64,000 nt of DNA, from IMG/VR virus record IMGVR_UViG_3300022752_000019, positions 62,001 through 126,000 of that record; one strand, written 5' to 3'. Source of the DNA: a virus. This document shows, piece after piece, positions 1-64,000 of the stretch (positions within the stretch are counted from its first letter, which is position 1; the number at the start of each line of letters is the position of its first letter). Position numbers and translations under genes: made by a program. The notes under the pieces are model-generated. The model ran no database searches and was not told the DNA's origin. It saw nothing but the letters and a program-made list of their open reading frames with translations.

Positions 1-3000
1 TTGGTGTACGCATCAACCGGCTTGATACCAAGTTCTTTCAGCGCCCGAAGGTAGCGCACCCTCTTGTACGCGACGTTCAGCTCGTTCTCGCTTGCCTCAG
101 CAAGCTCTTTCTCGGATGCCTTTAGTTCCTTGTTAACGTCGATGTCCCTTAGCTTCTCCTCGATGATGGCAAAGCCGGACTTCCGTCCAACCGCGCCCGA
201 CTCGGTCAACAGCTTCTGGAACTCAGGCTTGGGCATCTTGAGGAGTAGGCGAATCGGCTCCTCAAACATGGGGTTGGGAATGCGCACACCCAACTCCATG
301 TGTGTCCACTTGGTTCCCTCAAGGCCGCCAGTCTTGGCCTTATCGAATAGGCCGCCACGTTCTTCTTTGGTCAAAGAGCCCTTGGCTGCGAGTGTCTTCT
401 CGGGGAATGCAAGGGCTCCCGAACTCTGGGCAATCGTCTGCTTGTCCGTCATCGGCATGAGCGAGTACTCGCGGCCCTTACGGTCCGTGTAGACGCCCAT
501 CGCGCGAAGGTAGTGAGTGAACTGCTCCATTGAGCGCGGAACTTTCGGAGGAGGCGGACGCTCTCCACGCATGATGCGTGTCCACACGTCCTCCGCCTGT
601 TCGCGGTCGGACTTGTAAGTCTGCATCTCACGAAGGTTCTGCTTGGCCCCGTGGGCAAGCAGGGTGTAGGTGTCCAGGCCGCCAATGCGCTGACCGCCCT
701 CTCCGAGGCCCGATCCCTGTGATGCCTCGCCGGTGGTCTTGTACGCATAGCCGAAGCCGCCAGCACGAGCAGAGATCTTTTTCTCGGCCTGATGGTCCAG
801 CTTCAGGATGTACTGATGGCCCGTGAGAACCTGTCCCAGGCTCTCGCCTGTCTCCGGATCAAAAAGCTCATCGGTATCGGAGATCTTGTGCTTCTTGAGT
901 TCCTCCTTGACGAGAGCTGCGTAGTCAGTGCCCGGCTCAAAGTTGTTGATCACGAAAGGCTTGCCGGTCTTGAGGGCAACCTTGCTGACCGCAGTCTCGA
1001 GCACCTGTCCAGGGTTCATACGCGAAGGAATGCCCGCTGGAGACAGCAGGACGTGAACTGGATTACCGTCCTTGTCCTTCGGCATCTTGTCATCGGGCAG
1101 AATCTTAGTAACAATGCCCTTGTTTCCGTGACGACCAGAGAGCTTGTCGCCGACCTCCATGGTCTGCTCGGTGCGAATGAACACGGCGATCTTGCGGCCA
1201 TTGTTCGACACGCGAGCTACGGTTCCGCCGTACTCGTGATCCCAGCGAACGCCTGCATCGGTGTAGTCCTGAATGGCTCCCTTTAGCCGGCGACGGATGT
1301 CCTCGGTATCCTTGGACATGACCTGCTTCTGGAGCTTGGCGATCAGTACGTCACCAGGCTCAACTTTCTGCCCTACGCGGATCACTCCATCGTCGTCGAG
1401 CTTCTGAAGGATCTCTGGGGTCGCCTTGACGGGACCAGCGTACTGACGCCACATCTTCTTGTTGACGACAACGTTCGGGTGCATCTCGGCTTCTGCCGAG
1501 TGCAGATGGCTGGAGATCAACTTCTGCGCGGCTGACTCCGAGATGACGACGCCGTCCTCGAAGTTGTACCCACGGTACGGGATGTACGCGACACGCAGAT
1601 TTGTACCAAGCGCCAGCTTGCCGCCCTTGGTGAAGTTGGAGTCCGCGAGAAGCTGCCCTCTACGAACTTTGTCTCCTACTGCGACCTTGGGCTCCGAGTG
1701 GAGCATGTGCTTCGCGCCGTTGAGCGGGAAGTTCTCATACAGCGCGTGGGTGTACCGCTTCTTATCGTCGCCCTCGACAACAATGCGCTGCTTAGAGACC
1801 TCGATGACTTTACCGTCCGCGTCCGAGGTGATTGCCGCGGTCGCGCCTACGATGTCTTCGTAGGACGCTCCACCGGAAGCCTGGGTCTGAACAAGGGGGG
1901 CCTCTCTTTCGCGAAGTCCTACAGCTTGCTCCTGGTGCTTGGCCGCCATCATTGCGCGGTTGCCGTTGTCGTTTTGGACGAACGGGATCAGGTTCGCGCT
2001 GGCTGCAAATAGCAGCTTGGACGATGGGAGGATGTAGTCAACCTCCTTCCACGGACGCTTTGAAGTGTTCCGGTCGCTGTCGTAGACCACGACGTGCGAG
2101 GCAAGTGGAGTGACCTTTACCGACCCGTCTGGCTTGCGCTCAACCTTTGCCTGATCAGGGTACGCAACGACAGCATGTTCGAGATCGGCCGCCGTCTTGT
2201 GCTCAATCTTGCCTGTGCGCACGTTGACGACTTGCGCATGGAGGTCGTGACCGACCTTCTTTGCTCCAAGTGGGACGTGTAGGATGATGCCCGTGTGCGA
2301 GCTTTCTGGAGTCTGAAGAGGGTCAAGCAACCCGAGGTGGCTCGGATTGATCAACTTGTCTTCCATCAGATTGACGTTCTCTCCCTTGATGCCTCCGAAC
2401 TCCGCACCGAGGATGGTCGTACGCGTGTGGTTCGAGACAAACTGAAGCGGGTTTGTCTGGGTGGGCAACTGTCCGGCCTTGAAAGGCTTCAGAATGGCAG
2501 CTCCGTAGCCGGAGGCGGACGCTGGGATGATGTCCTGGATCGAGGTCTTGCGGTCTACGTTGTTTCGGATCTTGCGAGTCAGGGCGTAGACAGTCTTACC
2601 CTTGGTAAGCTCCTCGTAGACATAGTCCTCTGCGCCGAACAGCCTCTTGTTTGAAAGGGACTGCCGGTCATCCTCGGGCACATCGCCACGGCTAATGTCA
2701 ACAAGCTTCTTCGCCGAGAGAAGCAACGCCTCTCCGGTGATCTTGTCGAACTCCTTGCCAAATGCGGCCTTCATCGTCTGAGGGCTGACCTCGGCCCCCT
2801 CAAAGACTTCCTTGGTGAACTTGGCTGCTTCCGCTACAGAGGGGGCCTTGTAGTTCTCCCCTTCCTTACGTGCCTCGATCGCTTTGTGGAACTTCAGGAT
2901 GTCCGTAGGAGAACTCTTGGCGCGGTTAATCTCGAAGATCTTATCGCCAAGCGCACTTCGGATCTTGCTGTCGTCGACACCCATCGCAGACAGAACCGCG

Positions 3001-3551
3001 TACACAGGAATCTGGACAGTAGAGGATCCGCTACTCTTGACGTCCATCGTCATCAAGCCAAGCTTCTTCGGATCCTTGCGCTCGATGTAGATGTCGAAAG
3101 AGCCAACCTTGCTCCCTGCCGCGACGTTCCACTTTGCCAGAAGATCGCCGTTCTGCGCTTCGGCATGGTAGGCGCCAGGATTCAGCCGAAATACGCTGTC
3201 CAGCTGCATCTCGTTGCCGTTAACGATGTAGCTGTAGCGAGTTGTGATCTTGGGGATCTTTCCAAGCGTCCGGGGCTTCTCATCAAGAACTTTCCCGGTG
3301 GCCTTGTCGATCAGTCGGAACACTCCGACGATGTCTGGTCCCCATGTCCTGTCATTCAGCCGAGCTTCAAGCTGACTGTTGTAGTTTGCAGGATTGAACT
3401 GCGCCGCTCCGGACGCTGAGCTGTCCTCGACCTCGATGCGCACAAGCTCCAATCGGTGCTTGCTTCCCTCAATCGGAAAGTGAGACGAAATTGCCTCTTT
3501 CGTCTTCTGCACCAGGAGATTGTAGCTTTCAATCGGGTTCAAGTTGGACAT
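1..3551 (-). CDS. rpoBC: Fused RNA polymerase beta/beta-prime subunit (3' end beyond window)
   Basis: DNA-dependent RNA polymerase large subunit. The reading frame is open from an ATG at 3551 (GGAG about 10 nt upstream) to base 1 with no stop, giving at least 1183 residues. Canonical beta motifs are visible in order: the rifampicin-region block QTNPL (about residues 365-369), the LLDPLQTPES block, GDKLSGRHGNKG (K803 and K811 match the active-site lysines K1065/K1073 of E. coli beta), LSPAGIPSRMNPGQVLE, and a C-terminal LREMQTYKSD block. From about residue 1020 the chain continues into beta-prime-like sequence: EERGGLFD, then WTHMEL (matching GHIEL of beta-prime), then a helical stretch ending LRALKELGIKP just before the VLPVLPP motif would be expected. 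The beta-prime catalytic NADFDGD would lie left of the window. The fusion and family are seen directly. Whether alpha-like or omega-like partners exist cannot be seen here. Confidence 0.95.
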   Translation of the reverse strand, partial: MSNLNPIESYNLLVQKTKEAISSHFPIEGSKHRLELVRIEVEDSSASGAAQFNPANYNSQLEARLNDRTWGPDIVGVFRLIDKATGKVLDEKPRTLGKIPKITTRYSYIVNGNEMQLDSVFRLNPGAYHAEAQNGDLLAKWNVAAGSKVGSFDIYIERKDPKKLGLMTMDVKSSGSSTVQIPVYAVLSAMGVDDSKIRSALGDKIFEINRAKSSPTDILKFHKAIEARKEGENYKAPSVAEAAKFTKEVFEGAEVSPQTMKAAFGKEFDKITGEALLLSAKKLVDISRGDVPEDDRQSLSNKRLFGAEDYVYEELTKGKTVYALTRKIRNNVDRKTSIQDIIPASASGYGAAILKPFKAGQLPTQTNPLQFVSNHTRTTILGAEFGGIKGENVNLMEDKLINPSHLGLLDPLQTPESSHTGIILHVPLGAKKVGHDLHAQVVNVRTGKIEHKTAADLEHAVVAYPDQAKVERKPDGSVKVTPLASHVVVYDSDRNTSKRPWKEVDYILPSSKLLFAASANLIPFVQNDNGNRAMMAAKHQEQAVGLREREAPLVQTQASGGASYEDIVGATAAITSDADGKVIEVSKQRIVVEGDDKKRYTHALYENFPLNGAKHMLHSEPKVAVGDKVRRGQLLADSNFTKGGKLALGTNLRVAYIPYRGYNFEDGVVISESAAQKLISSHLHSAEAEMHPNVVVNKKMWRQYAGPVKATPEILQKLDDDGVIRVGQKVEPGDVLIAKLQKQVMSKDTEDIRRRLKGAIQDYTDAGVRWDHEYGGTVARVSNNGRKIAVFIRTEQTMEVGDKLSGRHGNKGIVTKILPDDKMPKDKDGNPVHVLLSPAGIPSRMNPGQVLETAVSKVALKTGKPFVINNFEPGTDYAALVKEELKKHKISDTDELFDPETGESLGQVLTGHQYILKLDHQAEKKISARAGGFGYAYKTTGEASQGSGLGEGGQRIGGLDTYTLLAHGAKQNLREMQTYKSDREQAEDVWTRIMRGERPPPPKVPRSMEQFTHYLRAMGVYTDRKGREYSLMPMTDKQTIAQSSGALAFPEKTLAAKGSLTKEERGGLFDKAKTGGLEGTKWTHMELGVRIPNPMFEEPIRLLLKMPKPEFQKLLTESGAVGRKSGFAIIEEKLRDIDVNKELKASEKELAEASENELNVAYKRVRYLRALKELGIKPVDAYT

Positions 3552-3571
3552 TAAAAATGTCTCCGATAGAG

Positions 3572-3578
3572 GTCATAA
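3572..3578 (+). promoter_or_regulatory. GTCATAA motif, copy 1
   Basis: GTCATAA followed by GTATAAC, 46 nt upstream of the 24-codon ORF at 3618, in the divergent region between rpoBC and the plus-strand small ORFs. The same 7-mer recurs in every divergent intergenic region of the window (9376, 61771, 62370) and at 11160. Candidate promoter element, orientation not proven: its complement TTATGAC also points towards the minus-strand genes. Confidence 0.45.
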
Positions 3579-3607
3579 GTATAACAGCCGGAGCATAACA
3601 CCGGCAA
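3578..3607 (-). promoter_or_regulatory. Sigma-70-type promoter for the RNA polymerase gene
   Basis: Read on the minus strand, TGTTATACT (extended -10, plus positions 3578-3586) lies 26 nt upstream of the rpoBC start. A weak -35-like TTGCCG (3602-3607) sits 18 nt further up. The extended -10 suggests recognition by a host housekeeping sigma, as expected if the phage polymerase must first be made by the host enzyme. Predicted from sequence only. Confidence 0.5.
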
Positions 3608-3617
3608 AGGAGATCAC

Positions 3618-3692
3618 ATGGGCAACTATTCCGGCCCCGACGAAGGAGCCTCAAATCCGTTCAAGGACACCGATCGCTTCGGCGATTGGTAA
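3618..3692 (+). CDS. Tiny ORF, 24 aa, unknown
   Basis: An ATG preceded by AAAGGAGATCAC, a near-ideal Shine-Dalgarno at good spacing, opens a 24-residue polar peptide (begins MGNYSGPDEG, ends RFGDW). The stop TAA is 1 nt before the ATG of the next tiny ORF, which suggests translational coupling. It is the first plus-strand ORF after the divergent region with rpoBC. No family recognised. The strong ribosome binding site is the main support. It may instead be a leader peptide for the downstream ORF. Confidence 0.45.
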   Translation: MGNYSGPDEGASNPFKDTDRFGDW

Positions 3693-3693
3693 G

Positions 3694-3780
3694 ATGGTGC
3701 TGTTTTTCTGGATGGCGGCGATCGTCGCCGCCATCCAATCGTCGAGTGACGTCCTCGAGGACGAGCTTGGCGAGGAGTAG
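3694..3780 (+). CDS. Tiny hydrophobic peptide, 28 aa
   Basis: Starts 1 nt after the stop of the 24-aa ORF and encodes 28 residues: a hydrophobic N-terminal half (VLFFWMAAIVAAI) followed by an acidic tail (DVLEDELGEE). This is the layout of a small single-span membrane or membrane-associated peptide. The hydrophobic stretch is encoded by a 12-bp perfect inverted repeat, so part of its composition could be a by-product of an RNA or DNA structure. The frame extends upstream to 3544 without a stop, but the coupled ATG is the better start. Function unknown; a lysis-related or host-takeover role would be speculation. Confidence 0.35.
   Translation: MVLFFWMAAIVAAIQSSSDVLEDELGEE
3710..3736. repeat. 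12-bp perfect inverted repeat with 3-nt loop
   Basis: GGATGGCGGCGA (3710-3721), TCG, TCGCCGCCATCC (3725-3736). It lies inside the 28-aa hydrophobic ORF. No T-run follows on either strand, so it does not look like an intrinsic terminator. Confidence 0.8.
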
Positions 3781-3791
3781 ACGATTCGGGC

Positions 3792-3826
3792 GCCTCCGAG
3801 CCAGACTTCAGTCTGAGCTCGGAGGC
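3792..3826. other. Long hairpin downstream of the tiny ORFs
   Basis: GCCTCCGAGC (3792-3801) pairs with GCTCGGAGGC (3817-3826), and the inner arms CAGACT (3802-3807) and AGTCTG (3810-3815) also pair. This makes 16 base pairs with one bulged A and a 2-nt tip. It starts 12 nt after the stop of the 28-aa ORF. Position fits a 3' end structure, but only TTGCCC follows, so it could be a weak terminator, a processing or stability element, or a structured small RNA. The bases between this hairpin and the gene at 3926 show nothing else recognisable. Confidence 0.6.
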
Positions 3827-3925
3827 TTGCCCTCGCGTCCTCACTCTTCAGCACTTTTATTTAAGACGCAGGAAGAAGATACTCTAAAAGAGTACTGTCC
3901 TCTGATCGGCGAGAGGTGCGGAGTA

Positions 3926-4090
3926 ATGGAATGTCGAGGGTGCCCGGCCATCCCAGAAGGAAGATGGATGTGCTCTGTCTGCGCAAAGCCTCACAGTGTC
4001 CAGCCGTTCTGGACGTCGGGACACTGTGATGCCTGCGGCATAGAGTCAAGTTTCCTTTCCCTGGTGCCAGATGCTTCCCTTCGTATGTGA
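3926..4090 (+). CDS. Small Cys-rich zinc-ribbon-like protein
   Basis: ATG at 3926 with GAGAGG and GCGGAG just upstream; 54 residues. Three Cys pairs are visible (CRGC, CSVC, CDAC), which is typical of a small zinc-ribbon or treble-clef protein. Its C-terminus overlaps the start of the next ORF by 20 nt, suggesting coupled translation. The frame continues upstream of this ATG but offers no convincing start with a ribosome binding site. Function not recognised. Small CxxC proteins of this kind in phages often bind nucleic acid or host polymerase, but nothing here shows that. Confidence 0.6.
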   Translation: MECRGCPAIPEGRWMCSVCAKPHSVQPFWTSGHCDACGIESSFLSLVPDASLRM

Positions 4091-4325
4091 CCACTGTGGC
4101 GCAGAGGCCGCGAAAGACGACAAGATGATCAGCGTTGCTCGGCACCGTGTCGTTCGTCGTCCGCGAAAGTGGGACATCGAGGACGAGGCATTTGCCACGC
4201 TTGGAAGCGAGGCCATGTTTCATGAGCAGTGCTTCGTAGACAACGCGCGAGAGATCCTCGCCGCGCTCTACGAAGGTCTTCCGATCGAGCAGCCCAGGAA
4301 GAGACCGGCTTACCTCGTGCGATGA
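4071..4325 (+). CDS. Small protein with CxxC pair, unknown
   Basis: 84 residues from ATG 4071, overlapping the previous gene. An N-terminal CDHCG pair and a later HEQCF could supply four metal ligands (C, C, H, C). The middle is basic (RHRVVRRPRK). The ribosome binding site is weak, consistent with coupling to the upstream gene. It ends 2 nt before the convergent portal gene stop; no terminator is visible between them, so overlapping transcripts are likely. Function unknown. Confidence 0.6.
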   Translation: MLPFVCDHCGAEAAKDDKMISVARHRVVRRPRKWDIEDEAFATLGSEAMFHEQCFVDNAREILAALYEGLPIEQPRKRPAYLVR

Positions 4326-4327
4326 GG

Positions 4328-6394
4328 TCAGCCGATGGCTCTTCCTGGGTCTGCCTGCGGAGTTCCGTTAGGGGCTGGATTTTGCTGCGCGTTCAGCGGG
4401 TTGACCTGCGATCCCTTGTCATTCATTAGCTGAACAACCAGTTGATACAGCGGTGGGTTCTCAGTCTGCATCTGCTGAAGCGCCTGATACATTGCCTGCT
4501 CACCCTGTTCTTTCTTTAGCGTACGGAAGTACGCGACGGCGCGCTGAGCGACGTACCGCAGGTCTACTCCCCCTGAGCCCGGTTGAATCTGCGACTGAAC
4601 GCCTGCCATGGCAGCAGGCATGCCGGATTCGTTGGGAGCGCCTGCATTTTCTGCATAGGCAGTTGCGCCCTCTGGGAGCCCAGGAGTTTGCTGAGCAGCA
4701 TCGCCAGCCGGGGCCGCCTGCTGCTGTGCAGCGGCTTGCGCGGCGGCTTGCGTGGCGGCTTGCGCGGCGGCGGGGTCTTGTACTCCCATTTGCTGCTGGG
4801 CCTGCTGCATCTGCTGCTGCATCTCCATCTGCGCCTGACCCTGCGCCTTTAGCGTAAGGGCCTGTGCCTTCGCCTGGTAGCGTGAGGTACGAAGCTGCGC
4901 CTCTCCTTGAATGTCGGCAGAGGCAACCTGCATCTTGCGGTTGGCTTGGATCTGCTTCTTGATTTCGCGCCCCATGCGCTCAGATTCAAGATCGAAGTCC
5001 TCGCCCAGTTCCTCCATGAGGCGATGGTCGCTGATCTTCTGCGCTTGGTTGAGCTGGAGGTAGAACATGCTCCTTTGGAGGTCGTCGGCCATGCGGAACT
5101 TGTCGAACCGCGAAGAAACCCGCGGCCACTCCATGAATGCCGCAATCTTCTGCATAATGAAGACGTTGATTAGCTCATGGCGCTGCTTGTTGTAGCCGAG
5201 GAACATGTTCTCGAGCGCGCGGAGCGACGTGCTGGACCCGGACCATTGAAGTCCGCCGAAGATGAACTCCACCGGAATGCCTGCGCCTGCGAGCATCTGT
5301 TCGGCCAGGAGTCTCATCTCCTGGTACATCAGAAGGGCTCGCCCCTGGCCGCCGATCTGCTGGAACCCGATGTTGACAGGTAGGACCGGGATGTAGTTGT
5401 GATCCCGTTTCCACATGTTGATCTCTTCATCGACCCGACGCTTCCAGTTCGTCAGGTTGTAGGCCCCATAAGGCCCTTCATTACCTCCGGTGTTCTGTCC
5501 TGGGAAGATCATCCGCATCGGGACGATATTTTCCATAAGGATCGCTTCGTTCGCCTTCTTCATTACCTGAAGGTAGAACGCGTCCTTCAGGAGCGGGAAG
5601 ATGAGGGGTGTTCCCCAGCCCTGGTCCTTCTGCGCGATTGTCGGGCGCTTCAGGTGGTACAGGTTCTCCTCTGAGAAGAGGAGTGACTTGCCTGCGCGCG
5701 CGGCCTCGAGGAACTCAAGAGGCAGGCTCTCGATCTCGTCACAGTCCCCCATTTTGATGTCGTTGATCACGCTCTTGGGCAGGCGGAAGTAGTACTTCGT
5801 CTGCCCAGTGATCTCGTTGTGCTTGATGTCGATGTTTTCCGGGTTCCAGCGGACCAGTCGAATCTGCCGGAACGAGCGGATGTACACATCGTGCTGCTTG
5901 GCGTAGCCCTCGTGGCCGCAGTCGCACTTGTGCAGGTAGAAGCGAGAGTCGCGCCACTTGTAGCGAAAGCGGTTGGTCTTGGCACGATAGCGTGCCCCGC
6001 AGGAGCTACAGATCAGGTACTTCTCAAAGGGAAGGAACACGGAGACAAACGCGTTCCCGTACACGAAGTAGTCCAGGCCGACCTCGACCTGGAACGAACG
6101 TAGCTTGAGGTGGTCTTCGACCTTCTTGTAGAGCTTGATGACCTCTGGATCATCAGTCTCAAAGATCAGAGGCGTCACCGGATACTCGGCCATCTTTGAA
6201 CAGGCCGCGTTGATCACTGGATTGGTTAGGAAGTAGTACCGGCACCACTTGTGGAGTTCGTGCTGATTGGCCGGAAGAAACTGCTGGGAGATGTCAAAGA
6301 ACGGCGATGGGTAGCGGATGCCAAAGCCTCGCCCACCCTCGGCAGTAACGGGCCGAGGGTTGAAGCGGTTGACCTCGCTTGTGACGACGTTCAT
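4328..6394 (-). CDS. Portal protein with internal zinc-ribbon-like insertion
   Basis: 688 residues. The mixed alpha/beta N-terminal half (HKWCRYYFLTNPVINAA, then DYFVYGNAFVSVFLPFEK) matches portal proteins, which form the dodecameric DNA entry ring at one capsid vertex. Unusually, residues about 129-159 carry C129, C132, C157 and C159 in a CSSCG...CDCG arrangement, a probable structural zinc ribbon inserted in the region after GNAFVSV. The C-terminal 180 residues are Q/A-rich (runs of QQ, AAQAAAQQQ) and low complexity. The ATG overlaps the stop of the upstream gene by 4 nt. No terminase or major capsid gene lies in the window. The portal call rests on motif resemblance; the family is likely but was not checked by search. 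Confidence 0.8.
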   Translation of the reverse strand: MNVVTSEVNRFNPRPVTAEGGRGFGIRYPSPFFDISQQFLPANQHELHKWCRYYFLTNPVINAACSKMAEYPVTPLIFETDDPEVIKLYKKVEDHLKLRSFQVEVGLDYFVYGNAFVSVFLPFEKYLICSSCGARYRAKTNRFRYKWRDSRFYLHKCDCGHEGYAKQHDVYIRSFRQIRLVRWNPENIDIKHNEITGQTKYYFRLPKSVINDIKMGDCDEIESLPLEFLEAARAGKSLLFSEENLYHLKRPTIAQKDQGWGTPLIFPLLKDAFYLQVMKKANEAILMENIVPMRMIFPGQNTGGNEGPYGAYNLTNWKRRVDEEINMWKRDHNYIPVLPVNIGFQQIGGQGRALLMYQEMRLLAEQMLAGAGIPVEFIFGGLQWSGSSTSLRALENMFLGYNKQRHELINVFIMQKIAAFMEWPRVSSRFDKFRMADDLQRSMFYLQLNQAQKISDHRLMEELGEDFDLESERMGREIKKQIQANRKMQVASADIQGEAQLRTSRYQAKAQALTLKAQGQAQMEMQQQMQQAQQQMGVQDPAAAQAATQAAAQAAAQQQAAPAGDAAQQTPGLPEGATAYAENAGAPNESGMPAAMAGVQSQIQPGSGGVDLRYVAQRAVAYFRTLKKEQGEQAMYQALQQMQTENPPLYQLVVQLMNDKGSQVNPLNAQQNPAPNGTPQADPGRAIG

Positions 6395-8250
6395 GACTGA
6401 TTGTCCTTTTTCTGCCCGAACGAACTATCGAGCAAGTTTGCAGCGCCGCCAGCAATATCTGCGCCGATATTTTCAGCAGTCGTTCCAATTGCCATTCCGC
6501 CGACTGCCGGAACAATGCCTTTGGCACTGAAGCCTGATCTGCCCGTGTTGGTGAAGAGATTGGACTTACTGAGCCCGAGGTTTCGTCCGCCAAAAAGATG
6601 ACCCGTTGCCGACGCAGTGCCGGCAACTGCCAGTCCCCTTGCAAGTCTTTCTGCGGTACTTCTCTTCTTTCCGGTTTCTGGATCAACCTCCTCAGAGGCA
6701 GCACCGACTCCTCCCAGAACAGGCGCCGCAACTTCCATTACTCGCTCGCCCGGGCCGTAGTACCACATGCCGCGATTTGTTGTTGCAGTGCCTGCGGCAG
6801 CCTGTTCTTGAGCCCGCCTGCCTAAAGTCCGGTACATGCTCTCGATTTTTCCATAGTCAACATTTTGGCCAGCCTGCGCCGCAGAGTCCATTTCATCAAT
6901 TAAAGACCGCAGGCTCTTAGCGGAGTCTTCGTCAAACGCCACGTTTTGGTACTTTTGCCTTCCAGCACTAAGAAATCCTGACCGGCGCAGACTGTCCACG
7001 ATTCCTGGGGAGCCTTGTACCTCATCAAGGGCTTTAAACTGGTCAACTCTACCAACAAGTGGTTTGTTGGCCGCTGCTTGACTACGCAACGTCTCATCTA
7101 AGTTGCGCAAACTTTCCGACATAAGCTCTACTCGCTTAGACTGCGCAGCCCCTCGTGCAAACTCATCGGCTCCTTCTCCTACGTAGCTTGCACCGGTCCT
7201 TAGCCCACGACCCATTGACGTTATGGGCTTAGTTACGACCTCCTTAACTGTGGTCAAGAACTTACCGGCCCGGGCCGGGTTTCTCAGCAACGCGGCGCCG
7301 ATCAATCCCGCGCCGCCTACAGACACCGGATTAACGTGCTTCAAGATTGGAGACGATGGTTGTTTGCTCTGAGTCCCAGGGATCTGTACCTGATCATCAG
7401 GGTTTATAACGTTGTGTGCCGAAATAGCTTTTGGAACATCCGCAATTCCTGCCGTCTTTGTCGCCTGCAATGAAGCAGTGAACTCAAGCAGATCTCCGAT
7501 GCCCTCCATGAGCTTCGATGCGCAGATGTCGTCAGCAGTCTCTTTAAGCGTATGACCGCCGACCGACAGGGCGCGGACAAGCGCCTTCTGAACTCCCGCA
7601 GTCGGGAGTTTCGTGACGACTTTGACTTTGGAGCCGTTGAACTTCTTTTTTAGCTCCTCATCAGGTTCCATCTTCAGAAGGCTGTCGGTGTTGTAACGAT
7701 CGGTGCAGTAGCTACAGAGACCGTCTTCTTTTGGCTCTTCCTCGTTTCCGCACTCACCGCAGACCTGCGTGACCTTTGAGATCAGGGGGTTGAGGAACTC
7801 CAGCGGCTCAGGCACATACCAGATCCCGGACTCGTGAAGCTGCGCCGCCATGTATCGACGCACCTCCTCAGAGAACTCTGGGATGTCGCCGATCGTTCCA
7901 AGGTCCAATCTGATGCGATTCGCAGCATCCACTGCGAGCATTAGGTCGGAGACCGACTGATTGTCGATGTGAGATACGGACGGGATCTTTCCAACGAGCG
8001 CCTGGGAGACCGTGTGGAACGTCTCCCAGCTCGTCCAAAACTGATCGTGGTTGGCGACAGACACCGCCGCCATCAACTTGATCAGAACTACGCGCGGAAT
8101 GTTGATCTTGAGACGGCTCTCCACTGACCGCTTGATGACAAACGGCTCCCACTCCAACGCACCGACACCGAAGAGTCGGAGGTAGGATCGAAGAAGAAGA
8201 AGCGGGTGCGTCTTCTCATTCTTGAAGGTCTGAAGATCAGTAGCCTCCAT
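6391..8250 (-). CDS. Probable virion protein with CxxC...CxxC ribbon
   Basis: 619 residues from the ATG at 8250; AGGG lies 10 nt upstream and the start overlaps the previous stop by 14 nt. A longer reading from 8304 lacks a ribosome binding site. The first half is globular and contains a zinc ribbon (C164, C167, C179, C182). The second half has several Gly/Ala-rich hydrophobic stretches (GGAGLIGAALL, VPAVGGMAIG) separated by charged helices, resembling proteins that are injected or that cross membranes. It sits directly upstream of and is coupled to the portal gene, so a head, neck or ejected protein is likely. No family recognised. Confidence 0.65.
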   Translation of the reverse strand: MEATDLQTFKNEKTHPLLLLRSYLRLFGVGALEWEPFVIKRSVESRLKINIPRVVLIKLMAAVSVANHDQFWTSWETFHTVSQALVGKIPSVSHIDNQSVSDLMLAVDAANRIRLDLGTIGDIPEFSEEVRRYMAAQLHESGIWYVPEPLEFLNPLISKVTQVCGECGNEEEPKEDGLCSYCTDRYNTDSLLKMEPDEELKKKFNGSKVKVVTKLPTAGVQKALVRALSVGGHTLKETADDICASKLMEGIGDLLEFTASLQATKTAGIADVPKAISAHNVINPDDQVQIPGTQSKQPSSPILKHVNPVSVGGAGLIGAALLRNPARAGKFLTTVKEVVTKPITSMGRGLRTGASYVGEGADEFARGAAQSKRVELMSESLRNLDETLRSQAAANKPLVGRVDQFKALDEVQGSPGIVDSLRRSGFLSAGRQKYQNVAFDEDSAKSLRSLIDEMDSAAQAGQNVDYGKIESMYRTLGRRAQEQAAAGTATTNRGMWYYGPGERVMEVAAPVLGGVGAASEEVDPETGKKRSTAERLARGLAVAGTASATGHLFGGRNLGLSKSNLFTNTGRSGFSAKGIVPAVGGMAIGTTAENIGADIAGGAANLLDSSFGQKKDNQS

Positions 8251-9331
8251 TGTTCGTATCCCTGGACTGCGAGGCGAGCCGTGAGAGGAGGATCTGCTGC
8301 TCAAGAGGCATGCCCTTGAAAGTGCCTACCGGATCACGCCGGAATCGCTCAACTACGCTGTCCTCAAAGACATCTTCCAGTCCGGCGTGGCTTGCGGTGC
8401 TGCCCGAGTACCTCTTGAGCATCGACTCCGTAACGTAATCGCCTCCATGAATCCAGGAGTATTCCGCCTGTTTCTCTGTCCCGTAGACAGCCAGGACGGG
8501 GTCCGGGATGTTGTTGCCGTACCGATTCAGGAGCCCTGCCCTCTCATCCATGAGGAACAGCGTCTCCACGACATCATCGGGATCCATCGCCGCTGCCATC
8601 TTGGAAAGGCGAAGGTAGTCGCTCTGGTACTCTGGATTTGCCGTGTACTCCGCTCTCCGCGAAGCGACCTTCTCGAACCTGGGACTCAGCGTAGTCCCGC
8701 TGTAGCGGAAGATGTGATCCGGGACAACGGCGCCCACCGCACTTGCCAGCTTGACAACATCGACTGCGGCCTCATGACGATCGTAGGGATCCAGGTCGTC
8801 CCACTTGCGAATCGTCTCTGAGATCGCATCAAAGGCCGATGCCTGCTTGACCTGGTGGGCGCCAAGGGGCTGCGACATCCCCTTGCCCATCGGGCGGGCA
8901 ATCTGCGAGGGCTCGAAGGACGCAGTCTTGGCATATTGAGTGCTTGACGCGCTCTTCACCAGCACGCGACGTCCATCTCCCGGAAGGTTCTCGCCCTCGT
9001 TTGCCAGAAGGTACAGCGCGGGATGGGACTGAAGCCCGAGATCGTCAGCCGCGTTCAGTAGGTTTGCTGCGGCAACCTTGACGGCCCCGGCAGGGAGATC
9101 GTGCTCCGCGTTGAGCAGATACCACTGAGACAGGAAGGTGTTCCCGGCGTCGTGGCAGGCAAACTTCCTGTGCTCCTTGCCCTGGCTGTCGACGATGATG
9201 AGCGCAAAGTCCCGATCGTACAGGTCATCGCGCTCCTTCCAAGACGCCGTCTTGAGAAACTCAAGCCCGTCCTTCGGCCCAGAAGCGCGGAACAGATCGC
9301 AGAGGTCGTCGTGCTGGTCTACCACTGGCAT
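8237..9331 (-). CDS. Hypothetical protein upstream of portal, probably virion-associated
   Basis: 364 residues. The ATG at 9331 is chosen because AGGGG lies 7 nt upstream; the frame also offers 9367, without a ribosome binding site. The protein is alpha-helical and charged, with recurring K-x-A-S tetrapeptides (KTAS twice, KQAS, KLAS). Those could be processing sites or chance; no cleavage motif is proven. It is the first gene of the minus-strand portal operon, below a TATAAT at 9366-9371. Function not recognised. Confidence 0.6.
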   Translation of the reverse strand: MPVVDQHDDLCDLFRASGPKDGLEFLKTASWKERDDLYDRDFALIIVDSQGKEHRKFACHDAGNTFLSQWYLLNAEHDLPAGAVKVAAANLLNAADDLGLQSHPALYLLANEGENLPGDGRRVLVKSASSTQYAKTASFEPSQIARPMGKGMSQPLGAHQVKQASAFDAISETIRKWDDLDPYDRHEAAVDVVKLASAVGAVVPDHIFRYSGTTLSPRFEKVASRRAEYTANPEYQSDYLRLSKMAAAMDPDDVVETLFLMDERAGLLNRYGNNIPDPVLAVYGTEKQAEYSWIHGGDYVTESMLKRYSGSTASHAGLEDVFEDSVVERFRRDPVGTFKGMPLEQQILLSRLASQSRDTNNGGY

Positions 9332-9365
9332 CTTTTTATCCCCTGAAAGGTCGAGTGCAGGTCTC

Positions 9366-9371
9366 ATTATA
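9366..9371 (-). promoter_or_regulatory. Perfect TATAAT -10 element for the portal operon
   Basis: TATAAT on the minus strand, 34 nt upstream of the start at 9331. No good -35 hexamer is seen 16-18 nt further up. Predicted only. Confidence 0.45.
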
Positions 9372-9375
9372 CGCA

Positions 9376-9382
9376 GTCATAA
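9376..9382 (+). promoter_or_regulatory. GTCATAA motif, copy 2
   Basis: GTCATAAG in the 83-bp divergent region between the portal operon and the replication operon, 39 nt upstream of the first replication-block gene at 9415. Same 7-mer as at 3572, 11160, 61771 and 62370. Confidence 0.45.
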
Positions 9383-9414
9383 GACTTGTAGCACCCTACT
9401 GGAGGTTAGTGCAC

Positions 9415-9822
9415 ATGGGAGCTTTCTCCGATCGGTTTGACCACGAAGACAGCGGGTCATCGCGTCGCCCCGAGTGTTATGGCGACCCGGATTACTACGA
9501 TATCACGGACGAGAGATGCCGGCAGTGTCCGGTAAAGGGTACATGCCGTATCAAGGTTCAGTCATTGGAGCGAGAACAGCGGAGAGCAAGTGCGCCGACA
9601 ACAACGACGTACTCTCCGAGTACCACTCCGGGCTCCGCGTATCGTCCGTCAGTGAAGGCGAAGGTGTATGAGGAACCGGAAGCGGCGGACACATTCACAG
9701 GCGTCCTGGCCTACAACGCGGGTCTAAACGCGATCACGACGATGAGTGAAACGTTGACGGAGGCACTTGCAGGAATTCCTCGCAAGAAATACCCGTCTCT
9801 GAAGAGGAGAAAGGTGGAATGA
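9415..9822 (+). CDS. Small Cys-cluster protein, first gene of the replication operon
   Basis: 135 residues from ATG 9415, with GGAGG about 10 nt upstream; the frame extends to 9355 without a better start. Four cysteines (C21, C35, C38, C44; PECYGDP...CRQCPVKGTC) form a compact cluster suited to zinc or an iron-sulfur centre. A Thr/Ser/Pro-rich linker and a basic C-terminus (KKYPSLKRRK) follow. It overlaps the helicase start by 4 nt (ATGA). Similar short PECYG...CxxCP modules occur in uncharacterised phage proteins; function is unknown. Confidence 0.7.
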   Translation: MGAFSDRFDHEDSGSSRRPECYGDPDYYDITDERCRQCPVKGTCRIKVQSLEREQRRASAPTTTTYSPSTTPGSAYRPSVKAKVYEEPEAADTFTGVLAYNAGLNAITTMSETLTEALAGIPRKKYPSLKRRKVE

Positions 9823-11192
9823 TCAGGCTGCCGATCTTGGAGGAAGGTAAGGCTTACCGAGGTCGGCATCTCTTTCTGCCGAAGACAAAGGTGAGCCGCG
9901 CGACGATGGAAGGGCTGCTCACTTTCGGAGACGACCCAAGCCGGGGAAGCCGAGGGCTTGTGGTCGAGCATCCGCATCACATCCAGGTGCCGAAGTACGC
10001 GCTCTCTGATGAGCAACTTGCCAAGCTCGGCTGTCCGCTTGTCGAAGAGCAGCGCGTCTACCCAAAGATCAACCTCTCCCGCAAGCCCACCTTTGATCTG
10101 CGGGACAATCAGCTCGAAGCGTGGGAGGCACTGAAGGCAGCAAAGAGGGGGATCTTGAACCTTGCCTGCGGGAAAGGCAAGACCGTCATGGGCTGGAACA
10201 AGGCTGCGCACGAGAAGGTGCCGACCCTCATCGTCAGCCCACAGCGCGCGCACCTGGACAACTGGATTGGAGAGCTTCGGCAGTTCTTTGACTACCCTGG
10301 AGAAGTCGGCTGGATTCAAGGGAAGCGGTTTGAATACGAGGCCGACATCTGTGTATCGACCGTTCAGACGTTGGCAGCACGGGCAGAGGAGGGCACTCTC
10401 CCGGCAGACTTCTACCAGCGATTCGGCCTGGTCATCTACGACGAGTGCCACATCATGGCTGCGGACTTCTTCTCGAAGGCCAGCAGCGTAGGCTCCGGCA
10501 TTCGTCTTGGGCTCACGGCAACCCCAACACGGACAGATCGTTGCGAAGGCATCTTCTACTCTCACCTGGGGCCCGTCTTCTACTCGGACATCAGTCAGGA
10601 CCTGACGCCGACGATCTTCGTCGTCGAGACTGGCGTGTTTTACAGAGAAGAAGAACAGAAGAAGATGCTGGACAAGACGGGGCAGCTAAACGTGGGGCGC
10701 TTGCACAAGACCCTTGCCGAAAACAAGGATCGCAACGCCGTCATTCAGGAAGTCATCGACGAGTGCCTCCGAAGGGGGCGAACAGTCTATGCACTCTCGC
10801 ATGGACCAGAGCACATCGAGGAGTTCCAGAAGGCCAACCCAGGCTCAACCGTGATTCACGGCGGAACGAAGTCAGAGGAGCGGCTGGGTCGCCTGAACGG
10901 CAGCAACTTGGTGTTCGCCTCCGTAGGCGTCGGAGCTGCCGCGTACAACCGCAAGGACCTGGACACCCTCATCCTGATGACGCCCTTCGCCGCGCGGTCT
11001 CACTCGGCGATCACATTCCAACAGAGCGTGGGTCGGATCCTGCGCGCGCTTCCCGGAAAGAAGGATCCATGGGTCTTTCTCATCATGGACAAGTCCGTCG
11101 ACGCATGCAAGGGGATGGTTCACTCCCTCATCCGTGAAAGTCAGCGTCGCGGATATCGTGTCATAACGAGATGGAACTGGAACGCAGTATAG
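9819..11192 (+). CDS. Superfamily 2 DEAD/DEAH-type helicase
   Basis: 457 residues. Walker A ACGKGKT (116-122), DECH box (about 207-212), TATPTR motif III, and QQSVGRILR motif VI (about 402-410) define an SF2 helicase of the SSL2/UvsW-like group: ATP-dependent unwinding or branch migration of DNA, or DNA/RNA remodelling. The first 90 residues form a small N-terminal domain before the Q-motif-like DNQLEAW. It is the second gene of the replication operon, overlapping its neighbour by 4 nt. In T4, UvsW has a recombination and origin-switching role; equivalence here is inference. Confidence 0.9.
   Translation: MIRLPILEEGKAYRGRHLFLPKTKVSRATMEGLLTFGDDPSRGSRGLVVEHPHHIQVPKYALSDEQLAKLGCPLVEEQRVYPKINLSRKPTFDLRDNQLEAWEALKAAKRGILNLACGKGKTVMGWNKAAHEKVPTLIVSPQRAHLDNWIGELRQFFDYPGEVGWIQGKRFEYEADICVSTVQTLAARAEEGTLPADFYQRFGLVIYDECHIMAADFFSKASSVGSGIRLGLTATPTRTDRCEGIFYSHLGPVFYSDISQDLTPTIFVVETGVFYREEEQKKMLDKTGQLNVGRLHKTLAENKDRNAVIQEVIDECLRRGRTVYALSHGPEHIEEFQKANPGSTVIHGGTKSEERLGRLNGSNLVFASVGVGAAAYNRKDLDTLILMTPFAARSHSAITFQQSVGRILRALPGKKDPWVFLIMDKSVDACKGMVHSLIRESQRRGYRVITRWNWNAV
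11160..11166 (+). promoter_or_regulatory. GTCATAA motif, copy 5 (inside coding sequence)
   Basis: GTCATAAC near the 3' end of the helicase gene, 41 nt upstream of the UDG-like gene start. It is the only copy found outside an intergenic region and may be chance or an internal promoter for the downstream replication genes. Confidence 0.25.
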
Positions 11193-11200
11193 GAGATGCA

Positions 11201-11914
11201 ATGATTGGCTTCAGCGCGCTTCGCGCGCTCAATGACGAGTACAAGAAGTGCTCAAGGTGTCCGCGGCTGTGCGCAAGTCGCACTCAGCCGGTGTTCGGCA
11301 CGGGAAGCATCACGGCGGACATCGTCTATGTGGGCGGGGCCCCTGCCGCCGAGGAGGATGCGGAGGGACTTCCTTTCGTGGGACCTGCGGGCCGGATGCT
11401 TCTTCAGCTCTTTGAGAAGGTCTGGCCCACCGACGACGAGATCGACGCGATTCGGCAAGTCGACGACAACGATCTGTACTTCGACAAACTGTCCGACTAC
11501 ATGACCCAGAGAATCTTCCTCACGAACGCGGTCCTATGTCGTCCCGAGGACGACCGAGTTCCGTCTGCGACGGAACTCAAGGAGTGCCGAGATCGTCTTC
11601 ACCAGACGATCTACGCCATTGATCCCATCCTGATCATTGCCGGCGGTAAGACCGCTGCATCGCATCTGGTTGGGAAGAATGTGAACATCCTCGAGAAGCG
11701 CGGAGAGTTGATGGACATCACCATCACGTCTCCTTCGACTGACCGAGAGGTTCGATACGCCATGCTTCCGGTCCTGGACTGCGGCTTCCTTCTTCGGAAG
11801 GGAGACTCCGCACTTGTCAAGGAGAAGAAGGGGCACACATTCGATACGCTGGGCGACTTCCGCTACGCGCTCGAGATTGTTGACACACACCGCAAGTTGG
11901 TTCGGAGTCTTTGA
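11201..11914 (+). CDS. Family 4-like uracil-DNA glycosylase (iron-sulfur type)
   Basis: 237 residues from ATG 11201 (TAGGAG 6 nt upstream). Motif 1 reads GGAPAAEEDAEGLPFVGPAG, close to the family 4 GEAPG..ED..G.PFVG.AG consensus. C17, C20, C113 and C129 match the four iron-sulfur ligands of that family, including the NAVLCRPEDDRVPS...EC block. The expected C-terminal HP(S/A) loop is replaced by PVLDCGFLLR, so the usual histidine is absent. An insertion of about 30 residues follows motif 1. It may repair uracil in phage DNA or act as a binding protein only. It overlaps the next gene by 1 nt. Confidence 0.8.
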   Translation: MIGFSALRALNDEYKKCSRCPRLCASRTQPVFGTGSITADIVYVGGAPAAEEDAEGLPFVGPAGRMLLQLFEKVWPTDDEIDAIRQVDDNDLYFDKLSDYMTQRIFLTNAVLCRPEDDRVPSATELKECRDRLHQTIYAIDPILIIAGGKTAASHLVGKNVNILEKRGELMDITITSPSTDREVRYAMLPVLDCGFLLRKGDSALVKEKKGHTFDTLGDFRYALEIVDTHRKLVRSL

Positions 11915-12336
11915 TGGAAAACACCCAGCGCCTTGTCGAGATCTCTCACCGCCTCTCCGACATCACAGAGAGCCTGAAGGCCAGCGAACCGGAGTTGTTC
12001 GAGGAGCTCGAGGCCCTTCGCACAGAGAAGGCGGGTCTGATCGAGAAGGCCAAGCTCGAGTTGCGAGAGGCCGGGGTAGGCACGCACACCATTGGCGGCT
12101 TCAAGATCAAGGTGGCCCCGGGCACCAAGAAGCGGGTCTACAACGTCGACGACATTCAGGAGTTGGCTGAGGAGCTCGGGCACACCGATCTGCTGACGAA
12201 GTACAAGGTGTTCAAGACCGAGGTGGACACCGACCAGATCGAGCGGCTTCCGCCCGAGATCAAGGTCCACTACCAGGACCTCTACACGGAGACGGTACAG
12301 AGCGCGAAGGTGACTCTGCCGAAGGAACTTCAGTGA
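11914..12336 (+). CDS. Hypothetical protein with N-terminal coiled coil
   Basis: 140 residues from the ATG of a TGATG overlap at 11914. Residues 1-55 are strongly helical and charged (coiled-coil-like). A GGFKIKV beta segment and an acidic helical C-terminus follow. The arrangement loosely recalls small phage proteins that bind nucleases or recombination enzymes (Gam-like), but no diagnostic motif is visible. It lies between the UDG-like gene and the DnaB-type helicase, so a replication or repair role is likely from context only. Confidence 0.6.
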   Translation: MENTQRLVEISHRLSDITESLKASEPELFEELEALRTEKAGLIEKAKLELREAGVGTHTIGGFKIKVAPGTKKRVYNVDDIQELAEELGHTDLLTKYKVFKTEVDTDQIERLPPEIKVHYQDLYTETVQSAKVTLPKELQ

Positions 12337-12653
12337 TCGACATCTCCATCTCAAGTGGAGACGACCGCAGAATCGCGTCCTTCCCCGTAACGCCGGAGAA
12401 CACGGGCATGGCACAGAACGAGTTGTCCAAGTTGATTGGGGACGGTAAGGCATCCGTCAGTTGTGCGGTATCCTTCGCGGACAAGGACTACGGCAACGGT
12501 TACGAGGTAAGGGTCTCAGTCAGCCTTGCCTGCAACCAGGATCGAGGCACGCTTGATCTCGCTGCCGCTGCTGCGCAGGAGATTGCCTCCGTTCATCTCG
12601 AGCAAGCCAAATCCATGGCAGAGGTGATGTATGGAGAACTCTCGAGGAAGTGA
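12333..12653 (+). CDS. Hypothetical protein, 106 aa
   Basis: Begins at a GTG that overlaps the preceding TGA by 4 nt, the usual coupling in this operon. Beta-rich N-terminal half (ISISSGDDRRIASFPV, YEVRVSVSLAC) and a helical C-terminus. No family recognised. Downstream coupling to the next ORF, which starts inside it at 12631, supports it being translated. Confidence 0.55.
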   Translation: MIDISISSGDDRRIASFPVTPENTGMAQNELSKLIGDGKASVSCAVSFADKDYGNGYEVRVSVSLACNQDRGTLDLAAAAAQEIASVHLEQAKSMAEVMYGELSRK

Positions 12654-12900
12654 TGTCCGCATCGACATCGTCCGCGTAGAGGTCACTCCTGCTTCCGCTG
12701 AGATCAAGGTAGCCTACCTTCTGAGCCTAAAGAACAAGGTCTTTGAGGGTGCGGTTGCCGGAGGGGAGACCCAGTTCTCGAATGAGACACTGGGTCTCCA
12801 GCTCTTAGAGCTGGTTGAGAAGATCCGGGTCCAGATCGAACAAGATCTGGGCCTGACTTCCGCATCAGAGAATTCTGTGGAAGAAGAGGACCCATTGTAA
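12631..12900 (+). CDS. Hypothetical protein, 89 aa
   Basis: ATG at 12631 with AGAGGTG just upstream; overlaps the previous gene by 23 nt. The sequence is a beta-rich body (RIDIVRVEVTPASAEIKVAYLLSL) followed by an amphipathic helix and an acidic C-terminus (SVEEEDPL). Its last base is the first of the DnaB-type helicase start (TAATG). The strand pattern of IDI...VTP...IKV resembles that of the preceding 106-aa protein, so the two could be related or form a pair, but this is by eye. Confidence 0.55.
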   Translation: MENSRGSDVRIDIVRVEVTPASAEIKVAYLLSLKNKVFEGAVAGGETQFSNETLGLQLLELVEKIRVQIEQDLGLTSASENSVEEEDPL

Positions 12901-15545
12901 TGCCGCATCCGGAACTTGAGCTGATTAGCAACATCCTGAACTCGGGTGACTTCAACACGCCCAAGAAGAAGGGGTTGACCGCTGAGTGGTTTACACTGGA
13001 AGCTGCAAAAGACGCGTATCAGTGGCTGTGGGACGAGTACCACGACCCGCAACAGCGCGGAGAAGTGCCGACCGTTGATCGGTTCCTGCGGAAGTTCCCC
13101 AGCTTCGACTACGCGCCCAGCCGGAACTCGTTGAACGCCCTCATCACGGATGTGCGGACGTCGAAGGTCCAGGCAGACCTTCAACACATGCTGAACGAGA
13201 TGCAGGACGAGTTGGTGGATGGAGAAGATCCTTCCCTCATCCTCGACTCCTTCCTGCCGAAATTCCGGCGTATGAATGTGGAGGCGCACGAGGACGACGG
13301 CATCCTCTTGTCGTCCTCCGTTGCAATCCTAAAACAGCAGTACTCCACCCATGCCGAGTCTGGCGGTGTCGTCGGCATCCCGTACCCGTGGGAGATCTTG
13401 AACCAAAAGACCGGCGGTATGCGGGATGAGGAGTTCATTGTCATCTACGGCAGACCCGCAAACATGAAATGCGTGGTAGAGGGACAACGCATCATGATGC
13501 CCAACGGCGACATGATCCCGATTGAGGACCTTCCAGACCTCTGTACTGTCTCCTCATTCACAGATGCGACCATGAGCATGCGCTGGGCAGCAGCCCGGCG
13601 CGTGGTTAGCGGAGAAAAGGAGTGCGTTCGGGTGACGACGGAGAGCGGCCGCGTCATTGAGACAAGTACCGAGCACTACTTCATGGTCCCTGAAGGCTCC
13701 TTTGAAGGGAAGTACGACAGGATTCGAGACCTGCATGTTGGCAGTTGGATTGCTACTGCCCGCAGCGTCCCAGATTGGTCTTCGGAAAACCATGACCCTA
13801 AGCTGGGATGGCTTCTGGGCGCCCTGACGGGTGATGGGAACTACACACGAAGCGAGGTTCAATTCACCAATCACGATTCCGACGTGGTGTCCTCGCTTAG
13901 GTCCATCGCCCTCACGTACAACTGTAAGGTAAACAGTGGGAGCGTGGAGGGCGAATACCGGGTCGTGTCCTACGATACCCACAAGAACAAGATCTTGGAT
14001 CTACTCCGAGAGCTTGGGATGCACGGAAAGAAAGGGCCTGAGAAAGAAGTCCCGTCTTGGATTTTCCGATCCTCTCGTCAGACGATCGCGGCTTACTTGG
14101 GCGGTCTGTTGGACACCGATGGGACCGTTCGCAGCGCGTCTCCGTCTCGAGTCGCCTGGTACACTTCAAGCCCGAAGCTGGCCCGAGACATCCAGCATCT
14201 CTTGATGCGACTCGGCATCTCCCGGGCCGGAATCTCTGTTGATGCTGCAAAAGAGCAGCGGCAGATTTCCGTGTATGGCCCTGACCAGTACCGCATCCTG
14301 TTGAAAGTACTGGGCCCGTATTTGAGCTGCATGCGTAAGCGCACGGCACTCGAGGATCTCGCCAAAGAAACGGGAACCTCTCCAAATAACGACGGGATTC
14401 CCTGCTCTCGCAGACTGGAGGGACTGATCCTGGAGAAGAAGGGAGCACGTCTCTGGCCCCGGATGGGCAACTCGAAGCTGGATCGCTCCAAACTCTTCCG
14501 CAGGAGCGGATGCATCAGCCGCGCACTCCTCGAGAAGATGGCAACAGAATGGGGATCTGCCGAGTTGGCACTGGAGGCCCAGACACAGATTCGATGGGAG
14601 CGAATCAAGTCAATTGAACCGATTGGTAGAAAGCCCTGCTACGACGTCTGTATTCAGGACGGCCAAGATCCGAACTTCGTTGTCGAAGACTTCGTCGTTC
14701 ACAATACGTGGGCCGCGTGCGCGATTGCAGCGCATGCGTACCTTACGAACCATCGTGTGATGGTCTTCTCGAAGGAGATCTCACGCGAAGCCATGCTCAC
14801 GCGAATCTCGTCTATTCTGGGCAACGTGGACTACGACCGCCTCCGTCGCGGCTTGCTGTCCGAGGAAGACGCCGAAGAGTTCTTTGAGCTGATGGAGGAG
14901 CTTGCAGAGACCGAGGAAGACGAGAGCGTGGGTGCGCACCATCGCGCGCTCCTGTTCATGTCCGACAAGGGAAAGAAGTCGGGTAGTACCGTCGAAGACC
15001 TGATTGCGGCTGCCGAGCGGTTCCAGCCAGACCTGATCGTAGTCGACGGCTTCTACCTCATGCGCGACGGAAGGTCCGGGCAAAGAACGGCTGACTGGAA
15101 GCAGATTAGCCACATCAGCCAAGACCTCAAAGGCATGGCTCAGTTTGTTGGTTGTCCCGTCGTTGGTACGACGCAGGCCAATCGCGCGAATGCCAAAGAG
15201 CCCACTGGCGACGTTGATGACCTGTCGTTTGCGGACGGCATCGGCCAAGACGCAGACATCGCGTTCCGCGTATTCAAGGGACCAAACCCTTCGGGGAGAG
15301 GAGCCTCCCTTCTTTTTGTGTTCAGCAAGAGTAGAGAGACAGTGATTCCCCCGTTCATCATCAATGCTTCTCCCGGCTCAGACTTCAGCGTGCAGCAGGC
15401 CCATGCGAACGTGAAGGCGTTCCTTGAGTTGAAGGCGCAGATGGAGATGTCCGAGGGCGCTGACGGTGACGAGGGCGGGGGCGGCGGAGGTAAGAAGGAA
15501 GAGAAGAAAAAGCCCAAGAAGAGAGATGACCCCTTCAGAGCCTGA
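12900..15545 (+). CDS. dnaB: DnaB-type replicative helicase containing an intein
   Basis: 881-residue precursor; after splicing 469 residues, normal for a phage DnaB-like helicase that unwinds the fork in front of the polymerase. N-terminal helical domain (residues 1-120), then the RecA-like motor. The P-loop is GRPANMK-T: the usual Gly before Lys is Met, and an intein interrupts the motif between K190 and T603. After the intein come LIVVDGFY (Walker B) and GTTQANRANAKEP (sensor-like). The C-terminus is a Gly run followed by a Lys-rich tail. It overlaps the primase gene by 20 nt, as expected for a helicase-primase pair. Confidence 0.93.
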   Translation: MPHPELELISNILNSGDFNTPKKKGLTAEWFTLEAAKDAYQWLWDEYHDPQQRGEVPTVDRFLRKFPSFDYAPSRNSLNALITDVRTSKVQADLQHMLNEMQDELVDGEDPSLILDSFLPKFRRMNVEAHEDDGILLSSSVAILKQQYSTHAESGGVVGIPYPWEILNQKTGGMRDEEFIVIYGRPANMKCVVEGQRIMMPNGDMIPIEDLPDLCTVSSFTDATMSMRWAAARRVVSGEKECVRVTTESGRVIETSTEHYFMVPEGSFEGKYDRIRDLHVGSWIATARSVPDWSSENHDPKLGWLLGALTGDGNYTRSEVQFTNHDSDVVSSLRSIALTYNCKVNSGSVEGEYRVVSYDTHKNKILDLLRELGMHGKKGPEKEVPSWIFRSSRQTIAAYLGGLLDTDGTVRSASPSRVAWYTSSPKLARDIQHLLMRLGISRAGISVDAAKEQRQISVYGPDQYRILLKVLGPYLSCMRKRTALEDLAKETGTSPNNDGIPCSRRLEGLILEKKGARLWPRMGNSKLDRSKLFRRSGCISRALLEKMATEWGSAELALEAQTQIRWERIKSIEPIGRKPCYDVCIQDGQDPNFVVEDFVVHNTWAACAIAAHAYLTNHRVMVFSKEISREAMLTRISSILGNVDYDRLRRGLLSEEDAEEFFELMEELAETEEDESVGAHHRALLFMSDKGKKSGSTVEDLIAAAERFQPDLIVVDGFYLMRDGRSGQRTADWKQISHISQDLKGMAQFVGCPVVGTTQANRANAKEPTGDVDDLSFADGIGQDADIAFRVFKGPNPSGRGASLLFVFSKSRETVIPPFIINASPGSDFSVQQAHANVKAFLELKAQMEMSEGADGDEGGGGGGKKEEKKKPKKRDDPFRA
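13470..14705 (+). mobile_element. Intein with LAGLIDADG homing endonuclease in the DnaB P-loop
   Basis: 412 residues (191-602 of the precursor). Cys1 opens the intein (CVVEGQRI), block B TSTEHYFMV follows, and the C-terminal splicing block ends NFVVEDFVVHN with +1 Thr. Two dodecapeptides, LGWLLGALTGDG (302-313) and AAYLGGLLDTDG (397-408), mark a two-motif LAGLIDADG endonuclease that would cut an empty dnaB allele. All residues needed for splicing appear present. Inteins at DnaB P-loops are known in bacteria and phages. Confidence 0.95.
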
Positions 15546-16491
15546 CTTTCTTCCAGAGTTCCAGAAGTATGTCCCCGGACTCCGCCCAGGGTCCGGGGAC
15601 AACTTCATGGGCTTCTGTCCCATTCACGGAGAGGTGGTAGGGCAAAGCAAGCCGAGCCTGTCTGTCAACGTGAAGACGGGACTGTGGTTCTGCTTCGCAG
15701 GATGCGGCGGCGGGAACATCCGAAAGTTCCTGACGCTGCTTGGAGAAAGCAAGGCAGTTGTTGACAAGATTTCGGCTAAGAAAGTATCGACAAGTCCCGC
15801 GAAGCGAGCTAAGAAGACTGCTCCTGCGGATGAGATCCCAGAGCGGCTATTGGGCGTGTTCGACTGGTGCCCGGAGCAGCTTGTACGGGAAGGATTCCGC
15901 GAGAAGGTGCTCTTTGACAACGACGTAGGATTCGACAGGAAACTGTCGAGAATCACATTCCCTGTTCGTGATAGGACAGGGAAACTGGTCGGCATCGTAG
16001 GCAAGCAGCCGTCCAGTGAATTCGGAAAGTACAAGGTCTATACTACCGAACTTCTGGAGTATGGACTGAGAGTCCCTTCATTTTCGAAGGGAGATCACTT
16101 GTGGCGAATCGATAAGGTGGTCGAGGAGCTTCAACACGAACGCAAGCCTGTGTTCATTGTTGAGGGATTCAAGGCTGCCCTGTGGTTCTGCCAGGCGGGC
16201 ATCACGAATGTCGTTGCTCTGATGGGCAGCTACATGACGGATACCCAAAAACAGTTGGTCGAGAGTCTGAGTCCTCGGATCATCTTGTGTCTCGACAACG
16301 ACGACGCAGGGCAGTCTGGGACTCTGAAGATCGCCCAAAAACTTCAGGCTTCACGCGTTCACGTTGCCATCTTGCCGGAGGGGATTCATCAGCCCGATGA
16401 CCTCACCTCGGCGGAACTTCGTGAAGTGTGTAGCACCCCCGTAAGTATCAGTGAGGCAAGACGACAATGGCTCCTAAGACAATCCCCCTGA
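15526..16491 (+). CDS. dnaG: DnaG-type primase
   Basis: 321 residues from ATG 15526, which overlaps the helicase end; a longer frame to 15466 is a shadow of its Gly/Lys tail. A CHC2-type zinc domain (C31, H34, C56, C60; CPIHGE...FCFAGC) is followed by a TOPRIM core (FIVEGFKAAL with the catalytic Glu near residue 211; CLDNDDAG near 258). It synthesises RNA primers for lagging-strand replication together with the DnaB-type helicase. Shorter than bacterial DnaG because the helicase-binding C-terminal domain is missing or reduced, as in many phages. Confidence 0.92.
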   Translation: MTPSEPDFLPEFQKYVPGLRPGSGDNFMGFCPIHGEVVGQSKPSLSVNVKTGLWFCFAGCGGGNIRKFLTLLGESKAVVDKISAKKVSTSPAKRAKKTAPADEIPERLLGVFDWCPEQLVREGFREKVLFDNDVGFDRKLSRITFPVRDRTGKLVGIVGKQPSSEFGKYKVYTTELLEYGLRVPSFSKGDHLWRIDKVVEELQHERKPVFIVEGFKAALWFCQAGITNVVALMGSYMTDTQKQLVESLSPRIILCLDNDDAGQSGTLKIAQKLQASRVHVAILPEGIHQPDDLTSAELREVCSTPVSISEARRQWLLRQSP

Positions 16492-17588
16492 GTGCAAACC
16501 GTGGACGTAATGGCAAGGGCGGCCCTCGCCAGAAGAAGGCCGGCTGGAGTGCCAAGTGGTCCGATGAGTTGAAGATCGGCAAAGACGAGTCGGCGTGGAT
16601 CCAGATCACGCCGGGCAAGTACGAGGGCGAGGACGGTAACCTCCAGTCCTACTACTGCGCCCCCATGTTCAAGCTCCAGTTCCAGAACAAGTTCGGAGGC
16701 ACATCCTGGGGCTACTACCGCGGCAATGGTGGCCCGGACTGCACCCTTCAGCAGTGCGCCGATTCCAAGAACCCGAATGTTGAGGAGCCCAAGTACGGCG
16801 CCCCCAATCGGTTCTTCGTGAACGTGATTCACTACGGAGTGTACGCCCGCACCCCGCTCGAAAAGGACGGCAAGCCCGTCACCTACGCGGACGGAAAGCT
16901 GAAGGGACAGCCCGTCTACATCTGGAACGAGGTCAAGACGGTCCGGGAGAAGCGGCAGCTCATCTCGAACGGAGACCCGGAGGACGTCGGCTTCTTCCGC
17001 AAGAAGTTCCTTGAGCTGCCGGCCACGCAGTTCAAGATCATCCAGGAGGTCGCCAAGAAGGCGCGCTCCATGTGCAAGTGTGGCGGCACGCTGTTCCCCT
17101 CGGTGTTTGTCTGCCCGGAGTGCGAGGGCGTTCTTCTGGACGCCTCCGAATCGGACATGACCGACGCGGAGATCGCGAACTACGGTGACCAGGACATTCG
17201 CTGCCGCCACTGCGGCTCGGTGAACTTCCCTCGCGCGGAGTACGACTGTGACTCCTGCTCGGATCCGCGTCCGCACGAGTACCATGAGGTTGCGGCGAAG
17301 ATCAAGAAGGTGACCGGCAACAACGGCTACCCCTCCCTCGCCGTGGACAACGTAGTCTCGATGCGCGACCACACCTTCGAGAACAAGAAGCCCATCGTCG
17401 AGTCCGAGAAGGAAGACGGGTCGTTCAAGTACCCGGAGGACATCGAGAACCTGATGAAGGTCCAGTACGACTTCGAGACCTACACGGCCCCGAAGACGAA
17501 TGCGGAGTACTCTGAGCTGCTTGGGCTGCGTGAAGGTGACAACGGCTTCGTGTCCAACGCGAAGCGGTACAACAACTTCCGCGGATAG
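16467..17588 (+). CDS. Zinc-ribbon protein, putative single-stranded DNA-binding protein
   Basis: 373 residues, ATG 16467 overlapping the primase by 25 nt. A basic N-terminus (about residues 10-30) is followed by a beta-rich region, then two zinc ribbons: C203/C205/C216/C219 and C246/C249/C261/C264. The C-terminal third is acidic. Position between primase and DNA polymerase, dedicated terminator, a basic start and an acidic end fit a phage ssDNA-binding protein such as T4 gp32, which also holds zinc, but the folds cannot be equated by eye. The alternative is an unrelated replication accessory protein. Confidence 0.6.
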   Translation: MAPKTIPLSANRGRNGKGGPRQKKAGWSAKWSDELKIGKDESAWIQITPGKYEGEDGNLQSYYCAPMFKLQFQNKFGGTSWGYYRGNGGPDCTLQQCADSKNPNVEEPKYGAPNRFFVNVIHYGVYARTPLEKDGKPVTYADGKLKGQPVYIWNEVKTVREKRQLISNGDPEDVGFFRKKFLELPATQFKIIQEVAKKARSMCKCGGTLFPSVFVCPECEGVLLDASESDMTDAEIANYGDQDIRCRHCGSVNFPRAEYDCDSCSDPRPHEYHEVAAKIKKVTGNNGYPSLAVDNVVSMRDHTFENKKPIVESEKEDGSFKYPEDIENLMKVQYDFETYTAPKTNAEYSELLGLREGDNGFVSNAKRYNNFRG

Positions 17589-17595
17589 TTCATCT

Positions 17596-17626
17596 CCGAG
17601 GGGCCCCTTGTGGGCCCCTCGGTTTT
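17596..17626 (+). terminator. Intrinsic terminator after the zinc-ribbon gene
   Basis: CCGAGGGGCCC (17596-17606), loop CTTGT, GGGCCCCTCGG (17612-17622), then TTTT. Perfect 11-bp stem. The polymerase start codon follows only 13 nt later, so partial read-through must supply polA or a promoter lies within the upstream gene. Confidence 0.9.
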
Positions 17627-17638
17627 GTGGAGAAGAAC

Positions 17639-20044
17639 ATGCGCTACAAATTCGTCGATACCCCAGAGCCACTGTACATCTCCGACAAGAAAGATGCGGA
17701 GGCCACGGCTCGCGTGATGATGAAGCTGCGTTGCGTCGGGTTTGACACTGAAACCACTGGTCTCAGCAAGACCGAGGCGCGCATCAAGTTCTTCTCCTTT
17801 GGTTTCGAGGGGAAGAGATTTTGTGCTCCCGTAAGACTTCTTCCGGTCTTTCAGCCAGTGCTGGAGGATCCTCGCATCGACAAGTGCATGACGAACGCGA
17901 AGTTCGACATGCACATGGCGGCGAATCACGGAATCGAAATCCGGGGTCACATCTTTGATACCGTAGCCATGGACTGGCTACACGATGAGAACCGCCAGGG
18001 GCGGCACGGCCTCAAGCAGTGCGCAGCCGACTACCTTGGCCTCAAGATGGCCCCCTTCACACAGGTCTTCGGGTCCGTCGGAACGACGGACAAGGAGGTG
18101 GAGACTCTGTGTCGCATGCACGATGCGTTGGAAGACAACGATGCGTCTCATGCGCTGGAGATCCTCGCCCTCATCGGCCAAGTAGACATGGATCCAGACG
18201 CTCTGGAGGACATGCAGTCCGTCTCAAAGAAGCTGGCGGCTGGCCGCAAGGATCCACTGAAGCTCTACTCGGCGGTGCAAGTCCTCAAGATCGCGCGCAA
18301 GTACGGGCTCTGTCCGACGACGCGCGGCAAGGGAGGATACATCAGCGACTTTTCTGAGCTGCTCGGACTCGGCCCCGTGCCAAAGGAAGAGCGCGAAGAG
18401 TCCGCAGAGATTCTGGGTGACACCGACGCGCTGCTTGAGGCACACGAGTACATCCTCGAGACACTCGGCAAGAAGTCCACCAGTGAGTTGCCTCCGTTGG
18501 AGATGATTCGGCTCATGGTCGGAGACTATGCGTCTCTCGACGCCTGGGCGACATTCAAGCTTGTTGAGGAGCTGGAAGACAGGCTGTCGAGCGAAGACTT
18601 GCAGCCAGGAATCACACTCCTGGACTACTACAACTCCACAACTGCGGTCTTGGTTCGCATCCTGTGGATGATGGAGCGGCGCGGCTTCCAGCTTGACGTG
18701 GATGAGATCAACAAGCTCTCCCGTCCAATGCAGGCCGATATTTCGCGTCTCGAACGAGAGTTCGTGTCGATGGCGGGATGGGAAGTCAACCCGAACAGTC
18801 CAGCACAGTTGGTGGACCTGTTCTTCACGAAGAAAGGCAACCAATGGGTAGACCCCTTTGGGATGCCCCCGAGGAAGATGTCCTCGGGGGGTTCATCTGG
18901 AGTGAAGAAGCCCTCAATCTCGAAAGAGGTGATCGAGGACTGGGCCGAGAGGGGCGACCCTCGTGCGAAGATCCTTCAGGAGCACCGAGTGCTCCAGAAG
19001 CTTCACAGTACCTACATCGAGGCGTTGCCGCGCACGGTGGACGCACGGAGACGCATTCACACAGACCTAAAGGTCGCCGGAACGGTCACCGGGCGTCTGT
19101 CATCCGGAGAACCAAATCTACAGAACATCCCGGCGCGTGGTGATTGGGGACGCAGGATTCGGGAGTTCTTTGTTGCCGGCTTCTGGGGGTCTTGTGATCC
19201 TTGGTGCCTGCCAGAGGTAGAAGGAGTCCCGCTGCCGAAGTTTGCGCGAGATCAGCCCATGCGGCTAATCGTCGCGGACTATGAGCAGCTCGAGATGCGC
19301 ATCATGGCGCATATGAGTGGCGATCCAGTGATGATCGACACGATCAAGAGCGGGAAAGACCTCCACTCCATGACCGGAGCGTTGGCCGTCGGCGCCGACT
19401 ACGACGAGATTACCAAGGCGAAGAAGGCCGACAAGCCGACTCCCGACCAACTCAAGCTTCTCGAGCTTCGTAGTCAGATGAAGGCAGTCGGCTTCGGCTT
19501 GCTGTACGGCATCGGAGCTAAGAAGCTGGGAGGGCAGCTTGGGCTCAAGATGGTCAAGAAGTATGGCCGAAATGGGCAGGTCTACGATACTTGCCCGGAG
19601 GCCGAGGCACTGATCGAGAAGTACTTCTCGATCTACCCGAAGGTCGCAGAGTTCATCGAGGACACTCACTATGAGTGCGAAGAGAACCTGTATGTCTGCA
19701 CGATTCTGGGAAGGTATCGGCGGCTGCCAGATATCTTGTCAAAGGACCGTGGGTTGGCGATGCAGGCGCAGCGCCAGTCGGTTAACTCCAGAATTCAAGG
19801 TTCTGCCGCAGACATCGCCAATCAGGCGATGATTAACTGCGAGATGAGTAAGACCCTGCGCAAGCTCGGGGTGCGGATGCTGATGCAGATCCATGACGAG
19901 CTTGTATTTGAGGCCCCCGACATTCCAGAGATCATTGAGGAAGCCAAGCCGGAGATTCGCAGGTGCATGGAGAACCCCTTCCCAATGGACGTCCCCATCC
20001 TCATCTCGATGGATGACGCCCACTCCTGGGGAGAGGCCAAGTGA
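17639..20044 (+). CDS. polA: Family A DNA polymerase with 3'-5' exonuclease
   Basis: 801 residues from ATG 17639 (GGAGAAG upstream; a GTG at 17627 is less likely). Exonuclease motifs: FDTETTGL (D36, E38), NAKFD (D90) and YASLD (Y297, D301). Polymerase motif A is VADYEQLEMR (about 546-555), motif B RSQMKAVGFGLLYG, motif C QIHDELVFE (about 750). The predicted replicative polymerase of this phage. Between the second and third exonuclease motifs lies an insertion of roughly 150 residues (about 142-290), absent from the Klenow fold. No 5'-3' exonuclease domain. It overlaps the HU-like gene by 4 nt. Confidence 0.95.
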   Translation: MRYKFVDTPEPLYISDKKDAEATARVMMKLRCVGFDTETTGLSKTEARIKFFSFGFEGKRFCAPVRLLPVFQPVLEDPRIDKCMTNAKFDMHMAANHGIEIRGHIFDTVAMDWLHDENRQGRHGLKQCAADYLGLKMAPFTQVFGSVGTTDKEVETLCRMHDALEDNDASHALEILALIGQVDMDPDALEDMQSVSKKLAAGRKDPLKLYSAVQVLKIARKYGLCPTTRGKGGYISDFSELLGLGPVPKEEREESAEILGDTDALLEAHEYILETLGKKSTSELPPLEMIRLMVGDYASLDAWATFKLVEELEDRLSSEDLQPGITLLDYYNSTTAVLVRILWMMERRGFQLDVDEINKLSRPMQADISRLEREFVSMAGWEVNPNSPAQLVDLFFTKKGNQWVDPFGMPPRKMSSGGSSGVKKPSISKEVIEDWAERGDPRAKILQEHRVLQKLHSTYIEALPRTVDARRRIHTDLKVAGTVTGRLSSGEPNLQNIPARGDWGRRIREFFVAGFWGSCDPWCLPEVEGVPLPKFARDQPMRLIVADYEQLEMRIMAHMSGDPVMIDTIKSGKDLHSMTGALAVGADYDEITKAKKADKPTPDQLKLLELRSQMKAVGFGLLYGIGAKKLGGQLGLKMVKKYGRNGQVYDTCPEAEALIEKYFSIYPKVAEFIEDTHYECEENLYVCTILGRYRRLPDILSKDRGLAMQAQRQSVNSRIQGSAADIANQAMINCEMSKTLRKLGVRMLMQIHDELVFEAPDIPEIIEEAKPEIRRCMENPFPMDVPILISMDDAHSWGEAK

Positions 20045-20358
20045 ACCAGGCAGAGATGGAGAAGGAGATCGCCAAGAGAACTGGGCTGCCACTTCCCGCA
20101 GTTCAATTGGTGATCACCTCGCTCAAGGACGTAATGTCCGAAAGCCTCGGAAGGCAGCAAGATGTTGTCTTCCGAGGGCTCTTCCGGATCACAAGCACCA
20201 TTCGAGAGATCAGCTCCTTCCAGACTCGCGTTGGAGTAGACGAGCCTAAGAGGCAGACAGCGTATAAACTGGTTCTGGGAATCCACCCCGTCAAAGCGTT
20301 TCGCTCGGAGTTGAACCAATGGACAAGTACGCTGTCGTCCTCGACGACCAACACGTAA
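20041..20358 (+). CDS. HU/IHF-like DNA-binding protein
   Basis: 105 residues from a GTG overlapping the polymerase stop. The pattern of two N-terminal helices (EMEKEIAKRTGLPLPAVQLV) and a beta arm region (VVFRGLFRI...) matches the HU/IHF family, which bends and compacts DNA as a dimer. The C-terminal 12 residues (Ser/Thr-rich) are atypical. The arm tip lacks the usual GRNPxTG, which becomes VGVDEPKRQTAYK, so DNA binding details may differ. The context suggests a role in origin or recombination complexes or DNA packing. Confidence 0.8.
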   Translation: MNQAEMEKEIAKRTGLPLPAVQLVITSLKDVMSESLGRQQDVVFRGLFRITSTIREISSFQTRVGVDEPKRQTAYKLVLGIHPVKAFRSELNQWTSTLSSSTTNT

Positions 20359-20510
20359 AGACCGCGATGGAAGGGCCGGGCTCGTGCCCTTCCTGCGGAT
20401 CACGCAAGGTTGACACGCGGGGACTCACCCCGATGTGTCCGAACTGTGGCACTCGCCCCTGGGAAAAGAATGCCTCCTCGCAAAGCAGCAACCGCCGAAG
20501 CGCCCGCTAA
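20319..20510 (+). CDS. Small zinc-ribbon protein
   Basis: 63 residues, ATG 20319 with CGGAG upstream. CPSCG...MCPNCG is a clean four-Cys zinc ribbon. It overlaps the HU-like gene by 40 nt and the RecA gene by 41 nt in other frames, which lowers confidence. The ribbon is nevertheless too regular to be chance. Function unknown. Confidence 0.6.
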   Translation: MDKYAVVLDDQHVKTAMEGPGSCPSCGSRKVDTRGLTPMCPNCGTRPWEKNASSQSSNRRSAR

Positions 20511-21627
20511 TGGCGCCACCGCCGTCATCAACAAGCTGAAGAGCAAGTACCCCGGCAAGGTGTTCACCGCCGGGGAGTACACGATGCCCTGGAAGATGAA
20601 GCGCCTGCCGACGGGCGTCCTCGATCTCGACATCGCCCTGGGTGGCGGGCTGCCTGCCGGCGGCATGACGTTCCTGACCGGCAAGCAGGGAGTGGGGAAG
20701 AACTGGATGGTCAATCAGATCATCCGTCTTCACCAGGAGCGTCACGGCGCAAAGACCTCGGTCGCGGTAGTCTCGACTGAGATGGTGTACGACAAGGAGT
20801 ACGCGCGTCTTTGCGGCGTGAAGGTCTCCATGTCGGACCTTGAGATTGCAGAGCTTCGGGAGCAGTACGAGGCTCACGACGAACCGTGGCCTGCCGAGTA
20901 CGAGGCAGAGCTTCGGGAACAGGTCGGAGAGTTCGTCACTGTTCCTCCGTCCTTGGCCGAGGAGTCGCTCCAGATTGCGATTGACCTGATTGCCAGCCGC
21001 GAGTTCGACATCGTCGTCATTGACTCGTTTGGGTCACTCCTCACGGAGCACGATGATGAGTCAGAGCTTGCGGAGGCCAACCGTGTTGGAGGCGCTGCCC
21101 TCTTGAACACCAAGTTCGCGCGCAAGCTCAATGCGGCCCTTGGCCCGGATGAGTCGGGCAACCCGAACCTCACCTGCGTCATCGGTATCAACCAGGTTCG
21201 GGACAACACCGACCGCGCGAACAAGTACTCTCCCAAGACCATCGAGGCTGGTGGCTGGGCTCTCAAGCACGCGCGGTGGGTCACCATTGAGTTCTCCCCG
21301 CAGGCGAAGGTTCGTGACGGCGACCTGACCGTAGGTAAGACGGTTCGGTGGGAGATCACCAAGCAGAAGGCGGGCGGGCACGAGGGAGCCTCCGGCTCCT
21401 ACGACTACCTCTTCAAGTACACGGGCATCAACCGCGTCCAGCACTCCATCGCCGTTGCGGCGGACTACGGTGTCGTGACGCGGAAGGGCGCATGGTACAG
21501 CTACAACGGTGACCAGATCGGACAAGGTCTCGAAGGGGCCGCCAAGTTTATTGTGGAGAACGACCTTCTTCAGACGATTGAGGATGCCACCCTCAAGGCA
21601 GCGAACATCCGCTGCTCGTACGGGTGA
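20470..21627 (+). CDS. recA: RecA-like recombinase
   Basis: 385 residues from ATG 20470 (GGGAAAAG upstream). RecA/UvsX-type strand-exchange ATPase: GKQGVGKN Walker A (71-78), FDIVVIDSFGSLL Walker B, and CVIGINQVRDN matching the L2/motif region of RecA. Walker A ends in Asn instead of Thr or Ser. The N-terminal 30 residues are short and Pro/Ala-rich, and the C-terminal domain is compact. It overlaps the nuclease gene by 4 nt. Expected role: recombination-dependent replication and repair. Confidence 0.93.
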   Translation: MPPRKAATAEAPANGATAVINKLKSKYPGKVFTAGEYTMPWKMKRLPTGVLDLDIALGGGLPAGGMTFLTGKQGVGKNWMVNQIIRLHQERHGAKTSVAVVSTEMVYDKEYARLCGVKVSMSDLEIAELREQYEAHDEPWPAEYEAELREQVGEFVTVPPSLAEESLQIAIDLIASREFDIVVIDSFGSLLTEHDDESELAEANRVGGAALLNTKFARKLNAALGPDESGNPNLTCVIGINQVRDNTDRANKYSPKTIEAGGWALKHARWVTIEFSPQAKVRDGDLTVGKTVRWEITKQKAGGHEGASGSYDYLFKYTGINRVQHSIAVAADYGVVTRKGAWYSYNGDQIGQGLEGAAKFIVENDLLQTIEDATLKAANIRCSYG

Positions 21628-22088
21628 GTAAGAGACCGACCTGCCCGCACTGTGGCGGAATCACACTGGCCCCGTGGTCGCTTGGAAAGATCCGTTGCCG
21701 TACTTGCGGCCGGGCTTTCCAGCGCCACGAGGTTCAGTCTGAGGAGTACGTTCCTCAGAATCCGCGCGGAAGCAGGAGCACGCGAGTGCAGGCTGAGAAG
21801 CAGGAAAGGCGAGTCGCGCGAGACCTCGGCGCTCGTCAAACCATTGCGTCCGGACAGACTCCCGTCGACAAGGCCGACGTAAAGTCGGACCTTCTTCGAG
21901 TGGAGTGCAAATACACGGATAACAAGTCATACTCTTTAAAGGTGGAGGACTTAGTCAAGGTCGCATCACAGGCGACAGGGGATCAAATCCCCTTGTTCTA
22001 TGTTGAATTCCGGGCAAACGGAGAAGCCTACTACGTCGTCCCGGAACATTGGTTCCTGCTGCTCTTGGAGAAGTTCAAAGATGATTAG
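21624..22088 (+). CDS. Zinc ribbon plus PD-(D/E)XK nuclease (Holliday junction resolvase-like)
   Basis: 154 residues from a GTG overlapping the RecA stop. N-terminal ribbon CPHCG...CRTCG (residues 7-29), then a nuclease fold: EKQERRVARDLGARQ, KADVKSD and the catalytic VECKYT, matching the E-D-ExK arrangement of Hjc-type resolvases. It would cleave recombination intermediates left by RecA. A second resolvase-like gene (RusA type) lies 1.4 kb downstream. Confidence 0.8.
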   Translation: MSKRPTCPHCGGITLAPWSLGKIRCRTCGRAFQRHEVQSEEYVPQNPRGSRSTRVQAEKQERRVARDLGARQTIASGQTPVDKADVKSDLLRVECKYTDNKSYSLKVEDLVKVASQATGDQIPLFYVEFRANGEAYYVVPEHWFLLLLEKFKDD

Positions 22089-22893
22089 AACAATCAAGGA
22101 TCTTGAGGGCCTCGACGCAAAAGAGATCGAGGCAGCGCGCTCGGCCATCAACATGCGTGGCCTGTATTACATGGGCGTCAAGCGCCTGGGTACGCAGCAA
22201 GGCATGACCCTCGATCAGTACACGGAGTGGAAGGCTCTGCCCGCAGCCGAGCCCTGTCGGGCTTGCCACGGCACGGGACTCTGGAAGAGTCCGGAAAGGA
22301 GCGTGGGCACCATTCACGCAAGTTCTTCTGCGTCGTGTGTGCGAAGGCTGTACTACGACGTGGACGGCTCTCTTCAGCCGAAGTCGAACATAAGCCCGGA
22401 GCTTCAGATTACCTTTGCGATGGGTCACGCGATTCACGATGTCGTGCAGAGGGCCCTTCACAAGGCGCTGCCTGGCAAGTTCCAGGACGAGATGACCGTC
22501 GACTTGGATGAGGCGATGGTCCTTGGGAGCCACACGGACGGCGTTGCCGAGCTTGAGCACGCGCGTGTTCTGATTGAGATCAAGTCGATTGGCAAGGAGT
22601 TCGACACGCTCACGAAGCCAAAGGACGAGCACATCACGCAGGCGGTTGCGATCTACGCCAAGGCGCTCGACGTCCCGTTCATCAGCTTCCTGTACGTGTC
22701 CAAGTCCTGGCCCCACAACGTGAAGGAGTTCGTCATGGTGTATGACGAGAAGTACTTCAAGCGGTGGTGGAAGAGCAAGGGCAGCGTCGTGGACATGGCA
22801 CTCGAAACTGGAGAGCCTCCGATTGCGGACGCATCAAAGGACGACTGCTCCATGTGTCCATATTCCTACTGCTGCCCGCAGGTTCTGAGGTAG
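22081..22893 (+). CDS. Cas4/RecB-like PD-(D/E)XK exonuclease with Cys cluster
   Basis: 270 residues from ATG 22081 (GGAG upstream, overlaps the previous stop). Nuclease residues: H117/H120 region, D153 (SHTDG) and E166-x-K168 (LIEIKS). C86 with C256, C259 and C264/265 (CSMCPYSYCC) match the split iron-sulfur cluster of Cas4 and AddB-like nucleases. There is also a CRACHG motif at 59-64. No CRISPR array or other cas gene is present, so this is the stand-alone phage type that resects DNA ends for recombination. Confidence 0.85.
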   Translation: MIRTIKDLEGLDAKEIEAARSAINMRGLYYMGVKRLGTQQGMTLDQYTEWKALPAAEPCRACHGTGLWKSPERSVGTIHASSSASCVRRLYYDVDGSLQPKSNISPELQITFAMGHAIHDVVQRALHKALPGKFQDEMTVDLDEAMVLGSHTDGVAELEHARVLIEIKSIGKEFDTLTKPKDEHITQAVAIYAKALDVPFISFLYVSKSWPHNVKEFVMVYDEKYFKRWWKSKGSVVDMALETGEPPIADASKDDCSMCPYSYCCPQVLR

Positions 22894-22896
22894 AGC

Positions 22897-23445
22897 ATGA
22901 GCAAGAGAGCACCCACTGACTTCACCGTCACTCTCGAGGAGGGAGAGGAGATGTACTCGGGGGCCAGTGAGCGCGCCCTCGAGCGCATCGAGAAGCTCGG
23001 TCTTGAGATTCCGCAGAGGCCCGTTGACTCGGACGGCAACCCGTTCGACGGCAGGCTGCCATCGAACGTGGCGGACTTTACGACGCGCGAATTAGCAGAG
23101 ATCTACACGTTGATGTGCAACTATGCAGACTACCTTGAGAACGTCTGCACAGTCGCACGCGCAGAGTCTCTCAACTGCGAGCGGCGCCTGAAGCTGACCA
23201 AGGCACTTGTCCGTAAGGGCAAGCCTGGGACGGCCCAGGAGAAGGATGACCTCTGCTTGGCAGACGTCCGCTACATCGAAGCCGATGTGGCGTTTGTCGA
23301 AGCAGCGACCTACCTCGAGCTGCTTGAGGGGCTGTCCAAGGCTGCGTCTCGGGACCGCCAGGTCCTCTCTCGTCTCATCGAGACGAAGAAAATGGAGATC
23401 GACAACAAGCGGAGAGACCACAACGCGAGGAGCTACCGTGTCTGA
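22897..23445 (+). CDS. Hypothetical helical protein in the recombination cluster
   Basis: 182 residues, ATG 22897 three bases after the nuclease stop; the ribosome binding site is weak (GGTAGAG). Mostly helical with a conserved-looking core (ELAEIYTLMCNYADYLENV, then DVRYIEADVAFVEAATYLELLE), and a basic C-terminus. No domain recognised. Its place between the Cas4-like nuclease and the RusA-like resolvase suggests a recombination accessory role, which is inference. Confidence 0.65.
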   Translation: MSKRAPTDFTVTLEEGEEMYSGASERALERIEKLGLEIPQRPVDSDGNPFDGRLPSNVADFTTRELAEIYTLMCNYADYLENVCTVARAESLNCERRLKLTKALVRKGKPGTAQEKDDLCLADVRYIEADVAFVEAATYLELLEGLSKAASRDRQVLSRLIETKKMEIDNKRRDHNARSYRV

Positions 23446-23899
23446 TGTACTGGAACTCGACGTCCCGTTCCTGCCTCCCTCAGAGAACAGGATCCGCGTG
23501 CATCGCCGGCAAGGAGGACAGGTCTACAGCAAGGAGGCCCGAGACTTTCAGACCCTCTTTGGGCAGCACGTCCTTCGGCAGCACTTCAACGACATCGCAT
23601 CGTTCGTAGCGGAGCATCGACACACGCACATCTACTCGGTCTCAATGAAGTTTCGCTTCGAGACCCTGGTGAACGCGGGCTGGGTTAAAAACAAGGCCAA
23701 AACGCTCTATAAGAAAACTGACGTGGGAAATCGTCGTAAGTTGATCGAGGACTGTCTTTCGAGCGCACTTGGTGTGATCGATGACTCCCTCTTCTTCGAC
23801 CTCCGTCTCACGAAGGTGATGTCTCCTGATCCCGGAGTGGAAATTGTTCTTCAACGGGTCCGAGACGTAGAGACGTTTGGACTTCCCCATGTCGGATGA
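23438..23899 (+). CDS. RusA-like Holliday junction resolvase
   Basis: 153 residues from GTG 23438 (GAGGAG 5 nt upstream; the long N-terminal extension of the frame is a shadow of the previous gene). LPPSENRIRVHRR at the start, the basic KKTDVGNRRKLIEDCLSSALG core, and VIDDSLFFDLRL are the hallmarks of RusA: conserved Asps D-x-N-x2-K and DDS bind metal for symmetrical junction cleavage. It overlaps the next gene by 11 nt. Together with the Hjc-like protein at 21624 this gives the phage two different junction resolvases. Confidence 0.85.
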   Translation: MSDVLELDVPFLPPSENRIRVHRRQGGQVYSKEARDFQTLFGQHVLRQHFNDIASFVAEHRHTHIYSVSMKFRFETLVNAGWVKNKAKTLYKKTDVGNRRKLIEDCLSSALGVIDDSLFFDLRLTKVMSPDPGVEIVLQRVRDVETFGLPHVG

Positions 23900-24182
23900 A
23901 TACAACAAATCCGAGCTCATTGAGCTCTTGCGCGAAGAAGGTCACGGGAATATAAGTCGTGCAAATGGCATCCCGAGACTGATTGACACGCTGGAAGGAG
24001 AGGCCAAAGCGGTCGCATGCCCTTTGGAGGAACGACGGCGCGCGATGGAGAAACACATCGAGCGTAACTGGCGGCGCATCCGCACCCAGTTGCCTCGGTG
24101 CAACGGCAAATGCACGAAATTTGGATGTCCAGACGCCATCGTCATTGGCTGCTGGCTCAGATTCAAGGACGAGATGATATGA
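23889..24182 (+). CDS. SAP-like domain protein with Cys cluster
   Basis: 97 residues from ATG 23889. The first 40 residues (KSELIELLREEGHGNISR) resemble a SAP or Rho-N-like helix-extended loop-helix that binds DNA. The second half is basic (ERRRAMEKHIERNWRRIR) and ends in CNGKCTKFGC and a further CW: four Cys suited to zinc. Overlaps the next gene (ATGA). Function unknown; nucleic acid binding likely. Confidence 0.6.
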   Translation: MSDEYNKSELIELLREEGHGNISRANGIPRLIDTLEGEAKAVACPLEERRRAMEKHIERNWRRIRTQLPRCNGKCTKFGCPDAIVIGCWLRFKDEMI

Positions 24183-25099
24183 CCTGGGAGCCTTGCGTCA
24201 CCTGCGCACGGCTGACCAGGTGCACAGAGGTCGACCACAATCTCCTTGAAGAAGGAGGGGGTTGCTCTCTTCACGAGCCTGTGCACGAGGGTGTTACACG
24301 CGCCCGCCTTCGTGTCATTGACGAATTCGGCGCAGTAGCCATACCAACCAAGAAGAACTTAAAGGACGGAATCATCACGATGGCTGGTTCTCTCTCCGCA
24401 ACGGCGGCAAGCAAGCGCAATCTCCGTGCCCTCGGCAAGACCCTGGGCGTCATTCCGCGCGGAGGCGCTTCATTCAAGCTCTCGGCCGAGGAGCTGTGCG
24501 CGATGATCAAGGAGAGCGGCGATCCTCGCTTCGCCGCGCTCGAGAAGATGACGGACGAGGAAGTGGACGCCCTCACCACCGAACTTGGCGGTGGTGAGGA
24601 AGGTGAGGAGGCCGCGGCCCCCGCTGCGAAGCCCGAGCCGGCCAAGCCGGCGCCGGCTGCGGCCAAGCCCGCTCCTGCCCCGAAAGCGGCGGCCAAGCCC
24701 GCGGCCAAGCCGGCTCCGGTCGAAGAAGAGGAGGTCGAGGAGGAAGAGGAGCCTGCTCCCAAGCGTCCGGTGCGTCAGCCGGTTCGCACGGCCGAGCCGA
24801 CCGAGCCCGCGCGTCAGCCCGATGCTGGCGTGCGTCGTCCGGTTCCTCGTCAGGTGGCAACTCCGGCTGCCGCTTCGGCAGGCGCTCCCTCGGCAGACCT
24901 CTCCGAGCTGCGTGAGATGGTTCTCCTCATCGGCAAGACGGGCGACGCCCGCGATGTCGTGCTGAAGAAGCTCTCGGCCGCAGTCGAGAACCTCACCGAG
25001 AAGATCGAGGCGATCGACGGCTACCTCGCCTTCCGCTACTCGGAGGAGGCAGGACCGGGAAACGAGATCAAGTCGCTGACCGAGGTCAGTTGGCGGTAG
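24179..25099 (+). CDS. Cys-motif module joined to a Pro/Ala-rich linker and C-terminal helices
   Basis: 306 residues from the ATG overlapping the previous stop at 24179. Residues 1-65 form a CVTCARLTRC...GGCSLHEP module ending AIPTKK. From Met68 (base 24380) a new domain begins, then a Glu/Ala/Pro/Lys-rich disordered stretch (about 140-245), then a helical end (LREMVLLIGKTGDARDVVLKKLSAAVENL) that looks like an oligomerisation coil. There is no stop between the two parts. An internal start at 24380, with AAGGACGG upstream at long spacing, could also yield the C-terminal part alone. Function unknown. Confidence 0.6.
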   Translation: MTWEPCVTCARLTRCTEVDHNLLEEGGGCSLHEPVHEGVTRARLRVIDEFGAVAIPTKKNLKDGIITMAGSLSATAASKRNLRALGKTLGVIPRGGASFKLSAEELCAMIKESGDPRFAALEKMTDEEVDALTTELGGGEEGEEAAAPAAKPEPAKPAPAAAKPAPAPKAAAKPAAKPAPVEEEEVEEEEEPAPKRPVRQPVRTAEPTEPARQPDAGVRRPVPRQVATPAAASAGAPSADLSELREMVLLIGKTGDARDVVLKKLSAAVENLTEKIEAIDGYLAFRYSEEAGPGNEIKSLTEVSWR

Positions 25100-25236
25100 T
25101 CGAGATTCTCGAGGATCGACTGGAGTCAATGGGGCTTCAGGAGATCTTCGAGATCCTCATGGCTGGCGGATATCGCGTCGATAAGAAGGCGACTCTTGAG
25201 GAGATGAAGCGCCTTCTCATCAGCCTGACTGCCTGA
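25090..25236 (+). CDS. Small helical protein, 48 aa
   Basis: TTG start at 25090 with GAGG 5 nt upstream, overlapping the previous gene by 10 nt (ATG alternative at 25129). Encodes EILEDRLESMGLQEIFEILM and ends RLLISLTA, a two-helix peptide. The stop is 4 nt before the operon terminator, the usual layout for a last gene. Function unknown. Confidence 0.5.
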   Translation: MAVVEILEDRLESMGLQEIFEILMAGGYRVDKKATLEEMKRLLISLTA

Positions 25237-25239
25237 CCT

Positions 25240-25272
25240 GGGCCCCCTCGAGAGAGGGGGCCCTTCTTTTTA
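25240..25272 (+). terminator. Terminator of the replication operon
   Basis: GGGCCCCCTC (25240-25249), GAGA loop, GAGGGGGCCC (25254-25263), then TTCTTTTT. Ends the plus-strand block; its T-run overlaps the stop codon of the convergent 1984-aa gene. Confidence 0.92.
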
Positions 25273-28200
25273 GCCCCAACCCTTGTCTCCGGCGCGGTCA
25301 GTAATCCAACGAAGACGGGCGCCCCGGAACTTTACTTGAGGAGAGACTTCGGTCCGGTAGCTTTCGTTCCACCTATTGTCCTCGACCCTTGGTCCAAGCA
25401 CTCGCTTCCCGTAGATTACGAGATTTGATGTCTCTCCAAACGGAAATGACGTCAACTCTGCTGTCGTAGGAACCTGCGAAACCGTCGGTTGGCGAGTCAG
25501 GCTCCAGATGTTGTTCTCGACGTAGGACAGGTCTCTTCCAGATGAACTTAAAGGAGTCTGGGGATCTGCCCAAGTAAACGGCACTGCACGGGCAGATACT
25601 GTACGCCGAGGCCCTCCGATGAAGCGGACTACCATAGCGTATGCGTAATGTCTTCTGTCCACCCGCAAATCTGCGTCTTGACCTGGAGTGATCTCAAACG
25701 TCTTCTTCTTGAAGAGCTCTCTTCCTGCGTGGACCTCGAGGTTAGATCCCGTGTTGCCGTCGAGCCACTTTGACGTAGAGTTAGTGTCTTGTGAAGGTGG
25801 AGACTCGGAGAGATCGATTGCCTCCTGATGGATCAACTCTCCGTACCCGTACTCCGGAGTGTGGTCGCTCCAAGTAGCGAAATCTCCGACATCGAGGCCA
25901 GTATCGAGAATGCTGAACCTCCAAATCTCCACATATACGCCAGCCATGTCCTCCCACTCAGTACCCAACGAGATGTCGGTGTAGTACTTGTTTGCCTGCC
26001 AAAAGCTCTCCGGAGCGTCTCTATAGATGCCCCAATGATTGGGAGAAGTCGGAACAAAGCTGAGCGATACATCCGCGCCGCTCAGCACTGCTCCGTGTGG
26101 AGGATCAAGAGGGATGATGAAGCCGGTATGGCCTGGAGGAACGAAGGCACTTCGGGAGATGAGCGTATCGGTGGAGCTGATTGCGTCGTTCGTCGTGAGG
26201 TGAGTGCACAGCGCATACCACAGAGGATCTTGCACCGGACTGCTCATTGTAAGCGTGGCCGAGTTTGGTCCAATTCTCAGCGGAGGCAGCGGTTCCGGCT
26301 GAATCCAGAGATCCTCTACCTCAGACTTTACGATCTTGTCGTAGAGCTCTTCCGACGCCACCGCAAAGTTGCGCCAAGTCATGACTTCTTCGTAGAGGTC
26401 GCTGAGCGTGTCGATGAACACATCAAACCGTTCCTCAGTGGGTCGCTGCGCTCGTCGAGGCGGAGATGGGTAGATTTTTCTCGCAAAGCGAAAGATTGCA
26501 TCCCTGTACAGATCAAACGTCTCATCGCTGGGTGAAACAGTAAAGTCCTGGTACAGCCCGTCGATAGCATCCCACTCATCCTGCGTGTCTAAGTGGAAAA
26601 TAAGTCTTGAGGTGACAGCAGTGTAGCTGACGATTCGGACTCGCAAGTCAATCTCGTAGCCCGAGCCGGCCGCAGCGGGAGACTCCCTTCTAAAGATGGC
26701 ATCGACGGCCGTTGCCCAAGCAATCTGATCGGACAAGGTGCTTAGCGATGTCAAATTGAGGACGTGCTGTTGACCGACAATGCACGCCTCAGAAGTCGTG
26801 CGAATTAATCCAGGGCCCCCTCTGAGCTCTTGCATTCCAAAGGAGTAGGATCGGGTAGGAGGGGAGACGTACTCCGTCCCATCGTGGTCCTTCGCCCAGC
26901 TAATGTTCAGGCCGTAGTCGGCGCCGTCCAACATTCGGACATCTGCTGGTCCGAGAGTTTGGAACCCACGTACCGGGTTTGCGTGCCTAAACCCATGGGC
27001 CGCGACATGGCCTGAGACGAGCACGGGCGCACTAATGAACGTAGGATCTACCTCGTGCTCAGTGCGGATCTCCTGAAAGAACACGTAGGTAGAGGATGTT
27101 GCATCCAATGGGATCGTGATCCGCAGCTCAAGTTCCGCGTCTTTGCGGCTTTGCGCCAAAGACGGCGAGGCTCGGTCAGCTACGTTGTCAGAAGACAGCA
27201 GTACCTCGTACGACCCGATTTCGGCCGTTAAAGGATTTGTACTGCTGGAAAGACTTGCGGTACCCGAAGCAATGGTGGTTCCGTCGCAGACAAGGGCGAC
27301 AGATAGGACAACCGGACTGCTTGTGCCGACAGAGGCTGCGCGAATCTTTGCCCTGACTCGAAGGTGGTCTGTCCAGACATACCTTCTGCCACGTTGCCGC
27401 AGCACACACGGAGTAGCGGTTCGATCTACACGAAGTCCGCCTCCGTGCGTGGACACGTAGGATAGTGAGCCTCCGCTTCCAAGTAGCTTTACGATGTCTG
27501 CTAAGGCGAAGTTTGAATCCGCACCTCTGACAGCCTCGTCTGCGTAAAAGGGCGGCCGTGGCTCCTCGGCGTACGAGGCCCAGGGGGTTGTCAGGGATGG
27601 ATTTTCCGCAGTTCCAGACCAGACAGACGGAAGGATTAGCGACGGTTCCGAGCCCGCTTCGTAGTCAGCAGCAGCCCCGATCCCGACGCCATCGACTGAC
27701 AACGACCACTCTACAAACCCGAATGTCTCGGAGCTCGATGTGCGGGCAGCCGCAGGATTGGCGCGACTTGAGAGCGAGTTCGGGTCGGACGTAATGAGCG
27801 GAAGCTGGTTTAGGTCCTTGGTTGACTGATATGTTCCAACCTGAAACCAGTCGGCAATATCCAGGTAGGAGCGGTGCCACCGCAGACCATGAACTCGGAA
27901 AGAAACGGAAGTCGCTGCGGTGATCTCGGCTTCACCAACCAGCGCCATCAGCAGGTCCGTACCTACTTGCCGAATCGAGACGATCGCGTATCGCTCTCCC
28001 TCCTGCGGGTGCCCCGACTCTGTAATCTCAGCAATACAGCCGATGAATGTGACGGCAAGACCGGCCAGGTCTCCAATGGCAAACGTCAGGATTCCAGAAT
28101 GGGGGAGGTTGAACTCAGCAAAGTCGGGCCCCAGCAGGTCGCCTGTTGGATCGCTGCTCGTCTCTGCTGTGGGAAGGATGATCCCGGGCTTGCCGAGCGT

Positions 28201-31200
28201 GGTGGGCGCGGCCCAGTAGGACGCAGAGCTCTCAGCCCAGGTGTAAGGCACATGCTGGTCGAGGTGCGATCCCCACATCGGGTAGATTGCGCGCCCCGCG
28301 GCAACCACGTCCTCAGAGAAGACGCCTCCAAGCGCATGACCGTCGGCCGCAGGCGGTCTGCCATGCACCCAGATAGAGCCGACGGTCTCTACCGCGGAAC
28401 CGAGTCCCGTTACCGTCAGGGCCTCATCGGAGTTCCTTCGAGAAAAGACTGCTGTCGCAGACGGGGTGTGCCCTCCTCCCGCGGTGTCGTGTGCGTCTGC
28501 CTTACTGACTACAAGCGCGGGGTCGGCCCCCGCCTGAGAAATCAGTGCGGCAACAGACCTTCGTTCTCCAGTCGTGTAATCAGCACCGTCAACTTCTGGA
28601 TCGCGGAAAGACGGGCTGTTCCCGTAGCCCTCCGCAAGTACCTCGAGGCCAACAACGCGCGAGTCCTCCGTCGAGGAGGATGCAACCTCTACGCTAATGC
28701 CATCTGCGGGGGCATAAGCGACGACCTTGATGGAAGGCCCCTGGCTTACCGACCGGCCCCCTACCAGCGCACTGAACTCGGAATCGTTTGCGGTAACCAG
28801 AATGCCGGCGCCAATTCCTGCCCACCCGACACGGATTCCATAGGCCGTGTCGCTTGTAGAGTTTGGCTCTGACTCCTGAAACACACTGAGCCCTGCGCGT
28901 GCAGCGTTTGCACCTCCAAAGACGGGAACACCCACGCCAAGCCGCAGGTTGAGGACGCTGAACTGATGCGTTCCGGTGAATGTGGGAGTAGATCCATCCA
29001 AGCCACGGATCGTCATTTGGTTGGGACGAATCTCATAGATCTCGTACAGTCCGGCGTTGAGACCGGTCAGCACACGGACGTAGGACTTTGCCCCGTGCCC
29101 GTTCGCACTTCTCTGCGAAGTGCTGTGATGGGTGATCGGAAACACGGACCGCAGCGCGTCGGGGTCAACTGACGCTGCCGAGCTGTCTACGATTGTGGTG
29201 ATGACACCTCCCGTTGCAAACGACCCGGACAGCACTGCAAGGTCAGTTCGGAGCGTGGTGCCATCGAGCTCAATGGACTGCGTGACGTGCTCGAAGTGCG
29301 CGAACGACAGGTCTCCGCTCTCGCTGCTGTCATTCATCTTGATGTGATGGAAGCCGCCTGCACGAGGCGACTCTGTCACGCTCATGAACGCAGCGCGGAA
29401 GTCGGAGATCAGGTCATCGAAGATCTCCCAGGAAGAGACGTTGTCTACGCCAGCACCTTCCGCGAGAGTTGTCCCGATCTGATGCGGAGGAGGAACGACC
29501 TGAACCGTCCGCCCATCGATCCAGCGGACGATTCTCCAGTCGGAGTAGTTGACTCCGGCGATGACGAAGTTGATTGATCGTCCGAGGTCGGCAAGGCTGA
29601 ACGAGTCCTCACCGGAGGCGCGGAGCAGGTTGCCTGCAAGGATCTCTGCCGTATCTGCCGAAGTCCTGTCCGATGCCGCAGTGCCTACCGTAGGAATCGA
29701 GAACACAGTGAACGGACGATGAGTGGCCTCGGCAAAGAAGCCCGATCCCCTGTCCTGCCCCTGGCCCTTGTAAATGCCACCCAGGTTCATGTTGCGGTGC
29801 AGGTTCCGCAGAACCCAGCCATCCACCTCTTCCGCCGAGTTCACTGCCGGAACGAGCAGGAAGTCTTGCGGGACCGCGCCGAACTCGTTCTGCATTCCCA
29901 GGATGATCTTGATGCCACCCGAGGGAACGCGCGGAAGTGGCGGCTCTGGGGCGATGACAAGAGACGACTCGAACTTGCCGTTCGAGCGGATCGTGATCGT
30001 CTCCCCACTGGCCGGGTTCAGCAGATGAAGAGATTCGGCAGTCTCCGGACGAACGATGAGCATCGTCTCAGAGACCACGGTATCGACGACATACCTCCCG
30101 ATGTTGGTCCTCGGAGTTTCGTCTGTCGCGCCGGCAAGCTCCGCGATGTCACCGGGTTCGACGCCATCAGTCACGAAGGTTGCATCTTCCGCGACAATGG
30201 TGGCCCCGTCGATGATCTCCGTCACCGAGATCGCAGAAGTCTTTGTGGACTCGTGGCCCAGGACGTTCCTGAATGCGTCGAACGTCGAACTGGTAAGAAG
30301 GACTGAAAGCGCGTTGCCATTCTCGTCGTAGGTAGTCTTTGACAGAGGCGAGCCCGATGGAGCGAAGGCGACGGTGCCTACACGCACGACGCGGTTCAAC
30401 GAGAGGATTTCGTTCCACTCCGCATCTACGATGGCAAAGTACTTGGAGATCTGATCAATAGTCGCCGTCTCTGGAAGGTCGACGAAGATGTTCCCCTCGA
30501 GTACCGCGTCGAGGTCATCCCCAAACCCAGTCCGCAGGTCGATAAAGTCCACTTCCCCCGTGGCGGCGTTCTCGATAAGACGTGCGCTGCCTTCCGGGAC
30601 CTCGAGGACAACCGGAACAGCCACCTCGCGGACCATCTTCACCTGATGGTTGTCGAGGTTCTTTGCCAGGCTGTGTAGAGCCCGGTTGAAGTTCTCGCTG
30701 GTCCTGTCCTCTCCGCGCGCAATGAAGCTGGCGCTCGGACGGTTGTGCTGGGTCATCGCACGAGGGCTGGAAGAGGCCAGGTCTCCCGCAGTGACCTTTG
30801 CCGCAGGGTGCGGGCTCACGTAGAAGCCCAGCAGCGGGGCCAGATCAGTTGCACCAAGCAGGTTGAGCGGCAGGACTTCGATGAACGCCTGGATGATCGG
30901 AGAAACAGAAACACTGCCAAGTTCGGTGGACTTGAGACAGAGAACTCCCTCAATCGCAGACGCAGTCAGCGGCACCGGAGAGATGGCCGAAGCTGCGGTA
31001 TTGATGCCGTCGACGATGTCCTGAAGGGTAGGAGCCGACGCAAAGGAAAACGTCACCTGCAAGGACGCGCAGCTTTCTGTTGCGAGCTCGATGCCGTAGG
31101 ATCCTGCGCCGACGTCATCGAAGCCCCCATCCACATTGACATGGACGGAGCCGTAGATCACTGGCTCGGAAAGCACGCGTACGTCGGTGCCGCTGGCGAG

Positions 31201-31224
31201 AAAAGGACGGCGAACGAAGCTCAT
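25270..31224 (-). CDS. Giant tail/baseplate protein, 1984 aa
   Basis: Last gene of the minus-strand tail operon. The protein is beta-rich with many Ser/Thr/Gly segments and no enzyme motif that I recognise. Within it is a module VEPGDIAELAG...IGRYVVDTVVSETMLIV (about residues 350-400) of the GD...G.Y.I..V type that recurs in the other giant proteins of this operon. Size, composition and position distal to baseplate J-like genes suggest a peripheral baseplate, fibre or whisker protein that meets the host. The ATG overlaps the upstream stop by 4 nt. The receptor-binding role is inference. Confidence 0.7.
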   Translation of the reverse strand: MSFVRRPFLASGTDVRVLSEPVIYGSVHVNVDGGFDDVGAGSYGIELATESCASLQVTFSFASAPTLQDIVDGINTAASAISPVPLTASAIEGVLCLKSTELGSVSVSPIIQAFIEVLPLNLLGATDLAPLLGFYVSPHPAAKVTAGDLASSSPRAMTQHNRPSASFIARGEDRTSENFNRALHSLAKNLDNHQVKMVREVAVPVVLEVPEGSARLIENAATGEVDFIDLRTGFGDDLDAVLEGNIFVDLPETATIDQISKYFAIVDAEWNEILSLNRVVRVGTVAFAPSGSPLSKTTYDENGNALSVLLTSSTFDAFRNVLGHESTKTSAISVTEIIDGATIVAEDATFVTDGVEPGDIAELAGATDETPRTNIGRYVVDTVVSETMLIVRPETAESLHLLNPASGETITIRSNGKFESSLVIAPEPPLPRVPSGGIKIILGMQNEFGAVPQDFLLVPAVNSAEEVDGWVLRNLHRNMNLGGIYKGQGQDRGSGFFAEATHRPFTVFSIPTVGTAASDRTSADTAEILAGNLLRASGEDSFSLADLGRSINFVIAGVNYSDWRIVRWIDGRTVQVVPPPHQIGTTLAEGAGVDNVSSWEIFDDLISDFRAAFMSVTESPRAGGFHHIKMNDSSESGDLSFAHFEHVTQSIELDGTTLRTDLAVLSGSFATGGVITTIVDSSAASVDPDALRSVFPITHHSTSQRSANGHGAKSYVRVLTGLNAGLYEIYEIRPNQMTIRGLDGSTPTFTGTHQFSVLNLRLGVGVPVFGGANAARAGLSVFQESEPNSTSDTAYGIRVGWAGIGAGILVTANDSEFSALVGGRSVSQGPSIKVVAYAPADGISVEVASSSTEDSRVVGLEVLAEGYGNSPSFRDPEVDGADYTTGERRSVAALISQAGADPALVVSKADAHDTAGGGHTPSATAVFSRRNSDEALTVTGLGSAVETVGSIWVHGRPPAADGHALGGVFSEDVVAAGRAIYPMWGSHLDQHVPYTWAESSASYWAAPTTLGKPGIILPTAETSSDPTGDLLGPDFAEFNLPHSGILTFAIGDLAGLAVTFIGCIAEITESGHPQEGERYAIVSIRQVGTDLLMALVGEAEITAATSVSFRVHGLRWHRSYLDIADWFQVGTYQSTKDLNQLPLITSDPNSLSSRANPAAARTSSSETFGFVEWSLSVDGVGIGAAADYEAGSEPSLILPSVWSGTAENPSLTTPWASYAEEPRPPFYADEAVRGADSNFALADIVKLLGSGGSLSYVSTHGGGLRVDRTATPCVLRQRGRRYVWTDHLRVRAKIRAASVGTSSPVVLSVALVCDGTTIASGTASLSSSTNPLTAEIGSYEVLLSSDNVADRASPSLAQSRKDAELELRITIPLDATSSTYVFFQEIRTEHEVDPTFISAPVLVSGHVAAHGFRHANPVRGFQTLGPADVRMLDGADYGLNISWAKDHDGTEYVSPPTRSYSFGMQELRGGPGLIRTTSEACIVGQQHVLNLTSLSTLSDQIAWATAVDAIFRRESPAAAGSGYEIDLRVRIVSYTAVTSRLIFHLDTQDEWDAIDGLYQDFTVSPSDETFDLYRDAIFRFARKIYPSPPRRAQRPTEERFDVFIDTLSDLYEEVMTWRNFAVASEELYDKIVKSEVEDLWIQPEPLPPLRIGPNSATLTMSSPVQDPLWYALCTHLTTNDAISSTDTLISRSAFVPPGHTGFIIPLDPPHGAVLSGADVSLSFVPTSPNHWGIYRDAPESFWQANKYYTDISLGTEWEDMAGVYVEIWRFSILDTGLDVGDFATWSDHTPEYGYGELIHQEAIDLSESPPSQDTNSTSKWLDGNTGSNLEVHAGRELFKKKTFEITPGQDADLRVDRRHYAYAMVVRFIGGPRRTVSARAVPFTWADPQTPLSSSGRDLSYVENNIWSLTRQPTVSQVPTTAELTSFPFGETSNLVIYGKRVLGPRVEDNRWNESYRTEVSPQVKFRGARLRWITDRAGDKGWG

Positions 31225-31835
31225 AGGAAACGAACCTCCCAGATGACCCGGAGGGTAAAGTCAGTCGTCTTGGTAACCGGCTCGAAGGTCTTGTAGGCCA
31301 TTGGAGCTTCATCCGCAGTCGCGAGACCTGTTGGACGCGAGGTCGTACTCCAGCCGTTGGCCGGGTCTCCGTCCGTGAACAAACCTGCTTCCGTCAAGAT
31401 CATGTTGTCGGGGAGAGAGATCTCAGTCTGCCCATACTCGCGCACAAACCGAACAGCGGTTCTCGAAGAGGTAGACGACAGCACGGGAAACGTGGCCGGA
31501 ACCTTCAGACGAGCAAGGTACTCTCCGGGAGCGTACGGAACCATCTGCACGAGACTCGGGATGTTGGCAACCTCGGGCTGAGATCCGATACCCACACCAA
31601 CGAAGGCGATGCGGTCATTGCGGAAGAACTTGTCTCCGCTGAACGCCTTGAGCGCAATCAACTCGGAGAGGTACTCCCTCCCAGTGAGGGTCCAGATGTT
31701 GGAACCCTCTACATGCTGCCGAACCTTGCCGCGCTCGAAGCAGTCGATCGTCACATGCCCCTCAATCGCAGGGGCAGACTTTTTGTCCTGGATGATCTTC
31801 GGTCCAAACCAAGGCAGCAGTTTGAGGATATTCAT
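31221..31835 (-). CDS. Baseplate or fibre-associated protein, 204 aa
   Basis: Beta-rich. The block VRFVREYG...ILTEAGLFTDG followed by AYKTFEPVTKTTDFTLRVIWEVRF resembles tail structural proteins in many large phages in which a conserved EAGLF and a terminal KT..F.L.WE..F strand pair recur. The start overlaps the upstream stop (ATGA). It lies between the giant 1589-aa and 1984-aa genes, so it is probably an adaptor in the same baseplate or fibre assembly. Confidence 0.6.
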   Translation of the reverse strand: MNILKLLPWFGPKIIQDKKSAPAIEGHVTIDCFERGKVRQHVEGSNIWTLTGREYLSELIALKAFSGDKFFRNDRIAFVGVGIGSQPEVANIPSLVQMVPYAPGEYLARLKVPATFPVLSSTSSRTAVRFVREYGQTEISLPDNMILTEAGLFTDGDPANGWSTTSRPTGLATADEAPMAYKTFEPVTKTTDFTLRVIWEVRFL

Positions 31836-32020
31836 ACCGAAAATCTCCCGATGATCTCTTTGGCCTTATCCAGCGTAACACCGAAGTTCCTTGCAATCAC
31901 TTCGGGGTCGAGCGGCTTACCGTCCGCAGATTGTATCCCACCGCGGCGGGCTCCGCGGATTCCGCCCTCGACATGAAGTTCATCTTTGACCTTTGGTGTT
32001 TCTTTCCGGTACTGAATCAT
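31832..32020 (-). CDS. Small protein, 62 aa, helix-turn-helix-like end
   Basis: ATG at 32020 within a TGATG overlap (a TTG one codon up is less likely). The first half is charged and Gly/Arg-rich. The second half (DPEVIARNFGVTLDKAKEIIGRF) could form a short helix-turn-helix-like pair. Whether it is structural or regulatory is unclear; it is embedded in the tail operon. Function unknown. Confidence 0.55.
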   Translation of the reverse strand: MIQYRKETPKVKDELHVEGGIRGARRGGIQSADGKPLDPEVIARNFGVTLDKAKEIIGRFSV

Positions 32021-35000
32021 CAAGTGAGCCTACCTTGATTCGGGATCTCTCGTCGATAAATCCGACCCGAGACTTCGCCCGAGCCAACAGTATCCGCAAG
32101 CGTGATTGTTGTGCCAGTTACTCCGATGATTAGCCGAGTAACTGTTCCATCTTCATCTGTATACTCAAAGAAGTCTCCAGGTCGCACGCCAAGGGCTTGC
32201 ACATCATCAGCACACACTACCTCATCGGAGCCATCCAGCGTGAACGCGCTTGCTGGGCGACAAAGCACAGCACTCACGGTTTCCGTTGAGGGGGACAGTG
32301 CGTCCAGGGTCAGCAGATCTCCATCCGCCTCCAGAATCCCGAACGCTCCGAGAGCCAGCGCGCCAAGGGGCCCGGTCACTACGAGCGTGTCGTCCGTCTG
32401 CGGGACCTCAGTAGGTACTCCAAGCACAGTTGCAAATGCGGAGTTCAGCGTCAACTCGACGGACCAAGACTCCAACTGGTCGAGGGGACGGTAGATATCC
32501 AACTCGACGGTATCGTAGCCCGTGAGGCGCTCAAGGCGACCATCCGAGTCTCCATCGAGGTCCTCGAACATCTCCTTGTGGATCTCAATGCTGGTGACAC
32601 TGCTTGCGGGACGGTCGACGTAGACTCGATTTCCCGAAACTCCGACCACTCTAAAGTAGACTCCATCCTGGTCGTAGATGCGATCGCCCTTATCAATGGG
32701 AAGAAGGTCCGCGTCGACTACCTCGACGAAGTCTGTGCCGCCAACCGCAGGCCCATCATAGATTGGGTTCTCCAACAGGGCCCACCGCTCGATTCTGTAG
32801 GGAGCACCCTCCGTGCTGGACGGAATCTGAGAGGCCAGTGTAAGCTTGGTTTCTGTGTTGTCGAATACCCCCGAGGTCCAGTTGTAAGTGCCCAGATCCT
32901 CGATGAGGTACACGCCGCGACTGTCGCCACTCTCGATGATGAGGCGGTCCCCCTGCGCAACCCCATCCGAGCGGAATGACGCGGACCCGTCTACGAAAAC
33001 ATAGTTGGAAAGATCGACATAGTCATCACCAACCGTGTCATCAATCAAAAAGCTGCTCCCAGTGGCGATGACATGCCCGCTGTCACGAAGGATCTGGAAC
33101 TTGACATTCGTGTCCGCCGAGATTGCAGCGATCTCGATAGCGCGTGGTGCTTCTTCCGCGTGCTTCACGAGTGTCAACTGCGTCGCTGAATCGACAGATT
33201 GGATGTCGAACAATCCGTAGTTTGCGCCCGTGAGGACCAGCAGGCGGTCTCCTGGGCGGACCAGATTGAGGCCGTGTACCGGCACAGACCCCGAAAAGAC
33301 TGAGTTCAGGCTGTCAAGCTCGGTGAGGACTCCGCTAAAGCCTCCGCGGGCTGAGGTGACAATGCCCGAGCCTGCGGACATGGCCAAGTCATCGCCCTGG
33401 AAGAGCGTGCGAGTTGAGCGACTTCCATAGTCCACGCGCCGCAGGGCAACGCCGCTCCCATAGTCCACGCGCCGCAGGGCAACGCCGCTCCCGTTGAAGT
33501 CATCGAACGCGTGTGACGACTCTCGGCTGAACGCAGGGTCATCCAGGAAGTAGGCATCCATCTCCAGAGACAGCGCAGCATCTACGGTCACGGTGTCGAG
33601 CAGGGACAGCACAGCAACCACAATGGGCTTTGTGTAGATCGGACGGATGTTTCGAAGGAACTGTGTTGCAAGTGGCAGGTCGCGGGAGTCCACAGCACGG
33701 ACGTCTACTTCGACCTGCCAGGTGTGGTACTTCTGAAGCTCGACCTCGCCTGCAACATCCGAGTACTCGCGCCACCAGTTCGGAGAGATCACATTGTCTG
33801 TGATGATCACCGAGTTGGTCAGCGGAGTGAACGGAGGCAAGAAGTCCCCCTCGGCAAAGGTGCTTCCCGTCAGCGGGTTGATGCCCAGCCCCTTGAACTT
33901 CTCCAAGCTGTAAAGGTCGCTGCGCGGATACCGGAAGACGTTGAAGATGCCAGTGCCCAGGCCCTCGTTGTCCAGCTCCTCGGTCACAACCCTGCCATAC
34001 GACTCTGTGTACTCGGCATCGATCGTGACGATCTCACTGGGCTTCTCGGTTACCGGCAGGTCCAGCAAGATGTGTGAACCGATCTCAGCTGAGCGCAGCG
34101 TGGGGCCAGATGCCCACGCGTACATCAGGCCTGCGACCGCGGAACGAAACGTGATTTGCGTCGTTCCATACGCATCCAGATCGGCCTTGCGGACACCAAC
34201 GAGCACGCCGAAGTTGTCCTCGATGTACTTGAAGTTGTCCAGCAGCGTCAGCGGAGCCCAGAGATGTGCCGGTGCTGGAGACGAAGGGCTGAACCGGCTG
34301 GCGAACTCGACGAACCGCCCAGTCCCGCGACGCCGGATGACGTACTCAAGAGAGGGCTGCGAAGCGACCGGCAGCGATCCATCGGCGATACGCGGGCTAA
34401 CTCTGATCTCCGTATCGGAGACGACCGACGTAATGACGTAAGAGCCTTGACTCAGGCCGCTCTTGATCTCGAGCTCATCACCCGGGCGTACTCCGTGGAA
34501 GGCCAGTGCGTAGTCCGCAATCTGGATGACAGACGAACGTGCGCGCGTCGTTAGCGCGGCGCCTCGAACTTCTGTGTCCGTGAGGCTGAAGTCGTTGTTC
34601 TCAGACAGCTTGACTGGGGACCGCTTGAGCGCAGAGGTGGTCTCATCTTTGTGCGTCATGACGGCAGTGCCGTCTGCCTGCGTCTCCACCTGCTCAGTCG
34701 AGATGTACTCGAACAGCGCCGGAATGGAGTAGACCGGATGCTCGAGTGTGTTGTCGGGGTCGAGAGGAATGCGCGAGTTTCGCAGGATCCTCTTTGGGAC
34801 CACGCGGAACTGGAAGTACCCCGGAAGCGCGATGTTCGTAGAAGGATCCAGCGGGAGGTTGCGCCAAGAGTTCTTGAACTCTGTGCTGTGCATCAGCTCG
34901 TAGATGTCGAGGGCTGAGGATGTCAGAAGGGCCTCTCCAGACTCGGAGATGGTCACCGTCGGGATCGACATTTCTACCGCAAGCCTTTCCAGGTCGGCGG

Positions 35001-36789
35001 CGTCAATCTTGCCTCTGTAAAAGTTCCCGTTTTCGTCCTTCCCAAACTCGATGTCAGTCGTGCCGAAGTCGAAGGCAAACTTGTTTCCTTGCGCACCGAA
35101 GATCTGCCCTTTGAAGGTGGAACCGATCTCCAGGTCTGTGCGGAAGACTTCAAACTCAATGACGTCTCCGGCAGAAACGCCCAGACGCTCGAAGTCCTCA
35201 ATCGAGTCGGACCTGTAGGTGGGGCAAAGCCTCCAGCGAATCCCCTCCCTTCCCGCAGGGGCCGTTGGAGCAGCCAGTGTGATTGCCCAGAGGTTGCCGC
35301 GACCTCCCTCCTCCTCGGAGGACAGCCCTTCCAGAAGCTCGTACGCAGCAACCTGATGTCCGACGCCATCCAAGACCAGCAGTCGATCTTCGAACCCAAA
35401 CCGAAGATCGACTGCGTATTGGACGGCCTCTGGGAAGATCGTGCCCTGGATCTTCGAGGAGGTGACAATCCCCGTGAGGCTTTGATTCAGGGAGGCAATC
35501 TCGAGCACAAGTCCCGCGCGAGAGCCGCTCAGGATTCGGATCCGCGACCCTTGGATTGAGTCCAGGACATGCCTGCCCTCAAGCCGAATCTCGAAGTTGT
35601 TGACCAGCGTGCCCGACCCCTGAAGCGAAGCAGCATCGAACAGCGGAAGGCTTGCCTGAGCCGCGGGGATGTAGACCGTGTCTGTGTAGGCGGATTGCGG
35701 ACTCTTGAAGCTTGCCCGTACTGCGCGGAGGACGCGGTACTTCATGTTCGAGGTCAGAGCAGGAACCCGGTCAACAAGAACAAGACTTGTGCTCGATGTT
35801 ACTTGTGCAATCTCGTAAAAGCCGGCGTTCGCCCCTACGAGGATCTGAAGGTAGTCCCCTTCATTGACGGCACTGAAGTCGGCGGACAGGTCGTAGACCG
35901 TGTCGTAAGACGCAGCCGCGACGAGGGTCACGCCGCTCTCTACCTCCTCTACTCCTCCAAGGGCGACCTCATCAGAGACGATGTACCCAGAGCCGTCTGC
36001 GTTCAGGCGGTTGATGAGGTAAGTGCCGCGGCTGGTCCCGGAGAACAACGTCATTGTCGTGCCGATTGCACGGATCGTTGTCGGTCCTGTGACCAGCACT
36101 TCCTTCGCAGAAAGCACCACAGCCTTCGCTACGAAGGTAACGGAACCCGTGAATGCGCCGGTTCCGCTTTGCATCCCGCCGTAGATGATGTCTGTTGAGG
36201 CGGGGTCGAGAGGAAGCTCTGGCGAGTATTTTAGCCACCGCTTCTGAAAGAGGGGCTGGATCGTTGCGATAGACTTGGCGCGATCGACCTGGACTGCTCG
36301 CAGGAAGTCGGAGGCGACAGCCTGTGTCATTCCTGACCAGACGATCGGGAAGATCTCTCTGTCGTTGACGAGCTTCCAGAAGTCCGACAGCACGTTGAAC
36401 ATGAACGTGCCGTCTACATCGAGACGCCTAACCGCAGGGACAACCGCCGGAGAAAAGAAGACTGACGCCTGTACGGTGTCGCTCCGAACTCCGTCAGCCT
36501 CGACGTACAGCGAGATCGTGTAGGTTCCCGTAATGTCGCCTTCGAGATCTACCGCCTTGTCCGCAGTCTGCGAGAGCGAAAGAGCTGCGGTGCTGTCTAC
36601 GGGCCTCGTTGAAAGTTTCCAGAAGAACGTCAGGTTATCGTACGAACCCTGGACGGTAGATCCAGCGCCGCTGAACTGAAGGCGAGTCCCGATGATGCCC
36701 GTCGCCTCTACGGGAGTGATCTGAGCAACCGGCTTCGCCCTGAAAGGTTCGACATCGAAGCGATGAGTTTCGGTTGCTCTGGTTGGCAT
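32020..36789 (-). CDS. Giant tail/baseplate protein, 1589 aa, with repeated beta modules
   Basis: N-terminal 110 residues look like a PKD or Ig-type domain (FSGAGSTVQG...LTFFWKL, TYTISLYVEADG). The next part (about 110-200; DFWKLVNDREIFPIVWSGM) is helical. Downstream are at least five copies of a short beta module with the pattern GD.L.I..G...G.Y.I..V....L.L (for example EGDYLQILVGANAGFYEI, RPGDRLLVLTGANYGLFDI, RPGDELEIKSGLSQGSYVI). An 11-residue tandem duplication (SGVALRRVDYG twice) comes from the 33-bp repeat at 33425. No enzymatic motif seen. Probable elongated baseplate or fibre protein. Confidence 0.7.
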   Translation of the reverse strand: MPTRATETHRFDVEPFRAKPVAQITPVEATGIIGTRLQFSGAGSTVQGSYDNLTFFWKLSTRPVDSTAALSLSQTADKAVDLEGDITGTYTISLYVEADGVRSDTVQASVFFSPAVVPAVRRLDVDGTFMFNVLSDFWKLVNDREIFPIVWSGMTQAVASDFLRAVQVDRAKSIATIQPLFQKRWLKYSPELPLDPASTDIIYGGMQSGTGAFTGSVTFVAKAVVLSAKEVLVTGPTTIRAIGTTMTLFSGTSRGTYLINRLNADGSGYIVSDEVALGGVEEVESGVTLVAAASYDTVYDLSADFSAVNEGDYLQILVGANAGFYEIAQVTSSTSLVLVDRVPALTSNMKYRVLRAVRASFKSPQSAYTDTVYIPAAQASLPLFDAASLQGSGTLVNNFEIRLEGRHVLDSIQGSRIRILSGSRAGLVLEIASLNQSLTGIVTSSKIQGTIFPEAVQYAVDLRFGFEDRLLVLDGVGHQVAAYELLEGLSSEEEGGRGNLWAITLAAPTAPAGREGIRWRLCPTYRSDSIEDFERLGVSAGDVIEFEVFRTDLEIGSTFKGQIFGAQGNKFAFDFGTTDIEFGKDENGNFYRGKIDAADLERLAVEMSIPTVTISESGEALLTSSALDIYELMHSTEFKNSWRNLPLDPSTNIALPGYFQFRVVPKRILRNSRIPLDPDNTLEHPVYSIPALFEYISTEQVETQADGTAVMTHKDETTSALKRSPVKLSENNDFSLTDTEVRGAALTTRARSSVIQIADYALAFHGVRPGDELEIKSGLSQGSYVITSVVSDTEIRVSPRIADGSLPVASQPSLEYVIRRRGTGRFVEFASRFSPSSPAPAHLWAPLTLLDNFKYIEDNFGVLVGVRKADLDAYGTTQITFRSAVAGLMYAWASGPTLRSAEIGSHILLDLPVTEKPSEIVTIDAEYTESYGRVVTEELDNEGLGTGIFNVFRYPRSDLYSLEKFKGLGINPLTGSTFAEGDFLPPFTPLTNSVIITDNVISPNWWREYSDVAGEVELQKYHTWQVEVDVRAVDSRDLPLATQFLRNIRPIYTKPIVVAVLSLLDTVTVDAALSLEMDAYFLDDPAFSRESSHAFDDFNGSGVALRRVDYGSGVALRRVDYGSRSTRTLFQGDDLAMSAGSGIVTSARGGFSGVLTELDSLNSVFSGSVPVHGLNLVRPGDRLLVLTGANYGLFDIQSVDSATQLTLVKHAEEAPRAIEIAAISADTNVKFQILRDSGHVIATGSSFLIDDTVGDDYVDLSNYVFVDGSASFRSDGVAQGDRLIIESGDSRGVYLIEDLGTYNWTSGVFDNTETKLTLASQIPSSTEGAPYRIERWALLENPIYDGPAVGGTDFVEVVDADLLPIDKGDRIYDQDGVYFRVVGVSGNRVYVDRPASSVTSIEIHKEMFEDLDGDSDGRLERLTGYDTVELDIYRPLDQLESWSVELTLNSAFATVLGVPTEVPQTDDTLVVTGPLGALALGAFGILEADGDLLTLDALSPSTETVSAVLCRPASAFTLDGSDEVVCADDVQALGVRPGDFFEYTDEDGTVTRLIIGVTGTTITLADTVGSGEVSGRIYRREIPNQGRLT
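33425..33490. repeat. Perfect 33-bp tandem duplication
   Basis: Two identical 33-bp units, 33425-33457 and 33458-33490, in frame in the 1589-aa gene; each encodes one copy of SGVALRRVDYG. The lack of any mismatch suggests a recent event. Confidence 0.95.
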
Positions 36790-39095
36790 CAGTCAGTGTC
36801 CGTGAAGTCGATGAACACGTTGGCTCTTGCGCCGTAGATCTTGGACTCTAACACCGACCGAGTCGGCGCGAGTGTGACGGCGTAATCGTAACCAGAACCG
36901 ACTCCGACCGCCGCGCTGCGCAAGTTCACGTCCATGCGATTGTATACCGATCCGTACTTCAATGTCGGGATGGATCCAACCGCCACGGTTGTAGACGCAA
37001 GGCGGTCATCTACGTCCGCCTTGCCCACCGCGTCTTTGTCGAGCCACGAAATGTCGATGCTGGGCTCTTCCTCAAAGTCAACGAATACGCGAATCCCCTT
37101 GCCAGGCAGATACGTCACAAGGAAGAAGTGCTCAACAGACAGATCGATGGGCGACGAAATCAGTCTGCCGAACTCTGACTCTGGGTTCAGTACCTCGAGG
37201 TAGTCCTGGGCATCCTGGCACATGAACATGAACGTCTCAGACCCGTCCTCAGTAGTTACAAACTGAAGCTGAAGAAAGCGATCGTTTCCGACGTCGATGC
37301 TCAGCAGTGCAGGGCTTGGGATGCGAACAGGATTGATCTGCTCGAACTGGTCGGTGATGTCCAAGACCTGCGCCTGAACAAGCACTGCGATGCCGGTCTC
37401 TCCTGGCTCATAGTCCTGCGGATCGTAGGAGCGCGAGTAGAGGCAGAACGACGCAGGCTCCGGTCTGATTTCCAGGAGACCATCGACGACCGCTGCTGAG
37501 CCGCCATCCGATGACCACCCGGGCGGTGAGCTGAAGTCCCCGTCTTTTGCAAAGTCCGCAACTGGCATGAATACGAAGTTCTCAAGAACAAAGAATCCTT
37601 CGTAGTCACTTCCAAGCAGTCCGTGGTCCAGCGCACCAATCTCGAACCGAGCAAGGGTCTCTACGTCCGCGAGCGTGCTTAGTGCTGTCGACGTGAATGA
37701 GTTCCCATAGCGAAGGGCCGCGACGCTATCCGCGACGCTGGCATGTACCGCAGTGCCATCAAAGGCCACAAGCACGCACGCGGCAGAGTCGCGCCAATCA
37801 AAATCAACTGACTCAAAGTTCTCAAGAAGAAGCTGATTGTCGTTGCCCAACGTGTTGACGTAGAGCCCAAAGGTACGCACTCCCTCTCGCGCGAAGGACG
37901 TACCTTCGTTGAGGAAGCGAAACTTGAGGAGGTCGGTGCCGTTGCTGATGTTGAATCCCATCCCGCTGTTGTACGACCCGGGGTGCGACTCCTGATCTGG
38001 ACGCCCGCGAAAGAACACCAACCACTTCGACGTCTCCAGCTGCGGCTCTTCAGTACGTAGCCGCGAGTTTTCCGTTGTAGAGGTCTGGAGGACCAAGAGG
38101 TCAGTGTCGGTAAGCCAGGTAAGTTCGTCCCTCTTCATCCGAAGAACGTCTTCCTTGCGTGCAGCAACAAGGCAGCCAGATGCTTCCGCCGTACCAGTCT
38201 GGGCGTACTCGACAGCCCCAGAAGCGACGAGCGTCTCCCCGTGCTCCTTGAGCAGCAGATAGTGAAGATGGACCTCTCCCGCGCGCTCCTGATCAATGCC
38301 AATCAGTGCGCTACACCCGGCGGCAGGGTTTGCAGATTCGATGGACCCAATCCTTGCCGTTGGGATGAACGTCCCAAGACTCGAGATGGGCTCGTCAAAG
38401 ATCCTCTCCTCCTGATTGGTTGCCCGGTCTGTCACCACAATGACAACGCGGCCTAAGTAGCCAGACGCCTCAAAGAGGATGCCGAAGGAGTGGGTATCAA
38501 CTGACCAGTCGATGTCGTAAGTCTGGTCTACTGCTCGGTTTCCATCGGCATCCGCAGGGCCGGTGATCCTAACGTACTTCGTCCCGGAGTTCTCCCCGCA
38601 GAATAGGAACACGCCGGTGCTTCTCTGCCAGTGGATGAATCCAAAAAGCACTCCTTGGAAGTTAGTATCGTCGAGGTACGCAGATGGCCCGGCGGCGGGT
38701 ACGGTAGGCACTGCGAAACGGATTTCGCACCCCACTGGGGCGCTGGCCGTAACCTCGCCGTGCAGAAACAAGGTGTTTGAGGACTTCGAAGTGGTCGGGC
38801 TCTCGATGGCGAGCACAGGCTCTACGCTTGAAGTAGCCGTGAACTCCAGGTTCGCGCGCGCAGAGGTCGAGGTGACTGGCAGTGAGTCACTGAACACGTC
38901 GAACACGAACGGATACGCCAGCGGAAGTTCATCCGCCGTCGTTGCGTCGAACTCCAGACGGGAAAACGTCACGAATGCGTTGACCGTATCTGGATCGACC
39001 CGGTGATCGTTGTCCCTGACCCCGAAGTAGATAGGAGATGAGGGTGAAAATAGAGAGTCACCCTCCGCTGGAGTCAGGTTCACGGTCTTAGGCAT
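36789..39095 (-). CDS. Tail-associated protein, 768 aa, unknown
   Basis: Beta-rich, with long segments resembling lectin/concanavalin-like sandwiches (FGFIHWQRSTGVFLFCGENSG; ILFEASGYLGRVVIVVTDRATN; LLKFRFLNEGTSFAREGVRTFGLYV), a layout used for carbohydrate binding or as a spacer in fibres. This is resemblance only. It overlaps the 1782-aa gene by 8 nt upstream and the 1589-aa gene by 1 nt downstream. No catalytic motif seen. Confidence 0.6.
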   Translation of the reverse strand: MPKTVNLTPAEGDSLFSPSSPIYFGVRDNDHRVDPDTVNAFVTFSRLEFDATTADELPLAYPFVFDVFSDSLPVTSTSARANLEFTATSSVEPVLAIESPTTSKSSNTLFLHGEVTASAPVGCEIRFAVPTVPAAGPSAYLDDTNFQGVLFGFIHWQRSTGVFLFCGENSGTKYVRITGPADADGNRAVDQTYDIDWSVDTHSFGILFEASGYLGRVVIVVTDRATNQEERIFDEPISSLGTFIPTARIGSIESANPAAGCSALIGIDQERAGEVHLHYLLLKEHGETLVASGAVEYAQTGTAEASGCLVAARKEDVLRMKRDELTWLTDTDLLVLQTSTTENSRLRTEEPQLETSKWLVFFRGRPDQESHPGSYNSGMGFNISNGTDLLKFRFLNEGTSFAREGVRTFGLYVNTLGNDNQLLLENFESVDFDWRDSAACVLVAFDGTAVHASVADSVAALRYGNSFTSTALSTLADVETLARFEIGALDHGLLGSDYEGFFVLENFVFMPVADFAKDGDFSSPPGWSSDGGSAAVVDGLLEIRPEPASFCLYSRSYDPQDYEPGETGIAVLVQAQVLDITDQFEQINPVRIPSPALLSIDVGNDRFLQLQFVTTEDGSETFMFMCQDAQDYLEVLNPESEFGRLISSPIDLSVEHFFLVTYLPGKGIRVFVDFEEEPSIDISWLDKDAVGKADVDDRLASTTVAVGSIPTLKYGSVYNRMDVNLRSAAVGVGSGYDYAVTLAPTRSVLESKIYGARANVFIDFTDTD

Positions 39096-42000
39096 TGGCA
39101 GACCTCGCGCGGATCAAGATGCGCTCCTGTCCCGTGCCGGGCTCTACTGTGACGGGGGCGCCCGGAATGTAGAAGGTCGTCCTGTGCGTTCCGTTGAACG
39201 TCCCCTCTTCCAGCCCGATTGCGTCAGTCGAGCGTGTCAGAACTCGGCGCCGATCGAGGTCGTGCGTGATGATCTGAAGGATGATGGGATGCCGATACGA
39301 CGTCACGTTGTTCGAGTGAAGGAACTTCTCGATCTTCGAGACATCCAACACCTCGTCTGGCTCGAGGCTGTTGATGTAGTTGGCAATCTCGGCTGCCATC
39401 TTCGTCCGGTTGCCCCCACTCGCCTCAATGTCCAAGTAGACGAACGAGGGCAGGAAGTGCCGTGCCAGCGGATCGGCGCACAAGATTCGGTTCAGATTGG
39501 ACGTCAGCAACGCCTGGATCTGCCCAACCTCCGCTGAGTACTCGTGGCGAACAGTGAAGACCGCACCATTGAGGACGACTCTGTTCTCCGCGACGTCATT
39601 CAGATCACTCGGGAGGAAGGATGCCGAGAAGTAGATCTTGCACTGTTCCGCTGCACTGTAGGTGTAGAAAGGATCGATGACCTCCATTCGGTAGCCATCG
39701 GAGTCGTAGGTGCCAAAGACCGGAGTAAGGTGGGCATCCTTCGGGATGTTGTAGACCGGCCTCCCGCCGAGGGAGTGTGCCCGGACATCCATGTAGAACA
39801 GCCCGCTTTCCGTGCCCTGTGTCCTCATGGTGGAGGAAGGCATGTGAACTGTGTGCGGGCGGACGATCTCGTACGGCTGCTTGACGCCACGCACGGGACC
39901 GTTGACCTCAAGCTCGCGCTGGCGCGCATACCCGACGTCAATGCTTCCGCCCTGGTAGATTGCGCGAACAGTTGAGGTCAGCCTGTCCGTCGACGGGTGA
40001 ACAGTGGCGATTCTCCACACGGAAGGTACTCCGCTGTAGATTCGAACCGGCCGAACTCCAAGAAGCTCCGTCGTACCTCCGATGCCGGAGTTATCAAGGT
40101 CGTCTACTGGAGCCTTGACCACGCTCCAATGAACTCCGGTCTCATCGGACGCAAAGTTGTCTCGATCCAGCGTTACCGTGCTCCCATCGGGAGACACCGC
40201 GGTGATCTGATAGCTGCCGTCTACCTCCTCAAAGTTAGACAGGTAGATGGTCAAATACCGGCCTACGTCCTGAGAACTAAACGGGTTGTTTAGGTCTACG
40301 AGGCCCGGCGAGCCCGCCTCTACAGAGCCCTCGTTTCCACTCTTGTAGATTTGAGCGGTAGACGCCGGCATCGGGCGGTCGACATTGACGTAGTCGTCCC
40401 CCACTTCCGTGATTCGGTAGCCTCCTGCGCCGTCTCCCTCCTCGATGAAGAGGTAATCACCCGGACGCACAACATCCTGGTCATTTTCCGAACTCGGAGA
40501 GAGGAACGTAAACTCGCGTGACCCGTAGTTTAGACGGGGAATCCGAAGCGTAGAAGAGTTGGCCTGTGTCGTGACTACTGCAACGCGGTCGGTTTCCTTT
40601 TCTCCACTCGAGCCTGTCAGAGTCAATAGAGTGCGCTGTTCATAGATGTGCAGGAAGTCCGAACCTGGCTGGACCCCGGCAGCCAGGAAGGACGACAAGA
40701 GCGCATCAGAGGGAGTCACGTCGAACGCGTCAACGCCCGCCGTGTGCTCACTCAGCGTAATGTCCCGAGGAAGCTCTGTCGGTGGCGTCCTTCCAGTGCG
40801 AGTTGCACCTGGGAAGACCTGTCTTGGCGGCTCAGTGCCCGCTGCGACGAACAACAGCTCCTCCGCTCCCGCAGGAACCGAGAACAGGGTCGGTGCATGC
40901 GGATGGTACACGCCCCGCGTAAGCTCGTCGTTCTCAGTCCACTGGTAATCCACACACGAGCTTGGCCCGTAAACCGTAACAGAGGTTGGCTCGGTGAAGT
41001 AGAGACGGACAATCTGTTCGGCGGTCGGCCTTGCGACAACATAGTTGTCAAAGAAGCCATCGACAATTTTCTTGAGCACCGACCCCGGGTTCACGATGAA
41101 CTCAGAGGGCATGTCGTAGCCAGCCGAGGCGAGAGTCTGGAACAGCCAGGTAAAGGACTCCTGCACCAGTTCCCACGGGTTGACTGCATCCCCTGCGCGC
41201 GGTCCAGTCGCAATCGAGGCCGTGACGTTGAAAGATGGCGGGTAGAGCGAGAGCGCGGGTGCCGTGCGGGGAACAAACCCGGACAGTCCCTCGTAGGGAT
41301 TGACTGGGAACTCGTTTTTGATCTTCACGATCGCAAACGTGTAGGCAAGGCGATCGTCGAGGTAGTCTTCGGAGCCACCGGAGACGATACACCCTCCGTG
41401 GTACACCTTGTATGTGTAGACCTTGTCGATGACGTAAGAGCCGGCGTTGGCCCCCTCGTCAATCGTGAGAATGTCCCCAGGCTTGGCGCGAGACAGCGCG
41501 GCTGGCGTATTGGGGAGATTACCGTTGTTGTAGAGGCTCATCGCCTCCTCGAACGTCACCTCGTTTGAGAAGATCGCCTTCCAGTCGATTTCCGGGGCTG
41601 CGATGAAGATGTTGTTGCAGCCATCGAACAGTGCCTTTGGAATCAGCACTTCGTACTGAGCAAGGATCGTCCATCCCGAGAAGTGATCATCGAGGTCCTT
41701 CATGGTGAAGGGGGCAAACAAGTCAAAGAACGCGCGGAAGTCGTCCCCCAGCGAAAAGGAGGTCGTAAGCTCTACGAGCCATCCTCGAATGGTATCGAGG
41801 AAGCCCTGCACCGCACTGGGCAGCGCGATGCTTAGGTTGGTCTGCACGGAGTGACCAGTGGTCACGGCCGGGTCAGACAGGAGTGTCATTACCGCCACGT
41901 AGTCATCGTCCGTGGGCAGACACTCGTCGGTGTAGCAGGTGCCTGGCCTGCCCGAGTACTGAGTGATGGACACCAGGTCTGCTGCCTTGATGGTGCCATC

Positions 42001-44436
42001 CGGAGAGCGAGAGCCCGTCCCACTCTTTGCGCCGGTCACTGAGTCAACGTCGTATGCACGCAGCCGCACATGCTCTGTTGGTGCCCACTCGAACCCTGCG
42101 TCCGGGAACACGAAGCCATTCATCCCGCGCTGAGTCTCACGAGCCCCTGAGAAGCCGTCAACTGCGCGCGCGCCAACCGGAAGTGACGGAGGTACGGAAT
42201 AGCCAGTGGACTGCCCCGAGGCGGTCTGGACAACCATTCCTCCGGGCGCGACTCGTACCAGCGGCCGACTGAGGCCTGTTCCTGCTGCGTAGACTCGGAA
42301 GGAGACATTCGAATCTGTCGCAGGCAGCGCCGTCTCTAAGACAGGGCCCCTGCCGCCGAGCGTAGAGTCAAAGCCAGCAATCCGATATTCTCCGACGTTA
42401 GGGCCATCGAGAATCTCAAGAACGCTACCGACGGACGCGCCGTAGCTAATGAGGTCCACATCTGTTCGAACTGTAGACGTGCCAATGACGGTCCGTAGAT
42501 CCGAAGCAGTAGCACCAGCAAAAGGATAGATGGGAGCCTTTGGAGCAAACGCATCGAGCACGACCTCGTTGATGATGCGGAACCGATAGTCTCCCCCAAG
42601 CACCGTCATCGCGGTGTCCAGGACAAGCTCGGGCCCTCGCACGTCCATGATCTTGTAGGAACCGACATCTGGACCGTTGACCACACTGAGGGTCATGCCC
42701 CGCTGGATGCCGTAGTCCTCCCAGCGTGTCTGCTCGACGCCTACAATAGTGGCAGTTGCTCCCGAAGTGAGCCCGATGACATACCCCGGGGCCGCCCACT
42801 CGTTGTCTGAGGTGAGGGCCACGAGGTCAATGTAGTTCTCCGTGCTGGAGATCTGAACTGCATACGAAAGACCGCCGGTGTCGAGCTCTGGCGTGCTTCC
42901 ATCCGAAGAGAAGTGGATCACTTCTCCCAGCGCAAACAGCCCCACGACGCTTGCCAGCCGCAGCCGCAGTCGTGCGTGAACTTTGTTTGCGGAGGCTTGG
43001 TAGTCACGCAGCTCGCTTACGATTTCTGCATCTGAAACCGTGAAAAGGTCAGTGCCTTCATAGACGCTGACCTCTCCCGAGGCGGCCCCAAAGTTGGCGA
43101 CCGCAATCGAGGTCCGCGAGGGGCGTACATACACGTCGTAATGGCCGCCAATGTGGACCTGATCGTCACGAAGGACGATCTCATCACCCTCATCGGGATT
43201 GGTGATCCCACCAGGGATGCCGGAGATACGAATCTCCGCACGATCGTAAGCAGCCGCAAAGACCCCAGGAAGTAACCCTGGGATCAGAGAGCCGGGAGGC
43301 GCTTCAACATCGGGGGACTGATTGAGTCGCAGCAAGTAGACCGTCGGGATGCCCTCGAGGTCCTCTGAGCTTTCGTAGAGGACCTCCTCCACGACAAACC
43401 GCTGGTTCTCCCGAACCGCGCCGTATAGGAACTTCCAGAAGTTCAGGTCGATCTGACCCCCTGCACGGATTCTTCTACGACCGTCCCTGCCCTTGTTCTC
43501 GAACATCGAGAGGAGGATCATGTAGCGGCCGAGGATCAGGCTCATGCCAGAGCAGATGACATCTCCGCCTCCGGCACCCGTGATCTTGTCGCGCTGCATT
43601 TCGGCGTCGCCAAAACCCACGACCTCGAGGTTCCGAACGTTTGGGAACTCCGAGAAGATCCGGGCCCGAATACCCCTGCGCGTGTTTAGGCTGCGCTCGG
43701 TGAGTGCGGTCTGGGTACGTGCCAGCAGTTCGGTGGCCGACTCATCGTCACCGCCGCCTCCGAACTCGAACTGATTCGTGACGCGCACGGCCGCTTCGAT
43801 GCCGGCAACTGTGTTGACGGCCCCGGCCGGCACGTTGTACGCAGCTCCGGGTGACTCGGCGATGACCGCGATGTCCACGTAGTACAGGTGACCGCTGCGC
43901 TGCGCTGCCACAATTTCCGGTCTGAAAAATTGAGGCACCGTAGGGAAGAAGCCAAGTCCTCCCGCGCTGAAACGGGTTCCTACCAGAACTGAAACAAAGG
44001 TCGGGTTGCCGAAGAAGATGCGGACCGTCCCTGTCGCCCGGGAACCAGCGTTACGGGACACGAAGAAGTTTGCGGCCAGGTCTTCGGCGTCTTGGATGCG
44101 CATCTGAGATGCGTTTCTCGTGGACTGCCCAGTTCTGATGATCTGAATCTCGCGCTTGAACCCCTCCAGTAGAAGCTGAAGCGGGCGGATGACGATGTCG
44201 ACAATCGCGTCTCCGTCCTGCACCGACAGGGTCGGGAACTCCTGCTTTAGTCGCGTCTTGAGAAACTCCTCGATGTCCGTATCGAAGGGATCCACTGACA
44301 AGGCACGGAACACAGGCGCGACAACCTGCTCATACAGAGAACTTCCCTGTGCGAGGTCAAATGTCGGATCGAACGCCTCGAGCCTCTCGACAAGAAGATC
44401 TCGAATCTGAGCGGCCTGAGAGGTCGTGTTTGCCAT
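39088..44436 (-). CDS. Baseplate J-like protein, giant (1782 aa)
   Basis: The N-terminal 300 residues match the baseplate J/gp47 and T4 gp6-like wedge family: SLYEQVVAPVFRAL, a GSRATGTVRIFF strand, ESPGAAYNVPAGAVNTV, and GGGGDDESATELLARTQTAL followed by GIRARIFSEFPNVRNLEVVG. Usual J proteins are 300-600 residues; this one has about 1400 extra, including several GD...G.Y.I modules (for example RPGDYLFIEEGDGAGGYRI). It would form the wedge ring that opens on contraction. The ribosome binding site AGGATC lies 9 nt up. Its presence indicates a contractile tail. Confidence 0.85.
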   Translation of the reverse strand: MANTTSQAAQIRDLLVERLEAFDPTFDLAQGSSLYEQVVAPVFRALSVDPFDTDIEEFLKTRLKQEFPTLSVQDGDAIVDIVIRPLQLLLEGFKREIQIIRTGQSTRNASQMRIQDAEDLAANFFVSRNAGSRATGTVRIFFGNPTFVSVLVGTRFSAGGLGFFPTVPQFFRPEIVAAQRSGHLYYVDIAVIAESPGAAYNVPAGAVNTVAGIEAAVRVTNQFEFGGGGDDESATELLARTQTALTERSLNTRRGIRARIFSEFPNVRNLEVVGFGDAEMQRDKITGAGGGDVICSGMSLILGRYMILLSMFENKGRDGRRRIRAGGQIDLNFWKFLYGAVRENQRFVVEEVLYESSEDLEGIPTVYLLRLNQSPDVEAPPGSLIPGLLPGVFAAAYDRAEIRISGIPGGITNPDEGDEIVLRDDQVHIGGHYDVYVRPSRTSIAVANFGAASGEVSVYEGTDLFTVSDAEIVSELRDYQASANKVHARLRLRLASVVGLFALGEVIHFSSDGSTPELDTGGLSYAVQISSTENYIDLVALTSDNEWAAPGYVIGLTSGATATIVGVEQTRWEDYGIQRGMTLSVVNGPDVGSYKIMDVRGPELVLDTAMTVLGGDYRFRIINEVVLDAFAPKAPIYPFAGATASDLRTVIGTSTVRTDVDLISYGASVGSVLEILDGPNVGEYRIAGFDSTLGGRGPVLETALPATDSNVSFRVYAAGTGLSRPLVRVAPGGMVVQTASGQSTGYSVPPSLPVGARAVDGFSGARETQRGMNGFVFPDAGFEWAPTEHVRLRAYDVDSVTGAKSGTGSRSPDGTIKAADLVSITQYSGRPGTCYTDECLPTDDDYVAVMTLLSDPAVTTGHSVQTNLSIALPSAVQGFLDTIRGWLVELTTSFSLGDDFRAFFDLFAPFTMKDLDDHFSGWTILAQYEVLIPKALFDGCNNIFIAAPEIDWKAIFSNEVTFEEAMSLYNNGNLPNTPAALSRAKPGDILTIDEGANAGSYVIDKVYTYKVYHGGCIVSGGSEDYLDDRLAYTFAIVKIKNEFPVNPYEGLSGFVPRTAPALSLYPPSFNVTASIATGPRAGDAVNPWELVQESFTWLFQTLASAGYDMPSEFIVNPGSVLKKIVDGFFDNYVVARPTAEQIVRLYFTEPTSVTVYGPSSCVDYQWTENDELTRGVYHPHAPTLFSVPAGAEELLFVAAGTEPPRQVFPGATRTGRTPPTELPRDITLSEHTAGVDAFDVTPSDALLSSFLAAGVQPGSDFLHIYEQRTLLTLTGSSGEKETDRVAVVTTQANSSTLRIPRLNYGSREFTFLSPSSENDQDVVRPGDYLFIEEGDGAGGYRITEVGDDYVNVDRPMPASTAQIYKSGNEGSVEAGSPGLVDLNNPFSSQDVGRYLTIYLSNFEEVDGSYQITAVSPDGSTVTLDRDNFASDETGVHWSVVKAPVDDLDNSGIGGTTELLGVRPVRIYSGVPSVWRIATVHPSTDRLTSTVRAIYQGGSIDVGYARQRELEVNGPVRGVKQPYEIVRPHTVHMPSSTMRTQGTESGLFYMDVRAHSLGGRPVYNIPKDAHLTPVFGTYDSDGYRMEVIDPFYTYSAAEQCKIYFSASFLPSDLNDVAENRVVLNGAVFTVRHEYSAEVGQIQALLTSNLNRILCADPLARHFLPSFVYLDIEASGGNRTKMAAEIANYINSLEPDEVLDVSKIEKFLHSNNVTSYRHPIILQIITHDLDRRRVLTRSTDAIGLEEGTFNGTHRTTFYIPGAPVTVEPGTGQERILIRARSANA

Positions 44437-44445
44437 TTTTTGATC

Positions 44446-45081
44446 CTACAAGGATACGCCGGCTACGACGCTTGTTCCTTCGGCAGAGATAATCCGCAGT
44501 CTAACATCTAACGAGGTATCGCTCGGCGTGTAGTTAACGGACAGAATCTCAACGCCTGAAAGTCTCTGAGAAGGAGGGGACGCGTCCCCAGGCTGAGCCA
44601 TCATTAGGTCTCTTACGCCGGCCTCGATTCGCAAGGAGACAAGCGCGTGAGCGGCCGACGGATCTACGGGGACAGGCCCAATCAGAGAAAGAAGCCCCCC
44701 TCCGGCGGTAGGCCGAAAGATATCAGACCCCGGCGTGGTTAGCAGCGCCTTCAGAACTCGCTGAACCAAGTAAGTAGCTTCAGTGACCTGCGGAGACGGG
44801 ACAGCCGCCTCAAACGACACAACAGTGTTCTCACTGTTCTGGGTCGTAGAACGCAAGACGCTAACAGTCCTGATGGGTACACCGATCTGCGACGGAGGCA
44901 CGTCGGCGAGGAGCCGGGTATCGCTCATCACGACGAAGGTCGGAGACCGATAGCCGTTGATGAGGATCGCGGAGGCCCCTGTGAAGTCCCGTCCCCTGAT
45001 GTCCAGAGATCCTCCTCCTGAGAAGAGGGCGAGGTCGGAAACCTTGGCTACGTGCTGAAAGGCGAGGATTGGGAAGTCCAT
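44446..45081 (-). CDS. Probable gp25-like baseplate protein with N-terminal IPT/TIG-like domain
   Basis: 211 residues from the ATG in a TGATG overlap at 45081 (a GTG at 45090 is also possible). Residues 20-70 (SGGGSLDIRGRDFTGASAILINGY) resemble an IPT/TIG beta domain. The C-terminal half (TYLVQRVLKALLTTPGSDIF, LVSLRIEAGVRDLM, SGVEILSVNY) follows the layout of T4 gp25-type wedge proteins, which anchor the sheath to the baseplate. It sits next to the J-like gene, as gp25 genes usually do. Medium confidence. Confidence 0.6.
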   Translation of the reverse strand: MDFPILAFQHVAKVSDLALFSGGGSLDIRGRDFTGASAILINGYRSPTFVVMSDTRLLADVPPSQIGVPIRTVSVLRSTTQNSENTVVSFEAAVPSPQVTEATYLVQRVLKALLTTPGSDIFRPTAGGGLLSLIGPVPVDPSAAHALVSLRIEAGVRDLMMAQPGDASPPSQRLSGVEILSVNYTPSDTSLDVRLRIISAEGTSVVAGVSL

Positions 45082-45461
45082 CAGTCCCACTCATTGAGCA
45101 AAGTTTTGAGAGCACTGACTGCACCTGGTTCGTCGATGGAGGCCCCATACAGCAGCCGCCGAAGTGCTCGGATCCTCTGGAGTTTACCCTCTGGGCGTCG
45201 AGTGGGCAGGACACCCGATGCAAAGACCTCTTCTTCTGCGACGCCGGGGACTTCGGTCGCCTCAACCAGCTCGTCAGGCTCCGAATCGATCTCAAAGATC
45301 GCATCCTCAATGCTGGTCAGGAGAGTCTGCCCCTGAACGGTGTTCGCGCTCGAGCTTGTTGTCGCCTCGGTCATGGCGCGCACCAAGAGTCCGATGACCT
45401 CTCTCGAGAGCGCGCGGATCTGATTCCTTGAGGACAGCTCGGTTACGACGGACTGGCTCAT
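45081..45461 (-). CDS. Hypothetical helical protein, 126 aa
   Basis: Start ATGA overlap with the upstream gene, stop shared with the gp25-like start. Helical N-terminus (RNQIRALSREVIGLLVRAM), acidic middle, and a basic helical end (KLQRIRALRRLLYGAS). Nothing recognised; probable small baseplate component from position. Confidence 0.55.
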   Translation of the reverse strand: MSQSVVTELSSRNQIRALSREVIGLLVRAMTEATTSSSANTVQGQTLLTSIEDAIFEIDSEPDELVEATEVPGVAEEEVFASGVLPTRRPEGKLQRIRALRRLLYGASIDEPGAVSALKTLLNEWD

Positions 45462-46798
45462 AGGGTTGACCTCAGCGCCTGAGAGAACTGCGCCAGCGAT
45501 GAATCAATAGACCCTACGCCGTCTGCCGCATCTCGCGGGTCTGCGCTGAATAGCGCGCCGTAGTCTCCGCGAAGCATGGAGTCCGCTGCACGAACAAAGC
45601 CCTCATCTCGCAAGGAGCGCAACATCGTCTCGGCGACATCAACTACATCAGCAGAGAACTCAAACTGGAGGGCACGGAGTTCCCCCAGACGATCCTGTGC
45701 CGGGGGCGCGTCTACTCCCAAAGAGGAGAGTGCAGCCGAGGCATCGCGCGTCAGAGCACTGATCTCTGCGGCCAGCGCAGCCAGTCTACGAGCAAGGTCA
45801 GCAACCGATGGACGGTTCTGGAGATTGATCGCGCGCTCTATGGACTCGCCTCGTAGAAAGAGAAGCGGTGTAATCGCGGACTGGAACGACTCAAATTGTG
45901 CATAAGTCGGACTATGAAGCGTGAGCGTGCCTGACGGCAGAGACGCGCTAAGCGTGAGCGTCTTCTGGGAGATGGACACGACCTCTGCGGAGGACTGGCC
46001 TACGAAGACGGTGTCTCCTACTTGGATGTCCAGGAGAGATGGAGACACGGAAAGGGTGACGCTGGCTCCAGCGATGACTGACTTAAAGGGCACCGGACAT
46101 GCGTTGGCCTCGGAAACCTTATACTTCAACAGACCTCTTCTACTCGACAAATTCAGCGCACCCAGCGATGAGACGCAGTCGATGACTCTCTGCGGGCCGG
46201 GCTCAGAGCCGAGGGCCTGGTGAAGCTTCTGAAGGACTGGCCGACGGGCCAGCTCTTGTACGCCCTCGTTGATGACCTCGGCAGACAAGACGTCCGAAAC
46301 TCGCCGCTTTAGCGAGGTTAGCCTACGGGAAACCTCCGCCAGAAGCGCATTGATCCCTGAAAGAGAAGGTGCCTCGCGGAGTCGTTTGTTTACAACAGCT
46401 CCCTTGACTTCGGGTTGCAGCGCCGCCGTCACCTCTCGTAGAAGCGTCGGGATTGGAACAGGGTCTCCCTGTAGAGTGCGCTCGATCATCTCGCGCGCTG
46501 AGCTGGTATCGCCCGGGACAGGGCCGGGGACAAAATCAACCACCTCTTGCACGAGTTCGATGATCTTGCAGAGAATGGCGTGGAGCTGAGCCAGCTCCGA
46601 GAGAATTGGGTTTCTGTTTTTGCACTTAAAGTAGAGAAGGATCTGAGGTTCGGCAACCAGCGCCTGCGCGCACGCCGATCGCGCAAAGTCCCACTTACGC
46701 TTGCGCTCTTCAAACCCGACTACGGCCGCGCCAGGCTGGGTCTTCACCGCCAAGCGAGACTCGAAGTCCCTTGCTGATAGGACGACCCTACGAGACAT
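45458..46798 (-). CDS. Helical tail protein with one inserted beta module, 446 aa
   Basis: ATG at 46798 in a TGATG overlap. Mostly coiled or helical. Near residues 255-300 a beta insertion VGDTVFVGQSSAEVVSISQKTLTL has the same GD...V pattern seen in the giant proteins. The N-terminal third includes a small Cys-containing stretch (LLYFKCKNRNPIL). Suggests a rod-like connector in the baseplate; no homologous family recognised. Confidence 0.55.
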   Translation of the reverse strand: MSRRVVLSARDFESRLAVKTQPGAAVVGFEERKRKWDFARSACAQALVAEPQILLYFKCKNRNPILSELAQLHAILCKIIELVQEVVDFVPGPVPGDTSSAREMIERTLQGDPVPIPTLLREVTAALQPEVKGAVVNKRLREAPSLSGINALLAEVSRRLTSLKRRVSDVLSAEVINEGVQELARRPVLQKLHQALGSEPGPQRVIDCVSSLGALNLSSRRGLLKYKVSEANACPVPFKSVIAGASVTLSVSPSLLDIQVGDTVFVGQSSAEVVSISQKTLTLSASLPSGTLTLHSPTYAQFESFQSAITPLLFLRGESIERAINLQNRPSVADLARRLAALAAEISALTRDASAALSSLGVDAPPAQDRLGELRALQFEFSADVVDVAETMLRSLRDEGFVRAADSMLRGDYGALFSADPRDAADGVGSIDSSLAQFSQALRSTL

Positions 46799-47688
46799 CA
46801 CACCACCGTGATCAGAAGGGTATTCAGATCTGGAGGTGCAGGAAAGCGATTTGCATGGGCAAGCCTGCGCTGGAAGAGGATCTCACACTCCCCGACTCCC
46901 ACCGCCGTAATCGTCAGCGTCGATCCCTCCTGATGGACTGTCGCCACGTCTGTGTCGGAAGACTTCGCGCTGATCAGCCAGTCCTTCGGAGATGTGTCAT
47001 CCCCCGACATGTACGGCGCACGGCGGCCGCTCGACAAGACCGCTACTGCCGTAACTTCGGCATCTTCTCCGACCGGTATCGAGAGCGCGTTGGACGAGAG
47101 ATCCACATACGCGACGTACGGCCAGATGAGGTCGGTGAACCCTGTTGAGGGCGCATCCGGCACATATACCGAGAACACCTGCTCCCCGTAGGTCTCTACG
47201 ACGACGTCGTAGCGCGCGTTTCGGAGCAGATCGAACTCAAAGTATCCGTCCGAGTCCGATACAACGAGCACCTTGTCATTCCCAGTTGCCGTGCCCGCGC
47301 TGATCCGCAAGTAGTCCACCAGCATGAACTCGACCGTCACATCAGGCAGTCGCTGGCCCGCAGCTCCGATGACGAATCCACTCACGCGGCAGAGATTTGA
47401 CTGTGTGGCCGGAGGCCGCTCATCAAGGTTCTGCCCTCCGACATCATAAGTGCCGTCCGTACTCACGACGACACTTAGCTTCTTGGGAAAGCTAAATCCC
47501 GCCTTGAAGAAGCGCACCCAGTAAGTTGCGGCAGGCAGCTCGAAAACAACTTCTCCGTTCTCGTCAGTGTCACCACTGTCAATGAAGGAGGATCCATCCG
47601 ACGTGAACACGAATACCGTGGTGGCATCCAGCGCGGTAAGGCGAGTCTCGTCTTCCGAGTCATATGTGTAGAACGTCACCGATGCCAT
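46798..47688 (-). CDS. Multi-domain Ig-like and carboxypeptidase-regulatory-like protein
   Basis: 296 residues. Two prealbumin or carboxypeptidase-regulatory-type domains (SGDTDENGEVVFELPAATY; VVSDSDGYFEFDLLRNARY) are followed by a BIG2-type Ig domain (LSIPVGEDAEVTAVAV...SDTDVATVHQEGSTLTITAVG). Such decorations on phage tails bind carbohydrate or stabilise contact with the cell. First of three adjacent Ig-like genes. The 1-nt TGATG overlap shows coupling. Domain calls by eye. Confidence 0.65.
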   Translation of the reverse strand: MASVTFYTYDSEDETRLTALDATTVFVFTSDGSSFIDSGDTDENGEVVFELPAATYWVRFFKAGFSFPKKLSVVVSTDGTYDVGGQNLDERPPATQSNLCRVSGFVIGAAGQRLPDVTVEFMLVDYLRISAGTATGNDKVLVVSDSDGYFEFDLLRNARYDVVVETYGEQVFSVYVPDAPSTGFTDLIWPYVAYVDLSSNALSIPVGEDAEVTAVAVLSSGRRAPYMSGDDTSPKDWLISAKSSDTDVATVHQEGSTLTITAVGVGECEILFQRRLAHANRFPAPPDLNTLLITVV

Positions 47689-48353
47689 CAGGACCTCCGC
47701 GGAAGAGGGACAAGTTCGAGTTCCTGTACCTCAAGAAGATCGGCCCCAGTTGCAGAAAGGTCGAAGAGGTCGACTGTTGCCGCGTCTGGGATCGTCACAT
47801 TCCGAACAAGTGCGGTGCCCGAGATTGCAAGAAGCCCTTGGATCCCGCGCACTACATTGAATGAGACCTGGCCCGACACGTTGGATACCGCCGTCACGTC
47901 CTCGGCGACGAACCCAATCCCCATCTTGCGTGCTGACTCAATGCTTGGGCTAAAGCGGACGTAGACGCCCTTGAGGTAGTTCCCGCTTGCGTCAATGAAC
48001 CTGCCGGTGACGAGGCAGGTGTTGTCTGTTCCGACATCCGGAGCATCTGGAACGTCGACGGACGACGCATGGTCGAATGCGAAGACGTTGTCGGTCGCAG
48101 TGTACGAAACGCCGTTGACCTCAAACTCCCAGGTCAGCGAGTACTCGCCCGCATCCTCTGGAGTCCATGGGGCTTCGTATACACCCGTCGAGGTGTTTGT
48201 CGCAGACGTAATGGTGTCTACGACGCTCCCGCCAAACGAGATGACCAACGTGGGCGTACTGTCGGCGTTGACGCGGAAGGTAGAGCCCGCGCTTGAGGTG
48301 AACTGAATCGTGAGGATCGAGGAGGTCTCGACGCCGACAGCCTTGAAGGTCAT
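47688..48353 (-). CDS. Ig-like/prealbumin-like tail protein, 221 aa
   Basis: The N-terminal half has a Y-x-A-x-W-T-P-E-D-A-G-x-Y motif (GVYEAPWTPEDAGEYSLTWEF) typical of Ig-like sandwiches. The C-terminal half (CLVTGRFIDASGNYLKGVYVRFSP...SNVSGQVSFNVVRG) resembles a carboxypeptidase-regulatory fold. Immediately follows the 130-aa Ig-like gene. Confidence 0.6.
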   Translation of the reverse strand: MTFKAVGVETSSILTIQFTSSAGSTFRVNADSTPTLVISFGGSVVDTITSATNTSTGVYEAPWTPEDAGEYSLTWEFEVNGVSYTATDNVFAFDHASSVDVPDAPDVGTDNTCLVTGRFIDASGNYLKGVYVRFSPSIESARKMGIGFVAEDVTAVSNVSGQVSFNVVRGIQGLLAISGTALVRNVTIPDAATVDLFDLSATGADLLEVQELELVPLPRRS

Positions 48354-48354
48354 C

Positions 48355-48747
48355 TCAACTCCGAACGCTAAAGGTCAGAGTACCCGACAAGTCTCCGATG
48401 ACAGCAGGAACATCAAGCTGCGACCCGTCAGGTAGTGGGCCAGCGGACACGGGCGGGTTCGTAAGCGCCGCAGTGCCCGTAACAGCCTCAAAACGAGTGA
48501 CGTCTGTTTTGACGATCGTATCGCCGTCGCTTGCGGTGTAGTGGACAACGTGCCACCCAGGGGCAGTCGGCGTAAACGTCCCGAGGTACACCCGCGTCTG
48601 TGCGTTACTCAGAGGTGCGCTCTCGGTCATCGTCACAGCAGACGACGACCCCGTCTCGATCCGGATGACCGAAACCTCTACCGTGAGGCCCGAGGTCGGG
48701 TGGTAAAACGCAAGCGTATATGGAGTGCCGATGGTGGCAGTCGTCAC
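48355..48747 (-). CDS. Ig-like tail protein, 130 aa
   Basis: GTG start at 48747 in a GTGA overlap, with AGGAGGG just upstream. Single beta-sandwich-like domain: YLGTFTPTAPGWHVVHYTASDGD recalls the WTP...G.Y...Y motif of the neighbouring Ig-like protein, so it may be a duplicate of its N-terminal half. Function unknown. Confidence 0.55.
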   Translation of the reverse strand: MTTATIGTPYTLAFYHPTSGLTVEVSVIRIETGSSSAVTMTESAPLSNAQTRVYLGTFTPTAPGWHVVHYTASDGDTIVKTDVTRFEAVTGTAALTNPPVSAGPLPDGSQLDVPAVIGDLSGTLTFSVRS

Positions 48748-49250
48748 GCATCCCTCCTCAGAAGGTCAGAGAGCGACCCTCCGTAAGACCCGTAGATGCA
48801 GTTGATCTTGGTGAACTTCAAGCCGTCGAAGGCACCGCAGAAGCTCATCTTCTTAGTAGGGCTGTTGTAGAGGGCCATGAGATACCACGGGAAGTCTCCC
48901 TCCTCGATGATTTCCTGCGGCATTCCCAGAAGTTGCTCTCCCTTGGCGACGCCCGGAGAGCCCGACCACTTTGCTTTCGGGACGGGAAGTCCCGGCAGCA
49001 CGACGAGGTACGCGTAAGTCTTGGGGTCGCCGACAATCTTCAGTGCCGACTCTACGTCTTCTGGGATGAAGAGAAACGGCAGTGTAGGTAGCCCGGGGAT
49101 GCCATCATCCAACTCGAACGTGTAGATCTGCGCGAGCAGCGGGCGAGTTTGAGCTTCTCGCTGCTCGACAAGATCATCAATCAGAAACCGACTCCAGGCC
49201 AGCCCGATTTCATCAGGATGGATTAGGCCGTCCAGATTCGCCACCGCCAT
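48744..49250 (-). CDS. Hypothetical tail-operon protein, 168 aa
   Basis: ATG at 49250 with GGAG 6 nt upstream; a frame extension to 49298 lacks support. Overlaps the upstream gene by 38 nt. Compact globular sequence with aromatic and Pro-rich segments (FELDDGIPGLPTLPFLFIPEDVESAL; DFPWYLMALYN) and SFCGAFDG. No family recognised. Confidence 0.6.
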   Translation of the reverse strand: MAVANLDGLIHPDEIGLAWSRFLIDDLVEQREAQTRPLLAQIYTFELDDGIPGLPTLPFLFIPEDVESALKIVGDPKTYAYLVVLPGLPVPKAKWSGSPGVAKGEQLLGMPQEIIEEGDFPWYLMALYNSPTKKMSFCGAFDGLKFTKINCIYGSYGGSLSDLLRRDA

Positions 49251-49581
49251 GCTTACTCCGCAACGTCTTGTAGATCTCGGCTGCCGTGACAACTGCATCC
49301 TTCGCCAGCGCCGGACTCAGCCTCGAGATCATAGCCGCTACAGTCTTGGTGGGAAAGGGCAAGGATGCTGCGCTGACGAGAGAACAGACCCCAAGGATCT
49401 CCTTGACGGCCGAGTACTCGGCAGGAGTCAGAATCGTGGTCCGCTCTCCGCTCAGCGAGTAGATGTCTCCCGTTTCGGTATCGAAGATGGCCTTCTCGCC
49501 CTCGAAACCCTCCATGACCGCCTTGACTGCGGCATCCAGCGTCTTCTTCGCGCGCTTCTTTCCACCGATGAACGCAAACAT
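49213..49581 (-). CDS. Hypothetical protein, 122 aa
   Basis: ATG 49581 preceded by GGAGGACTC, a strong ribosome binding site. Basic N-terminus (GGKKRAKKTLDAAV), mid helices, and a basic, Gly/Ser-rich C-terminus. First gene after the hairpin at 49600, so it starts the next translational unit of the tail operon. Function unknown. Confidence 0.6.
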   Translation of the reverse strand: MFAFIGGKKRAKKTLDAAVKAVMEGFEGEKAIFDTETGDIYSLSGERTTILTPAEYSAVKEILGVCSLVSAASLPFPTKTVAAMISRLSPALAKDAVVTAAEIYKTLRSKHGGGESGRPNPS

Positions 49582-49599
49582 GAGTCCTCCGAATGCAAC

Positions 49600-49628
49600 G
49601 AGGCCCCGGCGGGTTGCGCCGGGGCCTC
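49600..49628 (-). terminator. GC-rich hairpin between fibre-like gene and downstream genes
   Basis: GAGGCCCCGGCG (49600-49611), loop GGTTG, CGCCGGGGCCTC (49617-49628): 12-bp perfect stem. In the minus direction GTTGCATT follows, without a U-run, so it may attenuate, stabilise or process the message of the fibre-like gene rather than fully terminate. Confidence 0.6.
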
Positions 49629-49647
49629 TACTACCTAACCGTTCAGA

Positions 49648-51375
49648 TCAGAACGCGCCGCCGCCGCCGGCCGAAGCCTGGATCGGAGAACGAACGACCA
49701 TGAACCGCTCGGAGGTGAAGGTCTGCTGCGCAGAGACAGGGTCGCTGTCGAAGCAGAGGAACTGCACCTGAACGCTCTTGTTGAAGTAGGCGGGGAGCTC
49801 GGCCCATGCCTCGAACCGACCGGCGCCCTGGCGGCTCATGTTGAACCACGAGGTGAACCCGGTCTGGTTGTTGTTGGACAGAGCCGAACCAGCCGACGCC
49901 GCGTTGTAGAGGGTCGGGTTGGAGCCGCCGCCGATCGTCTGAGCGAGGATGAGGGCCTGACCGTTGCCGAAGGTGTCCGGATCCTCGAGAGCGCCGGTCT
50001 CGCCATCGTTGATGGTGAGGCCGAAGCGAACGCGGAACGCGGCAGCCGCGGAGTAGACCTCGGAGGGCACCGAGGGGGTCAGACGGGCGTTGGTGGACAC
50101 CTGGAGGGTGTCAACCACGGCCTTGATGGCCGCGATGTCAGCAGACATCGTCGCGCCCGCAGGAGCGCCGAGCTTGCTGTCGATCGCGGTCACGTCGCCA
50201 GCGATGGCGGCCGTCTCCGTCTTGATGGCGTCCAGACCGTAGGTGGCGTTGGTCAGCTCCTCATGCGCCTCGCGCAGGAGGTAGCCGGCCGTGCCAGCCG
50301 TGGTGTAGGAAGCCAGGTCCTCAGCCCACACGTCGGTGCCAGCCAGGTTGTCGTAGATCTTCTTCAGACCCTCGGCAACGCTGACGGGGTTACCGGCGAT
50401 GGCGCCGCCCGCGAACACCGCGCTCACGTCGCCGATCTCGGTCGCAAGACCGTCCACGACGCCGTCGATGGTGTCCACCTTGGTCTCGATCGAGTCGACA
50501 ACCGAGTCAACGGTGTCGAGCTTGCTCTCGATGTTGCCCAGGTCGGTGTCAACGCTGTCGAGACGGGTCTCGAGGGCGCTGAGGCCGTAGGTGGCATCCT
50601 CGACAGCCGCCTTGATCGCGTCCACGTTGCTGTCCACGGTGGCGAGGTCGCCGCTCAGAGCAGCGATCTTGCCGAACACGGTAGCAGCGGACGAGGTGTC
50701 AGCGGCGAGACCGATCAGGTCCTCAGCGGCCTCAGAAGCAGCCACGGTGCGGTCGAGCAGCGCGTCGAGACGGCCGCCGTCAGCCCAGTCACCCTGGAGC
50801 TCGTTGGTGTCGGCGAGGATCGAGGTGACGTCGCCCTGGAGCGAGCCAACCTCGGAGTCGATCGTGTCGATGAGGGACTTCAGCGCGCCGAGGCCGTCGG
50901 TGGCGTTGTCCAGGTCATCCTGAACACCGTCAACCTTGTTGAAGATCTCAGCGAGCGCAGCAGCGACAGTCGCCGGAGCAGAGATGCCCGAGAACGACTC
51001 ACCACTGACGTCGCCGATCTCAGCGGCGAGGTTGTCCACGACGGTGTCCACAGTCGCCACGTCCGTGAGGACCTGAGCGATGTGGTTGGCCGGAGCGTAC
51101 GCCCACAGCGGGATACGAACCGACTCGGTGCCGGACGTAACCACCGCGTAGTACATGTTGTCCGCGGTCATGTTCGCCGAGAGGACCTTGAGCGCGTAGA
51201 GACCGCCGCCCATGTCGTCAACGGACACGCCGGACGCGAGGGTGGAGTCGGCGCCGGAGGCGTCGTTGGCGACATAGACCGTGGCCGTCGGGTTGAGTGA
51301 GGCCGCGGACATCTGGAACGGCCAGTAGGCGTTCTTGCCAGAGGGAACGATGCGATCAAAAACCATGGTAGCCAT
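49648..51375 (-). CDS. Fibre-like structural protein with coiled-coil heptad repeats
   Basis: 575 residues. An N-terminal globular domain (about 1-120, SGKNAYWPFQMSAASLNP) is followed by 250 residues of heptad-like repeats rich in VD, LD and IE (for example LGNIESKLDTVDSVVDSIET), then a C-terminal globular domain (SWFNMSRQGAGRFEAWAELP) and a Gly tail. This is the layout of a trimeric tail or whisker fibre. It has its own upstream gap of 58 bp, GAGAGG before the ATG, and a hairpin after the stop, which points to separate strong expression. An alternative is a major decoration protein. Confidence 0.65.
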   Translation of the reverse strand: MATMVFDRIVPSGKNAYWPFQMSAASLNPTATVYVANDASGADSTLASGVSVDDMGGGLYALKVLSANMTADNMYYAVVTSGTESVRIPLWAYAPANHIAQVLTDVATVDTVVDNLAAEIGDVSGESFSGISAPATVAAALAEIFNKVDGVQDDLDNATDGLGALKSLIDTIDSEVGSLQGDVTSILADTNELQGDWADGGRLDALLDRTVAASEAAEDLIGLAADTSSAATVFGKIAALSGDLATVDSNVDAIKAAVEDATYGLSALETRLDSVDTDLGNIESKLDTVDSVVDSIETKVDTIDGVVDGLATEIGDVSAVFAGGAIAGNPVSVAEGLKKIYDNLAGTDVWAEDLASYTTAGTAGYLLREAHEELTNATYGLDAIKTETAAIAGDVTAIDSKLGAPAGATMSADIAAIKAVVDTLQVSTNARLTPSVPSEVYSAAAAFRVRFGLTINDGETGALEDPDTFGNGQALILAQTIGGGSNPTLYNAASAGSALSNNNQTGFTSWFNMSRQGAGRFEAWAELPAYFNKSVQVQFLCFDSDPVSAQQTFTSERFMVVRSPIQASAGGGGAF

Positions 51376-51433
51376 GGAGAACCTCTCGTCTTGGGGGTCG
51401 AACGGAGGCGGACGCTAACTGCGTCGCTCTTGC

Positions 51434-51646
51434 TTACTGCTTACGGATCTGGTTCTTCAACGTCTGGTACGTGCTGAAGAACCTACACTCTTCAGTGGAC
51501 GGCCACTTTGATTCGGCCTGGTCCAGTTCCTCTGGTGTGATGCTAAACACCCAGAACACGCGCCGACCTTCACGCTTCACAGACACGATGGAGTGCCCAC
51601 GAGAGACGAGGTACGAGGCAAATGCCATGTCCTGGGTTTCAAACAT
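51434..51646 (-). CDS. DUF5659-like small protein
   Basis: 70 residues. FETQDMAFASYLVSRGHSI followed by REGRRVFWVFSITPEEL matches the layout of DUF5659 (F.T.D..LA.YL...GH.L, then strand GRRV.FVF). This short family is found in phages and mobile elements with unknown function. TAATG overlap with the upstream gene, so it is coupled. Confidence 0.65.
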   Translation of the reverse strand: MFETQDMAFASYLVSRGHSIVSVKREGRRVFWVFSITPEELDQAESKWPSTEECRFFSTYQTLKNQIRKQ

Positions 51647-51885
51647 TAGGAGAGGGCCGAGGAGAGAGTCGGAAAGAACTCGGAGATAAACTCTTCCGAG
51701 TGGAGACGAGACAACTCTACCGCACGGCGCCGTAGTTGTCTACTTCCCGTCCTGCCTTCGTACGCTATTAGTAGAAGTTCTTTTTCCTTTAAAAGTCTCT
51801 CCTCCTCAATGCGTAACAACTCTAACACATCACTGGCGATCGCATCAATCCGCAGAGAAAACTCCCCCGTCGTCTCGGTCGCCAT
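51646..51885 (-). CDS. Small helical protein, 79 aa
   Basis: Immediately downstream of and coupled (TGATG) to the sigma factor gene. Strongly helical and charged (LRIDAIASDVLELLRIEEERLLKEKELLLIAYEG), then RQLRRRAVELSRL. Could be a sigma partner or anti-sigma because of position and size, but no motif shows it. Confidence 0.55.
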   Translation of the reverse strand: MATETTGEFSLRIDAIASDVLELLRIEEERLLKEKELLLIAYEGRTGSRQLRRRAVELSRLHSEEFISEFFPTLSSALS

Positions 51886-52718
51886 CAGAAGTTTTCCTCA
51901 TACGCTTTGTACTTGTCCGCGATCTTCTTCTTGACCTGGGACACCTTAGAGTCACTCCACCCGAGGGAGCGTGCAATTTCGCCGGTCGAGGAGGTCTGCT
52001 TCTTACCGCTTAGTCCGAAGAGGTAGCTGAAGACCTGCTGCTCCTCCGTGGTCAGCTCGTACGGCAACATCTCGACAATCTCACGATGGACGGGAGACAT
52101 TTCCGTAAACGGGTTGAGGTCCATCCCTCCTTCTTCGCCACCGGAGGGGATCACGAAGATGTCCGGGCGCATCTCGAGCTTGAGGCGCTCCACCTTCTTT
52201 ACGCCGATCTTCATCCGGTCTGCAATCTCGAGGCTCGTCGGAGGACGCCCAAGCTCCTCGGTGAGTGAGTCCTGCGTCCGCTGAAGCTCTCCAATCTTGT
52301 GTGCCTGTGCCTCGACGATGCGCGTAAAGTTCTGATGCTTCTTCACGAAGCGGTTGAGCCCGCGCAAGTTTGTCGTCACATGGGTCGTGATCTGCGCCCC
52401 GCGCGACGGGTCGTACTTCTTAAGCGCCTTGACTGTCAGCGCGCGAGCCTCGGCTTCGATGGCAGGTCGATACATGCGCGGAGGCGCATGGCGGTTGACC
52501 TGCGCAGTGATCACCGGATTCAACGAGTTCAAGAGGGGCTGGAGCTTCTCTGGGTTCTCGTTGGAGACCTTCCACTGCCTCCAGAGGTCAAGCTCGGTCG
52601 CAGCCTTTCCGGTGTAAGGCACGGCCTTGCCGGAGGGATCTTTCTGCTCCCAGGTTTCCGGGAACTGAAAGGGATCCTTCTCTGCCAGCTTCTCAAGCCT
52701 TTCCCGGAGAGTTCTCAT
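51885..52718 (-). CDS. Sigma-70 family RNA polymerase sigma factor
   Basis: 277 residues, coupled by ATGA to its upstream gene. Region 2-like: ARALTVKALKKYDPSRGAQITTHVTTNLRGLNRFVKK (shorter than group 1 sigmas, with YDPSRGAQ... as in RpoD YDPxxGxxF). Region 3-like: LTEELGRPPTSLEIADRM followed by KVERLK. Region 4 helix-turn-helix: LTTEEQQVFSYLFGL, then STGEIARSLGWSDSKVSQVKKKIADK. Directs polymerase to promoters. Since the phage carries its own beta/beta-prime, it may serve that enzyme; a host-directed role is the alternative. It lies in the middle of the tail operon, so it is made late or from read-through. Confidence 0.88.
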   Translation of the reverse strand: MRTLRERLEKLAEKDPFQFPETWEQKDPSGKAVPYTGKAATELDLWRQWKVSNENPEKLQPLLNSLNPVITAQVNRHAPPRMYRPAIEAEARALTVKALKKYDPSRGAQITTHVTTNLRGLNRFVKKHQNFTRIVEAQAHKIGELQRTQDSLTEELGRPPTSLEIADRMKIGVKKVERLKLEMRPDIFVIPSGGEEGGMDLNPFTEMSPVHREIVEMLPYELTTEEQQVFSYLFGLSGKKQTSSTGEIARSLGWSDSKVSQVKKKIADKYKAYEENF

Positions 52719-52960
52719 CGAGACTCGACGGCCCTCTTTAGCAGCTTCGACGCTTGTTCGGCTGACACGCCAAGACGCACATTTCTGCCGTAGTGTTCCT
52801 TGTTCGTGAACAAAGAAGCAAGTTGACGGTACGCGCGTTCTGCCAGAACGTCGCGCGACTTAAACAGGTCGTCTAAGAGAAGATTGGTGTCGCGGAGGTT
52901 GAGGGTTTCCGCAGCAGACGAAAGTTGCGCCTCTGGTCTGCGCTGAAAGAGGTCACTCAT
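52715..52960 (-). CDS. Small helical protein, 81 aa
   Basis: Between two small genes upstream of the sigma factor; ends coupled with its start (ATGA). Helical (AAETLNLRDTNLLLDDLFKSRDVLAERAYRQL). No family. A sigma regulator or tail chaperone cannot be distinguished. Confidence 0.55.
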   Translation of the reverse strand: MSDLFQRRPEAQLSSAAETLNLRDTNLLLDDLFKSRDVLAERAYRQLASLFTNKEHYGRNVRLGVSAEQASKLLKRAVESR

Positions 52961-53193
52961 CAGTGGGATCCTTTCATGGCTGCGAGCTGGTGAGCGGTTT
53001 GCAGGTCTCGTAGCTGACGGCTATTCCTACCTTCTTTTAGATCTCGTAGCGAGCCTCCCGCATACATCCCTCCTCCGAGAAGACCGATAGAAGCAAGGCC
53101 GCCGAGAGCCTTTTGATCTGGAGTAAGAGACGCAATGGACGCCATCTTGTCAAGTTCTGCAAAAAAGCCTTGAAACACAGCCCGACTGATCAT
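52960..53193 (-). CDS. Small protein with Gly-rich hydrophobic segment, 77 aa
   Basis: ATG 53193, 2 nt after the upstream stop; downstream TGATG coupling. Central stretch ALGGLASIGLLGGGMYAGG could insert in a membrane or act as a flexible Gly-rich segment; charged helices surround it. Resembles short membrane-perturbing stretches in other virion proteins here (6391-8250 gene). Unknown. Confidence 0.55.
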   Translation of the reverse strand: MISRAVFQGFFAELDKMASIASLTPDQKALGGLASIGLLGGGMYAGGSLRDLKEGRNSRQLRDLQTAHQLAAMKGSH

Positions 53194-53195
53194 AG

Positions 53196-56100
53196 CTACC
53201 CTCTCTTACCGATTCCGGTGATTGAAGTTACCCCTAACGCGCTGTTTCCGTCAATGGCAGAGACGTAGTCTTTGACCCTTTTTGCGCGCTCAGCACGCGG
53301 GTCAAGTCTGGTAGCCTCCTGCTTGTCGATTGTAAACGGATCTTGGCCCCCGGAGTGCCCAGTGTGCCTAAGCCCGGCATCCAAGATGTCCAGGAACTCA
53401 AGTTCTGTCCCGTAGTCGCTACGGCCGAAGTTTACCGCGTTGGAGTGGAAGCCTCCATAGTACTTTGCATCCGCAGGCAACGGCGAGGGCGGCGGAGGCT
53501 CGACGTTTACGACTGCTTTTTTTGTAGTGTCATACCTGACCCGTTTCGAGCCGAGGACCTCGGAGAACGTCGCAACATCTCTGCGCGTATACTCGTAGAT
53601 CCACTCAAGCGGATCGGGCGCGATCTCTCCAGAAGACCCAGAGTCCACGCGAGCTACCTGCTTTGCGTAGGTGATGCAGAGCTGATCTACGGCCTCTTCC
53701 ACGCTGTTTACTGAGAACTTGGAGTTCTGCACGTCATCGACGATCGCGCGCGTACCGAAGAACGGGTCGTAGATCTCACTCGAAATCCGCTCGGCCCCGT
53801 ACGCATCCGACATCCAAATCGGACGCAGTGACTCCTCGACTGGTAAAATCTTCTCTGGATCGACTTGGCCGCCAAGGTCCGCCTCGAACTGCGAACCGGG
53901 CAGGATTAGCGGCATGTAACTAATAACATATTGTCCACTGTTATAGAAAAACCGTGTAAGCACGATGTCCGTCTCAGAATCCAGCGGTCCGAGATCGAAC
54001 TCAGTTGGAAGCGCCGTGCTGATCGAGATCTCAGTGTTGTCTGTGTCCTCTACGCCGTCACTGGTATCTTGCGCCTCGACTGCCGTTCGGACCCATACAA
54101 GCGTTGGAGTTCCCGTCCACGACCCGGACTTGACGTCCTTGCCTCGGTAACGAACACTCTTAAACGTGGTGACGCTTGTCTCAGCCTCATCGCTGCTTGC
54201 ATCGTAGGAGGCTCCCACTGCGGGAAGGCTGGTTGGGTCAATGACCTGCTTTGGAGTAGCGCCATACTGGACCTCGAACAGCTGCGCGTCGTTCAGAAGA
54301 TCCTCGATCTTAGACCGCTTAAATGAAGCAGCGATCGCCGCCCAACCGAAGTCGAAATCTTTCCCACTTTCGGCTACGGTCCTCTTTTGACCCATCGGAA
54401 TGAAAATCCCTTCACCACCAAGCTGTTGATCCGCTCGAGACGGGTCTTGGATCTCAAGGGTTCCTTCACGGTTAATCAGCGTCGAGAACAGGTCGTCGGT
54501 CTTGTCTCCCGTGCGATGTGACCGAACATGTGTCAGTCGAACCTGGGTCTGCGACCCCGCCTGAGAGATAGAATGAGTGACGGCCTGAACCATTCCCAGC
54601 TTAAAGCTTCGGTTTAGACGAAAGTCAGGGTTGCCTGCCTCCTCGGAGGTAATTACCGCGTCGATGACTACTCCTGGAAAGCCGCAGATGATGTGAGGGC
54701 TAAATGCAAGTGACACCGACGCCTGACGAGCCTGATACCGCTCATTCAGAAGATGGAAGTGCGCAATCTTGGGGGCGTAAAGGGCAAGCTCTCCAGTCTC
54801 GTCCGTCTCAGTCGTCGATGCTCCGGAGTCCTTGTTGATGTAGAACATCGTATCGAGCATGCGCTCAAACTTCGGCACGACTCCGCTGAACTTCTCGTGG
54901 TCGTAGATGATGATCTCGGCCGCACTGTTGAGGCCTTGGCTTTCGAGCGAAGCACGCCCGTTGATCTGCGGAGCGAAGATGGTGTTGCTGACTGCGGCGC
55001 TGTTCTCCGCAAACTCAAATCCGACGTTTAGAGACAGTCGCGAGGTTTCGCGCATCATCTCTCTTTGCGCTGTAAATGCTTGGATCATGTCGGGAAACAT
55101 GACATTGCTGCGCGGAGGGGACACGAACCACACGTCAGGACGTAGAACAAACGAGTGCAGGCGCTCACGCGGACTCGTCGGACCAGAATCCAGCCTTACA
55201 TCCTCAACGGTAGTCGGCGTAACCCCCGGGATGTCTGCGTACTGCACATGAACTGGATCGTTGCCGATTCCAAGGATGGAGTCGAAAAGGGGGTCAATTT
55301 TTTGACCACGGCCAATCTTAAGGAGCACATGAAGCAGAGGGGTCTTGGCCCCGCTTAAGATAGCACCGAATGTCCTCCAGTCCTCTGCAAGGATGAGATC
55401 CGAAGTCAGCAATTCTTGGCTGCTAGAGTAGATCGTGGCGTAGATATCCGGATAGGCAACAATCCGTGCACGGAGCTGTGCAACGTCGGTCACGGAGACG
55501 TCTCTCAGGCTCAGTCGATAAAGGGCGTTTCTGAGCCTCAGATACCAACTTCCTTGACCGTCAACACGCTCCAAGCCCTTCCCCGGTGCGTGCGTCTTAT
55601 AAGGCATTCTCACGTTACCCAGCGCAGGAGCGTCTACCGGGCCCAGGATCTTTGCTTTCGTGACCTTGTCTTGGTCCAGGTATCTAAAGCGAATATCGAT
55701 AGCAAGGCCTCGCTCGTGCGCCGTGAGTGTCTCGTCCCCAGGCGCGTTCTCTCTGTACGCAGACGTGATGTAGACCTCTGCCGGACCTCCCTTCAGAACT
55801 CCACGTCGAAGAGTGTCATCTACTATCTTAAGGAACGGAGTTACCTCGTCTACGAACTTCTTTGAGAGGGACAACGTATTCGCGCGTCCTGACGCCGCAA
55901 ATTCGCTGAAGGTTGCGTCCTGTGACGTCTCTGCCAGTGGGATCGAGAACTCGGGTACGTCCCGATTTGGGTACGTTGGCTTAGTAAGGCTGACTCCTGG
56001 GACATACTTTGCCACAGGGTTCGGCACCATCGCGTACATGATGTAGTTCAGGACAATGTCTACGACCCGCCTGAAGGAGATGACGCTTCCCTCAGAGCCA

Positions 56101-56825
56101 ATCTTGTTCCTGAGCCAGTCGGAGAACTGCACTGCATCGAAGATCTTCGCGGCAGTTTCTCCGGAGTCAGCTACGAGCGTCTCCAGCAGGCGTACTTGCC
56201 GCTCATGGACAGTCGTCCACTGATTGACTCCGTAGGTGTGGCCCTGAACGCCCACCAGTCTTTCGATAATCGCAAGTAGACCTCCCAACACACTCGAGCT
56301 GACGGGGCTGGCGGAACTTGTAGGTCCGAGCTGAGAAAGCTGCCGAATCATCTCGGAGGGCGAGTTGATGATGTTGTCAAACTCAGAGTCCAGCGTTGCA
56401 AGGAACCTCGAGCTGTTTGCTAAGATTGGATTATTTTGGTCATCGCTGGTAGTGAAATTCATGCTGTAGATGTAAGAGGTATCGAGGACGTTCGAGAAAT
56501 CCATGCAGTTGAGGGTTACGGACCGCGACCCCATTCCAACTTTGCTCTGAGAAATGCTGAATACTTCGCCGCAAAACAGCAACCTGTAGTCGCTGTTGTC
56601 TGGGCTACTCTTTCCGCTGTTCTTGAATTTGATGTGGTCAAGGTAGAAGAGGTGGACAATCGTTCTTGGGAGGATCAGGTCTACCGTGTCGTGTGGGACG
56701 ATGTCGATGCTTGCGGTCGCGGCCGTACCTACCGCAGCACTGACCGAGGCTCCGATCACGGGAACTTGGATCCCTTCGAGGTAGAGCCGCAGGTCAAGGA
56801 GGTAGCCAGGCGCAGACTGCATCAT
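53196..56825 (-). CDS. Tail hub protein with internal M15-like peptidase motif
   Basis: 1209 residues. The N-terminus (YLLDLRLYLEGIQVPVIGASVSAAVGTAATASIDIVP) has the look of baseplate hub/tail tip proteins of the gp27/gpD type, which form the base of the spike. Residues about 320-460 contain VYITSAYRENAPGDET and TAHERGLAIDIRF: H370-x6-D377 matches two zinc ligands of M15/D-Ala-D-Ala peptidases (SxHxxGxAxD). The usual third-ligand motif (EWH) is not obvious; a WYLRL stretch follows. It may digest peptidoglycan during entry or hold a degenerate fold. Confidence 0.65.
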   Translation of the reverse strand: MMQSAPGYLLDLRLYLEGIQVPVIGASVSAAVGTAATASIDIVPHDTVDLILPRTIVHLFYLDHIKFKNSGKSSPDNSDYRLLFCGEVFSISQSKVGMGSRSVTLNCMDFSNVLDTSYIYSMNFTTSDDQNNPILANSSRFLATLDSEFDNIINSPSEMIRQLSQLGPTSSASPVSSSVLGGLLAIIERLVGVQGHTYGVNQWTTVHERQVRLLETLVADSGETAAKIFDAVQFSDWLRNKIGSEGSVISFRRVVDIVLNYIMYAMVPNPVAKYVPGVSLTKPTYPNRDVPEFSIPLAETSQDATFSEFAASGRANTLSLSKKFVDEVTPFLKIVDDTLRRGVLKGGPAEVYITSAYRENAPGDETLTAHERGLAIDIRFRYLDQDKVTKAKILGPVDAPALGNVRMPYKTHAPGKGLERVDGQGSWYLRLRNALYRLSLRDVSVTDVAQLRARIVAYPDIYATIYSSSQELLTSDLILAEDWRTFGAILSGAKTPLLHVLLKIGRGQKIDPLFDSILGIGNDPVHVQYADIPGVTPTTVEDVRLDSGPTSPRERLHSFVLRPDVWFVSPPRSNVMFPDMIQAFTAQREMMRETSRLSLNVGFEFAENSAAVSNTIFAPQINGRASLESQGLNSAAEIIIYDHEKFSGVVPKFERMLDTMFYINKDSGASTTETDETGELALYAPKIAHFHLLNERYQARQASVSLAFSPHIICGFPGVVIDAVITSEEAGNPDFRLNRSFKLGMVQAVTHSISQAGSQTQVRLTHVRSHRTGDKTDDLFSTLINREGTLEIQDPSRADQQLGGEGIFIPMGQKRTVAESGKDFDFGWAAIAASFKRSKIEDLLNDAQLFEVQYGATPKQVIDPTSLPAVGASYDASSDEAETSVTTFKSVRYRGKDVKSGSWTGTPTLVWVRTAVEAQDTSDGVEDTDNTEISISTALPTEFDLGPLDSETDIVLTRFFYNSGQYVISYMPLILPGSQFEADLGGQVDPEKILPVEESLRPIWMSDAYGAERISSEIYDPFFGTRAIVDDVQNSKFSVNSVEEAVDQLCITYAKQVARVDSGSSGEIAPDPLEWIYEYTRRDVATFSEVLGSKRVRYDTTKKAVVNVEPPPPSPLPADAKYYGGFHSNAVNFGRSDYGTELEFLDILDAGLRHTGHSGGQDPFTIDKQEATRLDPRAERAKRVKDYVSAIDGNSALGVTSITGIGKRG

Positions 56826-58483
56826 AGGATCACCGACATGATCGCCCCAATGGTCCCAGGATAGATAACCCCTGTCTCTCCACGAAGCCGTGCAGCCTTG
56901 CTCTCTTGGACGAGACGCTCTTGCTCCGCGTTCCTCTGTGAACGTGCCACCTTCTCCTGAAAGTCTGACCGCTGAGCTGCGCCGAGATTACCGGAGTTCG
57001 GATTCGTAATGCTCTCTTGTAGCTTCTTGCGGCTATTAACCACACTCTTCCCAATAAAGAACGTCGCAACTCCAAACGCAGCTCTGCTGACGATTCGGAG
57101 CGTTTCGGACACTTTCTGGGCCTTATAGTTTGCCCAGTAGTACGATTCTGCCTGCTGCTCGAGAGAATCTGCGCCACGAACCACCGGGCCTGGGAACGGG
57201 GTGACGTCGATGCCGAAGGCTGCAAACGCGGCCACTGACTGTGGGGCGTATAGAGCAGCCTGCCCAGCTTGCGCTAACTCCCTCTTACGAATCTCGAAGT
57301 CTATCAATGCCTCTTGCACAAATGGAAAATTTACTGGGTAGTTTGTGTACTCATCGGTGTTCTGGTAATAGTAGCGTGAAGTGCGTTGGAGGGACTTTAG
57401 CAGGTCGTCCGAAATTTCTCCATCGGTGTTTGAGCGCAGAATGACCGTCTTGGCTGCTCCGGGCTCGTCGGAAAATGCCAAGATTTTTGATCCAAAGAAG
57501 TTTGTTAGTGCAAGACCTTGCAGGCTTTCTACCGCCGATCCCTCAGCAAAGAGCGAGTTCCTTGGAGGACCGGACGCAACGTAATTGATCGGAATTACCA
57601 AGTTCCGCCCAAACAAAAAGTTTCTTGCTTCTCGAACAGTGTTGTCAATTGCCGCATCAATCGCATTTAGAGCGGATGCAAACTTGGACATGCCGGAGGG
57701 CTCTGCCCGAAAAGGAGACAGCTTGATGTTGGTTCGGCGTACTGACGCTGTCGAACTCTCCTCAAGTCGGAGCTGATCCTCTGGACTCGAGAGGGCGCCG
57801 ACGCCCAGTAGGTCTTGTTTCTCACCAATTCGCCGCGGAGCCTCGTAGTAGATCTGCGAACGGACAAGCCTTTCGACGAATATAGAGAAGCTTACCTGGA
57901 TCGTGTAGGGATCCTGGGCAGTGATCATTGAGGTGCAGTTGGTGATGTATCCGCGGATAATGGTCGAGTCTCGGCCGTCGGCGTATGTCAGCTCCGCAAT
58001 TGAGTTTGAGGAAGCCAAGCTCGTTCCACGTAGAGACTGGCTGTAGTTTTCCCACCACTCCTTGTGCCACTCAAAGTCGGCTGAGTTCGGGAGGATGGCA
58101 GTGCAGGAGATGATCCGAGGCTGTTCTCCGAAGAAGAACGCGTAAGTGGCGCCGAATGTCGTGATGAACTGAGACTTTTCGTTCCGAGTCTCGGTTACGT
58201 TCTGAAGTAGGAAGTTATGCGTTGTAACAACCGGACGCCCGGTAGCGGGGGAGCTGGTGTTGATGAGTTGCGATCTTCCCGCCTTATCGACGATGGTCAG
58301 CGAGGCATGCGTATCCTTTGGGACCACAATCCCGCGCATTGGCCTACGAATGAAATCTGGGTTGTCAGTCTCAGCACGCATACCCCAGAACGAGATTTTA
58401 TCTTCACGCTCTCCGAGGTCCGCACTTAAAAATCTCCTGCTCATGTCAACTTCGGCTGCATTTTGGAATACAGTTACGCTCAT
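56822..58483 (-). CDS. Tail-tube/hub-associated structural protein, 553 aa
   Basis: N-terminal beta-rich half (FITTFGATYAFFFGEQPRIISCTAILPNS, then DPYTIQVSFSIFVERLV) resembles proteins that cap or initiate the tail tube in large myoviruses. The middle has a helical part, then the C-terminal 120 residues are a long charged helix with a hydrophobic segment (AAFGVATFFIGKSVV). Sits between the tape measure and the M15-containing hub, the usual position of hub genes. Function inferred from position and sequence look. Confidence 0.55.
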   Translation of the reverse strand: MSVTVFQNAAEVDMSRRFLSADLGEREDKISFWGMRAETDNPDFIRRPMRGIVVPKDTHASLTIVDKAGRSQLINTSSPATGRPVVTTHNFLLQNVTETRNEKSQFITTFGATYAFFFGEQPRIISCTAILPNSADFEWHKEWWENYSQSLRGTSLASSNSIAELTYADGRDSTIIRGYITNCTSMITAQDPYTIQVSFSIFVERLVRSQIYYEAPRRIGEKQDLLGVGALSSPEDQLRLEESSTASVRRTNIKLSPFRAEPSGMSKFASALNAIDAAIDNTVREARNFLFGRNLVIPINYVASGPPRNSLFAEGSAVESLQGLALTNFFGSKILAFSDEPGAAKTVILRSNTDGEISDDLLKSLQRTSRYYYQNTDEYTNYPVNFPFVQEALIDFEIRKRELAQAGQAALYAPQSVAAFAAFGIDVTPFPGPVVRGADSLEQQAESYYWANYKAQKVSETLRIVSRAAFGVATFFIGKSVVNSRKKLQESITNPNSGNLGAAQRSDFQEKVARSQRNAEQERLVQESKAARLRGETGVIYPGTIGAIMSVIL

Positions 58484-58728
58484 CGACGCACCACTGGAAC
58501 ACGGGACTGGATTAGAGCACTGATTGCTGAGTATTCCATCACGGACACGTACGCCTCCCTGGAGACGCGCTCAGCAACCAAGTTCCGTACTGCCTGCCGC
58601 ATGAAGTCATCCGCCGCAGGATACTCTACAATGGTGACCTCTCGCAGCAATCCTCTTTCATCGGTAATCTTGAACTGTCGCGCAGTACGAGAGTCCGAGA
58701 TGGCATCGAGAATCTGAACTGTTGACAT
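58480..58728 (-). CDS. Small tail protein, 82 aa
   Basis: ATG at 58728 with GGAGGAG 5 nt upstream, chosen over the GTG at 58734. Beta-alpha layout (RQFKITDERGLLREVTIVEYP then ADDFMRQAVRNLVAERVSREAYV). Overlaps the downstream gene by 4 nt; probable tail-tip connector. Unknown. Confidence 0.6.
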   Translation of the reverse strand: MSTVQILDAISDSRTARQFKITDERGLLREVTIVEYPAADDFMRQAVRNLVAERVSREAYVSVMEYSAISALIQSRVPVVRR

Positions 58729-58730
58729 GG

Positions 58731-61700
58731 TCACTCCTCCGGATTTTCAATTTTGATGACATTGTCGGCTTTCAGCTTAGTGTACAGCGAGTCAACCATC
58801 TCAGCGGTCTTGTAGATAGACAGTGACTGTCGCTCCATTTCGCTCATGCCGCCGTTCAAGAACTGCTCGGCCTTCCCGGACATGCCGATGCCCTCTGTCA
58901 CGACGCCCGCAAGGGCGGAGCGTAACCCTGCCTGGTCGGTGGTCTTGATCTGCCCTCCCTCCGTCACCGCACCGGAAGACGCCAGTACCCGTGTCAGAGT
59001 TTCCTCGTCGAGTCCTGTCGCCTGCTTGGCCTCTGCAAGAGTGAGACCTCCCTTCTCTGCCTGCTCGAGCTGCTTGTAGACCTGGACACCAAACCCAAGA
59101 ACACGCTCTCCCTCGGAAGCAGTAGACCCGGCGCTAAAGTCCTGCTTGGCAAGCTGTTCAATAGCTGACCGGATGCCTTGCTGGTTGCCCTCAACCGTTA
59201 GACCCTGCGCTGCTGCGGCAGTCACAAGGCCCTGGAGCTTCTCCTGCCTCTTGGCAGTAGACACCTTCGAGTCAATGGCTCCAGCAGCCTTGGAGATGGC
59301 CTCTGTAATCTCTTTCGATACCCCAGTCGCAGCACGATCGGCAGCACCCTTTCCGGTACGGCCCTTCAGCATTGTGTTCATATCCTTCAGGTCTCTTCCA
59401 GAGACGTTTAGGCCATACTTTGAATTTATCCTCTTAGCCGCAGCCTCAAACTCGTCGTCAGTGACAAGTCCAGAAAGCTCCTTGTCGATATCCTTTTGAT
59501 TGTCCGAGTACAGCTTCAGCAGTCCGGATGCCTCTCCTCCCTCTGCCAGTCGAGAGACTGCCTCCTCGTTATCGGTATCGAAGGCCAGCAGGCTTACTCC
59601 TCCCAGGAAGGCATTCCTGGCGCCAAACATGTCTGCGTCGGTGAACCCCGCAAACAAAGAGTCTCCGTACATTGCGCGCTTGGCATCAAGTTGGAGCTGC
59701 TTAATGTCCTTCGCAGAACCCTCCGCGCCCTCTGTCCTTCCTACATTTGCTTCGGTGACAAGCTTGAGCCCGGCCTCTCCTCCCTGCTCTGCGATAAGCG
59801 CAAAGAGTTGGTCCTTATCGTAGGTGCGATACGTCTCCCCTTGTCGAAAACGGCCAAGTTTTAGGTCGTTAGCAAGGCGATCCATTTCCCGCTCAGTAAG
59901 AGCACCGCCACCCTCCCTTAGCCGCGCGACTCGATTTGCAATGTCTACTCCGGAAGCGGCCGCACGCGCACGCGTCTCATCAGTCATGGAGGGCAGAGCG
60001 TTGCGCAGCGCCCCGAAGTCTCCCGATACCGCGGATAGCCGAGCTGCATCTCCCACGCCGAGCTTCACGTTGAGCGTATCTGCTCCGCGAAGTCCGCTGA
60101 TGATGGCATCTTGCATCGCCTTACTGCTGGCTCCGGCGATTACATCGTTGCCGCCACCAAGCATAACCCGCTCGACGTCCTGGAGACCCCCTACAATATC
60201 TCGGTAGCCTTCTGAGAACGGTTTTGTAAGCGTCTTTTTCGCATCCTCGAGGGTTCCAGTAATCTTTGTATAGGTCCCGCCTAACGTGCGCTGCTCTTTA
60301 AGTTCGGCCGCCCTGTCGTTAACACGCATCTCTTGAACCAACGCATCCATACGCTGCTTTCTCGTGTCCCTGAGTTTCTGGAGGTTGCGGACAGTTCTTC
60401 GATCCATGTTCAGCTGAGTTTCAGCGACCAGCTGGAAGAGATCTTCGTTTTCTCCCGCTCCAGCACCATGCTGTTGTTCTGTCAGCGACTTGATCATGCC
60501 GAGAAGCGCATCCTGCCCCTCGCCAGTCTCCAGCATCGAGGACATGATGTCCTGTCTACGGGCTACGAACGATGCCTGCCCCTCTCTCGTATTCCGCTTA
60601 CCTCCCGCAATACGGGACATCTGATCCCGCGTCATCACGCCGGCAGACATCGACTCGAGGATTCCGCGGTCAACATCGCCCGTAAATCGCCCAGACTCGT
60701 CTACCTGGCCTGCGGCAAGAAGCATGGCGGTTCCAAGACCGCCGGAGAGGCCTTGCATTGTGCCCGAAAGCGTCTGCTGCGCGAGCATCTGCGCTGCTTC
60801 GAGCGGAGTGCCTGCGCCCGTAATGTCGATCATCTGCTCTGGACTCATCGCGCCCGACTTGATCGCGCCCATAAACTGCTCAGTCATCGCAGTCATCGTG
60901 CGCGCACCGCCGAGACCGGACATCTGCGCACTACGAGTCATTCCAGCCCCAGCGCGCTGCATGGCCGCAAACTGGTCCGAGGACATGCCAAAGCCGCGCA
61001 TCAGGGTCATGCTGGCAGTGTTGCCCATGACATCTTGAGCAGTGTAGAAGCCCGATCCCCGCATGTCGCGGAAGATGTTTCCTGCCTCCTCCATGCTGGT
61101 CCCGAGCTTACGGGCCATCTCGTGCATGGTCTTTCCAAGCTGAGTCACACGCTTGGCAAGCTTTTCTGCATCCTGGATGCCTTGGTGCATCCCCATTTCG
61201 GTAAAGCGTTCCGTCGCACGGAGTGCATCAGACATCGACACAAACGGGTTATTTGCTCCAATCGCAGAGATTCCCCTTTGAAGGGTCATTAGGTCGCGCT
61301 GACTGAATCCTCTGCCGGTTCGCGGATCTCCAGACGCATTTGCGAACTGCATGTTTCCAAACATTGCCCCAACTTGATTGGCTTGTTGCACTCCCGACGC
61401 AGCGAGGCCCGCTACTGCGGAGGCGCCCATGAGCCCAAGCCCCGCGTATCCTCCTACCATACCCATCATGAGGCCGCTATCCGCGGCAGTTCCAATCCAG
61501 CCGGACGTCAAAATGGGAGCTCCCAGCAACCGAGACCCAAGGTTGATTAGCCCTGCGCCCATGACGCCTGCCTGTCCGGCTTCTGCCATCCCATGTACTG
61601 CGCCAATTCCTCCTGAGACTAAGGAGTTACCCATGTAAGCCCCCCCTCGATGCTGCGCATGAGGAGTGTCTTGGGCGTAGCTAAACGAGGGGGGGTAGTG

Positions 61701-61751
61701 AGATGAGCCCAAGGTGGGCTGCATCTGCTGCATTCCCGGGTTGGTGTACAT
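58731..61751 (-). CDS. Tape-measure-like protein
   Basis: 1006 residues. Gln/Gly/Met-rich N-terminus, then a block of Gly-rich hydrophobic segments (residues about 40-125: GIGAVHGMAEAGQAGVMGAGL, GLMMGMVGGYAGLGLMGASAVAGLAASG), then long helical stretches rich in Ala, Gln, Glu and Lys up to the C-terminus. This is the organisation of tail tape measure proteins, which set tail length and may be ejected. Length would fit a tail of roughly 150 nm by the usual 1.5 A per residue, if it is the only tape measure. First gene of the minus-strand tail operon (AGGGG before the ATG). Confidence 0.75.
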   Translation of the reverse strand: MYTNPGMQQMQPTLGSSHYPPSFSYAQDTPHAQHRGGAYMGNSLVSGGIGAVHGMAEAGQAGVMGAGLINLGSRLLGAPILTSGWIGTAADSGLMMGMVGGYAGLGLMGASAVAGLAASGVQQANQVGAMFGNMQFANASGDPRTGRGFSQRDLMTLQRGISAIGANNPFVSMSDALRATERFTEMGMHQGIQDAEKLAKRVTQLGKTMHEMARKLGTSMEEAGNIFRDMRGSGFYTAQDVMGNTASMTLMRGFGMSSDQFAAMQRAGAGMTRSAQMSGLGGARTMTAMTEQFMGAIKSGAMSPEQMIDITGAGTPLEAAQMLAQQTLSGTMQGLSGGLGTAMLLAAGQVDESGRFTGDVDRGILESMSAGVMTRDQMSRIAGGKRNTREGQASFVARRQDIMSSMLETGEGQDALLGMIKSLTEQQHGAGAGENEDLFQLVAETQLNMDRRTVRNLQKLRDTRKQRMDALVQEMRVNDRAAELKEQRTLGGTYTKITGTLEDAKKTLTKPFSEGYRDIVGGLQDVERVMLGGGNDVIAGASSKAMQDAIISGLRGADTLNVKLGVGDAARLSAVSGDFGALRNALPSMTDETRARAAASGVDIANRVARLREGGGALTEREMDRLANDLKLGRFRQGETYRTYDKDQLFALIAEQGGEAGLKLVTEANVGRTEGAEGSAKDIKQLQLDAKRAMYGDSLFAGFTDADMFGARNAFLGGVSLLAFDTDNEEAVSRLAEGGEASGLLKLYSDNQKDIDKELSGLVTDDEFEAAAKRINSKYGLNVSGRDLKDMNTMLKGRTGKGAADRAATGVSKEITEAISKAAGAIDSKVSTAKRQEKLQGLVTAAAAQGLTVEGNQQGIRSAIEQLAKQDFSAGSTASEGERVLGFGVQVYKQLEQAEKGGLTLAEAKQATGLDEETLTRVLASSGAVTEGGQIKTTDQAGLRSALAGVVTEGIGMSGKAEQFLNGGMSEMERQSLSIYKTAEMVDSLYTKLKADNVIKIENPEE

Positions 61752-61770
61752 AAAAAACCCCTGGTTTTAG

Positions 61771-61777
61771 GTCATAA
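61771..61777 (+). promoter_or_regulatory. GTCATAA motif, copy 3
   Basis: GTCATAATATAGG, 26 nt upstream of the plus-strand gene at 61797, between tape measure and that gene. Same motif as at 3572, 9376, 11160 and 62370. Confidence 0.45.
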
Positions 61778-61781
61778 TATA
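61776..61781 (-). promoter_or_regulatory. -10-like TATATT for the tail operon
   Basis: TATATT read on the minus strand, 24 nt upstream of the tape-measure start. It partly overlaps the GTCATAA motif. No clear -35. Weak prediction. Confidence 0.3.
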
Positions 61782-61796
61782 GGTAAGGAGGTGCCT

Positions 61797-62141
61797 ATGT
61801 TTTTGGCTCTTATTGCGTTCGCAGTGGCAAACGTTACCGCAACCACCGCCGCCAAAGTCCGCGAGGACGAGGCGGAGAAGAACGAGCGGCGGGCCTTTGC
61901 CGCCGCCTTGAAGGAGGCGACTGTCCTCCTTCAGGGGGAGAAGGTCAGCCCCTGGGCGGAAAGGGGCTACGAAGACAACGGTGCTCGATCGGTCGTTCTC
62001 CACGGGGTGGAGTTTTTCTTCACGCCCGCGGAGGTCTCGTGGCTGGAAACGGCCACGAGCGGGGGCACTGATTTCAGTGCTCCCGAAGTTGCCCATCTGT
62101 TGGGCAAAGGCCTGCTGCGGGCCCACGCAAAGCCGCAGTAG
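61797..62141 (+). CDS. Small protein with N-terminal hydrophobic segment, 114 aa
   Basis: ATG 61797 preceded by AAGGAGGTGCCT, an excellent ribosome binding site; the frame also has GTG at 61791. Residues 1-20 (MFLALIAFAVANVTATTAA) are hydrophobic and may be a signal anchor. The rest is charged and helical with a beta stretch (ARSVVLHGVEFFFTP). Two TAG stops in tandem end it, just before a hairpin. Located alone between the tail operon and the ligase gene. Function unknown; a cell-envelope role is possible. Confidence 0.65.
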   Translation: MFLALIAFAVANVTATTAAKVREDEAEKNERRAFAAALKEATVLLQGEKVSPWAERGYEDNGARSVVLHGVEFFFTPAEVSWLETATSGGTDFSAPEVAHLLGKGLLRAHAKPQ

Positions 62142-62145
62142 TAGA

Positions 62146-62167
62146 GCGGGGCCCTTCGGGGCCCCGC
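62146..62167 (+). terminator. Hairpin terminator after the 114-aa gene
   Basis: GCGGGGCCC (62146-62154), TTCG loop, GGGCCCCGC (62159-62167): perfect 9-bp stem with a UUCG tetraloop, 4 nt after the second stop. No T-run, so termination may be imperfect. A second, looser inverted repeat (AGCGCGGTC 62173-62181, GACCGCGCT 62197-62205) lies just beyond, in the end of the next gene. Confidence 0.7.
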
Positions 62168-62179
62168 CTCTCAGCGCGG

Positions 62180-62374
62180 TCACGTTAGCTGACATGGACC
62201 GCGCTCTTTCTCATTCGAGAGCGTGAACTTACCCGTCTCTTTAGCTACCAGAAAAGACTTGATGATAGATCGCTCAAACCGCGCCAGCGGCTCAGCTCCC
62301 TGAGACTGAAACCACTTGTCGAACGCCTCGATTTCTCGATCCGTACGATCTAAAAGTTCTTTCTTTGTGGTCAT
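62180..62374 (-). CDS. Small helical protein, 64 aa
   Basis: ATG 62374 with CGGAGAAGTT upstream on the minus strand, a good ribosome binding site. Encodes TTKKELLDRTDREIEAFDKWFQSQG, then an amphipathic helix (ARFERSIIKSFLVAKETG). The divergent ligase start codon lies only 18 bp from its own. The long antisense frame above it is not used. Function unknown. Confidence 0.6.
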   Translation of the reverse strand: MTTKKELLDRTDREIEAFDKWFQSQGAEPLARFERSIIKSFLVAKETGKFTLSNEKERGPCQLT

Positions 62375-62376
62375 AA
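62370..62376 (+). promoter_or_regulatory. GTCATAA motif, copy 4
   Basis: GTCATAAC, 23 nt upstream of the ligase ATG. On the minus strand it contains the start codon of the 64-aa gene. Same motif as at 3572, 9376, 11160 and 61771. Confidence 0.4.
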
Positions 62377-62392
62377 CTTCTCCGGAGGTCAC

Positions 62393-63667
62393 ATGGAGTA
62401 TATCACCCTGTACAATCATGCGCGAAACGGCGGACTGCGGATCTGGCAGGTTGCCGTCGTTGGGAACGAGGTCCACACGCGGTTTGGTCAGCTTAACGGC
62501 AAGCTCCAGACCGTCGTGGACTACGGCATGGAGAAGAATGTTGGCAAGACCAACTACATTTCGGCCGAGCAGGATGCTCAGAACATGATGTCTCGGATGA
62601 TCCGCGATCAGAAGCGGCAGGGCTACTCCGAGGACGCCCCGGCGGGAGATGTGGGGTTTGCTCCGTTTGCGGAGCTTCCCGACAATCTGGCCTTCTACAA
62701 GCCGCAGAACACGCTCAGTCCGGCTCTGCGGAAGAAGCTGGACGAAGGCATGGCGTGGGCTCTGCGGAAGTACGACGGCGAGATGATGGTCATCCAGCGT
62801 CGTCTGGACGGTTCGGTGGTTATGTACTCGCGGCGCATGCTGAAGTCGCACCACAACGAGGACATTCCCTGGGCAGAGCGGTTTCCGTTCATCGCCGAGG
62901 AGGCGCGTCGCCTGCCGGTCGGCACGATTCTGCTTGGCGAGGTCACGGGGCCGCACGATCACGATGATCGCTGGCTCGTGGCGCAGGTGATGAAGTCCCT
63001 CACCCCGCGCTCCCTCGAGCTTCAGCAGGAGCACGGGTTCTTGCGCTACCGTGCGTGGGATGTGGCATGGTACAAATACATACAGCTTCTCGGAGAGATA
63101 CAGTATCGCTACAGGTACGACGTGCTCGAAGAGATCGCCGGCACTCACATCCTGGCAGCAGAGGCATTCATCGACTCCGACGTGGAGAGTGCGGATCAAC
63201 TGCAAGAGATGGCCGCCAGGAACAAGTGGGAGGGCTTCGTCATCGTCGATCCCACGTCAACGTACGGAGATCGCGGCTTCAACCTGCGGGGAAAGGCCGA
63301 GCGGCCGTCAACCTGCGGCAAGCTGAAGCCCTTCTTCGAGGACGACTTCATCGCACGCTGGAACCCCGCGCAAGGAGTGGGAAGTCACGGGAGCGGCAAG
63401 TACTCGGGAATGCTCGGCGCAGTCGAGCTCTACCAGTACGACGCCGCAGGAGAGCTGCGATACATCTGCGAATGTGGCAACGGGTTCACGGCCGACTTCA
63501 TCGCCAGGAACTCAGACCCCTCATGCTGGCCCAAGGTCATTCAGGTGCGCTACGAGTCTCGCACCTACATGAGCGAGGGCGATAAGTCCAACGCCCTTCA
63601 GTTCCCGCGCTTCATCGCAGAGCGCGGAGACAAGGACGCGGAGGAGTGCATCAACCCCCTGCTGTAG
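62393..63667 (+). CDS. ATP-dependent DNA ligase with WGR-like N-terminal domain
   Basis: 424 residues, GGAGG before the ATG. Residues 1-80 resemble a WGR domain (RIWQVAVVGNEVHTRFGQLNG...SAEQDAQNMMSRMIRDQKRQGY), a nick-sensing fold best known from PARPs. The ligase core has K126-YDG (adenylated lysine), LLGEVTG (motif III-like), WEGFVIVDP (motif IV) and KLKPFFEDDF (motif V), then an OB-like end with CECGNGF...CWPKVIQVRYESR. Seals nicks in phage DNA. It stands in its own unit rather than with the replication operon. Confidence 0.88.
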   Translation: MEYITLYNHARNGGLRIWQVAVVGNEVHTRFGQLNGKLQTVVDYGMEKNVGKTNYISAEQDAQNMMSRMIRDQKRQGYSEDAPAGDVGFAPFAELPDNLAFYKPQNTLSPALRKKLDEGMAWALRKYDGEMMVIQRRLDGSVVMYSRRMLKSHHNEDIPWAERFPFIAEEARRLPVGTILLGEVTGPHDHDDRWLVAQVMKSLTPRSLELQQEHGFLRYRAWDVAWYKYIQLLGEIQYRYRYDVLEEIAGTHILAAEAFIDSDVESADQLQEMAARNKWEGFVIVDPTSTYGDRGFNLRGKAERPSTCGKLKPFFEDDFIARWNPAQGVGSHGSGKYSGMLGAVELYQYDAAGELRYICECGNGFTADFIARNSDPSCWPKVIQVRYESRTYMSEGDKSNALQFPRFIAERGDKDAEECINPLL

Positions 63668-63675
63668 TACAAGGT

Positions 63676-63703
63676 CCCCGCAGATAACTGCGGGGCCTTT
63701 TTT
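63676..63703 (+). terminator. Intrinsic terminator after the ligase gene
   Basis: CCCCGCAG (63676-63683), ATAA loop, CTGCGGGG (63688-63695), then CC and TTTTTT. 8-bp perfect stem; the T-run overlaps the stop codon of the convergent gene at 63702. Confidence 0.88.
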
Positions 63704-64000
63704 AGCCTCCGAAGATGAATGCTTCCTTCGGATGTCCGGCTTGCTCTTTGGCAGCCTCCTCTGCCCTGCGGGATACCTCGGCCATCTCTTGTTGCTGCCT
63801 GCGATGCGCCTCGGCTCGCCTGCGAATCTGGTGAATCTCTTTGAGCTTCTCTTCCACTGCATCTTCCGAGAAGATGCGCTGCTCGATCAGCAGTGCCTTC
63901 ATCGAGGCAAGGAGGTCATCGTGCGTGGTGGCCGCCTCTCCCAGCACCGCGTCATTGGCAAAGAGAGCCTGAACTTCACGAATGAGGCGATCAATCCCAT
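63702..64000 (-). CDS. Helical protein, 3' part only (5' end beyond window)
   Basis: The minus-strand frame is open from base 64000 to the TAA at 63702, so at least 98 residues of a longer gene; a GTG start at 63947 is possible but has no better support than continuation. Sequence is a charged coiled coil (LKEIHQIRRRAEAHRRQQQEMAEVSRRAEEAAK) ending KEAFIFGG. Looks like a scaffold-like or virion helical tail. Not identified. Confidence 0.5.
   Translation of the reverse strand, partial: GIDRLIREVQALFANDAVLGEAATTHDDLLASMKALLIEQRIFSEDAVEEKLKEIHQIRRRAEAHRRQQQEMAEVSRRAEEAAKEQAGHPKEAFIFGG

Follow-up and report, generated by a model that had tools for sequence, protein, structure and literature searches.

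The DnaB-like helicase gene of this phage was found to carry, between two codons of its P-loop, a class 1 intein bearing a LAGLIDADG homing endonuclease. The reading preferred here, to which we assign a probability of about 0.93, is that this element splices out of the helicase and homes into empty alleles. We infer its splicing activity, the activity and target of its endonuclease and its route of transfer from established knowledge of these families. The window, i.e. the whole stretch of DNA that was analysed, comprised 64,000 nucleotides (positions 62,001 to 126,000 of IMG/VR virus record IMGVR_UViG_3300022752_000019).

The helicase open reading frame (12900-15545, + strand) encoded 881 residues and was free of internal stops. 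Its product was recognised as a DnaB-like replicative helicase by the RecA-like DnaB_C domain and by the Walker A motif found at the insertion point (Table 1). At the 5' junction, codon 190 was AAA (Lys) and codon 191 (13470-13472) was TGC (Cys); at the 3' junction, AAT (Asn, 14703-14705) was followed by ACG (Thr603, 14706-14708). An earlier note on this DNA had placed an intein at 13470-14705, between K190 and T603, and these limits proved exact at the codon level, while 15 relatives fixed them independently. The direct joining of Lys to Thr in empty alleles also confirmed that the element splits Walker A of a DnaB-like helicase. Helicase activity would depend fully on splicing, as can soundly be deduced from the split P-loop.

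The spliced motif reads GRPANMKT (13449-13469 plus 14706-14708), an atypical P-loop with Met at the position of the last Gly. Occupied and empty alleles alike displayed G-R-P-x-x-M-K-T and, since relatives read GRPGNMKT or similar, the methionine is considered a family trait and not damage. Two distant phage DnaB proteins, L054 (ARPGEGKT) and L055 (ARPSVGKT), kept Gly before Lys. The gene had a primase directly downstream and a DNA polymerase nearby, within a replication cluster (window 9819-21627) whose order around DnaB was mostly common to L003, one of the occupied relatives described below.

Table 1. Features of the intein, of its host gene and of the surrounding replication cluster (window coordinates).
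Feature	Position	Strand	Description	Basis
Helicase	9819		replication cluster	
Uncharacterised ORFs	11171-12900		replication cluster	
DnaB with intein	12900		replication cluster	
N-extein	12900..13469	+	residues 1-190, ending with GRPANMK of Walker A	ORF; 15 homologues with uninterrupted gene
Intein	13470..14705	+	412 aa (412 codons), class 1 (Cys1 ... His411-Asn412), with LAGLIDADG homing endonuclease	Pfam/NCBIfam, empty alleles, same-site relatives, AF2 model and PDB fold matches
Block A	13470..13508	+	CVVEGQRIMMPNG; Cys1, predicted first nucleophile	alignments A4/A5; TIGR01445
Block B	13647..13688	+	GRVIETSTEHYFMV; His69 invariant, Ser66 at the usual Thr position, B:12 is Phe (Trp in class 3)	alignments A4/A5
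First LAGLIDADG motif	13803..13844	+	LGWLLGALTGDGNY; catalytic Asp122	alignments; helix 110-122 in model
Second LAGLIDADG motif	14085..14123	+	IAAYLGGLLDTDG; Asp217, within PF14528	Pfam, alignments; helix 203-217 in model
Endonuclease core-to-block F segment	14370..14585	+	conserved WPxMGxSxLDxSKLFRR motif	kept in L003, L064, L068, partly L067
Block F	14631..14678	+	KPCYDVCIQDGQDPNF; Asp392 at F:4 (class 1; Cys in class 3)	alignments
Block G	14682..14705	+	VEDFVVHN; His411-Asn412, then +1 Thr603 (14706-14708)	alignments
C-extein	14706..15545	+	residues 603-881, TWAACAIA..., DnaB_C domain	PF03796 1.7e-20
Primase	15466		replication cluster	
Uncharacterised ORF	16467		replication cluster	
DNA polymerase	17627		replication cluster	
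UvsX-like recombinase	20410		replication cluster	

Three Pfam families were matched in the insert, Intein_splicing (PF14890, 6.8e-11) and LAGLIDADG_3 (PF14528, 4e-14), both above cut-off, and Hom_end. The NCBIfam profile intein_Nterm (TIGR01445, 1.5e-5) began exactly at intein residue 1, and all 412 residues were aligned to the DnaB-with-intein profile PRK07773 (E 3e-40). GC3 was 0.667 in the intein vs 0.768 and 0.717 in the exteins, a difference too weak to date the insertion.

Cys1 and the +1 Thr were each found in all six distinct occupied DnaB alleles, and His69 and His411-Asn412 were invariant in alignment A5. As judged from these alignments, Cys1, His69, Asp392, His411, Asn412 and the +1 Thr define the intein as class 1. 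The threonine of the block B TxxH motif was replaced by Ser66 in the window and in L064 and by Gly in L003; this threonine is frequent in class 1 inteins but not defining. The splicing residues (Cys1, His-Asn and +1 Thr), reported as intact in the earlier note, were upheld by the alignments, with block B slightly off-consensus. Class 3, whose WCT signature consists of Trp at B:12, Cys at F:4 and Thr at G:5 with no nucleophile at residue 1 (PMC3196547), was ruled out by Cys1, Phe at B:12, Asp392 at F:4 and Val at G:5.

We give next to no weight to the view that splicing is dead, in a pseudogene-like intein comparable to that of Arthrobacter Arth_1007, and that the phage relies on a host or second helicase. 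Dead phage-type inteins do exist (PMC3196547), and the serine in place of the block B threonine could be read in this sense. All essential residues are nevertheless present in an open frame, and the C-extein, including the Thr of Walker A, was conserved in line with intein-free relatives.

The presence of an endonuclease, also claimed previously, was supported by PF14528, by the alignments and by the structural model. Each of the two LAGLIDADG helices displayed its catalytic acid (Asp122 in GDG, Asp217 in DTDG) and both residues were conserved. The segment between the endonuclease core and block F was mostly lost in one relative, L069, along with the first LAGLIDADG motif; it is possibly a DNA-recognition subdomain. 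An AF2 model built from eight aligned inteins reached a pLDDT of 89.2 and a pTM of 0.88, and was used instead of an earlier, poor one from three sequences (pLDDT 64.7). Its best Foldseek matches in the PDB were TliVMA (E 5e-21), PI-PfuI, PhoVMA, PI-PkoII and PI-SceI, all of them complete endonuclease-bearing inteins; a sequence profile search agreed and added the Ssp DnaB mini-intein. The likeness to TliVMA, PI-PfuI and PI-SceI concerned the fold as a whole, HINT plus LAGLIDADG (Foldseek probability 1.00), whereas sequence identity was only 13-17 % and their host proteins were others.

Intein-free alleles in related phages, suggested earlier as a check, were found when viral contigs were searched with the C-extein. 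In all 15 contigs recovered the helicase was uninterrupted and RPGNMK (or RPKNMK) was joined straight to TW, giving the exact K/T junction; at the DNA level the site read ATGAAR/ACNTGG and held no insert (slashes mark junctions here and below). Removal of copies left 11 distinct empty alleles, which displayed about 48-87 % identity to the spliced window protein. As to a co-conversion scar, flanking DNA identity to these alleles showed no clear step at the insertion. A degenerate DNA pattern encoding GRPxNMK/C gave a single match, due to chance and with no corresponding reading frame.

Five further distinct occupied alleles were identified: L003 through the intein search, L064 (identical to L059, L065 and L066) through L059, which was reached via a terminase-intein phage, and L067, L068 and L069 through an alignment-based scan. 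All five inteins occupied the same MK/TW site, started with Cys, ended with His-Asn and were followed by Thr. Intein identities to the window, aligned pairwise, ranged from 46 to 54 %, with 51 % for L003 and 54 % (the best) for L059 and L064-L066; L069 reached 42 % in the multiple alignment. Helicase identity of the five to the window was only 29-43 %. A near-identical donor intein was not found (best 54 %), nor was a bacterial relative in the scan of the genome collection. Several matches in published phages were set aside as lying at other insertion sites or in other proteins. The intein of L069 (L069:3001-3843), at the same helicase site, was only 281 aa long; the first LAGLIDADG motif had been deleted together with most of the WPxMG segment, which is what a decaying endonuclease should look like.

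In an extein tree of 17 alleles (200 bootstrap trees), the window helicase grouped with the empty L004 and L006 (97/97), within a broader group of empty alleles. Given the well-supported branches, occupancy must have changed at least twice, and the carriers were united in none of the 200 bootstrap trees. Long branches made the deep part of the tree uncertain, which left the nesting of the window allele unaffected. L067 and L068 were 56 % identical in the intein vs 29 % in the extein, the nearest extein to L067 being that of L069 (48 %), so that intein and extein histories disagree. An ancient intein, inherited vertically at the helicase site and repeatedly and precisely lost from the empty lineages, appears unlikely. 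A tree of the six inteins, in which the window joined L003 and L064, would be compatible with a deep common origin, and in each pair the inteins were more alike than the exteins, possibly because the intein evolves more slowly. Against this, the window allele is nested among the empty L004, L006, L007, L008, L009, L011-L015 and L018, and the relationships of L067, L068 and L069 differ between intein and extein. One gain by the window lineage is far more parsimonious than a vertical history, which would need roughly 7-8 independent precise losses. By this phylogenetic evidence, the intein seems to have entered the window lineage fairly recently. The earlier note had called insertion in the most conserved part typical of a persistent parasite; the parasitic nature of the intein was supported, while persistence does not hold locally, the nearest helicases (86-87 %) being empty.

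The site thus combines sporadic occupancy of one conserved position, empty close relatives and discordance with the host-gene phylogeny. As read from the alleles, this is the pattern of classic homing, with horizontal invasion, sporadic occupancy and decay. In the proposed course of events, the 881-residue precursor would fold around the HINT domain and Cys1 would attack the K190-Cys1 peptide bond. The N-extein would then pass to Thr603 as a branched ester and Asn412 would cyclise, helped by His411, leaving the exteins joined as GRPANMK-TWAA and Walker A complete. Once excised, the LAGLIDADG protein would cleave empty helicase alleles of co-infecting phages in their conserved ATGAAR^ACNTGG region, and the intein would be copied into the cut allele by recombination.

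Insertion into P-loops is a known habit of inteins, and the mechanism of splicing and homing is textbook. Such insertions were described generally in DnaB, RecA and RadA (PMC5874633) and, among individual sites, in mycobacterial DnaB (site b, PMC6195587) and phage terminase (TerL1-a, PMC5050341). The DnaB-b inteins (M. smegmatis DnaBi1, M. leprae DnaBi; PMC6195587) share with the present one the host protein family, the Walker A position and the use of the P-loop hydroxyl residue as +1 nucleophile. DnaBi1 differs as a class 3 mini-intein (WCT, no Cys1) with Ser at +1 and no endonuclease, whereas the window intein is of class 1, carries an endonuclease and is followed by Thr. The M. tuberculosis-type DnaB intein (site a, the kind of M. 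smegmatis DnaBi2) is likewise of class 1 with a homing endonuclease and fits the PRK07773 profile, but it lies in motif H4, outside the P-loop (PMC6195587). Phage terminase inteins (TerL1-a, PMC5050341; Bacillus phage KLEB27-3 TerL, GRRIGK/C...HN/T) also separate Lys from Thr of Walker A in a phage ATPase, although in another host protein and with about 23-26 % intein identity. An equivalent arrangement was displayed by the RecA of Bacillus phage fHSPT3 (GGGK/C...HN/S).

Control of replication timing, raised earlier as a possibility, received no support here; the P-loop inteins for which conditional splicing is on record are others (M. smegmatis DnaBi1, PMC6195587; P. horikoshii RadA, PMC5790916). 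Since P-loop inteins elsewhere show it, conditional splicing of the helicase intein is possible. Domestication of the intein as a post-translational switch, with splicing conditional on redox, temperature, ATP or ssDNA timing helicase activation, is nonetheless judged very unlikely. DnaBi1, in which oxidation inhibits splicing, occupies the same P-loop position (PMC6195587), and the off-consensus block B might slow splicing. That redox-sensitive intein is of class 3, however, while the one considered here is of class 1, and class 1 DnaBi2, with its endonuclease, is fast and unresponsive (PMC6195587). Nothing in sequence or distribution pointed to a switch: close relatives do without the intein, occupancy is sporadic and the endonuclease is intact.

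A second P-loop intein was observed in the same phage, outside the window, in the terminase large subunit (G000:C1:49631-50923 minus, equivalent to L002:1501-2793 minus). It comprised 431 aa between Lys and Ser of GRQVEK/STTLGNK, empty terminase alleles reading GRQVEK-STTLGNK or similar. Its first residue was Thr (ACG), as in L056/L024 (84 %), and Cys in the sister inteins L057/L058 (61 %). Class 1 allows Thr1 in principle. One review named only Cys or Ser at residue 1 of this class. In L072, from the phage of L068 (G020:C1, about 135.5-138.3 kb), a terminase intein-like insert was located elsewhere, near Walker B (LI/CYATGTEV...IISGQ/CVDELQD), with an apparent Gly-Gln end instead of His-Asn.

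The helicase and terminase inteins of the phage were 26 % identical and held equivalent positions (Lys/Thr and Lys/Ser). Both were present in the window phage and G017, the helicase intein alone in G001, the terminase intein alone in G004 and neither in, for example, G003; as all four combinations exist, the two inteins move independently. It seems extremely improbable that two distantly related inteins in the two motor ATPases, with a Cys1 to Thr1 swap by which the terminase precursor retains a P-loop that looks intact (GRQVEK-T), are tuned in their splicing to make the replication motor mature at another time than the packaging motor.

As a homing element, the window intein belongs to a set of class 1 endonuclease-bearing inteins that invaded one P-loop codon pair across environmental phage helicases that have diverged widely. 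With alleles that are empty, occupied or decayed in their endonuclease all available, this natural series makes the homing cycle tractable and offers a direct way to test whether phage P-loop inteins are only parasites or also switches.
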